37,782 nt of DNA, taken from positions 1 to 37,782 of the IMG/VR virus record IMGVR_UViG_3300028008_000041, one strand, 5' to 3'. Source of the stretch: a virus. Shown here in pieces: positions 1 to 37,782 of this stretch. How positions within the stretch are numbered: the first letter of the stretch is position 1; each line of letters begins with the position of its first letter. The notes below the pieces were generated by a model that was given only the letters and a program-made list of their open reading frames with translations, was not told the origin of the DNA and did no database searches. The position numbers were made by a program, and so were the translations under genes.

Positions 1-1
1 G

Positions 2-1456
2 GGCAGAACTACTGATCAATTGAATACAAGTACCACACAATACATATCAGAACTAGATATGCTATCAAGACTGACAGGTCAAAATAGAAAAGACTTACAA
101 GCTCAACAAGATGCTCTACAGCGTGAAGCTAGATTTGGTACTATGATACAGCGAATGAACACTGCTGGCCAGAACGAACAAGCTAAAGCAATGTCAAGCA
201 TGGTAATGAGTATTTCAGGATTCTCTCCACGAATGGCCGAAGGTTTGAAAGATATAATGACCTCAGGTACTGCAACCACTGAAGAAGGTCGACAATTGAT
301 GATGTTGAGTGGTAATGCAGTTCAAGGCATTATTGGAGATCTTAAATCAGGAAGTATAGACTATCAAACTGCTACGCAGAGATTGCAAAAATCATTAGGT
401 GGTGCAGAAGACCAATTTGGATCTCAAGCACAGATTTTAGGTAATGCAAACCCACTACTTGCTGACTTTGCTAGTATCATAGCATTTACCAAAGCAAGTT
501 TAGGTGATCTAGAAGAAGCGGCAAAACAAACATCAGATCAACAAAACTCCTCAGACACTATGCTGACTAACATGGTTAGTGCAAGCGTAAGCCTAGATGA
601 ACTATCAGCTAACATTAATAAAATAATCTTAAAAGAAGGATTACCGTTAGCTAGTAATATAGTAGCTATAATGTCTGATGCAATGGAGAAGTTTGTAGAA
701 GAGATCCCGGGTATGATTCAAAATTTAAAATCATACTATGCAGGTGACAAAAGTATGCTTGAAGGCACCAAGGACTTAGGTAATGACTTGCTTGGACAGA
801 TCCTAGATGCAATTAACATCATGGGTGCGGGCGTGTTAAAAATGGCGTTTGGAAACGACGAGTCAGATGAATCTTTTTTCGATCGACTAGGGGATATGTT
901 TGACGGTATGCTTGTTGGAGGTAGTACTGGTCTAGGGCTAGGTGCCGTAACAACAGGTGGCTTAGGTGCGATACCCGCCGGGATACTAGGAACACTCATT
1001 GGCGGATACATGGGGTACCACAAAAAAGACATCGAATCAGTTTTTGGCCAAGGTGGCGAAGATATACCTGCAGGGAAGGCTGGGGAATTTGGTCATATGG
1101 CACTAGGTGGACCAACAATGCAAGGTCAACCCTATCTAGTAGGCGAGCTTGGCCCTGAGCTGTTTGTTCCAGGATCAATGGGAAATATTATTCCTAATTA
1201 TGGTGGCGACAATAGAACAGGACTAGAAGATTTGGCTGGACCTAAGTTATCTAGGCTATCTAAAGTATTAAGTGATTTTAGCACATTGGCAGTACCTAAC
1301 ACAACGACAGCTACCCAACCGCAAACTGCTCTGGATGCTAATCAAAATGTAGTACCAGAATTGCTAGCCGGACAGTCAGCAAAACTTGACGAATTAATTA
1401 GACTAACACAAAGACAGCTTTCAGTTTCAAACTCAACAAGACAGTCATTGATGTAG
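2..1456 (+). CDS. Tape-measure-like tail protein, C-terminal part (5' truncated by window)
   Basis: The frame is open to the first base of the window; an in-frame TTG at 20 is not a credible start, so the gene begins upstream and only its last ~484 codons are visible. The visible part is largely helical and Gln/Met/Ala-rich. A Gly-rich hydrophobic stretch follows (about 300-335 counted from the TTG, with GLGLGAVTTGGLGAIP), and then the motif QPYLVGELGPELFVPGSMG (about 371-389). That YLVGExGPELFxP pattern is typical of the C-terminal region of phage tail tape-measure proteins, which set tail length and interact with membrane at infection. The Gly-zipper stretch would suit membrane insertion. 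The Asn/Thr/Gln-rich tail ends at a TAG. Function is inferred from this motif and from position just upstream of the head genes; another large tail/baseplate protein is possible. Confidence 0.6.
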   Translation, partial: GRTTDQLNTSTTQYISELDMLSRLTGQNRKDLQAQQDALQREARFGTMIQRMNTAGQNEQAKAMSSMVMSISGFSPRMAEGLKDIMTSGTATTEEGRQLMMLSGNAVQGIIGDLKSGSIDYQTATQRLQKSLGGAEDQFGSQAQILGNANPLLADFASIIAFTKASLGDLEEAAKQTSDQQNSSDTMLTNMVSASVSLDELSANINKIILKEGLPLASNIVAIMSDAMEKFVEEIPGMIQNLKSYYAGDKSMLEGTKDLGNDLLGQILDAINIMGAGVLKMAFGNDESDESFFDRLGDMFDGMLVGGSTGLGLGAVTTGGLGAIPAGILGTLIGGYMGYHKKDIESVFGQGGEDIPAGKAGEFGHMALGGPTMQGQPYLVGELGPELFVPGSMGNIIPNYGGDNRTGLEDLAGPKLSRLSKVLSDFSTLAVPNTTTATQPQTALDANQNVVPELLAGQSAKLDELIRLTQRQLSVSNSTRQSLM

Positions 1457-1504
1457 CCAAAACAGTTGCACTTTACAGTTAATCTGCTAAAGTATATGTT
1501 GTGG

Positions 1505-1512
1505 ATAAATAC
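1505..1512 (+). promoter_or_regulatory. T4-type late promoter (ATAAATAC) for portal gene
   Basis: GATAAATACTATCC lies 24 bases before the portal ATG. It matches the T4 late -10 element (TATAAATA), read by the phage late sigma gp55. With +1 about five bases after the C, the leader would be about 20 nt. Confidence 0.65.
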
Positions 1513-1536
1513 TATCCATATATAAAAGGTTATTCT

Positions 1537-3234
1537 ATGGCAAGCTGGAAAAAATATTTTAAAGTACCTGCAAAAACTGACGGATCAATGAGTCCTATCA
1601 GTGGTATGAATAGAGCACAATTTGGTGCAACTGACGATTTTGCATTTCGTAACTATCAATCAAGTTTACCTGAAGTTTATTCTGGACATCCAAATCGTGT
1701 CGAACGTTACAATCAATACGAAGCAATGGATATGGATTCAGAAATTAATGCTTGCTTAGATATCATTGCAGAATTCTCAACACAGACCAATGATCAAAAT
1801 GGTACAGCATTTGAAATTGACTTTTTAGAAAAGCCAACAGACCACGAAGTTGATATTGTTAAAAAACAACTACAGCAGTGGACAAAATTAAATCAACTTG
1901 ATCAACGTGTTTTTAAACTGTTTAGAAATACCATCAAGTACGGTGACCAATTATTTGTACGTGATCCTGAGACATTTGAAATGTTTTGGGTTGACATGTC
2001 AAAAGTTTCTAGAGTTATTGTTAACGAAGCAGAAGGCAAGAAGCCTGAGCAGTATGTAATTAGAGATATTAATCCTAATTTTGAGAACTTAACAGTAGCG
2101 GCCAAAAATGCACATGATGCTAACATAAACCCACCTACACAGGGCGGATATACTCCACCAAATAACTTTTCGGCACCCAATGCGGCCGCCGGAGCAGGAC
2201 AGGGTAGATTTGGACAAAACTTAAACGAAAGTGCTATTGAAGCAGGGCATGTAGTACACTTATCACTATCAGAAGGATTAGACTTTAAATGGCCATTTGG
2301 TACTTCGGTATTAGAGAACATTTACAAGGTCTATAAGCAAAAAGAACTGTTAGAAGATGCTATATTGATATACCGTGTACAACGTGCACCGGAGCGTAGA
2401 ATCTTCAAAATAGACGTAGGTAACATGCCTAGTCATATGGCAATGGCTTTTGTTGAACGTATTAAAAATGAGATTCATCAGAGACGTATACCAACACAAC
2501 AAGGTGGCGGACAATCAGTAGTAGACGCTACATACAATCCGTTATCAATTAACGAAGACTATTTCTTTCCAGTAACAGCAGATGGCAGAGGGTCTAGTGT
2601 TGATACATTACCAGGCGGACAAAACCTAGGTGAGATTGATGATTTAAAATACTTCAACAATAAACTATCACGTGGATTAAGAGTGCCTAGTTCATACTTA
2701 CCAACTGGTCCAGATGAATCAGCACAAGCACTTAGTGACGGTCGTGTTGGTACTGCACTTATACAAGAATATAGATTTAACCAATACTGCATGAGATTGC
2801 AGAATCAAATTGCTAACAAGCTAGATGACGAATTTAAAATGTTCTTACGCTTTAGAGGCTTTAACATTGATTCGTCATTGTTTAACTTACGATTTAACCC
2901 ACCGCAGAACTTTGCAAGTTACAGACAAGCAGAGTTAGACGCTCAACGAGTTAATGTGTTTACAGCACTAGAAGGTGTACCGTATATTAGTAAACGTTTT
3001 GCTATGCAACGATTCTTAGGAATGACAGAAGAAGAGCTAAGACAAAATGAAGAACTTTGGGAAGAAGAGTCAGATAATCAAGAAGCACAAGGAATATCAG
3101 GCAGTGATCTACGTTCAGTAGGTATTAGTCCAGGTGATATTGATTCAGACATAACCACAGGTGAAGACCTTGACGCAGAACTTAATGCACCAGACGCAGA
3201 TCTTGGCGCTGGCGAAGGTGACGCAGAAGTATAA
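1537..3234 (+). CDS. gp20: Portal vertex protein gp20
   Basis: T4-family portal, the dodecameric ring at the unique capsid vertex through which DNA is packaged and to which the neck docks. The ATG at 1537 (MASWKKYFK) is preferred over an in-frame GTG at 1501, because the GTG lies inside the late-promoter sequence; the resulting 565 aa compares with 524 in T4. Portal signatures include YNQYEAMDMDSEINACLDI near the N terminus, FKLFRNTIKYGDQLFVRDP, the YRVQRAPERRIFKIDVGN segment and SSYLPTGPDESAQAL. The C-terminal tail is acidic (Glu/Asp-rich). A short Pro/Gly/Ala/Asn-rich stretch (about residues 195-230) interrupts the fold and looks like a surface loop insertion. It heads the head-morphogenesis cluster and its stop codon overlaps the next late promoter. 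Confidence 0.95.
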   Translation: MASWKKYFKVPAKTDGSMSPISGMNRAQFGATDDFAFRNYQSSLPEVYSGHPNRVERYNQYEAMDMDSEINACLDIIAEFSTQTNDQNGTAFEIDFLEKPTDHEVDIVKKQLQQWTKLNQLDQRVFKLFRNTIKYGDQLFVRDPETFEMFWVDMSKVSRVIVNEAEGKKPEQYVIRDINPNFENLTVAAKNAHDANINPPTQGGYTPPNNFSAPNAAAGAGQGRFGQNLNESAIEAGHVVHLSLSEGLDFKWPFGTSVLENIYKVYKQKELLEDAILIYRVQRAPERRIFKIDVGNMPSHMAMAFVERIKNEIHQRRIPTQQGGGQSVVDATYNPLSINEDYFFPVTADGRGSSVDTLPGGQNLGEIDDLKYFNNKLSRGLRVPSSYLPTGPDESAQALSDGRVGTALIQEYRFNQYCMRLQNQIANKLDDEFKMFLRFRGFNIDSSLFNLRFNPPQNFASYRQAELDAQRVNVFTALEGVPYISKRFAMQRFLGMTEEELRQNEELWEEESDNQEAQGISGSDLRSVGISPGDIDSDITTGEDLDAELNAPDADLGAGEGDAEV

Positions 3235-3238
3235 ATAC
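3231..3238 (+). promoter_or_regulatory. T4-type late promoter overlapping the portal stop codon
   Basis: ATAAATACTATC contains the portal TAA stop and ends only four bases before the ATG at 3243. By T4 late-promoter geometry +1 falls on or next to that ATG, so a transcript from here would be leaderless. Confidence 0.55.
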
Positions 3239-3242
3239 TATC

Positions 3243-3464
3243 ATGATACTTAACGAACTATACAATAAAGAGCCTGAAGGCTACCATGATGCAGACGAAG
3301 ATCGAAGCAAGGCTCGTATAGGCGACCTTCGTAAAACAAAGCTAACTTTGAAGCAGTTAAACAAGTTACGTATTATGAATGACGTAAGAACGTACGAACA
3401 ACAGCAAAAAGCAAAAAAGACACGTACCCAGTACGGTCAACCAGCAGATACCCCACAATTATAG
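3243..3464 (+). CDS. Small conserved protein between portal and prohead core genes
   Basis: A 73-aa highly charged protein with an acidic N-terminal third (NKEPEGYHDADEDRSK) and a basic, helical remainder (LTLKQLNKLRIMNDVRTYEQQQK), ending in a Gln/Pro-rich tail. There is no Shine-Dalgarno between the portal stop (3234) and this ATG; translation would come from re-initiation or from a leaderless late transcript. It occupies the position of T4 genes 67/68 (small prohead-core proteins) between gp20 and gp21, which suggests a minor core or head role, but I see no convincing homology to gp67. Function unknown. Confidence 0.75.
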   Translation: MILNELYNKEPEGYHDADEDRSKARIGDLRKTKLTLKQLNKLRIMNDVRTYEQQQKAKKTRTQYGQPADTPQL

Positions 3465-3473
3465 GCAATTCTT

Positions 3474-3499
3474 AAAAAAGGCTCAAAAAGACGCCTTTT
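3474..3499 (+). terminator. Weak hairpin/possible terminator after the small ORF
   Basis: AAAAGGC and GCCTTTT form a 7-bp stem around a 10-nt A-rich loop, followed by only a short T tract that is part of the stem. It sits between 3464 and the next late promoter, so it could separate transcripts, but it is a weak intrinsic terminator. Confidence 0.4.
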
Positions 3500-3533
3500 A
3501 GCCTAGAAATACACCAATATTACCTTTATTGTT

Positions 3534-3541
3534 GTAAATAC
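3534..3541 (+). promoter_or_regulatory. T4-type late promoter variant (GTAAATAC)
   Basis: TTGTAAATACTATC shares the TAAATACTATC core with the promoters at 1505 and 3231. It lies 32 bases before the prohead-core ATG, with a GGAGA Shine-Dalgarno (about 3560-3564) in between. Confidence 0.55.
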
Positions 3542-3573
3542 TATCACAAAGCCATATATGGAGAACAAAAAAC

Positions 3574-4290
3574 ATGGAAAATAAATTTGAACAGTTAATC
3601 GAGTATATCATTAACGACGAAGAAGACAAAGCTAAAGAGCTTTTCCACGATGTAGTGGTTGAAAAATCACGTGACATCTACGAAGAGTTAATGGCAGAAG
3701 ACGAAGCTACTGACGAAGTTGTTGAAGAAACAGCTGAAGAAGAAGTTGAAGAATCAATTGAAACAGAAGAAGAAATTGGTGGCGACCAAGCTGACGATCT
3801 AATTGCAGATATTGAAGCTGATGAAGAAGGCGTTACTGAAGAAGAAGTTGACTATGACGAAGATGGTAAGACAGACGATCATGAAGAAGATCATGAAGAG
3901 CTTGAAGACCGTGTAGTTGACCTAGAAGACAAGTTAGACGAGTTGATGGCTGAGTTCGAAGGCTTAATGGCTGACGAAAAAGAAGAAGGCGCTGAAGAAG
4001 AAGCTGAAGAAGAAGCTGAAGAAGAAGAAATGGAAATGGAAGTTCCTATGGAATCTGAAGCAGTTGAAACTGAAGAAGCATTAGAAGAAGGTGCAGATCT
4101 TAAGCCAGCTACTAAACCAGAAACAAAAGAAGGTGCAGATCAAACTAAATCACCAGTAGCGGCAAACGCCGGTGCTAAAGGCGCTGAAGCAAAACCACAG
4201 CAGTCTAAGTCAAGTGAAGAAAAAGGATCAGCAACACCTACAGCACAAGATCAAGGCGGAACTACTGAGCCAGATCTAAAGAAAGTTTAA
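3574..4290 (+). CDS. Acidic prohead core (scaffold-associated) protein
   Basis: A 238-aa extremely acidic protein. Residues 1-40 form a compact helical head (FEQLIEYIINDEEDKAKEL, then VVEKSRDIYEELM) of a type found at the N terminus of prohead-core proteins in marine T4-like phages. Residues ~45-175 are almost continuous Glu/Asp/Ala with repeated EEAEE units; residues ~180-238 form a low-complexity Lys/Gln/Ala/Ser tail. It lies between portal and protease genes, where T4 has the core proteins gp67 and gp68. The likely role is a core component degraded by gp21 during head maturation. The GAAGAA repeats make it prone to length variation. Assignment rests on position and composition. Confidence 0.7.
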   Translation: MENKFEQLIEYIINDEEDKAKELFHDVVVEKSRDIYEELMAEDEATDEVVEETAEEEVEESIETEEEIGGDQADDLIADIEADEEGVTEEEVDYDEDGKTDDHEEDHEELEDRVVDLEDKLDELMAEFEGLMADEKEEGAEEEAEEEAEEEEMEMEVPMESEAVETEEALEEGADLKPATKPETKEGADQTKSPVAANAGAKGAEAKPQQSKSSEEKGSATPTAQDQGGTTEPDLKKV

Positions 4291-4320
4291 TTTAAACTTT
4301 ATATATAGGTACCTTACAAT

Positions 4321-4950
4321 ATGTCAAACATATACTTAAAAGAACATCTTAATCATTCGATGGCCAACATGATTGTTGAGCAGTCGCAAGATGGTAAAGA
4401 TTTATATATGAAAGGTATCTGCATCCAGGGTGGTGTAAAAAACGCTAATGAACGTGTATATCCAGTTATTGAGATTGAAAGTGCAGTACAAAATCTTAAT
4501 GAACAAGTAACAGGTGGGTATAGCGTACTAGGCGAAGTTGATCATCCAGACGATTTAAAAATCAACCTTGATCGTGTTTCACATATGATTGAAAATATGT
4601 GGATGGACGGTCCAAATGGATGTGGTAAATTAAAGATTCTACCTACACCGATGGGTCAGCTAGTTAAAACTATGCTTGAGTCAGGTGTAAAGTTAGGAGT
4701 TTCGAGTCGAGGTAGCGGTAACGTTAATGAAGACTCTGGACAAGTCAGTGATTTTGAAATGATCACTGTTGACATCGTATCACAACCAAGTGCTCCAAAT
4801 GCTTATCCTACAGCAATTTATGAAGGTCTTATGAACATGAAAGGCGGACATAACGTTTTAGAGATGGCACGTGAAGCAGGTGGTGATGCTAAAGTACAAC
4901 GTTACTTAAAGAGTGAAGTATTAAAGCTCATTAGGGAACTTAAGGCTTAA
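4321..4950 (+). CDS. gp21: Prohead maturation protease gp21
   Basis: A 209-aa T4-type prohead protease (T4 gp21 is 212 aa), a serine protease that cleaves scaffold and capsid proteins after (L/I)-x-Glu during head maturation. Visible signatures: GGVKNANERVYP (37-48), the histidine motif GEVDHPDD with His75, the serine motif GVSSRGSG (126-133), and ITVDIVSQPSAPNA (148-161) with the downstream conserved Asp. All expected active-site regions are present. It is followed 12 bases later by gp22, as in T4. Confidence 0.95.
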   Translation: MSNIYLKEHLNHSMANMIVEQSQDGKDLYMKGICIQGGVKNANERVYPVIEIESAVQNLNEQVTGGYSVLGEVDHPDDLKINLDRVSHMIENMWMDGPNGCGKLKILPTPMGQLVKTMLESGVKLGVSSRGSGNVNEDSGQVSDFEMITVDIVSQPSAPNAYPTAIYEGLMNMKGGHNVLEMAREAGGDAKVQRYLKSEVLKLIRELKA

Positions 4951-4962
4951 TAGGAGAATGGC

Positions 4963-6060
4963 ATGCTAGATGTACTAAAACCATTATTAGACAGCGACCT
5001 AGTTAACGAAGAAACACATGCGGAAATTACTGAAGCATGGGAATCTAAGTTAGAAGAAGCTCGCGAGTCTGTTCGTGCAGAATTACGTGAAGAGTTCGCT
5101 CAGAAGTATGAACACGATAAAACAACAATGGTTGAAGCAATCGATCGCATGGTAACAGAAAGTCTAAAAACTGAGATGGCTGAAATGCAAGATGAAAAAG
5201 CCAAATTAGCAGAAGATCGTGTTAACCAAGTTAACAAAATGAAAGAATCAGCAGAAAAATTTAATAGCTTTATGGTTACTAAGTTAGCTGAAGAAATCAA
5301 AGATCTTCGTTCAGACAGACAATTACAAACTGAAACAGTTGCAAAACTAGAGCAGTTTGTGGTTAAAGCGTTGGCAGAAGAAATTAAAGAATTTGCACAA
5401 GATAAACAGGACGTTGTAGAAACTAAAGTTAAACTTGTTGCAGAGGCTCGTGCGAAACTAGAAGAACTTAAAACTAAGTTCGTTACAGAATCAAGTGAGA
5501 AAATGACTAACGCAGTTGCCAAGCATTTGAAAGCAGAACTTTCGCAATTACAAGAAGATATCAAAATTGCTCGTGAGAACACTTTTGGTAGAAAAATCTT
5601 TGAATCGTTTGCTAGTGAATTTGGTGCAACTCATTTAAATGAGAACGCAGAAATTCGTAAACTAGCGGATGCAATTGAAGATAAAGATCAGCAAATTGCA
5701 GAAGCAACCACTAAACTCAACGAAACTAACAAGTTGGTTGAGTCAAAAGAAAAAGAAATTGTCGTAATTAAAGAGTCTAATGAGCGTTCAGCAAAATTAG
5801 ATGAACTACTTTCTAATCTTAATGATGAGAAAGCAGAAGTTATGACTAATTTATTAGAGGGTGTTGCTACTAAGAAATTAGAAGCGGCCTTTAACAAATA
5901 TCTCCCAGCGGTGCTTAACGAGAATGTAGTGAAGTCAAACAAAGCGACACTTACAGAATCAGTTAAGGAAGTTACTGGGGATAAAAACAAGCAAGTTAAA
6001 GAAGTCAAGAAAGACCAAGATGGAAACATCATTGACTTACGTAAACTTGCTGGTATTTAA
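4963..6060 (+). CDS. gp22: Prohead scaffolding core protein gp22
   Basis: A 365-aa protein, highly charged and almost entirely predicted coiled coil (long Lys/Glu/Ala/Leu heptads from ~20 to ~300), between the protease and capsid genes exactly where T4 has gp22 (269 aa). Repeated segments of the kind VTKLAEEIKDLRSD and VVKALAEEIKEFAQDK suggest internal duplication of a helical unit. The C-terminal ~35 residues are Lys-rich. It would form the assembly core and be cut up by gp21. The ATG at 4963 follows AGGAGA at 4952-4957; a nearer ATG at 4958 is out of frame. Confidence 0.92.
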   Translation: MLDVLKPLLDSDLVNEETHAEITEAWESKLEEARESVRAELREEFAQKYEHDKTTMVEAIDRMVTESLKTEMAEMQDEKAKLAEDRVNQVNKMKESAEKFNSFMVTKLAEEIKDLRSDRQLQTETVAKLEQFVVKALAEEIKEFAQDKQDVVETKVKLVAEARAKLEELKTKFVTESSEKMTNAVAKHLKAELSQLQEDIKIARENTFGRKIFESFASEFGATHLNENAEIRKLADAIEDKDQQIAEATTKLNETNKLVESKEKEIVVIKESNERSAKLDELLSNLNDEKAEVMTNLLEGVATKKLEAAFNKYLPAVLNENVVKSNKATLTESVKEVTGDKNKQVKEVKKDQDGNIIDLRKLAGI

Positions 6061-6082
6061 GTTAAGACATTAGGAGAAAGAT

Positions 6083-7258
6083 ATGTCACAAGAACTACTC
6101 GAAAGCCGTTGGGGTGAGACCAAAGATGCATTATTAGAAGGTCTTGCAGGAAACAAAAGATCCTCAATGGGTGTTATATTAGAAAACACAAAAAACTACT
6201 TAGCTGAAGCGGCTGGTACAGGCGCAACTGCGGCTGGTAACGTAGCAACACTTAACCGTGTTATCCTACCTGTTATTAGACGAGTAATGCCTACAGTTAT
6301 TGCTAACGAAATCGTTGGTGTACAACCAATGACAGGCCCAGTAGGTCAAATTCATACACTACGTGTACGTTATGCTGAAACAGTTAATGCAACTGGTACT
6401 GCTAACGATACAACAGCAGGGGACGAAGCACTATCACCGTTCCAAATCTCAACAGCATATGCTGGTGATCAAACTGCTGGACTAGCTGATTCAACAGCAG
6501 GTAAAGAAGGTACAGGCGGCAAGAAGATTTCTGTACAAATTCTTAAACAAGCAGTTGAAGCAAAAACACGTAAATTGCAAGCACGTTGGACATTTGAAGC
6601 GGCTCAAGACGCTCAATCACAACACGGTATTGACGTTGAAGCTGAAGTAATGGCGGCATTAGCACAAGAAATTACTGCTGAGATCGACCAAGAAGTTCTA
6701 GCATCACTACGTTCACTAGCGGCAACAGAATTTACATACAACCAAGCAACTGTATCAGGTACAGCTACTTTTGTTGGTGATGAACATGCGGCACTTGCTG
6801 TTCTAATCAACAGAACTGCTAACTTGATTGCACAGCGTACAAGACGTGGTGCAGGTAACTGGGCTGTTGTTTCACCAGCGGCACTAACAGTACTACAATC
6901 TGCTACAACTTCAGCGTTTGCACGCTCAACTGAAGGTACATTTGAAGCTCCAACAAACACTAAGTTTGTAGGTACTTTAAACTCAGCTATGAAAGTATAT
7001 GTTGATTCATATGCATCAGACGCTACTCCAGTACTAGTTGGTTATAAAGGTTCTTCAGAAGCTGATGCGGCGGCGTTTTATTGCCCATATATCCCACTAA
7101 TGTCTTCAGGCGTTGTGTTGGATCCAGCAAGTTTTGAACCAGTAGTATCATTCATGACACGTTATGGTTATGTTGAGTTAACAAACAGTGCTTCATCGTT
7201 TGGTAACGCGGCTGACTACGTGGGTGAAATTGCAGTTTCTAACTTATCATTCTCGTAA
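6083..7258 (+). CDS. gp23: Major capsid protein gp23
   Basis: HK97-fold major head protein of the T4 family. The N-terminal ~42 residues are a propeptide ending KNYLAE-AAG, matching the gp21 (L/I)-x-Glu cleavage rule, with predicted cleavage after Glu42. The mature part begins with a Gly/Ala/Thr segment and then carries VIRRVMPTVIANEIVGVQPM TGPVGQ (in two blocks), the hallmark of gp23 homologues. At 391 aa it is clearly shorter than T4 gp23 (521 aa), implying loss or reduction of the insertion domain. A good AGGAGA Shine-Dalgarno precedes the ATG, and a terminator follows the stop at once, consistent with high expression. Confidence 0.96.
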   Translation: MSQELLESRWGETKDALLEGLAGNKRSSMGVILENTKNYLAEAAGTGATAAGNVATLNRVILPVIRRVMPTVIANEIVGVQPMTGPVGQIHTLRVRYAETVNATGTANDTTAGDEALSPFQISTAYAGDQTAGLADSTAGKEGTGGKKISVQILKQAVEAKTRKLQARWTFEAAQDAQSQHGIDVEAEVMAALAQEITAEIDQEVLASLRSLAATEFTYNQATVSGTATFVGDEHAALAVLINRTANLIAQRTRRGAGNWAVVSPAALTVLQSATTSAFARSTEGTFEAPTNTKFVGTLNSAMKVYVDSYASDATPVLVGYKGSSEADAAAFYCPYIPLMSSGVVLDPASFEPVVSFMTRYGYVELTNSASSFGNAADYVGEIAVSNLSFS

Positions 7259-7301
7259 GAGCAGTAAGTTATTAACAGTAGTTACTACTACAGTTAGAAT
7301 T

Positions 7302-7332
7302 AAAAAGCACTCATTTATGGGTGCTTTTTTTT
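7302..7332 (+). terminator. Rho-independent terminator after gp23
   Basis: AAAAAGCACTC pairs with GGGTGCTTTTT (one G-U pair) around a 6-nt loop, followed by a run of T. It closes the head-gene cluster. Confidence 0.85.
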
Positions 7333-7357
7333 GACCTACGTTTCTAATACTAATTAG

Positions 7358-7365
7358 CTAAATAG
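7358..7365 (+). promoter_or_regulatory. Possible degenerate late promoter (CTAAATAG)
   Basis: AGCTAAATAGTAATG partly matches the late element, in the otherwise empty 7333-7461 spacer upstream of the next virion gene. It is weaker than the other copies. Confidence 0.3.
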
Positions 7366-7461
7366 TAATGCTAGTTACACGGGGTAATTAGTTTATGCTG
7401 TTTAACCATATCAGCGTAGTGGATAGAACCCACATTGGACTTCTATAAGGAGAAATATAAA

Positions 7462-7821
7462 ATGGGTAGACCAATAGATAAGTATTTTTTAGGCTTAACA
7501 GGCGGTAGTCCAGCTACTATTCCTGTAAGAGGAAAAGTTTCAGGATCAGCAGAATTTGAAGGGTATATTAAGAATCAAAAAGGTTCTAACAAGTTTACAA
7601 TTTCAAATGATGGCGGTACAGTAGAAGGTGTTTGCTACTTAGTAAACAAAGTTACTGGACTGGCAGATGCAGAATGTGCTATTGTTGGACAAGCAACAGG
7701 CGAAAATGTTGCTATTCAAAAAATCACTGCACACAAAGCAGTTGGTTTTAATGGTACAGTTTATTCGTGGGCAGTAGCAGACGATTCAGCAGAATCTCTA
7801 ATCATCCTCACAGCTCTATAA
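7462..7821 (+). CDS. Small putative virion structural protein
   Basis: Start chosen at the ATG at 7462 (MGRPIDKYFLG), 7 bases after AAGGAGA, rather than an in-frame TTG at 7435; this gives 119 aa. It is a beta-rich Gly/Thr/Val protein without signal peptide or membrane segment. Proteins starting with MxRPIxKxxxG and found just after gp23 recur in marine myoviruses, where they are regarded as virion proteins; a capsid-decoration or head-associated role is plausible but not shown by the sequence. A terminator-like hairpin lies just downstream. Confidence 0.8.
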   Translation: MGRPIDKYFLGLTGGSPATIPVRGKVSGSAEFEGYIKNQKGSNKFTISNDGGTVEGVCYLVNKVTGLADAECAIVGQATGENVAIQKITAHKAVGFNGTVYSWAVADDSAESLIILTAL

Positions 7822-7844
7822 TTCCTAAAATTATATAGTCAAAG

Positions 7845-7880
7845 AATCCTTTGTGTTAAATACAGCACAAGGGATTTTTT
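7845..7880 (+). promoter_or_regulatory. Hairpin with late promoter in its loop and Shine-Dalgarno in its 3' arm
   Basis: AATCCTTTGTG (7845-7855) pairs with CACAAGGGATT (7866-7876), with one G-U pair, and is followed by six T's ending at the ATG at 7881, so it can act as a terminator for the upstream gene. The 10-nt loop holds TTAAATAC (7856-7863), a late-promoter element. The 3' arm contains AAGGG (7869-7873), the only Shine-Dalgarno for the next gene. A read-through transcript would hide this site, whereas a transcript starting near 7868 would lack the 5' arm and expose it. Confidence 0.7.
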
Positions 7881-8450
7881 ATGACTTATGGATTTGCATT
7901 AGGTAACGGCCGCAGTAGGCAAAAGATAAACGTACAGAAAATAAGAAAGTACGGCCTTGTTGCTGGGTGTAATAGAATATACGAAGAAGAAGCAGTTGAC
8001 ATACTTGTGGCCACAGACAGACAGATGGCAAAGGAAATTGAAGATACTAGGTATGGGCTAACACATGAGTTTTGGACACGCAGACCAAGACCTGATACAG
8101 GTTCTAGAAAGTTAGAAAGACCAACATACGGTTATTCGTCAGGGCCTGCTTCTATTGCTTTGCTCTGTGAAAAAGGATGTACTAAAATTTATTTGTTAGG
8201 TTTTGATCTTGGGTCACCCGATCAATATGTTAATAATTTATATGCTGGCACAGCTCACTACAAAACAACAGACATGAAACCTACCTACTACGGCAATTGG
8301 ACCAAGCAACTACAGCAAGTATGCGATAGATGGAGCAATAATACATTCTATAGAGTAATGGGTCCTGAAAGTACTTGTTATGATTTTGAAAGAGCAAATA
8401 TCATTGATATAGATATAAGCAAGTTTACAACTATGATAAATAGTTTATAA
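7881..8450 (+). CDS. Rossmann-type DUF115/sialyltransferase-like protein (copy 1)
   Basis: A 189-aa soluble protein. The N terminus is a beta-strand plus Gly loop (FALGNGRSR, 5-13), followed by VDILVATDRQM and, after ~90 residues, an SSGPASIALL segment and KIYLLGFDLG. This pattern (Gly-x-Gly-x-Ser near the N terminus, later hhLLGFD) is seen in DUF115/MptE-like and sialyltransferase-like Rossmann proteins that act on sugar-nucleotides or nucleotide donors. It shares this architecture with the gene at 23091. Role unknown: it could modify virion or host-surface glycans. It lies directly after a regulatory hairpin and before the first fibre gene. Family assignment is a motif-level judgement. Confidence 0.6.
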   Translation: MTYGFALGNGRSRQKINVQKIRKYGLVAGCNRIYEEEAVDILVATDRQMAKEIEDTRYGLTHEFWTRRPRPDTGSRKLERPTYGYSSGPASIALLCEKGCTKIYLLGFDLGSPDQYVNNLYAGTAHYKTTDMKPTYYGNWTKQLQQVCDRWSNNTFYRVMGPESTCYDFERANIIDIDISKFTTMINSL

Positions 8451-8462
8451 TAGGATAAAACT

Positions 8463-9089
8463 ATGAGTGCAAATAAAAGAATATCGGGTGATTACAATAT
8501 TGAAACTATAAGTGGTAATGTTGCTATTACCTCTGATGTTATTATATCTGGAAACTTAACAGTCAGTGGTGCCCAAACAGAAGTTACTTCAACAAATACG
8601 AATATTACAGACAGGGTTATTACACTTAACGACGGTGAGCTAGGTGCTGGAGTTACAGGAGTTCGGTCAGGGATTGAAGTTGATAGAGGTACATCAACAA
8701 ATGCTCGATTCGTTTATGATGAAGCAACTGATGCTTGGCAACTAGATGACGGGTCTGGATCATTAGTTCCAGTAGTACAATCAGTTACAGGACTTACTGA
8801 AGTTGTAGATGACACTAGTCCACAACTTGGCGGAGACTTAGATGTTAATGGAAACAAGATTGGTCAAGCAAGTGCAGATGTAACAATACTAGCAGAAGAA
8901 GTTAATTTAGATGCAGACGCAGTTAGGATTTTAAATAACCCAGGTACTCCTAGTTCTGAAGCAGGATATAACAAATTATATGCCGCAACACCAGCAAGTG
9001 GCGGAACAGGATTATTTGTTACTAATAGCACAGCAACCGAAGAATTAGTAAGCAAATCAAAAGCCATAGTATTTGGCATAATATTTTAG
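8463..9089 (+). CDS. Short tail-fibre-like structural protein
   Basis: 208 aa, Thr/Val/Asn/Gly-rich and beta-structured. Residues ~25-100 carry the module ISGNLTVSGAQTEVTSTNTN, then ITDRVITLNDGE and FVYDEATDAWQL. The 1508-aa fibre at 14882 has two copies of this unit. A second half contains SPQLGGDLDVNGNKI, a motif common in phage fibres, and a hydrophobic C terminus. AGGA sits 5-9 bases before the ATG. Probably a fibre or adhesin of the distal tail; exact position unknown. Confidence 0.75.
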   Translation: MSANKRISGDYNIETISGNVAITSDVIISGNLTVSGAQTEVTSTNTNITDRVITLNDGELGAGVTGVRSGIEVDRGTSTNARFVYDEATDAWQLDDGSGSLVPVVQSVTGLTEVVDDTSPQLGGDLDVNGNKIGQASADVTILAEEVNLDADAVRILNNPGTPSSEAGYNKLYAATPASGGTGLFVTNSTATEELVSKSKAIVFGIIF

Positions 9090-9099
9090 GAAATAATAA

Positions 9100-9414
9100 A
9101 TGGCACTTACAACCAATTTAATAGCAGATTCAGCAACCACAGTATACACATCAAGTGGAACAACAGCGTTGACTTATCTATCTATTACAAACTATACAGC
9201 ATCTGCAGTGGATGTAGATTTACATATTGTACCTAGTGGTGATTCAGCAGGAGATGCAAATCTTGTTGCAAAAGAATTAACAATTGATGCAAAAGATACA
9301 TTTTACTTTTATGGTGGCGGAGAAAAGTTGTTATTAGATGCTTCGGACTTTATTAGTGCGACAGCAAATACAGCTACATCATTAAACTGTGTAGTTTCAT
9401 ATACAACAATTTAA
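9100..9414 (+). CDS. Small putative virion structural protein
   Basis: 104 aa, beta-rich, single-domain: a Thr/Ser/Ala N terminus (LIADSATTVYTSSG), a VDVDLHIVPSGDSAGDANL strand pair, then TIDAKDTFYFYGGGEKLLL and a Cys-containing last strand. Small proteins of this pattern occur beside fibre genes in marine myoviruses. AGGAAATAATAA before the ATG provides the Shine-Dalgarno. Likely a virion component; no enzymatic motif. Confidence 0.75.
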   Translation: MALTTNLIADSATTVYTSSGTTALTYLSITNYTASAVDVDLHIVPSGDSAGDANLVAKELTIDAKDTFYFYGGGEKLLLDASDFISATANTATSLNCVVSYTTI

Positions 9415-9420
9415 TATATA

Positions 9421-9837
9421 ATGGGAAGATTTTTAAAAATCACAAAACCCCTAGGAGGCTCATTAGCCCAGGCTGTAGAAATACCAGCTGGATCAAGTGC
9501 GGCAAGACCAGTAACACCTAAGTCAGGTGCTATTCGATTTAATACAGAAATTGCTCAAATTGAATTGTTTAACGGAACTGAGTTTGTAGCACAAGCAAAA
9601 GTAGGTGAAGTTGATTTAACTATTGACAGCTTCACTGGAGATGGAACAACAACCACTTTCACAATGGCTCAAGAGCCATCCCATGCAAGACAGATTATGG
9701 TATTCATTGGATCTGTTTTTCAAGACTATGCTACGGCATATACAGTACTAGAAGACGACATTACATTTACATCAGCACCTCCTACAGGTGAAACAATTAA
9801 TGTTATACACGGTCTTGGTAGTACAGACACTGCTTAA
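9421..9837 (+). CDS. Small fibre-module protein with DGTTT-type beta module
   Basis: 138 aa made of two modules. The first (~20-60) is SSAARPVTPKSGAIRFNTEI with IELFNGTEFVA, the 'RPxxPxxGxIRxNxxT...YxGxxW' unit. The second (~70-130) is SFTGDGTTTTFTMAQEP, then a VFIGSVFQD strand and ITFTSAPPTGETINVIHG. The same pair of units recurs in the genes at 13391 and 14882. The ATG comes six bases after the preceding stop with no clear Shine-Dalgarno, so coupling is likely. Probably a fibre-tip or adaptor protein. Confidence 0.75.
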   Translation: MGRFLKITKPLGGSLAQAVEIPAGSSAARPVTPKSGAIRFNTEIAQIELFNGTEFVAQAKVGEVDLTIDSFTGDGTTTTFTMAQEPSHARQIMVFIGSVFQDYATAYTVLEDDITFTSAPPTGETINVIHGLGSTDTA

Positions 9838-9846
9838 TCAATTCAG

Positions 9847-9854
9847 ATAAATAA
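9847..9854 (+). promoter_or_regulatory. T4-type late promoter variant (ATAAATAA)
   Basis: CAGATAAATAAAC precedes the 1148-aa gene. It would give an unusually long leader of about 86 nt (ca. 9859-9944) with several short inverted repeats and an AAGGAGA Shine-Dalgarno at 9934-9940. Confidence 0.5.
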
Positions 9855-9944
9855 ACACATAAGCAACATTTCGTTGTGGACAGACCGAGGTAAACCTGCG
9901 AATGAACAAGGTTATCCGTGAAACACGGAGGATAAGGAGACAGT

Positions 9945-12900
9945 ATGGCTATAGGCCGAATATCTGGACGCATGCTCAAGGACGACCTTGCTCGTGACAC
10001 CAGTCTAACATTTGACACAGATACACTAGCTATTGATTACACCAATGATCGAGTTGGAGTAGGCACGGCTACACCTAGTACTCCGTTAGAAGTAGTTGGC
10101 GATTCAAAGCTGGCTAATATCTCAATATCAAACAACACAATTTCATCAACGGTAACAAATGCAAATATTGTATTATCGCCTGACGGTACAGGTAATATTA
10201 GTGTTGATACAAATATTATTAATAATTGTGTTGACCCAGTTCAAGACCAAGACGTGGCTACAAAGATATATGTTGACACCCAAGTAGGCGGAGCGTCGCA
10301 GATTGGTAATGCAATAAACTTAGGTACTGCCGCCGATGGATCGTTAACAACAGACGGTGCATATATTAATTGGACAACATCAACAAAAGTCACTGATGCT
10401 ATAGATGATTTAAATGAAGTAGTTGAAAATGTAAGAAATAATACATTTGTTAAAGAAGTAGATTTTTCAGCAGATGTAACAAGTGGTGGTGCTGGCACAA
10501 CAGTAACACTAACTATCACAGCAACAGGAAATGCTAACAGATACACTATTGTTTGGGGCGACGGTGATACAACAACAGCTACCACAGATTCAACACCAAC
10601 ACATACATATGCAACAAACTCAGGATCACCGTTTGATGTTACAGTAACAGCATTTAATAATTTAGGGTCAGGTTCAGGATCAACAGCAAGTAAGACTAGA
10701 GAAAACTATATTAATATATTTACATCTGACCCTGTAGTAAGTTTTGCGATATATGCCGCTTCGAGTGGCGGATCACCAATAAACTATTGGGATGATGGGG
10801 CCACAGTTTATCTAGATAATAATACAACAAACATCGGCGGAGCAACTGTACAATATACGATTGATTGGGGCGACAGCGAAAGCGATGATGTAATTACAGA
10901 CGATACTACAAACGGTGGATCACAAGGTAGTAGAATAGCACACACATTTACTGAATCAACAGAACAAGAACAACAAAGAACAGTTACAGTTACACTAGAC
11001 AGTCACTCAACAGCATTGCCAAGTGCGATACCAACTAATAGCACAGACGCAGTAGAAATATATGACACACATACACCAACTGTGACGTTAGATGATAACT
11101 CAGGAGTCAACGAAGAAGGAACTTCCGGACACGTTGTTACACTAACAAATAATACAGAAAACACAATTGGTAGTTATGCAACATATGGCACACAATACCA
11201 ATACCAATGGGGCGACGGAACAGCATCAACAACTATAAATGTAGGTTCAAGTAGCAACGGAGATACAGGCGGAACAATTAATCACACATTTGCATTAAGT
11301 TCAAGTGATCAGGCAAATGGAACAGCAAGAGATTATACAGGTAATATTAGAGTTATCTCAAATCACACAAGTTCACCTTTTGTAAGTTCAGACTTTACAG
11401 TTCACGTTGAACCAGATGTTAGAGCAAACATATCAGGAACAGCAGTTACAACATCAGACAGAAGTGGTGACAACATCTATGACTTGTATGATGGAGTAGA
11501 TTATAATAGTGTTAACCGTGCATTAGTGAGAGTAACAAATACCTCACAGAATGCAGATAGCTATACATATGATTGGGCAGATACTAGTTCAAACGATTCA
11601 GTAACTGAAGATGGAAGTTCAGCAGGATCAATAGGTGCTACATTAGATCATGACTTTACTGGAGAATCAATAGGTAATTATAACCTAACATTTACGGCCG
11701 TAGGTACACCAGACATTACAGCACAAACAGATGTTGACACAGGAATAACATTCCAATTAAATGCAGTACCAAGTGCTCCTACTAGCTTATCAGGATTTAG
11801 TTTAAGCCTAGCAGATAGTTATCAAGGTACTAGTCCTAAACTGACAGCAGGCTTTACAGATAATTCGGATGCTAACGAATTATCAGCAGGTGACAGTTTA
11901 ACGTCATCTACAGTAAGAAGATATACATCAGGTACTATTGACACTAATGTAGTTAATAATGCGTACAACGGGCTTACAGGCACGTTAACAGCTAAAGTAA
12001 ATGGCGTTGATAAAGGTAATAAAACATTTACAACTGCAACAGGCGAAAACGGAACGTTCACAAGTTTGGTAGTATCAGGACAACTTGATGCTAACGACAG
12101 CATATCAGGATCAACATATCCAACAGGTTTTTATCAAACGTTCGACGCTAAAATTACACAGGCATTGTCAAGTTATACAGTAGGTGCCAATGACGAAAGA
12201 CTAGAACATTCAACTACAGGTAACACAAACTATGTTAACATAGTCTATGATGATGTTACTTCAACTCCAACAATTGGAAGTGGAGCAGGTACACTAGCAG
12301 AAGGTACTGGTGGAACTAAACGATATGTTTCGGGCATTCCTTATTACAATTCAGGTAGCCCAACAGTAGTATTAACAGGTGTCCAAGTTAATAATCTAAC
12401 AGGACAAGCATATTCAGATGTTTCAAATCCTGTAGAAGTTGACACCGGCGCTAACCAAGAATCAACATCATCATCAGGTACTGTAAATACTGATTACACC
12501 TATGCAGACATAGATGGTTCGCCAACGATGTTAACAGGTAGTATTCCAAATGTAGATGTTGGTGTAGCAAGTGCGTACACATTAGGTTCTCTAACAGTTC
12601 CAATTACTTCGAGTTCAGTGAGAACAGTAGACAGAGTTCGAGTTCGTGCTAGAAACTGTAATGGTGTAGGCGGCTATATAACTAACACAACAAACATTAA
12701 CGTACATAAATCAGCACAGTCAGGCATATCAGAAATACTAATACCAGTGAGTGATAGTTTAGGTGCTGGCTTTGATGATGACGGCTTAAGAATATTTGAC
12801 TTTAGTGGAGATACTACAGACACACCAAGTTACACAGGGTCAACAAACTTTTACACAAGCTCGCCATATACTGAAGCAAGTGATCCAGGCGTTGAAGGAA

Positions 12901-13391
12901 CAAAAGAAGCAACTATACGTTTAGGTGTTTTAGCACATAATGTTGTTGATTACTCAACAGGATACTTACCAGTAGGTCCAGACAGAAGTGGAGACACAGG
13001 AACACAATACTTTACGTTTGCATTCAGAAGAACAACAATGGCTAACTTTGATTTAAACATTACATCATCAGGGGTAGCAGGTGTTTGGATAGCGGCTCCA
13101 GGAACTGGAATTGATTCAGCTTCAGGATTAAATGGCTGGGTACGTGCAGATACTACATATGGCGGCTCAGGTGTACCAGGATCAAACACAGGTGCTGGAG
13201 GTAACGGCTCAGATGGCTGTGCGTTTACTTCAGGCGATAGAATAGCAACAGGAACAAGTTTATCAGGTGGTTATACAATGACACTAGGTAGTGAGAACGG
13301 AACAAATGCTACAGGCAATGTTGTACTAGTCCGTATAGCACTAACATCAGGGCAAAGTGTAACAGCATTATCAGTGGGGGTAGCTAGCTAA
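9945..13391 (+). CDS. Giant PKD/Ig-like-domain virion protein
   Basis: 1148 aa. The N terminus (MAIGRISGRMLKDDLARDTS, then RVGVGTATPSTPLEVVG) is the attachment-type N terminus seen in marine phage fibre proteins. From ~173 to ~600 there are about four tandem PKD-like units, each with a W-G/A-D-x core (VWGDGDTTT, DWGDSESDD, QWGDGTAST, DWADTSSND) and ending in HTY/HTF/HDF. The middle (~600-900) is Thr/Ser/Gly-rich beta sequence. The C-terminal ~150 residues (FRRTTMANFDLNITSSGVAG, then GLNGWVRADTTYGG) look like a globular tip. PKD and Ig-like domains on phage structural proteins are generally linked to weak surface binding. Fibre or whisker role is inferred; its TAA stop overlaps the next ATG (TAATG). 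Confidence 0.8.
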   Translation: MAIGRISGRMLKDDLARDTSLTFDTDTLAIDYTNDRVGVGTATPSTPLEVVGDSKLANISISNNTISSTVTNANIVLSPDGTGNISVDTNIINNCVDPVQDQDVATKIYVDTQVGGASQIGNAINLGTAADGSLTTDGAYINWTTSTKVTDAIDDLNEVVENVRNNTFVKEVDFSADVTSGGAGTTVTLTITATGNANRYTIVWGDGDTTTATTDSTPTHTYATNSGSPFDVTVTAFNNLGSGSGSTASKTRENYINIFTSDPVVSFAIYAASSGGSPINYWDDGATVYLDNNTTNIGGATVQYTIDWGDSESDDVITDDTTNGGSQGSRIAHTFTESTEQEQQRTVTVTLDSHSTALPSAIPTNSTDAVEIYDTHTPTVTLDDNSGVNEEGTSGHVVTLTNNTENTIGSYATYGTQYQYQWGDGTASTTINVGSSSNGDTGGTINHTFALSSSDQANGTARDYTGNIRVISNHTSSPFVSSDFTVHVEPDVRANISGTAVTTSDRSGDNIYDLYDGVDYNSVNRALVRVTNTSQNADSYTYDWADTSSNDSVTEDGSSAGSIGATLDHDFTGESIGNYNLTFTAVGTPDITAQTDVDTGITFQLNAVPSAPTSLSGFSLSLADSYQGTSPKLTAGFTDNSDANELSAGDSLTSSTVRRYTSGTIDTNVVNNAYNGLTGTLTAKVNGVDKGNKTFTTATGENGTFTSLVVSGQLDANDSISGSTYPTGFYQTFDAKITQALSSYTVGANDERLEHSTTGNTNYVNIVYDDVTSTPTIGSGAGTLAEGTGGTKRYVSGIPYYNSGSPTVVLTGVQVNNLTGQAYSDVSNPVEVDTGANQESTSSSGTVNTDYTYADIDGSPTMLTGSIPNVDVGVASAYTLGSLTVPITSSSVRTVDRVRVRARNCNGVGGYITNTTNINVHKSAQSGISEILIPVSDSLGAGFDDDGLRIFDFSGDTTDTPSYTGSTNFYTSSPYTEASDPGVEGTKEATIRLGVLAHNVVDYSTGYLPVGPDRSGDTGTQYFTFAFRRTTMANFDLNITSSGVAGVWIAAPGTGIDSASGLNGWVRADTTYGGSGVPGSNTGAGGNGSDGCAFTSGDRIATGTSLSGGYTMTLGSENGTNATGNVVLVRIALTSGQSVTALSVGVAS

Positions 13392-14638
13392 TGGCAATTC
13401 AAGATACCCAGAAAATTGATTACCTTTGGAAGAAGCTAGGTTACGGTGCTACTAAAACTGATACTAACGCTAGCAAAAAAGCTCCTAACGAAGCTATAGC
13501 ATCACCACTTATACTACGTGGCGATAAAGTATGGCAACAAGCAGGTGATATTCCATCAGTTATGCCAAGCTCGTCATCAGGAGTAGTCACAGTATATCCT
13601 ACATCAGCACCAGACGAAACAACACTTGACGGTACAGCTACAGCGAATAGATCTTGGAAAACAGGACTAACAGATTGGATACCACCAGAGCTAGGATCCA
13701 CATATCAAGCAAAAGTGTACATACATACTTCAGGTGATGCCACAGGTGCAACAGGTGGAGATCAAGTGTTTGCTACAGGCTCGGGCAATGATGACGAATG
13801 GTTCTTTGATTACCAATCAGGTGTCTTACATTTTATTGGTGATAACTTACCTGATGGTATTAGCTTTACAGGTAAGTCAGTTTACATATCAGGTGCTAGG
13901 TATACTGGTACATTTGGTGTTGGAGCAGTTGCTGGTGAAGACACCACTATAGGTAATTTAACTGTTTCAGATACCACAGTAACATCTACAACACCAGGAG
14001 ATGATATAACATTAGATGCTGAAACAGGAACACTTGTAATAGCTGGAACAGATGGATTTATAATACCAGTAGGAACAACGGGCGAAAGACCCGGTTCACC
14101 TACTACTGGACAACTACGCCTTAACTCATCCACTGGCGATTTAGAATTTTATGACGGTGCAAATTGGGAAGGTGCCAATGATAACTCGTCAGCAATCACT
14201 AGTGAAAAGTTTGACGGAGATAGTACAACAACTGCATTTACTCTCTCAAACTCCGCAACAACCGAAACAGTTTTTGTAAGTATTAACGGTGTGATACAAT
14301 TACCTACAACAGCTTATTCAGTATCAGGAACAACACTTACTTTTACAGAAGCACCTGGATCTAATGATAAAATTGAAGTTAGACAGGTAGCACAATCACG
14401 ATCAGTATCGGCATTAACTAACAGTGCAGGTACTGCTTATATTGAAACAAACAGTGATGCAACTGTTGATATTGTAGCAACAGAAGTAAATCTAACAGGC
14501 ATTATTAAACAACCACAGGCAACCAAAGCCGCAGACGCCACAGGTACAACAGGACAAATTGCTTGGGATTCAGATTACATTTATATTTGTACTGCTACAA
14601 ACACCTGGAAAAGAGTTGCACTAACTGGCGGCTATTAA
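13391..14638 (+). CDS. Tail-fibre/adhesin protein with shared modules
   Basis: 415 aa starting at the ATG that overlaps the previous stop (TAATG), implying coupled translation. The N-terminal ~170 residues (MAIQDTQKIDYLWKKLGYG, later FFDYQSGVLHFIGDN and VYISGARYTG) form a conserved structural head. Residues ~215-260 hold the RPGSPTTGQLRLN...LEFYDGANWEG unit; ~270-335 the FDGDSTTTAFTLS...IEVRQ unit; a short ending has GTTGQIAWDSDYIYICT and TWKRVAL, a common C-terminal fibre motif. Soluble and beta-rich. Probably a trimeric or multimeric fibre subunit; receptor unknown. Confidence 0.8.
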   Translation: MAIQDTQKIDYLWKKLGYGATKTDTNASKKAPNEAIASPLILRGDKVWQQAGDIPSVMPSSSSGVVTVYPTSAPDETTLDGTATANRSWKTGLTDWIPPELGSTYQAKVYIHTSGDATGATGGDQVFATGSGNDDEWFFDYQSGVLHFIGDNLPDGISFTGKSVYISGARYTGTFGVGAVAGEDTTIGNLTVSDTTVTSTTPGDDITLDAETGTLVIAGTDGFIIPVGTTGERPGSPTTGQLRLNSSTGDLEFYDGANWEGANDNSSAITSEKFDGDSTTTAFTLSNSATTETVFVSINGVIQLPTTAYSVSGTTLTFTEAPGSNDKIEVRQVAQSRSVSALTNSAGTAYIETNSDATVDIVATEVNLTGIIKQPQATKAADATGTTGQIAWDSDYIYICTATNTWKRVALTGGY

Positions 14639-14881
14639 TAAGTTATAATATACATATATTATAGCACTAATCTGCATTGTAAGTGCCATGCACGTTGATT
14701 CTTTAAAAATTCCTAGACAAAGTACCAAGATAACAAATTTACTCATTTGCGGTAAATATATGCAAAGAAAGAGTATTCACTCAATCTTTTACTTCGAAGT
14801 AGAAGACGCTATCTTCTGAAAACGAAGATTTCGTTATAAGAGTCAAAAGCTCTTAACATACATTTTATAGGAAATTTAAAA
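14639..14881 (+). promoter_or_regulatory. 243-base leader region with candidate late promoter and four hairpins
   Basis: No ORF is evident. A weak late element GTAAATAT lies at 14752-14759. Downstream are four short perfect or near-perfect inverted repeats: 14786-14805 (8-bp stem, UCGA loop, one G-U), 14801-14817 (6 bp), 14821-14835 (6 bp, GAT loop) and 14837-14855 (6 bp). The first two overlap and so exclude each other. AGGA at 14869-14872 is the Shine-Dalgarno for the ATG at 14882 and is left unpaired. Confidence 0.5.
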
Positions 14882-17800
14882 ATGGCCGTAACAAGAATAC
14901 ACACAAACCAAATTGCAGATGGTGTTGTTACTAACGTTAAAATTGCCAATACGACGATTGAAGGCGGTAAGTTAGCTAATAGCTTAACTTATGGTTCTGA
15001 TTTAACAGTATCCGGTAACTTAATAGTTAATGGTACAACAACAACTGTTGATACGGTGAATACAACAATTGACGATCCAATTTTATTATTGGGTTCTAAT
15101 CAAACAGGCTCAGGTGCAGTTGACTTGGGTGTTTTAGGTGAACGTGGCGATGACACTAACGTGTTTATTGGTTATGATGAGTCAGATGACGAGTTCGTAG
15201 CGGCGCTTACATCATCAGCAGAATCTTCAACAACTGTTGCAATTACTGACTATGCAAACATGCACGTTGGCGGAATTGAAGCTGACGACAATGCAACAAT
15301 TGGCGGAACAGCAACAGTAACAGGTAATATTACAGGTGCTAACTTACTAACAGCAGGTGACGTTGAAGCAGTAAACGTTGACGCTTCAGGTACAGCTACC
15401 GTAGGTACACTAACAGACGGTACAGCTACACTAACAAGTGGTGCACTTTCAGGTGCTACAACAGGTGCATTTAGTGGCACAGTTACAGCAGGTGCATTTA
15501 ATGACGGTGCGGCTACATATGATGCTGGTACTATCACTTCAGGTGTCGCGGCAACATTCAGTGGAGCAGTTACAGGTGGTTCATTAACAGATGGCACAGC
15601 TACACTAACAAGTGGAGCATTATCAGGTGCTACAACACTTACAGCAAGTGGTGCAGTTACAGCTGGTTCACTTACAACAGCTGGTGCTTTAAATGCAGAT
15701 GGTGCTACAACACTAGGTGACTTGACAATTGATGGATCAAGCACAGTTGATATGGGTGCTAACAGAGTTACAAACTTAGCTACTCCAACTGCAACAGGTG
15801 ATGCGGCAACAAAATCATATGTTGACGGTTTACTATCTTCAGGTTTCACAGTTAGTGATTCAGAAGATACACCAAACACTTCAACAATATCACAAGGCGA
15901 TACTTTAACATTCGCTGGTGTTGCTAACGAAACAACAATGATTGTTGGTACAGACTCATTAACAGTAGGTCTAGTAGATAGCCCAACTGTGTCAGGTACA
16001 ATAACAGCAGGTACACTAACAGATGGTACAGCAACTATTACATCTGGTGCTATTGCTTCAGTTACAACGATTGGTGCTTCAGGTCAAATTACTGGTGGTA
16101 CACTAACTGATGGTACAGCTTCAATGAACTCAGGTGCATTAACAGGCGTTACAAATGCAACTGCTTCAGGTACAGTAACAGGTGGTACACTAACTGATGG
16201 TGCATTTAGCGTTACTTCAGGTGCAATCACAGGTGCAACAACTATTGCGGCAAGTTCAACTATCACAGCAACAGGTAACATTACTGGTGGTAACATACTT
16301 ACATCAGCACATGTTGGAGCGGCAACAGTTACAGCTTCGGGTGCAATTAATGGTGCAACAGTTACAACAACAGGTGCAGTTACAGCTGGTTCACTTACTA
16401 CAGCTGGTACACTTAACGCTGACGGCGCAACTACTTTAGGCGACCTAACAATTGATGGTACAAGTACTATTGATATGGGTGCTAACAGAGTTACTAATGT
16501 TGCTACTCCAACAGCATCAGGTGATGCAACAACTAAAGGTTATGTTGATGGTTTACTATCATCTGGTTTTACAATAACAGATGGTTCAACTACACAAACA
16601 GTCGCTCAAGGCGATACAGTAACATTTGCTGGTACAGCTAATGAAGTTAATGTTGCAGTTTCAGCAACAGATACATTAACAATTGGTTTACCAGATGACG
16701 TTGTTATTGGAAACGATTTAACAGTTACAGGTGACTTGGTTGTTCAAGGTACTACAACAACAGTTAACTCAACTACAACACAACTTGTTGATCCAATTCT
16801 ACAATTAGGTAGAGGAGCAGACAATGCGGCACTTACATCAAACGATGGTAAAGACCGTGGTATTTCAATGTACTACTACAACACTGAAGAAAGAGTTGCT
16901 TACATGGGTTGGGATGATCCAACAGATGAATTTAGATTCATACCAGACGCAACTATTACAACAGAAGCAGTTACCGGTGCATTAGGTACAGCTAACGTAG
17001 GTAAAGTACGTGTTGACAATATTGACATTGACGCAAACTTAATTACTGCTACTTCTGGAGATTTAGATCTTTCAGCGGCAGGTACAGGTAAAGTTACACT
17101 ACCAACAGGCAACGAACTAGTTATTGATGACATGGCAGATACTGCTATTTTATTCTCTAACAGTGGTGAAGTTACTGATAATGCAACTGACTTATCGTTT
17201 GACGGTACAGACTTAGATGCTAAAAACATTACTACTCCAGGTTACGTGACTGCTACAGGTACAGTAACAGGTTCTACATTAACTGACGGTACAGCAACAA
17301 TTACATCTGGTGCTATTGCTTCAGTTACAACAATTGGTGCTTCAGGTGCAGTTACAGCTGGTTCATTTACAACAGCTGGTGCGTTGAATGCAGACGGTGC
17401 TACAACATTAGGCGATCTAACAATTGACGGTTCAAGTACTGTTGATATGGGTGCTAATAGAGTAACAAACGTAGCGGCTCCAACTGCAACTACAGACGCA
17501 ACAACAAAAACATATGTTGATACAGCAGTTAGTAACGCAAGTACGTTTACAATTACAGACGGTGTTACATCAGATACAGTTACAATTGGTACTGATACAT
17601 TAACATTTGCTGATACTGCAAACGAAACAACAGTTACAGTTTCAGACAACACAGTTACAGTTGCATTACCAGATGACGTAACAATTGGCGATGCACTAAC
17701 AGTTACAGGTGCGGCAACAGTTGGTACTACTCTTGGTGTAACAGGTGCTACAACAGTAGCGGCAATTACAGCAAGTGGTCTAGCAAGTTTAGACGGTGGT

Positions 17801-19408
17801 ATTGATGTTGACGGTGCATTTACTGTTGCAGATACAACAGGTAATATTGCTACAACAGGTAAATTAGATGTTACTGGCGCGGCTACAGTTGGTTCTATAA
17901 CTGACGGTACAGCAACAATTTCATCAGGTGCTGTTTCAGGTGTTACTACACTTGCAATGACATCGGCACTAACAGGTGCTACTAACATTACTGGTTCAGG
18001 TACAATTACTGGTGGTACATTAACAGATGGTGCATTCAGTGTTACATCAGGTGCAGTTACAGGTGTTACTACACTTGCTACATCAGGTGAAGCTACACTA
18101 GCATCAGCTACAGTATCAGACTTAACAGCAGGTAGAGTTGTATACGCAGGCACTGACGGTGCTTTAGTAGACGAAGCGGCATTTGCATATAACGCAAGTA
18201 CTGACACACTATCAGCAGTTAACGTTACATCAACAGGTACTAACACAGTTGGTACACTAACTGATGGTACAGCTACATTAACAGGCGGTGCTTTAACAGG
18301 CGTAACTACAGCTACAGTTGATAACATTACTATTAACGGTGATGATATTACTACAAGTGGTGCGGCTCTAACACTTAACGATGCTGGCGGCGACATGGAC
18401 TTACGTGTTGAATCTGCTAACAACGCAAATATGTTAGTGGTTGACGCTGGTCTTGATCAAGTTATGATTGGTACTGCTACATCAACAACAGGTGCAACAT
18501 TTAAAATTAGTGCAACTGACTCAATGATGGTACCGGTAGGTACAACAGCTCAACGTCCAACAGGTGTTGCAGGTATGATTCGTTATAACTCAACAACTGA
18601 TCAGTACGAAGCTTATGATGTTTCTGAATCACAGTTTAAAGGCTTGGGTGTTCCAGCGTTTACTGTTATTGCTTCACAAACATTCGATGGTGACGGAACA
18701 ACTGTAGCGTTTACATTATCAGAAGCACAAACTACTGCTTCATGTATTGTAAGTATTAACGGTGTGGTTCAATTACCAACTACTGCTTACGCAGTGTCAA
18801 GTACTACATTGACATTTACAGAAGCTCCAGAAGCAAGTGACAAGATTGAAGTACGTAAAATTACTACTACAACTACTGTTACTGGTTTATCTAACGCTGA
18901 TGCAAGTATTGTGTTAGAAACTGGTGCAACATCAATTGATGCTAAAGGTAGTGTTATTCCTACAGTTGACGCAACTTACGACTTAGGTAGTGCATCAAAA
19001 GGTTGGTCAACAATCTATGGTGAAGCTACATCAGCACAATACGCTGACTTGGCAGAGAAATATGAAGCTGACGCTGATTATGCTCCAGGTACAGTTGTAA
19101 TGTTTGGTGGTGACAAGGAAGTTGCTGAATGTGCAGACGATCATTCAACTAAAGTAGCAGGCGTTGTTTCAACAGCACCAGCTTACAGAATGAATGATGG
19201 TTTAGAAGCAGAACATACAGCTATGGTAGCATTACAAGGTCGTGTACCATGTAAAGTTACTGGTCCTGTTGCTAAAGGCGACATGATGGTATCAGCAGGT
19301 AATGGTATGGCTAGAGCAGAAGCTAACCCAACATACGGTGCAGTAATTGGTAAAGCACTTGAAAATTGGGAAGGTGGAGAAGGTGTTATTGAAGTAGTAA
19401 TTAAATAA
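14882..19408 (+). CDS. Long repeat-rich tail fibre with peptidase-G2-like C-terminal domain
   Basis: 1508 aa, the largest gene here. Order: N-terminal module with NLIVNGTTTTVDTVNTTIDD (~45-110). Then a long Thr/Gly/Ala/Ser beta-repeat shaft built from GTLTDGTATLTSGALSG-type units and three copies of a ~107-aa module beginning AVTAGS(L/F)TTAG. A second copy of the NGTTTTV module lies at ~620-690. The RPTGVAGMIRYNSTTD and FDGDGTTVAFTL units lie near ~1225-1325. The C-terminal ~150 residues are YDLGSASKGWSTIYGEATSA, then QYADLAEKYEADADYAPGTV, ending IGKALENWEGGEGVIEVVIK. This last domain resembles the C-terminal fibre domains related to peptidase G2/intramolecular chaperones. Probable long, trimeric receptor-binding fibre. 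A strong terminator follows. Confidence 0.85.
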   Translation: MAVTRIHTNQIADGVVTNVKIANTTIEGGKLANSLTYGSDLTVSGNLIVNGTTTTVDTVNTTIDDPILLLGSNQTGSGAVDLGVLGERGDDTNVFIGYDESDDEFVAALTSSAESSTTVAITDYANMHVGGIEADDNATIGGTATVTGNITGANLLTAGDVEAVNVDASGTATVGTLTDGTATLTSGALSGATTGAFSGTVTAGAFNDGAATYDAGTITSGVAATFSGAVTGGSLTDGTATLTSGALSGATTLTASGAVTAGSLTTAGALNADGATTLGDLTIDGSSTVDMGANRVTNLATPTATGDAATKSYVDGLLSSGFTVSDSEDTPNTSTISQGDTLTFAGVANETTMIVGTDSLTVGLVDSPTVSGTITAGTLTDGTATITSGAIASVTTIGASGQITGGTLTDGTASMNSGALTGVTNATASGTVTGGTLTDGAFSVTSGAITGATTIAASSTITATGNITGGNILTSAHVGAATVTASGAINGATVTTTGAVTAGSLTTAGTLNADGATTLGDLTIDGTSTIDMGANRVTNVATPTASGDATTKGYVDGLLSSGFTITDGSTTQTVAQGDTVTFAGTANEVNVAVSATDTLTIGLPDDVVIGNDLTVTGDLVVQGTTTTVNSTTTQLVDPILQLGRGADNAALTSNDGKDRGISMYYYNTEERVAYMGWDDPTDEFRFIPDATITTEAVTGALGTANVGKVRVDNIDIDANLITATSGDLDLSAAGTGKVTLPTGNELVIDDMADTAILFSNSGEVTDNATDLSFDGTDLDAKNITTPGYVTATGTVTGSTLTDGTATITSGAIASVTTIGASGAVTAGSFTTAGALNADGATTLGDLTIDGSSTVDMGANRVTNVAAPTATTDATTKTYVDTAVSNASTFTITDGVTSDTVTIGTDTLTFADTANETTVTVSDNTVTVALPDDVTIGDALTVTGAATVGTTLGVTGATTVAAITASGLASLDGGIDVDGAFTVADTTGNIATTGKLDVTGAATVGSITDGTATISSGAVSGVTTLAMTSALTGATNITGSGTITGGTLTDGAFSVTSGAVTGVTTLATSGEATLASATVSDLTAGRVVYAGTDGALVDEAAFAYNASTDTLSAVNVTSTGTNTVGTLTDGTATLTGGALTGVTTATVDNITINGDDITTSGAALTLNDAGGDMDLRVESANNANMLVVDAGLDQVMIGTATSTTGATFKISATDSMMVPVGTTAQRPTGVAGMIRYNSTTDQYEAYDVSESQFKGLGVPAFTVIASQTFDGDGTTVAFTLSEAQTTASCIVSINGVVQLPTTAYAVSSTTLTFTEAPEASDKIEVRKITTTTTVTGLSNADASIVLETGATSIDAKGSVIPTVDATYDLGSASKGWSTIYGEATSAQYADLAEKYEADADYAPGTVVMFGGDKEVAECADDHSTKVAGVVSTAPAYRMNDGLEAEHTAMVALQGRVPCKVTGPVAKGDMMVSAGNGMARAEANPTYGAVIGKALENWEGGEGVIEVVIK
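15653..17670 (+). repeat. Three copies of a ~320-bp module inside the long fibre gene
   Basis: Copies at about 15653-15973, 16376-16690 and 17348-17670. Each encodes AVTAGS(L/F)TTAG-(A/T)LNADGATTLGDLTIDG, followed by MGANRVTN, a GDTxTFAGxANE-type strand and a final valine/leucine-rich strand. The copies have diverged at synonymous and loop positions but remain recognisable at DNA level. Spacing between copies is about 720 and 970 bases, filled with shorter LTDGTAT units. Confidence 0.8.
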
Positions 19409-19440
19409 CAACCAGCTTACAAACCAAAGAAACATAGACT

Positions 19441-19464
19441 AAGCCCTGGCAACAGGGCTTTTTC
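19441..19464 (+). terminator. Strong Rho-independent terminator after the long fibre gene
   Basis: AAGCCCTG and CAGGGCTT form a perfect 8-bp stem with a GCAA (GNRA) tetraloop, followed by TTT C TT. It closes the long fibre transcript. Confidence 0.9.
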
Positions 19465-19497
19465 TTGACCTTAAGATCTAATAACTTTTCATTCGTG

Positions 19498-19505
19498 ATA
19501 AATAA
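19498..19505 (+). promoter_or_regulatory. T4-type late promoter variant (ATAAATAA)
   Basis: GTGATAAATAATATAC lies directly after the fibre terminator and 26 bases before the ATG at 19532. GAGGA (19518-19522) is the Shine-Dalgarno. Confidence 0.55.
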
Positions 19506-19531
19506 TATACATATAAAGAGGACATTGGACA

Positions 19532-21040
19532 ATGGCAAAACAAACAGTTAATATTGGCGTTACAGCCAACGATAATACCGGCGATCCGTTACGCACGGCT
19601 TTTGATAAGTTAAATGATAACTTTGATGAAGTATATGCGGCTGGACCAGTTGGTACAAACATACAAGTTTCAGATAACACGATTGCATCAACAAATACAA
19701 ACGGCAATATTGATTTAGACCCAGCAGGTACTGGTAAAGTTCTAGTCAATGGCCCAATGGATGCGAATGGTATCGTAACACTTAATTCAACAGTTACAGG
19801 TAATGTTACACCTTCAAGCAATGTAACATATAACATTGGTAGCGACTCTGCGGCCTATGGTGAAATTCATGGTAACGTATTACACGTTGGTAGTTTGATA
19901 CTACGGGAAGTTGCTAGCCAGTTAGAAATTTTTAGAACAGATGATTCAACAAATGCTATTTTATCAGGTAATTCAACAACATCAGGTTCTGTATTAAATA
20001 ACGGTAATACAGTTGTTGCATTAACCCAAGATGGTCCAATTACTTTCTTTGCTAACAATTTTGATCAAGGCGGCAGTGCTACAACAACAATTATTAATAC
20101 CGGTAACATTACAACTCCATCAGTTGTAGCAACTGGCAACGTAACAGGCGGAAATATTGTTACTGCTGGTAAAATTACAGACGGTGCACTAATATCAGAT
20201 TCAGGAACGGTTACAGGTGTGGTAGCACTTACAGCAAGTGGTGCAATTACAGGTGGAACACTAGCTGGTACATTATCAACAGCGGCACAACCAAACGTAA
20301 CATCTGTTGGTACACTAAGTTCATTAACTGCTTCAGGTGCAGTACAAGGTGGTTCTTTAACAGACGGAACAGCTACACTGTCGAGTGGTGCTTTAGCAAG
20401 TGCTACTACAGTTACAGCAAGTGGTGCAGTTACAGGTGGTTCTTTAACAGACGGAACAGCAACAATCACAGCAGGTGCAGTTACAGGAGTTACTACACTT
20501 ACAGCAACAGGTAATATTGGTAGTGGTAATGTTAATACAACAGCAGTAGCATATGGATCTACGGGTGTTCAGGATAGAGCTACTAGAGAAATATTTAAAA
20601 CTCTTACTTCAGATGAAAGTGCTATTTCATCTACGCCAACTAATGCTTTTGGTGTATCTCCAAACTTGGTAGCAGGCAAGTATTATGAGTTCTTTGCAAT
20701 ATTAAAATATACTAATAGTTCAACAGGAGTACCTACATTTGGATTTACTGATAATTCGGCAGACATTACTCACTTTAATTGTCAAGTAACTACATCAACA
20801 CACGATGGCGGTATAACAGCTGATACTAAACACTTTAGTCTTACTGCAGAAACATTAGTAGGCACTAACCTAAACACAGCAGATGACTATGTTGCAGTGT
20901 ATCACGGAACAGTTGTTCCTAACACAGGCGGTAGATTAGATTTTAACTTATCAGTTGACGCAGGAACAGTTACTCCAAAAGCAGGCAGTAGCTTTAGATT
21001 TACAGAAAGATCAGCAAGTTCATTTGGTGACGTAGCATAA
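19532..21040 (+). CDS. Tail-fibre protein, second repeat-shaft type
   Basis: 502 aa. The N terminus (MAKQTVNIGVTANDNTGDPL, then RTAFDKLNDNFDEVYA) is the attachment-type N terminus frequent in marine phage fibres. The middle (~55-330) is a Thr/Gly/Ala shaft with LTDGTAT(L/I) and TASGAVTGGS units closely resembling those in the 14882 fibre. The C-terminal ~150 residues (REIFKTLTSDESAISSTPTN, then GVSPNLVAGKYYEFFAILKY) form a different globular head with a DFNLSVDAG strand near the end. Shaft sharing with 14882 at both protein and codon level suggests recombination between the two genes. Likely a fibre with distinct receptor specificity. Confidence 0.8.
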   Translation: MAKQTVNIGVTANDNTGDPLRTAFDKLNDNFDEVYAAGPVGTNIQVSDNTIASTNTNGNIDLDPAGTGKVLVNGPMDANGIVTLNSTVTGNVTPSSNVTYNIGSDSAAYGEIHGNVLHVGSLILREVASQLEIFRTDDSTNAILSGNSTTSGSVLNNGNTVVALTQDGPITFFANNFDQGGSATTTIINTGNITTPSVVATGNVTGGNIVTAGKITDGALISDSGTVTGVVALTASGAITGGTLAGTLSTAAQPNVTSVGTLSSLTASGAVQGGSLTDGTATLSSGALASATTVTASGAVTGGSLTDGTATITAGAVTGVTTLTATGNIGSGNVNTTAVAYGSTGVQDRATREIFKTLTSDESAISSTPTNAFGVSPNLVAGKYYEFFAILKYTNSSTGVPTFGFTDNSADITHFNCQVTTSTHDGGITADTKHFSLTAETLVGTNLNTADDYVAVYHGTVVPNTGGRLDFNLSVDAGTVTPKAGSSFRFTERSASSFGDVA

Positions 21041-21056
21041 TTTAAGGGAGTAAGTA

Positions 21057-22016
21057 ATGCCCTTAACTCGGCCCAAAGCACATCAACTATCCGGACAGTC
21101 AGCAAAGAGTGCTGTCCGAGTAGTATCAACATCAAACATAACACTAGCCGGTAGTGCCGCATCAACGGTTGACGGTGTTAGCCTTACCTTAGAAGATAGA
21201 ATACTTGTTACAGGACAGACAGATACTACAGAAAATGGCATCTATCGAGTTACAACTGTAGGTTCAGGATCCAATGGAACTTGGGTACGTAGTAGAGATG
21301 CTAATCAATCATATGAAGTACTGGCAGGAATGACATGTATAGTCAATGAAGGTTCAACATATGCGGATACGTTTTGGAAACTAACAACTGATGGTGAAGT
21401 AACACTTGGCACAACAACATTAATATTTGAACAGCATTCATCTATTGATAGAAGTTCAGTGGATGCTCTAGCAGATGTTACACTTACATCAACAGCAACA
21501 AATGACTTACTAACATATAATGGCTCACAGTGGGTTAATAGTTCGTCGATAGATTTATCTGGTGATATCACTGTGTCAGGTGATTTAGATATAGATGATG
21601 CTGATTCTGTGTTTGTACACGGTGACACAGGTTTTGTTAATAAAAGATATGTATTATACGGAACAACTACAGACGACTCAGTAACTGAAATATTTGTAGG
21701 TGGAACAACAAATTCAAGAGTTGGTGTTAGCACTGACACAACAATCTTTTATACTGTAGATGTTGTAGCTAGAAGAACAGATACTACAGGTGAATCAGCA
21801 GGGTGGCAGTTAAAAGGTGTAGCAGATAATTTTTCAGGCACAACTGCAGACGTTGGTGATGTTTATGAAGTTTCTGTTGCTCGTGATGACACTGACTGGA
21901 CCGTTGATGCTTTAGCAGGTGATACTGAAGATGCGGTTGTTGTTACTTGTCAAGGTGCCACAGGCAAAACAATTAAATGGATGGCAGTGGTAAAAACAAT
22001 GGAGATTACTAACTAA
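21057..22016 (+). CDS. Tail-fibre/structural protein with ENGIY-type N-terminal domain
   Basis: 319 aa. Residues ~25-130 carry the widespread phage-tail unit with LAGSAASTVDGVSLTLEDRI, then LVTGQTDTTENGIYRV, WVRSRDANQSYEV and a TFWKLTTDGEVTLGTT strand. A linker with LLTYNGSQWVN and a DLSGDITVSGDLDIDD shaft piece follows. The C-terminal half (TEIFVGGTTNSRVGV, VVARRTDTTGESAGWQLKG) is a separate beta domain. AAGGGAG provides the Shine-Dalgarno. The stop overlaps the next start (TAATG). Probable fibre or baseplate-periphery protein. Confidence 0.8.
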   Translation: MPLTRPKAHQLSGQSAKSAVRVVSTSNITLAGSAASTVDGVSLTLEDRILVTGQTDTTENGIYRVTTVGSGSNGTWVRSRDANQSYEVLAGMTCIVNEGSTYADTFWKLTTDGEVTLGTTTLIFEQHSSIDRSSVDALADVTLTSTATNDLLTYNGSQWVNSSSIDLSGDITVSGDLDIDDADSVFVHGDTGFVNKRYVLYGTTTDDSVTEIFVGGTTNSRVGVSTDTTIFYTVDVVARRTDTTGESAGWQLKGVADNFSGTTADVGDVYEVSVARDDTDWTVDALAGDTEDAVVVTCQGATGKTIKWMAVVKTMEITN

Positions 22017-22426
22017 TGGCTTGGTTCACCTCATATTCAAAACGTTCACGAGGATTTAGATTTGATAACGTTTTTAAAACATTTGCATTAGGCGGAACAA
22101 CTGTTGCTGATGCTTCTAGTACAACTCACTTTGATGGTGTGGATAATCAGGATTTAGGTTTAATTACCGACAGGAGTACTAGTGAAGAAGACTTAGGACT
22201 AGTAACAGATACACCAGCTACAGCAACATATAATTTAGGTGTTTTTGCTACAGCAATTACAGCTAGCCAACTAAGCATTCCAGCATACACAGTTAGTACA
22301 GTGCCAACTGCTACTAGTGCAGTAGCACAAATTATATATGTTAGTGACGAAACTAACGGGGCTACTTTAGCGTTTAGTGATGGAACTAATTGGCGACGAG
22401 TTCAAGATCTTGCAATAATCAGTTAG
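22016..22426 (+). CDS. Small putative fibre-associated virion protein
   Basis: 136 aa, translationally coupled to the preceding gene by TAATG. It starts with a basic, aromatic segment (MAWFTSYSKRSRGFRFDNVF), followed by a low-complexity Asp/Thr/Leu part with an internal near repeat (DLGLITDRSTSEEDLGLVTD). It ends in a fibre-like strand pair with IIYVSDETNGATLAFSDGTN and WRRVQDL. The last motif is the GATLAFSDGTNWRR ending typical of phage tail proteins. Role inferred from context. Confidence 0.75.
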   Translation: MAWFTSYSKRSRGFRFDNVFKTFALGGTTVADASSTTHFDGVDNQDLGLITDRSTSEEDLGLVTDTPATATYNLGVFATAITASQLSIPAYTVSTVPTATSAVAQIIYVSDETNGATLAFSDGTNWRRVQDLAIIS

Positions 22427-22428
22427 TG

Positions 22429-22436
22429 ATAAATAC
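22429..22436 (+). promoter_or_regulatory. T4-type late promoter (ATAAATAC)
   Basis: GTGATAAATACTAATA starts just after the TAG stop of the preceding gene. It is 23 bases before the GTG start at 22460, with AAAGGA at 22447-22452. Confidence 0.65.
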
Positions 22437-22459
22437 TAATATAATAAAGGAATTCAAAC

Positions 22460-23089
22460 GTGGCAAAACAAGTACAATTTAGAAGAGGAACAACATCACA
22501 GAATAACTCGTTTACTGGTGCAGTAGGGGAACTTACTGTAGACACTGATCGCGATATTGTTCGTATACACGATGGTTCCACAGCTGGCGGATTTGAAATT
22601 CCAGGATACACTGTATATGCTGATCTGTTAAATGGCCAAAGTGATGGTGTAGGGAATATTGGTAATTCTAGTGTAGGATTTAACACAGTCCATGCTAAAT
22701 CAACATCAGCACAATACGCTGACGTTGCTGAGCGTTACACTACTGACAAAATTTATGAACCAGGTACTGTCGTTGTTATTGGTGGTGATAGTGAAACAAC
22801 TGAATGTACAAAATCAAACGATCATGCAGTACTAGGTATTATTTCAACAGACCCTGCTGTTAAAATGAACCAATCAATTGACGGACAAGACATTGCTCTA
22901 TTAGGTCGTGTTCCATGTAAAGTTGTTGGTCAAGTCAACAGAGGTGATCTATTAGTAACAAGTGCAACACCAGGACATGCAGAAGCACGCAACGGTGAAT
23001 ATGTTCCTGGATCAATTATTGGTAAAGCACTTGAAGCAAAGAACACGGACGACGCAGGAACCATCGAAGTAGCGGTAGGCAGACTCTAA
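22460..23089 (+). CDS. Short fibre: Mtd-like N-terminal domain fused to G2-like C-terminal domain
   Basis: 209 aa with a GTG start. Residues 1-50 (MAKQVQFRRGTTSQNNSFTG, then AVGELTVDTDRDIVRIHDGS) match the N-terminal 'RRGTT...FTGAxGELTVDTxxxxxRxHDG' domain of major tropism determinant and related phage adhesins. Residues ~70-209 (HAKSTSAQYADVAERYTTDK, then YEPGTVVVIGGDSETTECT, GRVPCKVVGQVNRGDLLV, ending in a GKALEA...GTIEVAVG strand) are a clear homologue of the C-terminal domain of the 1508-aa fibre. No shaft joins them, so this is effectively a mini-fibre. Likely a distal tail adhesin or chaperone-type cap. Confidence 0.8.
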   Translation: MAKQVQFRRGTTSQNNSFTGAVGELTVDTDRDIVRIHDGSTAGGFEIPGYTVYADLLNGQSDGVGNIGNSSVGFNTVHAKSTSAQYADVAERYTTDKIYEPGTVVVIGGDSETTECTKSNDHAVLGIISTDPAVKMNQSIDGQDIALLGRVPCKVVGQVNRGDLLVTSATPGHAEARNGEYVPGSIIGKALEAKNTDDAGTIEVAVGRL

Positions 23090-23090
23090 C

Positions 23091-23813
23091 ATGCAAGAAA
23101 TTTACCGTAAAGATTATGACGGTGAATATGTTGTTCTTAACACTTCTATTCAAAACGGAAAACGTGTAACTGAAAAAGAATGGGTCGATAACCCAATCGA
23201 GAATCAGCATATATCAGGTAGAGCCGCTATTATAGCTAGTGGCGAATCTAGAAAAACATTTGACGTTTCGAGACTACAGCGACATAGAGGCGGATTGCTA
23301 GGCCGCAAAAAACTTCAGACATACGGAACAGGTCAACTTCATAAAGAAATGCAATTAGATTTCTTTGTTTCGTTTGATGAGAAAAAACTAAAAGAATGTG
23401 TTGAGTTAGGCTACACAAGCCGAGCAACAGTTTACACATCAGCAAAACAATGTTTATTAACACCTGGAGAATTCTTTTTAGTACCACAATCAATGCGAGG
23501 ACGTACTGCTACTGTTGCGGCCTGGTTAGCATGTTTTGATGGACACAAAGAAGTGTTTTTACTAGGGTTTGATGGACAACAGTGTGATGGTTACAACAAT
23601 AACATTTATGTTTCTAGTGATGATCCAGATAAGCATAGAACTATTGAGGATCATAAAATCCGAAATCAAATGAAACAGTTAATGACAACTTACTTGGGTG
23701 TAGATTTTTATCATGTTAGCAACGGTGAATCTATCTACAACGAGTGGAAAGAATGCCCGAACTTTAAATCTATGTCTTATCCAGAATGGATTAGTTACTG
23801 CGACGTACAGTAA
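23091..23813 (+). CDS. Rossmann-type DUF115/sialyltransferase-like protein (copy 2)
   Basis: 240 aa, ATG one base after the previous stop. After a ~40-aa N-terminal segment comes RAAIIASGESRKTFDVSRL (Gly-loop of a Rossmann-like strand), then LDFFVSFDEKKLKECVELGY, and GRTATVAAWLACFDGHKEVF leading into LLGFDGQQCDGYNNNIY. The hhLLGFD motif and the early Gly/Ser loop match the 7881 protein, though overall identity looks low. C-terminal part is aromatic with DFYHVSNGESIYNEW. Possible donor-binding glycosyltransferase-like enzyme for glycan or virion modification; enzyme activity is not established by the sequence. It is the last gene of the plus-strand fibre island and converges with the Nudix gene 3 bases away. 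Confidence 0.6.
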   Translation: MQEIYRKDYDGEYVVLNTSIQNGKRVTEKEWVDNPIENQHISGRAAIIASGESRKTFDVSRLQRHRGGLLGRKKLQTYGTGQLHKEMQLDFFVSFDEKKLKECVELGYTSRATVYTSAKQCLLTPGEFFLVPQSMRGRTATVAAWLACFDGHKEVFLLGFDGQQCDGYNNNIYVSSDDPDKHRTIEDHKIRNQMKQLMTTYLGVDFYHVSNGESIYNEWKECPNFKSMSYPEWISYCDVQ

Positions 23814-23816
23814 TCG

Positions 23817-24248
23817 TTAAGTAATATTAGATTGAATGATTTTAACTTTACTTTGAATTTCATCTATATTAATAGTAGCAAAGAATCCTGGGTGTAAAGG
23901 TTTAGGTATTTCTCCCGAGTCTACCCATGTGTAACCGTAGTGCTCATTGTTAAGCACAGGAATAAATTCTTCTTCTAATAATCCAAAAAATGTATGGTAG
24001 ATAAACTTGTTATCTGGTGATGTAAAATGCTCTATTGGAATTAATCTTTCTACACCTGGATAACTACCTAATTCTTCTTGGCATTCTCGTTGGATAGCAT
24101 CAAGTAAACTTTCATTTTTTTCTACTTTGCCACCAGGTAGTCCCCAAGCGCCAGGGTGCTTTGGGTCATTTCTTAATAGATAAAGATATCTGTTTGTTGA
24201 TTTACTGTAAAGCCAAATGCCTACAGCATTTATAGTACAAGACTCCAT
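23817..24248 (-). CDS. Nudix hydrolase
   Basis: 143-aa MutT/Nudix-family protein. The Nudix box is GX5E-X7-REUXEEXGU: Gly40...Glu46, then Arg54-Glu55 and Glu58-Glu59...Gly61, preceded by GAWGLPGG. It would hydrolyse a nucleoside diphosphate linked to another moiety (for example oxidised dNTP, ADP-ribose, or an RNA 5' cap); substrate cannot be read from sequence. The start overlaps the end of gp15 by 19 bases, placing it as the last gene of the minus-strand gp14-gp15 operon and so probably late-expressed, unusual for a metabolic enzyme. Adjacent to the DUF115-like gene on the other strand. Confidence 0.9.
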   Translation of the reverse strand: MESCTINAVGIWLYSKSTNRYLYLLRNDPKHPGAWGLPGGKVEKNESLLDAIQRECQEELGSYPGVERLIPIEHFTSPDNKFIYHTFFGLLEEEFIPVLNNEHYGYTWVDSGEIPKPLHPGFFATINIDEIQSKVKIIQSNIT

Positions 24249-25609
24249 TCGCCGCCTTCGTATAAACCTTGGTAACTCTTAGTCCAAGAAGTACCATCCC
24301 ATTTATACTGAATACTTGTTGTTAAATTACTTACATATTGTTTAGTACTGTTTGCACTAGCGTCGAAAGAAACTGTCCAATTAGAACCATCATATTCGAT
24401 GATATCGTTAGCAGAAGCAACTACACTACCCCACGCATCTGAAGCGTCTGTGTTGTCTGCATCTCCTATTGCATCTAATAGTAGATAACGTTGGCCTGTA
24501 GTGGCCGAAGCTAACCCGGTACCAGGTCCGCTATCTAAAGGATTAATAACTGCGGTTACTGCTGTTAAGGTATTTGTGGGAATACTATCTGCATCAACTG
24601 TGAAAAGTAGGTAATGGTCATCTGCTGGATGATAAGCAACTGTACCTACTACTTCTGATGTAGTTCCGGGTATTGCTAATCTAACTTGACTAATACCAGC
24701 ACGTAATTCACCGTATACGTCTATTAAACTCTTCCAAAATATACTACTTGCTTGTCCTTCTGCAGGATTTAGTGTTCCTTCATTTTCTTCTATTTGGTTG
24801 TGTTTTAATAACTGTAGTTGATTACCTATTAAAGCAACTTGATAACCAAACGGTGTAATTTTTTGTCTTGTACCTAACAGTAAGTCATCATTTAATAATG
24901 CTTCGTTAGCGTCGCCATCAGCATCAAATACACTAGAAATAATTTTATGGATAACACCCATTTTAGTAACTCTTGCTGGAGGTGATATGAAAATTGGTAA
25001 ACTAAATGTTAGTGTAGTAATGTCAATGTTTGCCTCTGTACCCTGTGGTATTGAGCGTGAACTCCAATTAGTTCCAGTTAGTTCTACGACACTCAATGAT
25101 GTCCAGTCAACGTAGTTATCTGTTGATTGTATTTCTAAACTTGGATTAAACAAAGTTAGAACTTGTTCTAACACCTGTAGTTTCATTGTAGTGTTTGTAG
25201 TCCATATATCTAAATTAATTGTTAAGTTATACGGTACTGGCATTAAACGTTCTACTGTAAACGCATTTCCTTGCGTAGCTTCGTATGATTGTGTAGTATC
25301 GTCCCAGGTGCGTTGCCTAAATGTTTTCTTATCTACAAAACTTGGGTCTTGCATTCTATCTCTAGCATAGTCAAGATTAGTAATGTAAAATGTCATTAAA
25401 GGTGAATTGGGTATTTTGTTTGCTGAGTTGTCAGACATAATAACAGAGGCCTGCTTGCTAGCATCACCGTAACGTACAGGTATCCTAGTATAAGTAGGTG
25501 CACCAGAGTCGTCTCTGCCGTACTCGACTTGAAAGTTTGAAAAAATTCTTGTAAATTGTAATAAGAATCTTCTTATTTGTTCGTCATAAAAGAACTGTTG
25601 TAAAGCCAT
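24230..25609 (-). CDS. gp15: Tail sheath stabiliser / tail completion protein gp15, extended
   Basis: 459 aa against 272 in T4. Residues ~1-245 match gp15: FFYDEQIRRFLLQFTRIFSN, then VEYGRDDSGAPTYTRIPVRY, MPVPYNLTINLDIWTTNT, QVLEQVLTLFNPSLEI and a late LPIFISPPARVTKMG segment. gp15 caps the finished tail and joins it to the neck. The C-terminal ~200 residues are an addition: a Leu/Gln stretch followed by a beta module with DIIEYDGSNWTVSFD, then QYKWDGTSWTKSY, unlike T4 gp15 but like modules in the fibres and gp14 here. Its ATG overlaps the gp14 stop (TAATG on the minus strand). Confidence 0.88.
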   Translation of the reverse strand: MALQQFFYDEQIRRFLLQFTRIFSNFQVEYGRDDSGAPTYTRIPVRYGDASKQASVIMSDNSANKIPNSPLMTFYITNLDYARDRMQDPSFVDKKTFRQRTWDDTTQSYEATQGNAFTVERLMPVPYNLTINLDIWTTNTTMKLQVLEQVLTLFNPSLEIQSTDNYVDWTSLSVVELTGTNWSSRSIPQGTEANIDITTLTFSLPIFISPPARVTKMGVIHKIISSVFDADGDANEALLNDDLLLGTRQKITPFGYQVALIGNQLQLLKHNQIEENEGTLNPAEGQASSIFWKSLIDVYGELRAGISQVRLAIPGTTSEVVGTVAYHPADDHYLLFTVDADSIPTNTLTAVTAVINPLDSGPGTGLASATTGQRYLLLDAIGDADNTDASDAWGSVVASANDIIEYDGSNWTVSFDASANSTKQYVSNLTTSIQYKWDGTSWTKSYQGLYEGGEWSLVL

Positions 25610-26769
25610 TAATTATCCTTCTTGGGTTTAAGCAAGTCACTAAGTGATTGTCGACTTGAAATATCACCTCTATCTGTTGTACTAATTGTTTCAGTATTGT
25701 TAACGAACTGGCTACGTTGTGTTTTATTATCATTACCTGGAGTAATATCAGTTCTGACACCATCTTCAATTTTAACCCATCTAACACCGTCGTACCGGAA
25801 TAGTCTATTTGGAAAGTAATCTAGCCTTAGTGCGTAATCACCATCGTCGGGACTACCTGGAAATGATACTCCTGATGTTACAGGCTTGCCGTTTGGTGGT
25901 ATATTATTACCTGTTAAATACCCTACTAAGTAACCATCTGCTTGTGCAGATACACCTGGAGTTTCAGTGCTGTCACCGTCAGCAACATCTTCATGATTAA
26001 TTGGCTCGTCATTTTTAGTAGGAACAACATAGAATCCTGAGTTGTCATAACCACTTAGTGGAACTTCAACTTCTGCTTGTTGTAATATATTATCGTTAAT
26101 TTCTAAATTCTTTTTCTTTTGACTTACAAAGTCTTCAATGGTTCCTGCTGATGGATTATCTTCATCCATTGGTTTGTTGAGTATATCATTGTATTCTTGA
26201 CTTGCAGTAAGTGGTGTTAGTTTAACACGCCATAAGTGAGGTTGCCATGTTTGGCTAAATCCTTCACTAGCAAATGACGCATCCTGAACTACATAATATC
26301 TTGGTAACGCTTTAGGACCCGATGTATCTAGCGGATGAAAATCTTTTAAGTTAGGAAATTCAAGAACGTCGCCGGCCATTAATTTACGTTCTAGCGTATC
26401 AACCATATCGTTATAATGGAATGTTACAAATACAGTATCACCATTTAAGAACAATCCAAACTGAGTAAGATCAAAGTCAATGTCTTGTGCATTATAGACA
26501 CCACGCATGACATAAATGCTGTCGTCGTATTCGCGATCTCTATTTTCTAAGAATAAAACATCTTCAATAAACAATGGGTTTGATTCATCGTAGACAGGCC
26601 TGGTTGCATCACCGTTATCTCTAACAGCTGAATCACCTACTGTTTTAGGTCCTAAATATTTGTGTACGTATAAATCTAGCCCGCCCACAGTATACATTTC
26701 TCGGATTGTGTTATCTAAGAACTTATAGTCGTTTGTTTTATTTGGTCTGTATAAACTTAGTCTTGGCAT
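25609..26769 (-). CDS. gp14: Neck protein gp14, extended
   Basis: 386 aa against 256 in T4. Early part: FLDNTIREMYTVGGLDLYVH, KYLGP, then an FIEDVLFLENRDREYDD segment. The core VTFHYNDMVDTLERKLMAGD, VLEFPNLKDFHPLD and YYVVQDASFASEGFSQTWQP, HLWRVKLTPL are typical of gp14 in marine T4-like phages. gp14 with gp13 forms the collar between portal and tail. The C-terminal third is a Pro/Asp/Gly-rich addition with SPDDGDYALRLDYFPNRLF and RYDGVRWVKI. First gene of a minus-strand operon with a late promoter 20 bases upstream, while its usual partner gp13 is on the other strand at 28314. Confidence 0.88.
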   Translation of the reverse strand: MPRLSLYRPNKTNDYKFLDNTIREMYTVGGLDLYVHKYLGPKTVGDSAVRDNGDATRPVYDESNPLFIEDVLFLENRDREYDDSIYVMRGVYNAQDIDFDLTQFGLFLNGDTVFVTFHYNDMVDTLERKLMAGDVLEFPNLKDFHPLDTSGPKALPRYYVVQDASFASEGFSQTWQPHLWRVKLTPLTASQEYNDILNKPMDEDNPSAGTIEDFVSQKKKNLEINDNILQQAEVEVPLSGYDNSGFYVVPTKNDEPINHEDVADGDSTETPGVSAQADGYLVGYLTGNNIPPNGKPVTSGVSFPGSPDDGDYALRLDYFPNRLFRYDGVRWVKIEDGVRTDITPGNDNKTQRSQFVNNTETISTTDRGDISSRQSLSDLLKPKKDN

Positions 26770-26788
26770 TAATGTTTCCTATTTTGTA

Positions 26789-26796
26789 TTATTTAT
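26789..26796 (-). promoter_or_regulatory. T4-type late promoter on the minus strand (ATAAATAA)
   Basis: On the minus strand CGATAAATAATAC precedes gp14 by about 20 bases, with TAGGAA as Shine-Dalgarno. It drives the gp14-gp15-Nudix operon, back to back with the early promoter at 26811. Confidence 0.6.
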
Positions 26797-26810
26797 CGTC
26801 TTTGAGCATC

Positions 26811-26839
26811 TTGACAATATATCCAAAAGACTGTATAAT
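26811..26839 (+). promoter_or_regulatory. Consensus sigma-70 (early) promoter
   Basis: TTGACA (26811-26816), exactly 17 bases, TATAAT (26834-26839): a perfect match to the bacterial vegetative consensus. Predicted +1 near 26846 gives a ~31-nt leader to the ATG at 26877. No late element is present on this strand, so the two following genes are probably expressed early. Confidence 0.85.
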
Positions 26840-26876
26840 AGCTTTACTTTAAAAAATATTCATATACACTGACTAA

Positions 26877-27140
26877 ATGGATAAAATACAGACATCACTG
26901 GAATGGCAAGAGCTAAGAGTGCAATTAGAGCAAAAAATTAACCATTTAGACTATAAAATTCAAAAAGACTTATATATAATGTTAAAAAATACAGATACAT
27001 GCGTAGGTAAATTAAGCATTGAAGAGATTCAATGCCGCAGATATCACAGACCAACAGGGAAGTTTTTAACTAAGTTAGAAGAAACAAATACAATGATAGC
27101 AGATATTAACAAGATGATAACTATGGGAGCGTTACTTTGA
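26877..27140 (+). CDS. Small early protein of unknown function
   Basis: 87 aa, helical and charged, pattern LEWQELRVQLEQKINHLDYK then IQKDLYIMLKNTD, suggesting a coiled coil or helical bundle; no Cys cluster, membrane segment or enzyme motif. No obvious Shine-Dalgarno stands before the ATG; the A/U-rich leader may suffice. First gene of a two-gene operon under the consensus promoter at 26811; its TGA overlaps the TTG start of the next gene. I do not recognise a family. Early expression and small size would fit a host-takeover or regulatory role, which is inference only. Confidence 0.7.
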   Translation: MDKIQTSLEWQELRVQLEQKINHLDYKIQKDLYIMLKNTDTCVGKLSIEEIQCRRYHRPTGKFLTKLEETNTMIADINKMITMGALL

Positions 27141-28267
27141 AGATAAAATTAGCAAAACTATCGGTAGAAGATAAAAAGGTATACGGCGAAGAACAATTAT
27201 TTGACGACAAGCAACCTACTCCAGAAAAACGAGCAAGCGAAGTTAGCAAACGAGTTAATTGGTATAACTATACACAAGATAAAAAAACAGCCAGGAAGTG
27301 GATGGTAGAATGGTTGGAACAACAAAACAAAAAATCTTTAATATCTGAGTTTAATAAGATTAAAGATACATGGGTACCTCAAACCTGTGGTTGGTATTCA
27401 AGGTTAGCAATTATTGGATTAGAGCTAACTGAGAAAGAGTCAACATTTATTATAGAGCGTACAGAAGAGGCAATAAAAAATCATAAAAAAACTGCAACGC
27501 CTGAGGATCTTAAAGAGAAACCTAAACGTCTTAATATACAAGAAATAATGATAGAGAAGACACATAAGGCAGGCGGAGAAATTGATGGGTTATGGGACGA
27601 GTATGTTCAAGGTCCGATGAAAGCAAGTGAAAAGCCACAAGGCATACAACAGATACTAGCCAGTTATAATATAATGGCTCAGCATATTTCCATACTCAAA
27701 GATCATTGGGCAAAGGAGCAAGAAGAGTTTAGTGAGGCTGTCGCTGGCACAGACGCCGATTTAAGCGAAGCATATAGTTGTTATACTAAGACCCAGCTCA
27801 AGAACATGATCAACTACTGTGCGGCGATTACAGCAGAATTAGACGCATATCATCAAAGCAAGAAGGCTAAACAGGGTGTTAGGAAGAAAAGACCAGTTCC
27901 ACCAGAAAAGCAAGTACGCAAATTAAAACACCTGAGGAAGTTTGAAGAGCTTAAATTAGAGTCTGTTGACCCTACTAGAATTCTTAAGGCAAGCGAAATG
28001 TATGTTTACAATACTAAAAACCGTAAACTACAATACTACGTTGCTGATGACTATGCTAAAACTTTTACAGTAAAAGGTACAAGTATTTTAGGATATGATA
28101 CGAACAAGTCAGCACAAAAGACACTACGTAAACCTGAGGACATACTTAAAAAACTACGCACATCAGGCAAACCGGATAGCCGTAAACTGTTTGACAGTAT
28201 TAAAACTACAGCTATTGCAGTTAACGGTAGATTCAACGAAAACTTAATTATCATTAAAGCAACTTAA
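27137..28267 (+). CDS. Early protein of unknown function (TTG start)
   Basis: 376 aa, Lys/Glu-rich and mostly helical. The TTG at 27137 is taken as start: it overlaps the previous TGA, has GGGAG at 27125-27129 about 7 bases upstream, and the first in-frame ATG is 55 codons in, past conserved-looking sequence. Features: VNWYNYTQDKKTARKWMVEW (~36-60), CGWYSRLAIIGLEL, a basic segment KKAKQGVRKKRPVPPEKQVR KLKHLRKF (two blocks, ~240-270), and a C-terminal domain with ASEMYVYNTKNRKLQYYVAD, TFTVKGTSILGYD and KTLRKPEDIL. The basic middle would suit nucleic-acid binding. Similar proteins occur in other marine phages without known function, as far as I recall. Not recognised further. Confidence 0.75.
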   Translation: MKIKLAKLSVEDKKVYGEEQLFDDKQPTPEKRASEVSKRVNWYNYTQDKKTARKWMVEWLEQQNKKSLISEFNKIKDTWVPQTCGWYSRLAIIGLELTEKESTFIIERTEEAIKNHKKTATPEDLKEKPKRLNIQEIMIEKTHKAGGEIDGLWDEYVQGPMKASEKPQGIQQILASYNIMAQHISILKDHWAKEQEEFSEAVAGTDADLSEAYSCYTKTQLKNMINYCAAITAELDAYHQSKKAKQGVRKKRPVPPEKQVRKLKHLRKFEELKLESVDPTRILKASEMYVYNTKNRKLQYYVADDYAKTFTVKGTSILGYDTNKSAQKTLRKPEDILKKLRTSGKPDSRKLFDSIKTTAIAVNGRFNENLIIIKAT

Positions 28268-28286
28268 TCAATACTCTGCCAAGTTG

Positions 28287-28294
28287 ATAAATAC
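28287..28294 (+). promoter_or_regulatory. T4-type late promoter (ATAAATAC) for gp13
   Basis: TTGATAAATACTATTAAC lies 19 bases before the gp13 ATG, with CGGAGA as Shine-Dalgarno between. Predicted leader about 15 nt. Confidence 0.7.
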
Positions 28295-28313
28295 TATTAA
28301 CGGAGAAATATAA

Positions 28314-29069
28314 ATGGCAGATTTAACTACATTAAAAGATGATCTATTCAACTATGTTGAGAAACGCCTAGGTGGCGGAATTGTTGACGTTGAACTAGAC
28401 CCAGATCATTACGAAGTCGCTTATGATAAAGCGTTAACAACTTATAGACAGCGAGCACAAAACGCTTATGAAGAGAGCTATAATGTACTAGAGCTAATAG
28501 AAAACCAAAACACGTACACACTTCCACAGGAAGTCAGTTCAGTTAGACAGGTGTTTAGACGTACAATGGGTGACGCTACAGGTCCTTACTCATCAAGTTT
28601 TGATCCGTTTTCATCTGCTACATTAAATGTTTATTTGCTAAACTATTCATCTGCCGGTGGATTAGCAACATATGACATGTATACACAATATGTTGAAATG
28701 GCCGCAAGGATGTTTGGTGGTTTTATGAACTACACATACAATCCAGTATCAAAGCAGATATCTTTAGTTAGAGATCCAAAATCATCAGGCGAACAAGTAT
28801 TGTTATGGACATATAACTTAAAACCAGAAGTAACATTACTTCAAGACAATGCTATGAAACAGTGGATAAGAGATTACACTTTTGCCGCAAGTAAAATGAT
28901 TATTGGTGAAGCACGTGAAAAATTTGCAAGTATTGCTGGACCACAAGGTGGTACTGCACTTAACGGATCCTCGTTGAAAGCAGAAGCTCAAGCAGAAATG
29001 GACAAACTAATAGACGATCTGGCAACATACACAGATCACAGTCAACCATTGACTTGGGTAATTGGCTAA
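28314..29069 (+). CDS. gp13: Neck protein gp13
   Basis: 251 aa (T4: 309). N-terminal LKDDLFNYVEKRLGGGIVDV, ELDPDHYEVAYDKALTTYRQ, the Tyr/Leu-rich YNVLELIENQNTYTLPQEV strand pair and SVRQVFRR. Then VEMAARMFGGFMNYTYNPV, LLWTYNLKPEVTLLQDNA, MKQWIRDYTFAASKMIIGEA REKF in two blocks. These match gp13 head-completion/neck proteins of marine T4-like phages. It works with gp14 at the portal to close the filled head and join the tail. Its TAA overlaps the next ATG (TAATGA), coupling it to the basic protein. In T4 gp13-gp14-gp15 are adjacent and co-oriented; here gp14-gp15 are inverted and separated. Confidence 0.9.
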   Translation: MADLTTLKDDLFNYVEKRLGGGIVDVELDPDHYEVAYDKALTTYRQRAQNAYEESYNVLELIENQNTYTLPQEVSSVRQVFRRTMGDATGPYSSSFDPFSSATLNVYLLNYSSAGGLATYDMYTQYVEMAARMFGGFMNYTYNPVSKQISLVRDPKSSGEQVLLWTYNLKPEVTLLQDNAMKQWIRDYTFAASKMIIGEAREKFASIAGPQGGTALNGSSLKAEAQAEMDKLIDDLATYTDHSQPLTWVIG

Positions 29070-29476
29070 TGAAAATACATGAAATAATCACTGAAGGTGC
29101 TGTGTTTGCTCGTTCGGGCAAAGGTGGTGCTGGAGGAAGTGCTAGTGTAAAAATGAAATGGCGTTGTGACTCTGGACCAAGAGCCGGACGTATTGTTTCT
29201 AAACCTGCAGATTGTGGTGGCTCAATTGATGTTAAAAAACGAGCTCAAATGAAAAAGACTCGTGCTAGAACTAAAGTTAGACAAGCACGTAGAGCTAAGA
29301 AGACTAAAAAATTAAATGTAGCAAGTCGTATTATGCAGTCGTTGAATAAGTTTCATCGTAGAGACTTACAGAAACATGCACTCAAACGTAAATCAGTAAC
29401 ACAGAAACGTCCTAAAAGACCATCACGCCCTACTCGCCCGCAAGCAAAAAAACGTACACCAAAAAAGTTTAAATAG
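29069..29476 (+). CDS. Very basic putative internal head protein with capsid-targeting peptide
   Basis: 135 aa from the ATG at 29069, which overlaps the gp13 stop; an upstream in-frame TTG at 29054 is not needed. It begins MKIHEIITE-GAVFARSGKGG, resembling the ~10-residue capsid-targeting sequence of T4 internal proteins (MKTYQEFIAE) and offering a gp21 cleavage site I-T-E. Next is a small domain with two Cys (MKWRCDSGPRAGRIVSKPAD CGG). From ~60 on it is strongly Lys/Arg-rich (RAQMKKTRARTKVRQARRAK) with a Pro/Lys tail, ideal for DNA binding. Likely packaged with the genome after removal of its leader; DNA condensation or host-directed effector are both possible. Coupled to gp13, so late-expressed. 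Confidence 0.7.
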   Translation: MKIHEIITEGAVFARSGKGGAGGSASVKMKWRCDSGPRAGRIVSKPADCGGSIDVKKRAQMKKTRARTKVRQARRAKKTKKLNVASRIMQSLNKFHRRDLQKHALKRKSVTQKRPKRPSRPTRPQAKKRTPKKFK

Positions 29477-29477
29477 G

Positions 29478-29506
29478 TTGACCTTTTAATCCAGCAATGC
29501 TATAAT
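29478..29506 (+). promoter_or_regulatory. Sigma-70-type (early) promoter with near-zero leader
   Basis: TTGACC (29478-29483), 17 bases, TATAAT (29501-29506). By standard spacing +1 is about 29513, and the ATG is at 29514, so the transcript would be leaderless or nearly so. It drives the exonuclease and dNMP kinase genes. Confidence 0.8.
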
Positions 29507-29513
29507 ACGCATT

Positions 29514-30038
29514 ATGGACTTAATGATTGACATAGAAACTCTTGCTACTGGCCCAGACGCTACGATTATGACTATAGCGGCTCAGGCATTTGACCCACTA
29601 TCTACAGGCTGGCCTGAAAAGCATTTCTACGCTAGAGTGACACCCGAAAGCCAACCAAATAGACACATTGACGATGCTACTGTTGAATGGTGGGCAAAAC
29701 AAGGACCCGAAGCTCAGCGAGAGGTATTTGAAGAACAGTTCCGTAGAGACTTGCACGACTGCTTAGACGAACTTGGTAAGCTAATATGGCAAAGTGATCG
29801 TATATGGGCTAATGGCATTTGTTTTGATATGAATATATTAGAGCATGCGTATAAGGAACATGGCATTGCACTACCGTGGAAGTTTTGGAATGTGCGTGAT
29901 GCTAGAACAGTTTATGCACTTTGGCCAGATTTATCTCAACCTAAGTCAGCAAGCCACCATGCGTTAGACGATTGCAAACGACAAATCAAAATGCTACAAG
30001 ACTGTATTAAACACTTAGGGATAAACAAACTAAAATGA
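29514..30038 (+). CDS. dexA: DexA-like 3'-5' exonuclease (DEDDh family)
   Basis: 174 aa (T4 DexA 227). Exo I: LMIDIETL with Asp6 and Glu8; then TVEWWAKQGPEA, the WW-x-x-Q-x-P-E-A motif also in DexA; Exo II around WANGICFDMNIL with Asp105; KFWNVRDARTVY; Exo III SHHALDDC, fitting His148-x4-Asp153 of the DEDDh class. All four acidic ligands and the histidine are present, so activity is expected. The T4 enzyme degrades DNA 3'-5'; in infection it may help degrade host DNA or process ends. There is no Shine-Dalgarno and the early promoter places +1 at the ATG. ATGA overlap with the next gene couples the two. Confidence 0.88.
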   Translation: MDLMIDIETLATGPDATIMTIAAQAFDPLSTGWPEKHFYARVTPESQPNRHIDDATVEWWAKQGPEAQREVFEEQFRRDLHDCLDELGKLIWQSDRIWANGICFDMNILEHAYKEHGIALPWKFWNVRDARTVYALWPDLSQPKSASHHALDDCKRQIKMLQDCIKHLGINKLK

Positions 30039-30685
30039 TTATAGCAATTAGTGGACTTATAGGGTCGGGCAAAGATACTGTAGCAGATTATCTTGTTAAT
30101 TTACACGAGTACAGACGAGAAAGTTTTGCAGGTAACCTTAAAGATAGCATGAGTGCTATATTTGGGTGGGATAGAGAAATGCTAGAAGGTCGCACAAAGT
30201 CAAGTAGAGAATGGAGAGAGCAAGTAGACCCATGGTGGTCAGAGCGTTTAGGCATTCCGCATTTAACTCCTCGTTGGATTTTACAGTACGTTGGCACTGA
30301 TGTTATTAGAGGCAAGTTTCATGATGATATGTGGCTAGCCAGTTTAGAAAACAAACTTCGTAAAACAACTGATGACATTGTTATTTCAGATGTGCGTTTT
30401 AAAAACGAAGTTAAAATGCTTAAAAACTTAGGTGCAATATGTATTGAAGTTACTAGGGGAGATAAGCCCAATTGGTATAACGATGCGTTGAGTGGCAACA
30501 CTTCACAGCTAGAACTACTAAAGATTCATAAATCAGAATATGATTGGATTGGCACAGACTTTGACTATACATTAGATAACAATGGTACATTAGATGATGT
30601 GTACACACAAGTAGAAACAGTATTATCTGCTAAACGTCAGGCGAAAGATCCCCAGGCTTCCATGTTGACTCCTGCCTCTGTATAA
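30035..30685 (+). CDS. gp1: Deoxynucleoside monophosphate kinase (T4 gp1-like)
   Basis: 216 aa (T4 gp1 241). P-loop GLIGSGKD at residues 7-14, then SFAGNLKDSMSAIFGWDREM LEGRTK, WREQVDPWW and PRWILQYVGTDVIRGKFHDD MW, all hallmarks of phage dNMP kinase; VISDVRFKNE carries the downstream Asp/Arg residues. It phosphorylates dNMPs to dNDPs, feeding phage DNA synthesis from degraded host DNA. Its pairing with the exonuclease in one early operon (ATGA overlap) makes a short salvage pathway. The C-terminal codons overlap the 3' end of the convergent HNH gene by 56 bases. Confidence 0.92.
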   Translation: MIIAISGLIGSGKDTVADYLVNLHEYRRESFAGNLKDSMSAIFGWDREMLEGRTKSSREWREQVDPWWSERLGIPHLTPRWILQYVGTDVIRGKFHDDMWLASLENKLRKTTDDIVISDVRFKNEVKMLKNLGAICIEVTRGDKPNWYNDALSGNTSQLELLKIHKSEYDWIGTDFDYTLDNNGTLDDVYTQVETVLSAKRQAKDPQASMLTPASV

Positions 30686-30977
30686 TTACACTACAATTCA
30701 AACAAACTGATCTTAAATTAATTAAATTATTGTTATTTAAATTACCGTCTATGTGATAGACTTGTATTTGACTAGCATGCTTTGATTTAAAATTACAAAG
30801 ATCGCACTGTAACTTTTTCTTATAGCCTTTAAGCAACCATCTAGGTATTGGTGTTTTAATCTTTTTATTTTTGTTTACACAGATCGCACAACGACTGCGG
30901 TAATGTGTTTTACCGTTCTTTTTGTAGTTAATGGCCGACGGATGATGATTACAGGCCTGGCATATAGGGCGTTGCAT
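30630..30977 (-). CDS. HNH endonuclease with zinc-binding Cys pairs
   Basis: 115 aa from the ATG at 30977 (MQRPICQACNHHPS); an in-frame TTG at 30995 lies upstream of the promoter element. Cys pairs CQAC, CAIC, CDLC and CLNC would bind zinc; the HNH core is VYHIDGNLNNNNLINL RSVCLNC. Small free-standing HNH proteins of this type in T4-like phages are usually mobile (homing) endonucleases. It lies between gp1 and the sheath gene on the opposite strand, its 3' end invading the end of gp1 by 56 bases. A late element ends four bases before the ATG, so its transcript may be leaderless. Whether it homes is not shown by the sequence. Confidence 0.82.
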   Translation of the reverse strand: MQRPICQACNHHPSAINYKKNGKTHYRSRCAICVNKNKKIKTPIPRWLLKGYKKKLQCDLCNFKSKHASQIQVYHIDGNLNNNNLINLRSVCLNCSVIIQRQESTWKPGDLSPDV

Positions 30978-30981
30978 GTAG

Positions 30982-30989
30982 GTATTTAT
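30982..30989 (-). promoter_or_regulatory. Minus-strand T4-type late promoter (ATAAATAC) for the HNH gene
   Basis: On the minus strand GTATAAATACCTAC runs straight into the ATG of the HNH gene. T4-type spacing puts +1 at or beside the A of that ATG. Confidence 0.5.
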
Positions 30990-31040
30990 ACACAAACCTT
31001 TGCAAAGGCTCTTAAAACAGGCACTTTTAGGTGCAATCGC

Positions 31041-31048
31041 ATAAATAT
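31041..31048 (+). promoter_or_regulatory. T4-type late promoter (ATAAATAT) for tail sheath
   Basis: CGCATAAATATTCG lies 42 bases before the sheath ATG, with AGAGGA as Shine-Dalgarno. A 12-base palindrome CCTTTGCAAAGG at 30997-31008 precedes it. Confidence 0.6.
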
Positions 31049-31090
31049 TCGTAACAGTTAAAAGACTGAATATATTAAGAGGAAAATATT

Positions 31091-34000
31091 ATGGCATTAG
31101 TATCCCCAGGCGTAGAAGTAAGTGTAGTTGACGAAAGTCAATACTTACCAGCCGCAACGAATTCAGTTCCTTACTTGCTTATTGCAACAACACAAAACAA
31201 AGTAAGTGGTACAGGGACAGGCGTAGCTACGGCAACAACAGCCGCAAACGCAAACAAAGTACAACTAGTTACAAGCCAACGAGAACTAGCTACTTTATAC
31301 GGTAACCCATTCTTTTATTCAACAACGAACGGCACTCCATTAAATGGTTATGAACTAAACGAATATGGCTTGTTAACAGCTCACTCAGTGTTAGGTGTTT
31401 CTAACAGAGCGTACATACAGCGTGTTGATGTTGACTTAGCGGCTTTATCAGCAAGACTAACTAGACCAGTTGGTGACGCAGATGACGATGCATATTGGTT
31501 AGACACAGCAGAAACATTATGGGGCTTATTTGAGTGGAATAAAGCAACAGGTAAATTTACAAACAAAGTACCACATGCAATTACTGAAGCAACTGACTTA
31601 ACAGGCGGTGTTCCTAAATCAGCAGTTGGTGCAGTAGGTGATTATGCAGTTGTGACAACAAACACAGCAAATCCAGTTTACTATAAAAAATCAGACAACA
31701 CATGGGTGTTGGTTGGATCAGATGACTGGCAAAATTCACACTACTCTGTACAGAGTGGAACAACAAACCCAACATTAACAGCAGGTCACACTATTGTGAT
31801 TAACGGTATAACTGTTACTGCTTCGGGTACAACTGTAACAACACTTGCTAGTGATATTACATCAGCAGGTATTACAGGCATAAGTGCTTCAGCAGTAGCT
31901 GGTAAATTAGAAATTTATGCTGACAGTGATGTTACTCCAGAAGGTTCATCAGCAGATGGTGCGTGGACTATTGTTAACGGTACAGGTACACTATTAACAG
32001 ATTTAAGTATTACAGCAGATACATATTATGCTCCTGAACTAACACAGGCTAAACATACAAGTTTACCACGTTGGAAAACAACTGACACTGCTCCAAGACC
32101 AACAGGTTCTTTATGGCAGAAAACAACATCAGTAAACCAGGGTGCTAGTATTGTTGTTAAACAATATAATGAAGCAACAGACACATGGGCAGTAATTACA
32201 GTTCCTTTATACGCTGATGATGCCACAGCAAATAAAGAACTTGATCCAGCTGGCGGTGGCAGAAATGTTTCAGCAAATGTAGTATACGGCTATTTAGATT
32301 GGTCTGAAAACTATACAGCAACAATAAAATTACATGTACGTTCAGCAACAGGCGACACAGTAGTTACTTCAGTAAATGCAAACCCAACATTAACAAACAG
32401 CGACGCATTTACAATTTCAGCAAGTGCTAAAAACTCAACAACAATGAGTACAGCGGTAACTGCTACAATATCAGGAACAACAGTGCAAGACTTTGCTTCA
32501 GCATTTAATGCGGCAGGTGTTGCTAACACAATCGCAAGTGTAACAGATGGTTTATTAACAATCAAACATACACAAGGCGGAGTTATTGAAATTAAAGAAA
32601 CAGTAGGTACACCATTACAAGATGCATATGGCATTACTTCATTCGATGACTTAGATAAGAATGCAAGACTTAAATCAGACGGTACAACAGTTTTATTATC
32701 AAACTGGAATGCGTTGACTTATGAAGCAAAAGCAAGTGAACCTACACAAGATCCAGCAAACGGTACATATTGGTATCATTCAGTGGCTGACGAAGTAGAC
32801 GTTTTAGTACATGATGGTAGTGCATGGAAAGGTTACCAAACAGTAACTAATGATGTACGTGGCTTTGATTTATCAAACACATCACCAAACGGTCCACTAG
32901 TTTCAGCAAGTGCTCCGACATTACAAAGTGATAAATCAGCACTAGTATATGGCGATTTATGGATTGATACATCAGACTTAGAAAACTATCCGTTAGTTAA
33001 ACGTTGGGAATCAGTAGACGGTACAGATCAATGGGTAACTATTGACAATGCTGATCAAACAACAGAAAACGGTATTTTATTTGCAGACGCTCGTTGGTCA
33101 ACAGCAGACGTTGATCCAGTAACTGGAGATATAGCAACTATTAAAGCACTAGCATTGAGTAACAATTTAGATATTGATGCTCCAAAATCTACACTTTACC
33201 CAGCAGGTACATTGTTGTTTAACACAAGACGTTCAGGTTACACAGTTAAACAATATAAAGTAGATTACTTTAATTCAACTACATTCCCAGATGATAGTTT
33301 ACCAACAAACAAAGATGCGTGGGTAACAGTATCAGGCAATAAAGCAGATGGTTCGCCATACATGGGACGTAAAGCACAAAGAAATATTATTGTAGCGGCC
33401 ATGAAAGCAGGTATTGATACAAATACAGACATCCGTGAGGAACAGAAGGCATACAACTTGCTAGCGGCACCGGGTTATCCAGAGTTGATCCAAAACATGG
33501 TAGCACTTAACAATGACAGAAACAATACTGGTTTTGTTATTGGTGACGCACCATTTAGATTAGCAGATAATTCAAATGATTTAGCTGACTGGGCAACTGA
33601 TGCTTCAGGTACAGGTGCAGATAATGAAGATGGGCTAGTTTCAAATGATCCATATGCGGCTGTATTTTATCCGCCAGCTAGAGCAAATGACTTATCAGGT
33701 AACGCAGTTGTTGTTCCAGCATCACACGCTATGTTGAGAACGATTATTAGAAATGACGAAGTTGGTTATCCTTGGTTAGCTCCAGCAGGTAACAGACGTG
33801 GTCTTATTGATAATGTTACAGCACTAGGTTACGTTGACTCTGCAACAGGTGAATTTGTTCAAGTTGCTAACAGAGAAGCAGTACGTGATACACTATATGA
33901 AAATAACCTTAATCCGCTTACGTTTATTCCAGGAGCAGGCTTAACAAACTACGGTAATAAAACTACTGCAGGTGCTACATCAGCATTAGACAGAATTAAC

Positions 34001-34312
34001 GTAGCTAGATTAGTTGCTTACTTACGTGAAAAACTAGAAGCAGTTGGTAAGAACTTTATGTTTGAACCAAACGATACAATTACACGTAATGAAGTTAAAA
34101 ACGCTGTAGAGCAGTTATTAAATGATGTTACTGCTAAACGTGGTATTTACGATTACCTAGTTGTTTGTGATGAAACAAATAACACACCAGCAAGAATTGA
34201 TAGAAATGAACTTTATGTCGATATTGCTATTGAGCCAACTAAAGCTGTTGAGTTCATTTACATTCCAGTAAGAATTAAAAACACTGGAGAAATTGAAGCA
34301 GGTAATTTATAA
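31091..34312 (+). CDS. gp18: Contractile tail sheath protein gp18, greatly enlarged
   Basis: 1073 aa against 659 in T4. N terminus MALVSPGVEVSVVDESQYLP AATNSVPYLLIATTQ is the standard sheath start. The C-terminal ~280 residues carry the conserved sheath core: AAPGYPELIQNMVALNNDRN, YAAVFYPPARANDL, GYPWLAPAGNRRGLIDNV, LNPLTFIPGAGLTNYGNKTT, INVARLVAYLREKLEAVGKN FMFEPND and IEPTKAVEFIYIPVRIKNTGE. The middle (~120-740) is a string of beta insertions with repeated W-containing units such as GSLWQK...TWAV, GTYWYH...VHDGSAWKGY and GDLWID...QWVTID, which would decorate the outer sheath surface. It contracts to drive the tube through the envelope. A UUCG terminator follows. Confidence 0.93.
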   Translation: MALVSPGVEVSVVDESQYLPAATNSVPYLLIATTQNKVSGTGTGVATATTAANANKVQLVTSQRELATLYGNPFFYSTTNGTPLNGYELNEYGLLTAHSVLGVSNRAYIQRVDVDLAALSARLTRPVGDADDDAYWLDTAETLWGLFEWNKATGKFTNKVPHAITEATDLTGGVPKSAVGAVGDYAVVTTNTANPVYYKKSDNTWVLVGSDDWQNSHYSVQSGTTNPTLTAGHTIVINGITVTASGTTVTTLASDITSAGITGISASAVAGKLEIYADSDVTPEGSSADGAWTIVNGTGTLLTDLSITADTYYAPELTQAKHTSLPRWKTTDTAPRPTGSLWQKTTSVNQGASIVVKQYNEATDTWAVITVPLYADDATANKELDPAGGGRNVSANVVYGYLDWSENYTATIKLHVRSATGDTVVTSVNANPTLTNSDAFTISASAKNSTTMSTAVTATISGTTVQDFASAFNAAGVANTIASVTDGLLTIKHTQGGVIEIKETVGTPLQDAYGITSFDDLDKNARLKSDGTTVLLSNWNALTYEAKASEPTQDPANGTYWYHSVADEVDVLVHDGSAWKGYQTVTNDVRGFDLSNTSPNGPLVSASAPTLQSDKSALVYGDLWIDTSDLENYPLVKRWESVDGTDQWVTIDNADQTTENGILFADARWSTADVDPVTGDIATIKALALSNNLDIDAPKSTLYPAGTLLFNTRRSGYTVKQYKVDYFNSTTFPDDSLPTNKDAWVTVSGNKADGSPYMGRKAQRNIIVAAMKAGIDTNTDIREEQKAYNLLAAPGYPELIQNMVALNNDRNNTGFVIGDAPFRLADNSNDLADWATDASGTGADNEDGLVSNDPYAAVFYPPARANDLSGNAVVVPASHAMLRTIIRNDEVGYPWLAPAGNRRGLIDNVTALGYVDSATGEFVQVANREAVRDTLYENNLNPLTFIPGAGLTNYGNKTTAGATSALDRINVARLVAYLREKLEAVGKNFMFEPNDTITRNEVKNAVEQLLNDVTAKRGIYDYLVVCDETNNTPARIDRNELYVDIAIEPTKAVEFIYIPVRIKNTGEIEAGNL

Positions 34313-34339
34313 AATAGTATATTTATAATATACGCAGAT

Positions 34340-34363
34340 AATGGTTCTTCGGAGCCATTTTTT
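34340..34363 (+). terminator. Rho-independent terminator after gp18
   Basis: AATGGTTC and GAGCCATT form an 8-bp stem (one G-U) with a TTCG tetraloop closed by C-G, followed by six T's. Confidence 0.9.
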
Positions 34364-34377
34364 GTGACTGCATAGTG

Positions 34378-34385
34378 ATAAATAC
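34378..34385 (+). promoter_or_regulatory. T4-type late promoter (ATAAATAC) for tail tube
   Basis: GTGATAAATACTTGC lies 26 bases before the gp19 ATG. The leader it defines carries the very strong AAGAAGGAGATATACA ribosome-binding segment (34395-34410). Confidence 0.7.
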
Positions 34386-34411
34386 TTGCATAACAAGAAG
34401 GAGATATACAA

Positions 34412-35029
34412 ATGGCGGTTTCATCATTAACAAAAATGACTGTTCCTTTAGCGAGCGACCAGAGTGCATCAACACAAGGATTATTGATGCCAAAACTCAA
34501 GTACCGCTTTAGAACGGTATTTGAAAACTTCGGTGTTTCAACACCAAGAACAGAATTAACAAAGCAAGTAATGGACTTTACTAGACCATCAGTTTCGTTT
34601 GACGATATTACAATCGATCTTTATAACTCGAAAATGAGAATGGCTGGTAAGCATACTTGGGAAGATGTCTCAGTTAACTTACGTGACGATGCCGGTGGTA
34701 ACGTTGCTAAATTAGTTGGCGAGCAACTACAAAAACAATATGACTTTATGGAACAATCATCAGCTAGTTCTGGTATTGACTATAAATTCTTAACACGTTG
34801 TGAAATATTAGACGGTGGTAACGGTGCTAATGAGCCTGTAGTTTTAGAAACATGGGAACTATATGGTTGTTACCTAACAACAGTTAACTATAATGACTTA
34901 ACATATTCAGAGTCATCACCAGCAACTGTTACATTAAATATTAGGTTTGATAACGCAGTACAAACACCATTAGCAACAGGTGTTGGCGCAAGCGTTGGAA
35001 GAACATTAGGCACAGTAGTAACAGGCTAA
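34412..35029 (+). CDS. gp19: Tail tube protein gp19
   Basis: 205 aa (T4 163). After an N-terminal arm come MPKLKYRFRTVFENFGV, LTKQVMDFTRPSVSFDDITI DLYNSKMRMAGKHTWEDVSV, NLRDDAGGNVAKLVGEQLQK QYDF and a last strand SPATVTLNIRFDNAVQ, matching gp19-type tube monomers. It polymerises on the baseplate inside the sheath. A strong RBS and its own late promoter after the sheath terminator allow expression independent of gp18, as expected for an abundant virion protein. The short Gly/Thr tail is typical. Confidence 0.93.
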   Translation: MAVSSLTKMTVPLASDQSASTQGLLMPKLKYRFRTVFENFGVSTPRTELTKQVMDFTRPSVSFDDITIDLYNSKMRMAGKHTWEDVSVNLRDDAGGNVAKLVGEQLQKQYDFMEQSSASSGIDYKFLTRCEILDGGNGANEPVVLETWELYGCYLTTVNYNDLTYSESSPATVTLNIRFDNAVQTPLATGVGASVGRTLGTVVTG

Positions 35030-35035
35030 TAGATT

Positions 35036-36382
35036 ATGGCAGGCTTCTTCGATGACGTTCTGAAGGGGTTTCTAGGTAGTGACTATCTTAAAGATTATAG
35101 GCACGCCAGCAAAACATTTAGATCTGCTGGCTACGCCCTTGCTCCTAGACTCAAATATCTCTTCCATGTACATTTCAATATTAATACTACTGAAATACCT
35201 GGTCTTACGAAGTTATTTGGAGCCAGAGATACTTCACGTATCAGTGTTCTAACAAAATCAATACAATTACCTAACTATACGTTTGATGTTGATACTATGA
35301 ATCAGTACAACAGAAAACGAAATGTTCAAACAAAAATTAACTATGAACCAGTAACAATTGACTTTCACGATGACTCAAGTGATATTGTGAGATCATTATG
35401 GTTTTCATATTATAATTATTTTTATAAAGATCCAAGTCAAGGGTATGGTGGTAACCAAGCAACTCAGTCAACTAACAAAGACGCAGGCGGAGTACTATCT
35501 AATATAATTAGTGGAATTATTCCAAATTCAGCTGAAATTTTAACTGGAGGCGGAATAACAGGTGGCTTTGATGGTACATTTAATAGCGGAAATCCAGGTA
35601 ACAGTTCAGATCAAAATCTAAGAGACATATACGAAAAAGATAGAATTGGTAATGACTGGGGGTATATGGGAGAAGGTGTTGCTGGAGCTAAAAACAAACC
35701 TCAATTCTTTAGAGATATTACAATTTATGGCTTTAACCAACACAGCTTTGTTTCGTATACATTAATAAATCCAATCATTACAGAATTTAGACACGACACC
35801 TATGATTATTCTGCAGGTGGCGACACTATGACAAATGCAATGACTCTTAAATTTGAGTCAGTGAAATACGGTAGTGGTGCTATTGGCACTAGCCAAGTTC
35901 CAGGATTTGCAAACCCAGAACAATATGATACAGAACCTAGTTCACTAAGCCGTCCAGGATCAACTAACTCCTTCTTTGGTCAAGGCGGTCTTTTAGATGC
36001 AGGTGTGGGTACGTTTGAAGATCTAAGTCAAGGTAACATAATAGGTGCCGCAACTAAGGCCGCTAGAGGCATAGGCACATTTAAGAAAATGGATGATCCA
36101 AGTAAAGTCTTTAAGGAAGAAGCATTGGGAGAAGTCAAAGATGCTCTTAGAGATGGAAGTGCAGTAAAAGCAATTAACAATGGATTCGACTTTATAACTC
36201 CGCCTACGGGTAGTAGTACGCCAGCTCCGTTAGTAGAAAACGGTGTTGTCGTAGGTTCAAAAATACCCGGAATGACCGCAGTAATGAAAGAGATACCTAC
36301 GTCCAATGCAACTATTAGTGGTGGTGCAACACCTAATGCAAGAGTTACAAGTAACGGACAAAATGTAGGCACCAACAAATAA
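35036..36382 (+). CDS. Tail-tube-like structural protein (possible tube initiator)
   Basis: 448 aa. Residues ~25-150 resemble a diverged tube fold: APRLKYLFHVHFNINTTE, ISVLTKSIQLPNYTFDVD TMNQYNRKRNVQTKINYEPV TIDFHDDSSDIVRSLWFSYY NYFYKDP. A Gly/Asn-rich insertion follows (~140-200), then GNDWGYMGEGV, FFRDITIYGFNQHSFVSYTL INPIITEFRHDTYDYSAG. From ~290 the sequence is low-complexity Gly/Ser/Pro with no clear fold. Such proteins follow gp19 in marine T4-like phages. By position and fold it could be a gp48/gp54-type baseplate-tube initiator or a minor tube ring; this is not settled by sequence. Start 6 bases after the gp19 stop without a clear Shine-Dalgarno. Confidence 0.75.
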   Translation: MAGFFDDVLKGFLGSDYLKDYRHASKTFRSAGYALAPRLKYLFHVHFNINTTEIPGLTKLFGARDTSRISVLTKSIQLPNYTFDVDTMNQYNRKRNVQTKINYEPVTIDFHDDSSDIVRSLWFSYYNYFYKDPSQGYGGNQATQSTNKDAGGVLSNIISGIIPNSAEILTGGGITGGFDGTFNSGNPGNSSDQNLRDIYEKDRIGNDWGYMGEGVAGAKNKPQFFRDITIYGFNQHSFVSYTLINPIITEFRHDTYDYSAGGDTMTNAMTLKFESVKYGSGAIGTSQVPGFANPEQYDTEPSSLSRPGSTNSFFGQGGLLDAGVGTFEDLSQGNIIGAATKAARGIGTFKKMDDPSKVFKEEALGEVKDALRDGSAVKAINNGFDFITPPTGSSTPAPLVENGVVVGSKIPGMTAVMKEIPTSNATISGGATPNARVTSNGQNVGTNK

Positions 36383-36397
36383 AGGTTAAATAGAGTT

Positions 36398-36757
36398 ATG
36401 GGAACAGTTAATGTAAAAAAATCAACTACTGATTCGTCTATAATTTTATTTGATAAATTCTATAAAAAAGAAATTCAAGTAGATTCAGCAGACTACGATA
36501 TCGTACGAGCCTACTTTAGATCAATATATCAAGACCCATTGATAGCTGATGATTTTACAGCAGTAATATTCCAAATTGCTCAAGGATACAATCGTGATAT
36601 TCACGAGCTATTAGAAGAATTTAAAGGACAAGATGGAGTAACAGTTACATCTACTTTAGCATATTACCTTAACGGTTTAAGATCAAAAGCAACTTTAATT
36701 GGCGTCACAGCAGTACAACAACCAAATATCTATGCCGCCAGAAATGTGCAGGTATAG
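36398..36757 (+). CDS. Small protein of unknown function in tail/head-completion cluster
   Basis: 119 aa, soluble. N-terminal VKKSTTDSSIILFDKFYKKE, then VDSADYDIVRAYFRSIYQDP, IADDFTAVIFQIAQGYNRD, IHELLEEFKGQDGVTVTSTL AYYLNGLRSKATLIGV. The middle is a helical, acidic bundle; no catalytic motif. AAAGGT serves as weak Shine-Dalgarno. It lies between the tube-like protein and gp4 with only 15- and 3-base gaps, so it belongs to the virion operon; a small baseplate or connector factor is plausible. Not recognised. Confidence 0.75.
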   Translation: MGTVNVKKSTTDSSIILFDKFYKKEIQVDSADYDIVRAYFRSIYQDPLIADDFTAVIFQIAQGYNRDIHELLEEFKGQDGVTVTSTLAYYLNGLRSKATLIGVTAVQQPNIYAARNVQV

Positions 36758-36760
36758 TAA

Positions 36761-37195
36761 ATGGCAAGATTCCACAAAGGCAAATTCACAGTAAAAAACA
36801 TGGGAAAGTATGTGGGTAGTAAGATGCCTACATATAGATCTAGTTGGGAAAGTGCATTCATGCAGTTCTGTGATAGTCATCCTAGTGTAGTTAAGTGGGC
36901 TAGTGAATGTGTTAAAATCCCTTATATACACCCGTTTACAGGTAAACAAACTAATTACATTCCTGACTTTTTAGTCCAGTACCAAGACAAAACAGGTAAA
37001 TTAGTAACAGAGCTGGTAGAAATTAAACCAAAGAATCAAAGTATAATTGAAAGCAAAAATCAAAACCGTAAACTAGCGGAAACTGTTGCAGTTAATCATG
37101 CTAAATGGGAACAGGCTCAACGATGGTGTAAACAAAACGGACTACGTTTCAGAGTAGTTACAGAAGACGATATTTTTAGAAGTGGTGCGAGATAA
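36761..37195 (+). CDS. gp4: Head completion protein gp4 (gp50/gp65 family)
   Basis: 144 aa (T4 gp4 150). GKFTVKNMGKYVGSK, PTYRSSWESAFMQFCDSHPS VVKWASECVKIPYIHPFTGK, then the nuclease-like core YIPDFLVQY...LVEIKPKNQ (Asp...Glu-x-Lys), and NHAKWEQAQRWCKQNGLRFR VVTEDDIF. The D...ExK pattern is that of a restriction-endonuclease-like fold, known for this family. gp4 is needed to finish DNA-filled heads before tail joining. The stop overlaps the gp16 start (TAATG). Confidence 0.93.
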   Translation: MARFHKGKFTVKNMGKYVGSKMPTYRSSWESAFMQFCDSHPSVVKWASECVKIPYIHPFTGKQTNYIPDFLVQYQDKTGKLVTELVEIKPKNQSIIESKNQNRKLAETVAVNHAKWEQAQRWCKQNGLRFRVVTEDDIFRSGAR

Positions 37196-37698
37196 TGACA
37201 AAAAAATTAGAAGAGATCTTTAACTTAGATCCAAAAGAAGAAGTAGACGTAACAGAACCTTTACCTCAGGAAATAAAGGCTAAGCCACAGTTACCTCAGG
37301 AAACGTTAACAAATATAGAAAAGATCGAAGACGCACTACCTAGTGTCAAGGGACTAGAAGCAGGCGACAACGAAATGGACGACCTGGCAGACATGGCTAA
37401 AAATTCATACAAAGACTTAATGGACTTAGGTATGAATGTAGACTCACGCTTTTCATCTGAGATATTTGGTGTTGCTAGTGGACTACTAGGACATGCTATC
37501 ACAGCAAAGACAGCAAAGATAAACAAAAAACTACGCATGGTTGACCTACAACTTAAGAAAGCACAGTTAGATCAAAAAGAAAGACAACTGCAAGATAAAA
37601 GAAACGAGACAGATGATGTCGAGGAAGGTCAGGGAGTAGTACTTGATCGAAATGAATTACTAAAAGAGTTACTTAAGAAAGATGACCCAAAAGACTAA
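37195..37698 (+). CDS. gp16: Small terminase subunit gp16
   Basis: 167 aa (T4 164). Acidic, Pro-rich N terminus; the central helical part (MDDLADMAKNSYKDLMDLGM NVDSRFSSEIFGVASGLLGH AITAKTAKINKKLRMVDLQL) is the oligomerising coiled-coil region of gp16 homologues. The C terminus is charged with VVLDRNELLKELLK. It recognises DNA and regulates the large terminase gp17 during packaging. Start overlaps gp4 (TAATG). The large subunit is not seen; it may lie beyond the window. Confidence 0.85.
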   Translation: MTKKLEEIFNLDPKEEVDVTEPLPQEIKAKPQLPQETLTNIEKIEDALPSVKGLEAGDNEMDDLADMAKNSYKDLMDLGMNVDSRFSSEIFGVASGLLGHAITAKTAKINKKLRMVDLQLKKAQLDQKERQLQDKRNETDDVEEGQGVVLDRNELLKELLKKDDPKD

Positions 37699-37705
37699 TA
37701 CTAGC

Positions 37706-37713
37706 ATAAATAC
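37706..37713 (+). promoter_or_regulatory. T4-type late promoter (ATAAATAC)
   Basis: AGCATAAATACTGCC lies 22 bases before the ATG at 37736, with AGGGGAA (37720-37726) as Shine-Dalgarno. Confidence 0.65.
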
Positions 37714-37735
37714 TGCCATAGGGGAATAAATTATT

Positions 37736-37782
37736 ATGAAAACATTTACACAATATTTAACAGAGTCAGTTCAAACTTACTC
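37736..37782 (+). CDS. Start of a further late gene, truncated by window end
   Basis: Only 15 codons are visible: MKTFTQYLTESVQTY. The gene has its own late promoter and Shine-Dalgarno, so it is probably real. The first ten residues closely resemble the T4 capsid-targeting peptide (MKTYQEFIAE) and contain a gp21-type L-T-E site, so the product may be another internal head protein. It could also be another protein sharing such a start, and its position after gp16 does not rule out the large terminase. Confidence 0.6.
   Translation, partial: MKTFTQYLTESVQTY

Follow-up and report, generated by a model that had tools for sequence, protein, structure and literature searches.

The described systems closest to the element analysed here are phage leaders in which a hairpin hides the ribosome binding site (RBS). 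In T4 gene e, late RNA starts past the 5′ arm and early RNA runs into the gene (PMC3014915), and in the leaders of T4 soc, 49, I-TevI and segB and of Aeh1 mobE the RBS is sequestered on the long RNA and freed on the late RNA (PMC2988022). The e leader of the T4 record folds as AAATACCTTCT-ATAAATAC-TTAGGAGGTATT-ATG (−13.3 kcal/mol), with an 11-bp stem, the late promoter TATAAATA in the loop region, the Shine-Dalgarno (SD) sequence GGAGG in the 3′ arm and the AUG right behind. By sequence reading, T4 soc is arranged differently, with its AUG paired and its SD in the loop.

Our element lies in the window, the whole 37.8-kb fragment of a T4-like phage that was analysed, and it has the same order of parts as the e leader, an analogy drawn in the initial annotation of this DNA and borne out by the T4 record. 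It differs from that leader in its T-run, which e lacks (GGAGGTATTATG), so that e is not a terminator, and in its setting: e is carried on early read-through RNA and encodes lysozyme, whereas gp23 and other late genes precede the present locus, whose gene is not a lysozyme gene. Likewise, soc, 49, I-TevI, segB and mobE sit on early or middle transcripts and none is described as a terminator in the review that covers them (PMC2988022), whereas the element in the window is terminator-like.

Direct reading of the sequence gave an 11-bp stem with a single G-U pair (7850-7871) and four G-C pairs; four T stay unpaired when the A-T pairing at the stem base is formed. The ATG of the downstream gene follows at 7881 (Table 1). 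The coordinates given in the initial annotation are all correct. The minimum free energy of 7835-7900 was −23.5 kcal/mol, compared with a mean of −8.6 for shuffled sequences (z −6.35), and none of 200 shuffles equalled it. Besides this hairpin, the only near-perfect stem of at least 11 bp in the window was that of the gp23 terminator. The hairpin at 7845-7876 is non-random. A terminator scan with a loop limit of 8 overlooks the element (7845-7880).

Table 1. Coordinates in the window of the element and of the genes and signals around it
Feature	Position	Strand	Basis or remark
5′ arm of hairpin, AATCCTTTGTG	7845-7855	+	direct reading, folding, covariation; strand pairing with the SD
Loop TTAAATACAG	7856-7865	+	direct reading; TAAATA at 7857-7862, late-promoter core TAAATAC at 7857-7863
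3′ arm of hairpin, CACAAGGGATT	7866-7876	+	direct reading, folding, covariation
AAGGG SD within 3′ arm	7869-7873	+	direct reading, SD-opening computation
T6 tract, putative terminator U-tract and SD-AUG spacer	7875-7880	+	direct reading, T-run count
Predicted late RNA start, 6-7 nt past TAAATA	7868-7869	+	inferred from the T4 rule
Portal gp20	1501-3234		gene calls/annotation of window
Prohead protease gp21	4321-4950		gene calls/annotation of window
Scaffold-like gene	4963-6060		gene calls/annotation of window
gp23	6083-7258		gene calls/annotation of window
Intrinsic terminator after gp23, 12-bp stem, T8	7302-7329	+	stem scan; a separate late promoter comes after
TAAATA late-promoter core of upstream gene	7359-7364	+	motif scan; TAAATA at the same place in distant relatives
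Upstream gene, ~119 aa, ATG with GGAG before it	7462-7821	+	ORF list extends to TTG 7435
Downstream gene, 189 aa, MptE-like (former DUF115)/GT42 sialyltransferase-like fold	7881-8450	+	second gene after gp23

The small gene upstream of the element matched no Pfam or PHROG family. An AT-rich palindrome, TATAATTnnnnnAATTATA (7817-7838), spans its stop codon and is kept in most close relatives, being broken in L154. For the protein encoded downstream, the predicted structure was confident (pLDDT 93), and its nearest solved folds were the GT42 sialyltransferase CstII and relatives, with MptE-type HPPK lower in the list. Together with a best score of 0.0011 among relatives for the Pfam family MptE-like (former DUF115), these matches make the earlier label “DUF115-like” a reasonable one; the enzyme class is uncertain because the TM-scores were near 0.5. 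The window holds another copy of the MptE/GT42-like gene at 23091-23813, diverged to 24% identity. The gene order gp21-scaffold-gp23-small gene-MptE/GT42-like gene-8463-9100-9421-9945 is conserved into a distant group. Gene 8463 has a sigma-70-like TTTACA-16-TATAAT and a TAAATA late core within the same 30 bases (8424-8451), inside the end of the preceding gene.

The loop holds the core of a T4-type (gp55) late promoter, a strand-biased TATAAATA-like −10 found 5′ of late genes, but the two bases that precede TAAATA are GT, where the T4 consensus has TA. TAAATA(C) recurs 5′ of genes in the window at 1506, 3232, 3535, 7359, 9848, 19499, 22430, 28288, 34379 and 37707. Across 81 related loci, intergenic TAAATAC outside the element was found 91 times in the forward and 13 times in the reverse orientation, and the sequence comparison points to TAAATAC as a real promoter signal in these phages; counts of TAAATACT across entire records were not informative. 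At other sites of the window a terminator and a promoter stand apart, as in the gp23 terminator followed by the promoter at 7359 and in similar pairs near 19475/19499 and 34360/34379. At 7845-7880, in contrast, they are fused. The other terminators of these phages share with the element a hairpin and a T-run after a stop codon, but most of them have TTCG or GCAA tetraloops or, like the one after gp23, another tight loop, and their promoter lies apart, a little further downstream, whereas here a loop of 6-10 nt holds the promoter-like motif. A genome-wide design of late promoters within terminators was considered and rejected, the arrangement being confined to this locus.

Relatives were gathered by searches with alignments of the 7881-8450 protein and of gp23, and 142 distinct ortholog proteins were analysed after removal of duplicates. 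In about 130 of the 142 orthologs, a hairpin and T-run precede the start codon and the loop contains a promoter-like motif; automatic detection returned 127 elements, and five further ones (L257, L341, L348, L356, L363) were visible in its output. Among loci fetched with gp23, and thus unselected for the element, 16 of the 18 carriers of the MptE/GT42-like gene have it. Close relatives (73-100% protein identity) retain AATCCCTTGT-GTTAAATACGAT-ACAAGGGATTTTTTATG with small changes, and the layout is retained, with nearly every base altered, across a large uncultured family of T4-like water phages. True absences (L164, L174, L195, L197, L199, L277, L281) fall on the side of the family with sigma-70 elements. 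In L204, L205 and L206 a terminator (gggaggatttttcctccctttttt) is followed by a separate sigma-70 promoter, in tandem, un-fused and not nested. No ortholog carrying the element was found among the isolated phages of INPHARED, and genome contigs yielded just remote homologs in other contexts, with the element absent. Scanning viral contigs for the pattern CTTGT..TAAATA..ACAAG returned mostly chance matches in coding regions; the loci that it retrieved were excluded from the statistics on loop motif, covariation and trees, except L089, a duplicate contig of L006.

The elements fall into two classes. Class A, to which the window belongs, comprises 81 distinct elements with a G-A/C-TANNTA-C loop, an SD in the 3′ arm and a T-run between SD and AUG, typically in the form AATCCTCTCAG-cTACATA-CTGGGAGGATT-TTTT-ATG. 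With one mismatch allowed, GRGGATTTTTTATG is found a single time in the majority of the class A records that contain it, and in the window solely at this site. T-A-N-N-T-A is present in the loop in 81/81 cases, is followed by C in 75 and ends 14-19 nt before the ATG; the variants are TACATA (39), TAAATA (13), TAAGTA (10), TAACTA (8), TAATTA (7) and TATATA (4). TANNTA was present in 7.5% of shuffled centres and in 14 of 101 other terminators, several of the latter being these same hairpins in reverse orientation. Because inspection of the loops came before the definition of the motif, these contrasts are descriptive.

Stem pairing was kept in the relatives through compensatory changes. In 51 class A sequences, 80 cells were changed on both sides of a pair, compared with 29.7 in shuffles, and the covariation score was 0.426 against 0.232 for shuffled alignments (0/500), slid controls not exceeding 0.18. 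An arm-swap test gave 0/1000 for class A and for class B. These comparisons argue that base pairing in class A stems is under selection.

With regard to the T-run, the last six bases contain five or more T in 78 of the 834 SD-led ATG genes of all loci, and this element accounts for 71 of those 78. A T-run in the SD-AUG spacer is thus nearly unique to this locus, and a role as U-tract would explain a spacer of this kind. The 38 nt before the ATG had a family median folding energy of −17.3 kcal/mol. In the window, the computed cost of opening the SD was 14.2 kcal/mol on read-through RNA, compared with 4.1 or 2.1 kcal/mol when the RNA began at 7868 or 7869; the family medians were 11.7 kcal/mol on read-through RNA and 0.6 from the predicted late start. 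Predicted late leaders are just 10-13 nt long and begin with the SD or a little before it. In agreement with what the initial annotation had proposed, the hairpin is terminator-like in its stability, its U-tract and its near-unique T-run, the RBS is predicted to be hidden on read-through RNA, and the late-type core is so placed that late RNA would lack the 5′ arm. Its expectation that the loop TAAATAC would be conserved held for the T-A-N-N-T-A frame of class A but not for the exact TAAATA, found in just 13 of the 81 elements, and class B has a sigma-70 loop instead.

Class B, the sister clade, comprises 42 loci with 23 distinct elements (L155-L209, e.g. L157:3946-4000), placed immediately before the start codon of the ortholog. 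Here the loop supplies the −10 box of a sigma-70 promoter of the form TTGAC-17-TATAAT, with a spacer of 17 bp in 20 elements and 18 bp in 3, as in TTGACT-AATCTAAGGGTTACAGT-TATAAT-AAACTGTAACC-TTTTTT-ATTGAC-ATG. TATAAT with TTGAC 17-18 bp upstream is what sigma-70 promoters have; unlike them, class B uses the terminator 5′ arm as spacer and the loop as −10 box, and its 3′ arm carries no SD. Compensatory stem changes were again present (GGTTACAG/CTGTAACC, GGATACAG/CTGTATCC, AAACCACAGTA/TACTGTGGTTT); column-based covariation was unusable, the arm register shifting by one, and the arm-swap test was used for this class. Genes adjoining class B elements retain TAAATAC promoters in the same phages. 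Of 14 larger related records, 11 yielded a gp55-type late sigma (phrog_234; E 1e-23 to 8e-27), both classes being represented; the window record, itself a fragment of 37.8 kb, lacks phrog_234. The protein tree places the 89 class A rows opposite the class B side (51). L226 has class B-like arms and a loop, GATAATTAC, readable as a late variant or as a −10-like hexamer; it groups with the class B side (92/95), and because it does so on a long branch, its role as a transitional form between the classes is only suggestive. At its core, the conserved element is a putative terminator whose loop contains the promoter of the next gene, and RBS hiding is an addition of class A, because class B keeps the hairpin and the loop promoter with no SD in the arm.

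Two loci offered a natural control. In L260 (4357-4438) and L266 (19691-19775) the MptE/GT42-like gene has been lost, leaving a stub in L266; hairpin and T-run stay and the loop motif is gone. The pattern, seen in two cases only, would follow from a hairpin working for the upstream unit and a loop motif working for the gene.

From these comparisons we consider it probable that the 36-base element combines an intrinsic terminator with a promoter for the next gene, placed in the terminator loop, an arrangement which would uncouple that gene from gp23 transcription. We infer termination, start site, translation block and purpose from sequence, as follows. RNA arriving from the gp23 side would fold the hairpin and mostly stop at the U-tract just before the AUG; on RNA that reads through, the SD would stay paired and translation would be prevented. 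Late RNA polymerase would recognise the TAAATAC of the loop and start within the 3′ arm, and the new late RNA, free of the 5′ arm, would present an accessible SD 7-8 nt before the AUG. The net effect would be that the MptE/GT42-like gene is uncoupled from the very strong transcription of gp23 and has its own, probably weaker, late expression. Counting against this reading are the one-base deviations from TAAATA in 68 of 81 class A loops, the GT before TAAATA in the window, the shortness of the predicted late leaders, the four G-C pairs among 11 and the few unpaired T of the window hairpin, and the orthologs on the sigma-70 side that lack the element.

In a different reading, the element would be a switch of timing of the T4 gene e type, keeping the product off early and middle read-through RNA so that it is made only late, with termination incidental. 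The T4 e leader (AATACCTTC TATAAATACTTA GGAGGTATT ATG) with the same part order speaks for it, as do reviews that describe the mechanism for e, soc, 49 and I-TevI (PMC2988022, PMC3014915). However, the only recognisable promoters upstream of the element, at 1506, 3232, 3535 and 7359, are all late-type and serve the portal, prohead and gp23 genes, and no early transcript over the locus is evident from the sequence. The near-exclusive T-run also counts against this reading, as does class B, in which hairpin and T-run accompany a sigma-70 promoter and an arm without SD. We regard it as unlikely. Because the incoming RNA would, by its sequence, be late RNA from head genes, insulation from gp23 read-through appears likelier than strictly late timing; the initial annotation's idea that the product is kept strictly late is not upheld, the blocked RNA probably being mainly late.

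It is also quite improbable that the element combines a terminator and an RBS only, with expression from partial read-through and with the loop acting, in place of a promoter, as an RNA motif (UANNUAC) for a regulator that opens or locks the hairpin. T4-like phages do have translational repressors that bind hairpins, as at the gp43 operator (PMC3014915), and the loop variants TACATAC, TAAGTAC, TAACTAC and TAATTAC were not enriched at other genes of the related loci, yet T-A-N-N-T-A is invariant in the loop. Promoter strength is doubtful for the 68 of 81 class A loops that lie one base off TAAATA, because such variants lack this enrichment. On the other side, exact TAAATA is present in three separate clades, and the sister clade has in its loop the −10 of a complete sigma-70 promoter. 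Loop flanks also match those of late promoters: class A has G at −2 (81%), A/C at −1 (82%), C at +7 (93%) and T at +8 (58%), and the canonical late promoters of the same loci have G 45%, A/C 68%, C 52% and T 48%. The class A flanks thus appear to follow the late-promoter preferences of the same phages, although the G and C also close the stem. That the variants are a different late consensus of those phages was rejected, TAAATAC being used elsewhere there. Most relatives' loops are probably weaker, one-base variants of the late consensus, and they suggest a deliberately weak late promoter, an RNA motif being less likely. That the element is a terminator only, with a promoter-like loop arising by chance in AT-rich loops and an SD in the stem as a by-product of short intergenic space, is very improbable, for although the genome is AT-rich and TAAATA alone is no more frequent in the window than expected (33 copies against 50 expected), TANNTA fills every class A loop far above its frequency in shuffles, stems change in compensation while the motif stays fixed, and the motif is lost where the gene is lost.

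Returning to the terminator with a nested promoter, we lean towards the broader view that it is a three-in-one device, in which a terminator has the downstream promoter as its loop and a 3′ arm that can be the RBS, and whose layout survives rewriting of the stem and exchange of promoter class from late sigma to host-type sigma-70, so that a gene beside the strongest transcription unit would be insulated and restarted within 40 bases. Such a natural design would extend the gene e arrangement in two ways, the hairpin doubling as terminator of the neighbouring unit and the loop promoter being exchangeable for one of another class with the hairpin kept. A literature search returned no description of a promoter within a terminator loop, its thin coverage of subscription journals making this weak evidence of absence, and no case of a 5′ terminator arm used as sigma-70 spacer with the loop as −10. 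The element suggests that pipelines annotating terminators and promoters as non-overlapping objects will miss such sites. With its many stems, two promoter classes and natural gene losses, the family would make the parts separable by experiment.

In six unrelated phages (L108, L095, L086, L035, L039, L138), TAAATA or TATAAATA lies in a CTTGT..ACAAGGG hairpin just 5′ of an ATG, GGTTCCCTTGTATAAATAACATAAACACAAGGGAACCATAACATG in L108 being an example; these hairpins are possible independent leaders of the gene e type.

Follow-up and report, generated by a model that had tools for sequence, protein, structure and literature searches.

Our comparison of this phage fragment with its relatives leads us, on balance, to favor an islet of early genes inserted between two divergent late operons. 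The larger product of the islet, a basic protein of 376 residues (P376), would be a non-virion protein that most likely binds nucleic acid. The window, by which we mean the whole 37,782-nucleotide stretch that was analyzed, is a fragment of a marine T4-superfamily phage, with genes for the portal, prohead protease, major head protein, gp15-type sheath stabilizer, neck, sheath, tube and head closure. The tail-sheath protein has its nearest named relatives in the Sinorhizobium phage Phosso (47%) and in the PA5oct group of P. aeruginosa jumbo phages (about 42%). The sheath gene (31091–34312), closest to those of the PA5oct-group and Phosso jumbo phages, is unusually long at 1073 codons.

The promoter and its genes

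The hexamers TTGACA (26811–26816) and TATAAT (26834–26839), separated by a 17-base spacer, form an exact sigma-70 consensus promoter on the plus strand (26811–26839), read directly and conserved in relatives. The sequence-only reading had singled out this site, and a scan of both strands of the window found it to be the sole exact match with a spacer of 16–18, against 0.05 expected from shuffling. The two open reading frames described behind it are also present as claimed, namely that of the 87-residue protein P87, with an ATG start (26877–27140, plus strand), and that of P376 (pI 9.4; 27137–28267, plus strand), whose TTG start overlaps the TGA of the former. The smaller protein had been called helical, and it is indeed predicted to adopt a three-helix fold (pLDDT 95.1). 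The dN/dS ratios are 0.13–0.15 for the P376 gene and 0.23–0.43 for the P87 gene, which evolves faster yet is constrained; judged from these ratios, both frames are real genes. The TTGA overlap and a GGGA-type ribosome site upstream of it are kept in 13 of 13 distinct close P87–P376 junctions.

The pair is flanked by a leftward operon (gp15 and a virion protein) and a rightward neck gene. The divergent left neighbor (25609–26769, minus strand) encodes a virion structural protein by profile match to phrog_11591. A minus-strand, late-type motif, CGATAAATAATA (26788–26799, direct reading), overlooked by the sequence-only reading, lies between this gene and the consensus promoter, so that the intergenic region reads as a divergent early/late promoter pair. 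In several sister-clade loci the motif is replaced by CGATAAATACTAG. On the right, the late promoter motif ATAAATAC (28287–28294, plus strand, direct reading) precedes the late neck, or head-tail adaptor, gene (28314–29069, plus strand) and would mark the right boundary of the early islet. This motif occurs seven times in the window, against 3.1 expected.

A second near-exact site, also missed earlier, is TTGACC-17-TATAAT at 29478–29506 on the plus strand, with one mismatch in the hexamers and a TG before the –10 (extended –10). It too lies inside the late cluster, upstream of a pair of overlapping genes for a DexA-like/Rv2179c-like 3'-5' exonuclease (29514–30038, plus strand) and a deoxynucleoside monophosphate kinase (30035–30685, plus strand). 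Just after the –10 of the first promoter is a conserved AGCTTTACT element (26840–26848, plus strand; AGCTTGACT in the sister clade), 89% identical between the clades. It has the form AGCTT(T/G)ACT, is near the expected transcription start, and is conserved almost as well as the hexamers. The element resembles a T4 MotA box, yet sits downstream of the –10. The sister clade has a second, weaker promoter, TTGACT-17-TAAAGT, 32 bases downstream.

Distribution of P376 and conservation of the promoter

P376 belongs to phrog_11903 (E 3.2e-61, residues 17–375 against positions 18–382 of the 383 of the profile), a profile matched by all 14 of the members tested. The relatives were collected as 32 related viral contigs found first with P376 and then by a profile scan, which confirmed the family in at least 577 viral-contig places. 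It is present in isolated phages of Sinorhizobium, Ochrobactrum, Caulobacter, Stenotrophomonas, Acidovorax, Variovorax, Pseudomonas and Synechococcus, hosts that comprise alpha-, beta- and gammaproteobacteria and a cyanobacterium. It was not found at the profile level in T4, KVP40, P-SSM2 or HTVC008M, nor in the sheath-related jumbo phage Phosso. In a scan of bacterial genomes the single match fell on a metagenome-bin contig. We found no named phage relative of P87.

Between two divergent clades the –35 is 83% and the –10 100% identical, while the spacer is 41% identical at a constant length of 17. Hexamers that stay near-unchanged, around spacer bases that diverged at fixed length, indicate a promoter kept by selection. 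Sites were counted in 86 non-redundant lineages, allowing at most one mismatch and a spacer of 17, and the 650 bases upstream of P376 were taken as the region of interest. The density there is 1.15 per kb, compared to 0.10 per kb elsewhere on the same strand (about 12-fold), 0.010 per kb within the P376 gene and 0.004 per kb on the opposite strand. A spacer of 17 is by far the commonest length (65 of 71 sites). By these criteria dozens of distant phage lineages share the same predicted promoter and the same place for the gene.

Whether the two genes are conserved together, and always with this promoter, had been posed as a check by the earlier reading, and such linkage holds in part. A site lies upstream of P376 in 55 of the 86 lineages (27 of them exact); a near-consensus promoter just upstream of P376 was not found in the named phages PA5oct, phiM12, OC, Mendera, ACP17, DLP6 or BUCT-ZZ01, which weighs against the early-islet reading. 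The gene pair is not obligate. In lineages that lack P87, or that have other small genes in its place, P376 or its leader gene keeps the promoter upstream, which thus tracks P376 and not P87. Conversely, G003, one of the related phages, has a P87 relative at a distance of 60 kb from P376, with a TTGACA-17-TATACT promoter of its own, so the linkage of the two genes holds in only part of the group. A frame of 142–151 codons substitutes for P87 between the virion gene and P376 in many lineages (L155, L157, L161, L163, L166 and L173 among them), in several directly behind a consensus promoter. Four further contigs (L010, L011, L012 and L016) are mosaic, with P87 and promoter like those of the window's clade (78%) and P376 like that of the other clade (66% to the window), a pattern that suggests recombination within the islet.

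Promoter classes in the related phages

We scanned non-redundant lineages for the motif ATAAATA within 90 bases, and for a sigma-70 site within 150 bases, upstream of selected genes. The motif precedes 77% of the neck genes, 52% of the divergent virion (VSP) genes and 75% of the sheath genes, and the sigma-70 site precedes none in all three. The sigma-70 site is upstream of 75% of P87, 36% of P376 and 59% of exonuclease genes, with ATAAATA at 0–1% (0 of 16 P87 lineages and 1 of 77 P376 lineages). The low value for P376 is partly due to the promoter lying beyond the 150 scanned bases in P87-bearing lineages. The split gives Fisher P values of 2e-23 and 1e-32, which overstate independence, since the lineages share ancestry. 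As read from these motifs, the two promoter classes are mutually exclusive between virion genes and early-type genes. A gene for a gp55-like late sigma factor is present in four of five large relatives. T4-like phages use host sigma-70 for early promoters and gp55 for late promoters (PMC1524935, PMC3037559, PMC5780444); in Ma-LMM01, sigma-70-like promoters serve all temporal classes (PMC5780444), which counts against the early reading. The early class of P87 and P376, read from motifs and comparison, is nonetheless well supported, and we infer actual early timing from it.

Two large relatives, G003 and G004, were read whole (133 and 132 kb). On the plus strand they have 12 sites versus 1.0 expected and 5 versus 1.4 expected, respectively. 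This promoter type precedes genes for a UvsW-type helicase, a primase, a UvsX-like recombinase, a DnaB-like helicase and an ATPase, as well as several genes without assigned function; the spacer is 18 at the primase and UvsX-like gene promoters. Since the class stands before replication and recombination genes, P376 and P87 keep company with the genes of DNA metabolism.

Among 118 non-redundant early-type promoters, an ATG begins 5–7 bases after the –10 in 23 (exactly 6 in 15). None begins at 1–4 or 8–10, and a broad second peak spans about 18–44. As the first peak falls on the expected transcription start, these promoters may give rise to leaderless early mRNAs. Sites of the putative leaderless type include L220:11784, L222:9648 and 15044, L184:2588, L066:2705, L155:2395, L157:2447, L158:5948, L178:6243 and others, and 29478–29514 in the window.

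The sequence-only reading had taken the pair for early genes with a host-takeover or regulatory function. Early, non-virion expression finds good support in the comparison, because the promoter is conserved, the promoter classes are mutually exclusive and P376 shows no structural homology. Host takeover, in which P376 and/or P87 would redirect the cell soon after infection through binding to a target of the host (RNA polymerase or the nucleoid, for instance), finds agreement in the strong host-type promoter, in the basic character of P376 and in the small, helical, clade-limited and faster-evolving P87. Takeover proteins are often of just this kind. Against it, the phages that share P376 infect very different hosts, the promoter class is found mainly upstream of DNA metabolism genes, and searches with defense-related models gave no match beyond noise. 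The first two of these observations are better accommodated by an intrinsic phage function, and we regard takeover as possible though unlikely, unsupported and not favored.

Gene neighborhood of P376

A virion gene is divergent upstream of P376 in 58 of 65 non-redundant lineages and a neck gene is downstream in 49 of 55; in PA5oct and most environmental relatives P376 is directly upstream of the neck gene. This synteny is the argument for P376 as a head-tail assembly factor (a scaffold, a chaperone or a minor virion part) acting beside the neck and tail-sheath-stabilizer products. We consider such a role quite improbable. The late motif precedes P376 in only the one lineage mentioned above. 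Homology of P376 to a virion structural family, which the earlier reading had named as contrary evidence, was looked for and not found, phrog_11903 being the only clear match. In the PA5oct record the neck and sheath neighbors are marked ESI-MS/MS and the P376 relative is unmarked, an annotation whose bearing depends on the detection limits of that analysis. Other T4-like phages have P376 in a replication-type neighborhood, apart from the neck genes: in phiM12, OC, DLP6, ACP17 and Mendera it is near rnh, ligase or ribonucleotide reductase (RNR) genes. The recurrence of promoter and gene position points to P376 as a widespread early protein, outside the virion, with a probable affinity for DNA or RNA.

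Predicted structure and role of P376

The AlphaFold2 model of P376 (mean pLDDT 93.9, pTM 0.53) has well-predicted domains whose mutual placement is not well predicted: helices at residues 29–119, helices at 134–245 and an alpha/beta domain at 265–376. Searches of Pfam, NCBIfam, PADLOC and the PDB sequences returned noise: nothing in Pfam passed the cut-off, and no PDB sequence matched significantly. The clear match is to phrog_11903, of unknown function; phrog_6501 matches weakly in the central part, a hit that carries no information. A Foldseek search of the PDB brought up no outstanding solved fold (best E 0.57), and the described matches in BFVD at E ≤ 0.001 are all uncharacterized phage proteins. 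That P376 is a UvsY-type recombination mediator, fused or diverged, is rejected as very improbable, since the VIA-align superposition of residues 150–252 on T4 UvsY (4zws; Z 6.0, rmsd 4.2, 86 residues) has a score that is ordinary for helical bundles and is equaled or exceeded by unrelated proteins, the P376 of the window has no PF11056 match in Pfam, and six of seven named P376 phages have a separate UvsY (PF11056 over the cut-off) at a different locus.

As no solved structure is clearly like P376, the case for nucleic-acid binding is built on its charge and its conserved residues. Lysine and arginine account for 16 of the 36 near-invariant residues (P = 1.5e-4), among which there is no histidine and no cysteine. 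The C-terminal part has a net charge of +15, and 12 of its 24 near-invariant residues are basic. This pattern fits a non-enzymatic nucleic-acid binder, and P376 most likely acts, by way of its very basic C-terminal domain, in the DNA or RNA metabolism of the phage.

In the early-islet model, host RNA polymerase with sigma-70 would read the consensus promoter soon after infection and make a single mRNA for P87 and P376, with translation of P376 coupled to the end of P87 through the TTGA overlap. The flanking virion genes would await the phage late sigma factor at their ATAAATA motifs. Made alongside the replication and recombination enzymes, P376 would stay outside the virion and probably take part in the replication, recombination or transcription of phage DNA; contact with DNA or RNA would most likely fall to the strongly basic C-terminal alpha/beta domain, which follows the two helical ones. 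The small helical P87 would be an accessory protein specific to the clade.

Relation to known systems

By full-length homology P376 is akin to phiM12 SmphiM12_258, PA5oct EST35_0192, Ochrobactrum phage OC p096, Cr30 gp005, DLP6 AAY80_094 and the members in ACP17 and Menderavirus, all hypothetical proteins of T4-superfamily phages. The isolates differ from the environmental clade, to which the consensus promoter and the upstream P87 belong. The PA5oct-group jumbo phages (Wroclawvirus, Arenbergviridae) likewise have P376 directly before the neck gene, followed by the dNMP kinase and sheath genes, but lack P87 and a near-consensus promoter close upstream. The early promoters of T4 are similar in their use of host sigma-70, in their strong –10 and –35 elements, in serving early genes and in coexisting with gp55-dependent TATAAATA late promoters (PMC1524935, PMC3037559). 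Their –35 is GTTTAC (PMC1524935), whereas that of the window is the vegetative TTGACA or TTGACC, and the genes of the window lie inside a late cluster.

A more far-reaching proposal, which we put forward tentatively and hold to be less likely than not, makes P376 an early factor of the T4 superfamily that is widespread, binds nucleic acid and has so far gone undescribed, within an early regulon that has many leaderless mRNAs. Replication, or the switch to late transcription, would depend on having the protein early, and it is for this reason that P376 would be kept under a near-perfect host promoter between divergent late operons. For phrog_11903, a family of unknown function present in isolates from four bacterial groups, the analysis suggests when it is likely expressed, what biochemical type it probably belongs to and a role open to testing. 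More generally, a perfect sigma-70 promoter within a late cluster can flag unknown early genes in uncultured phages.
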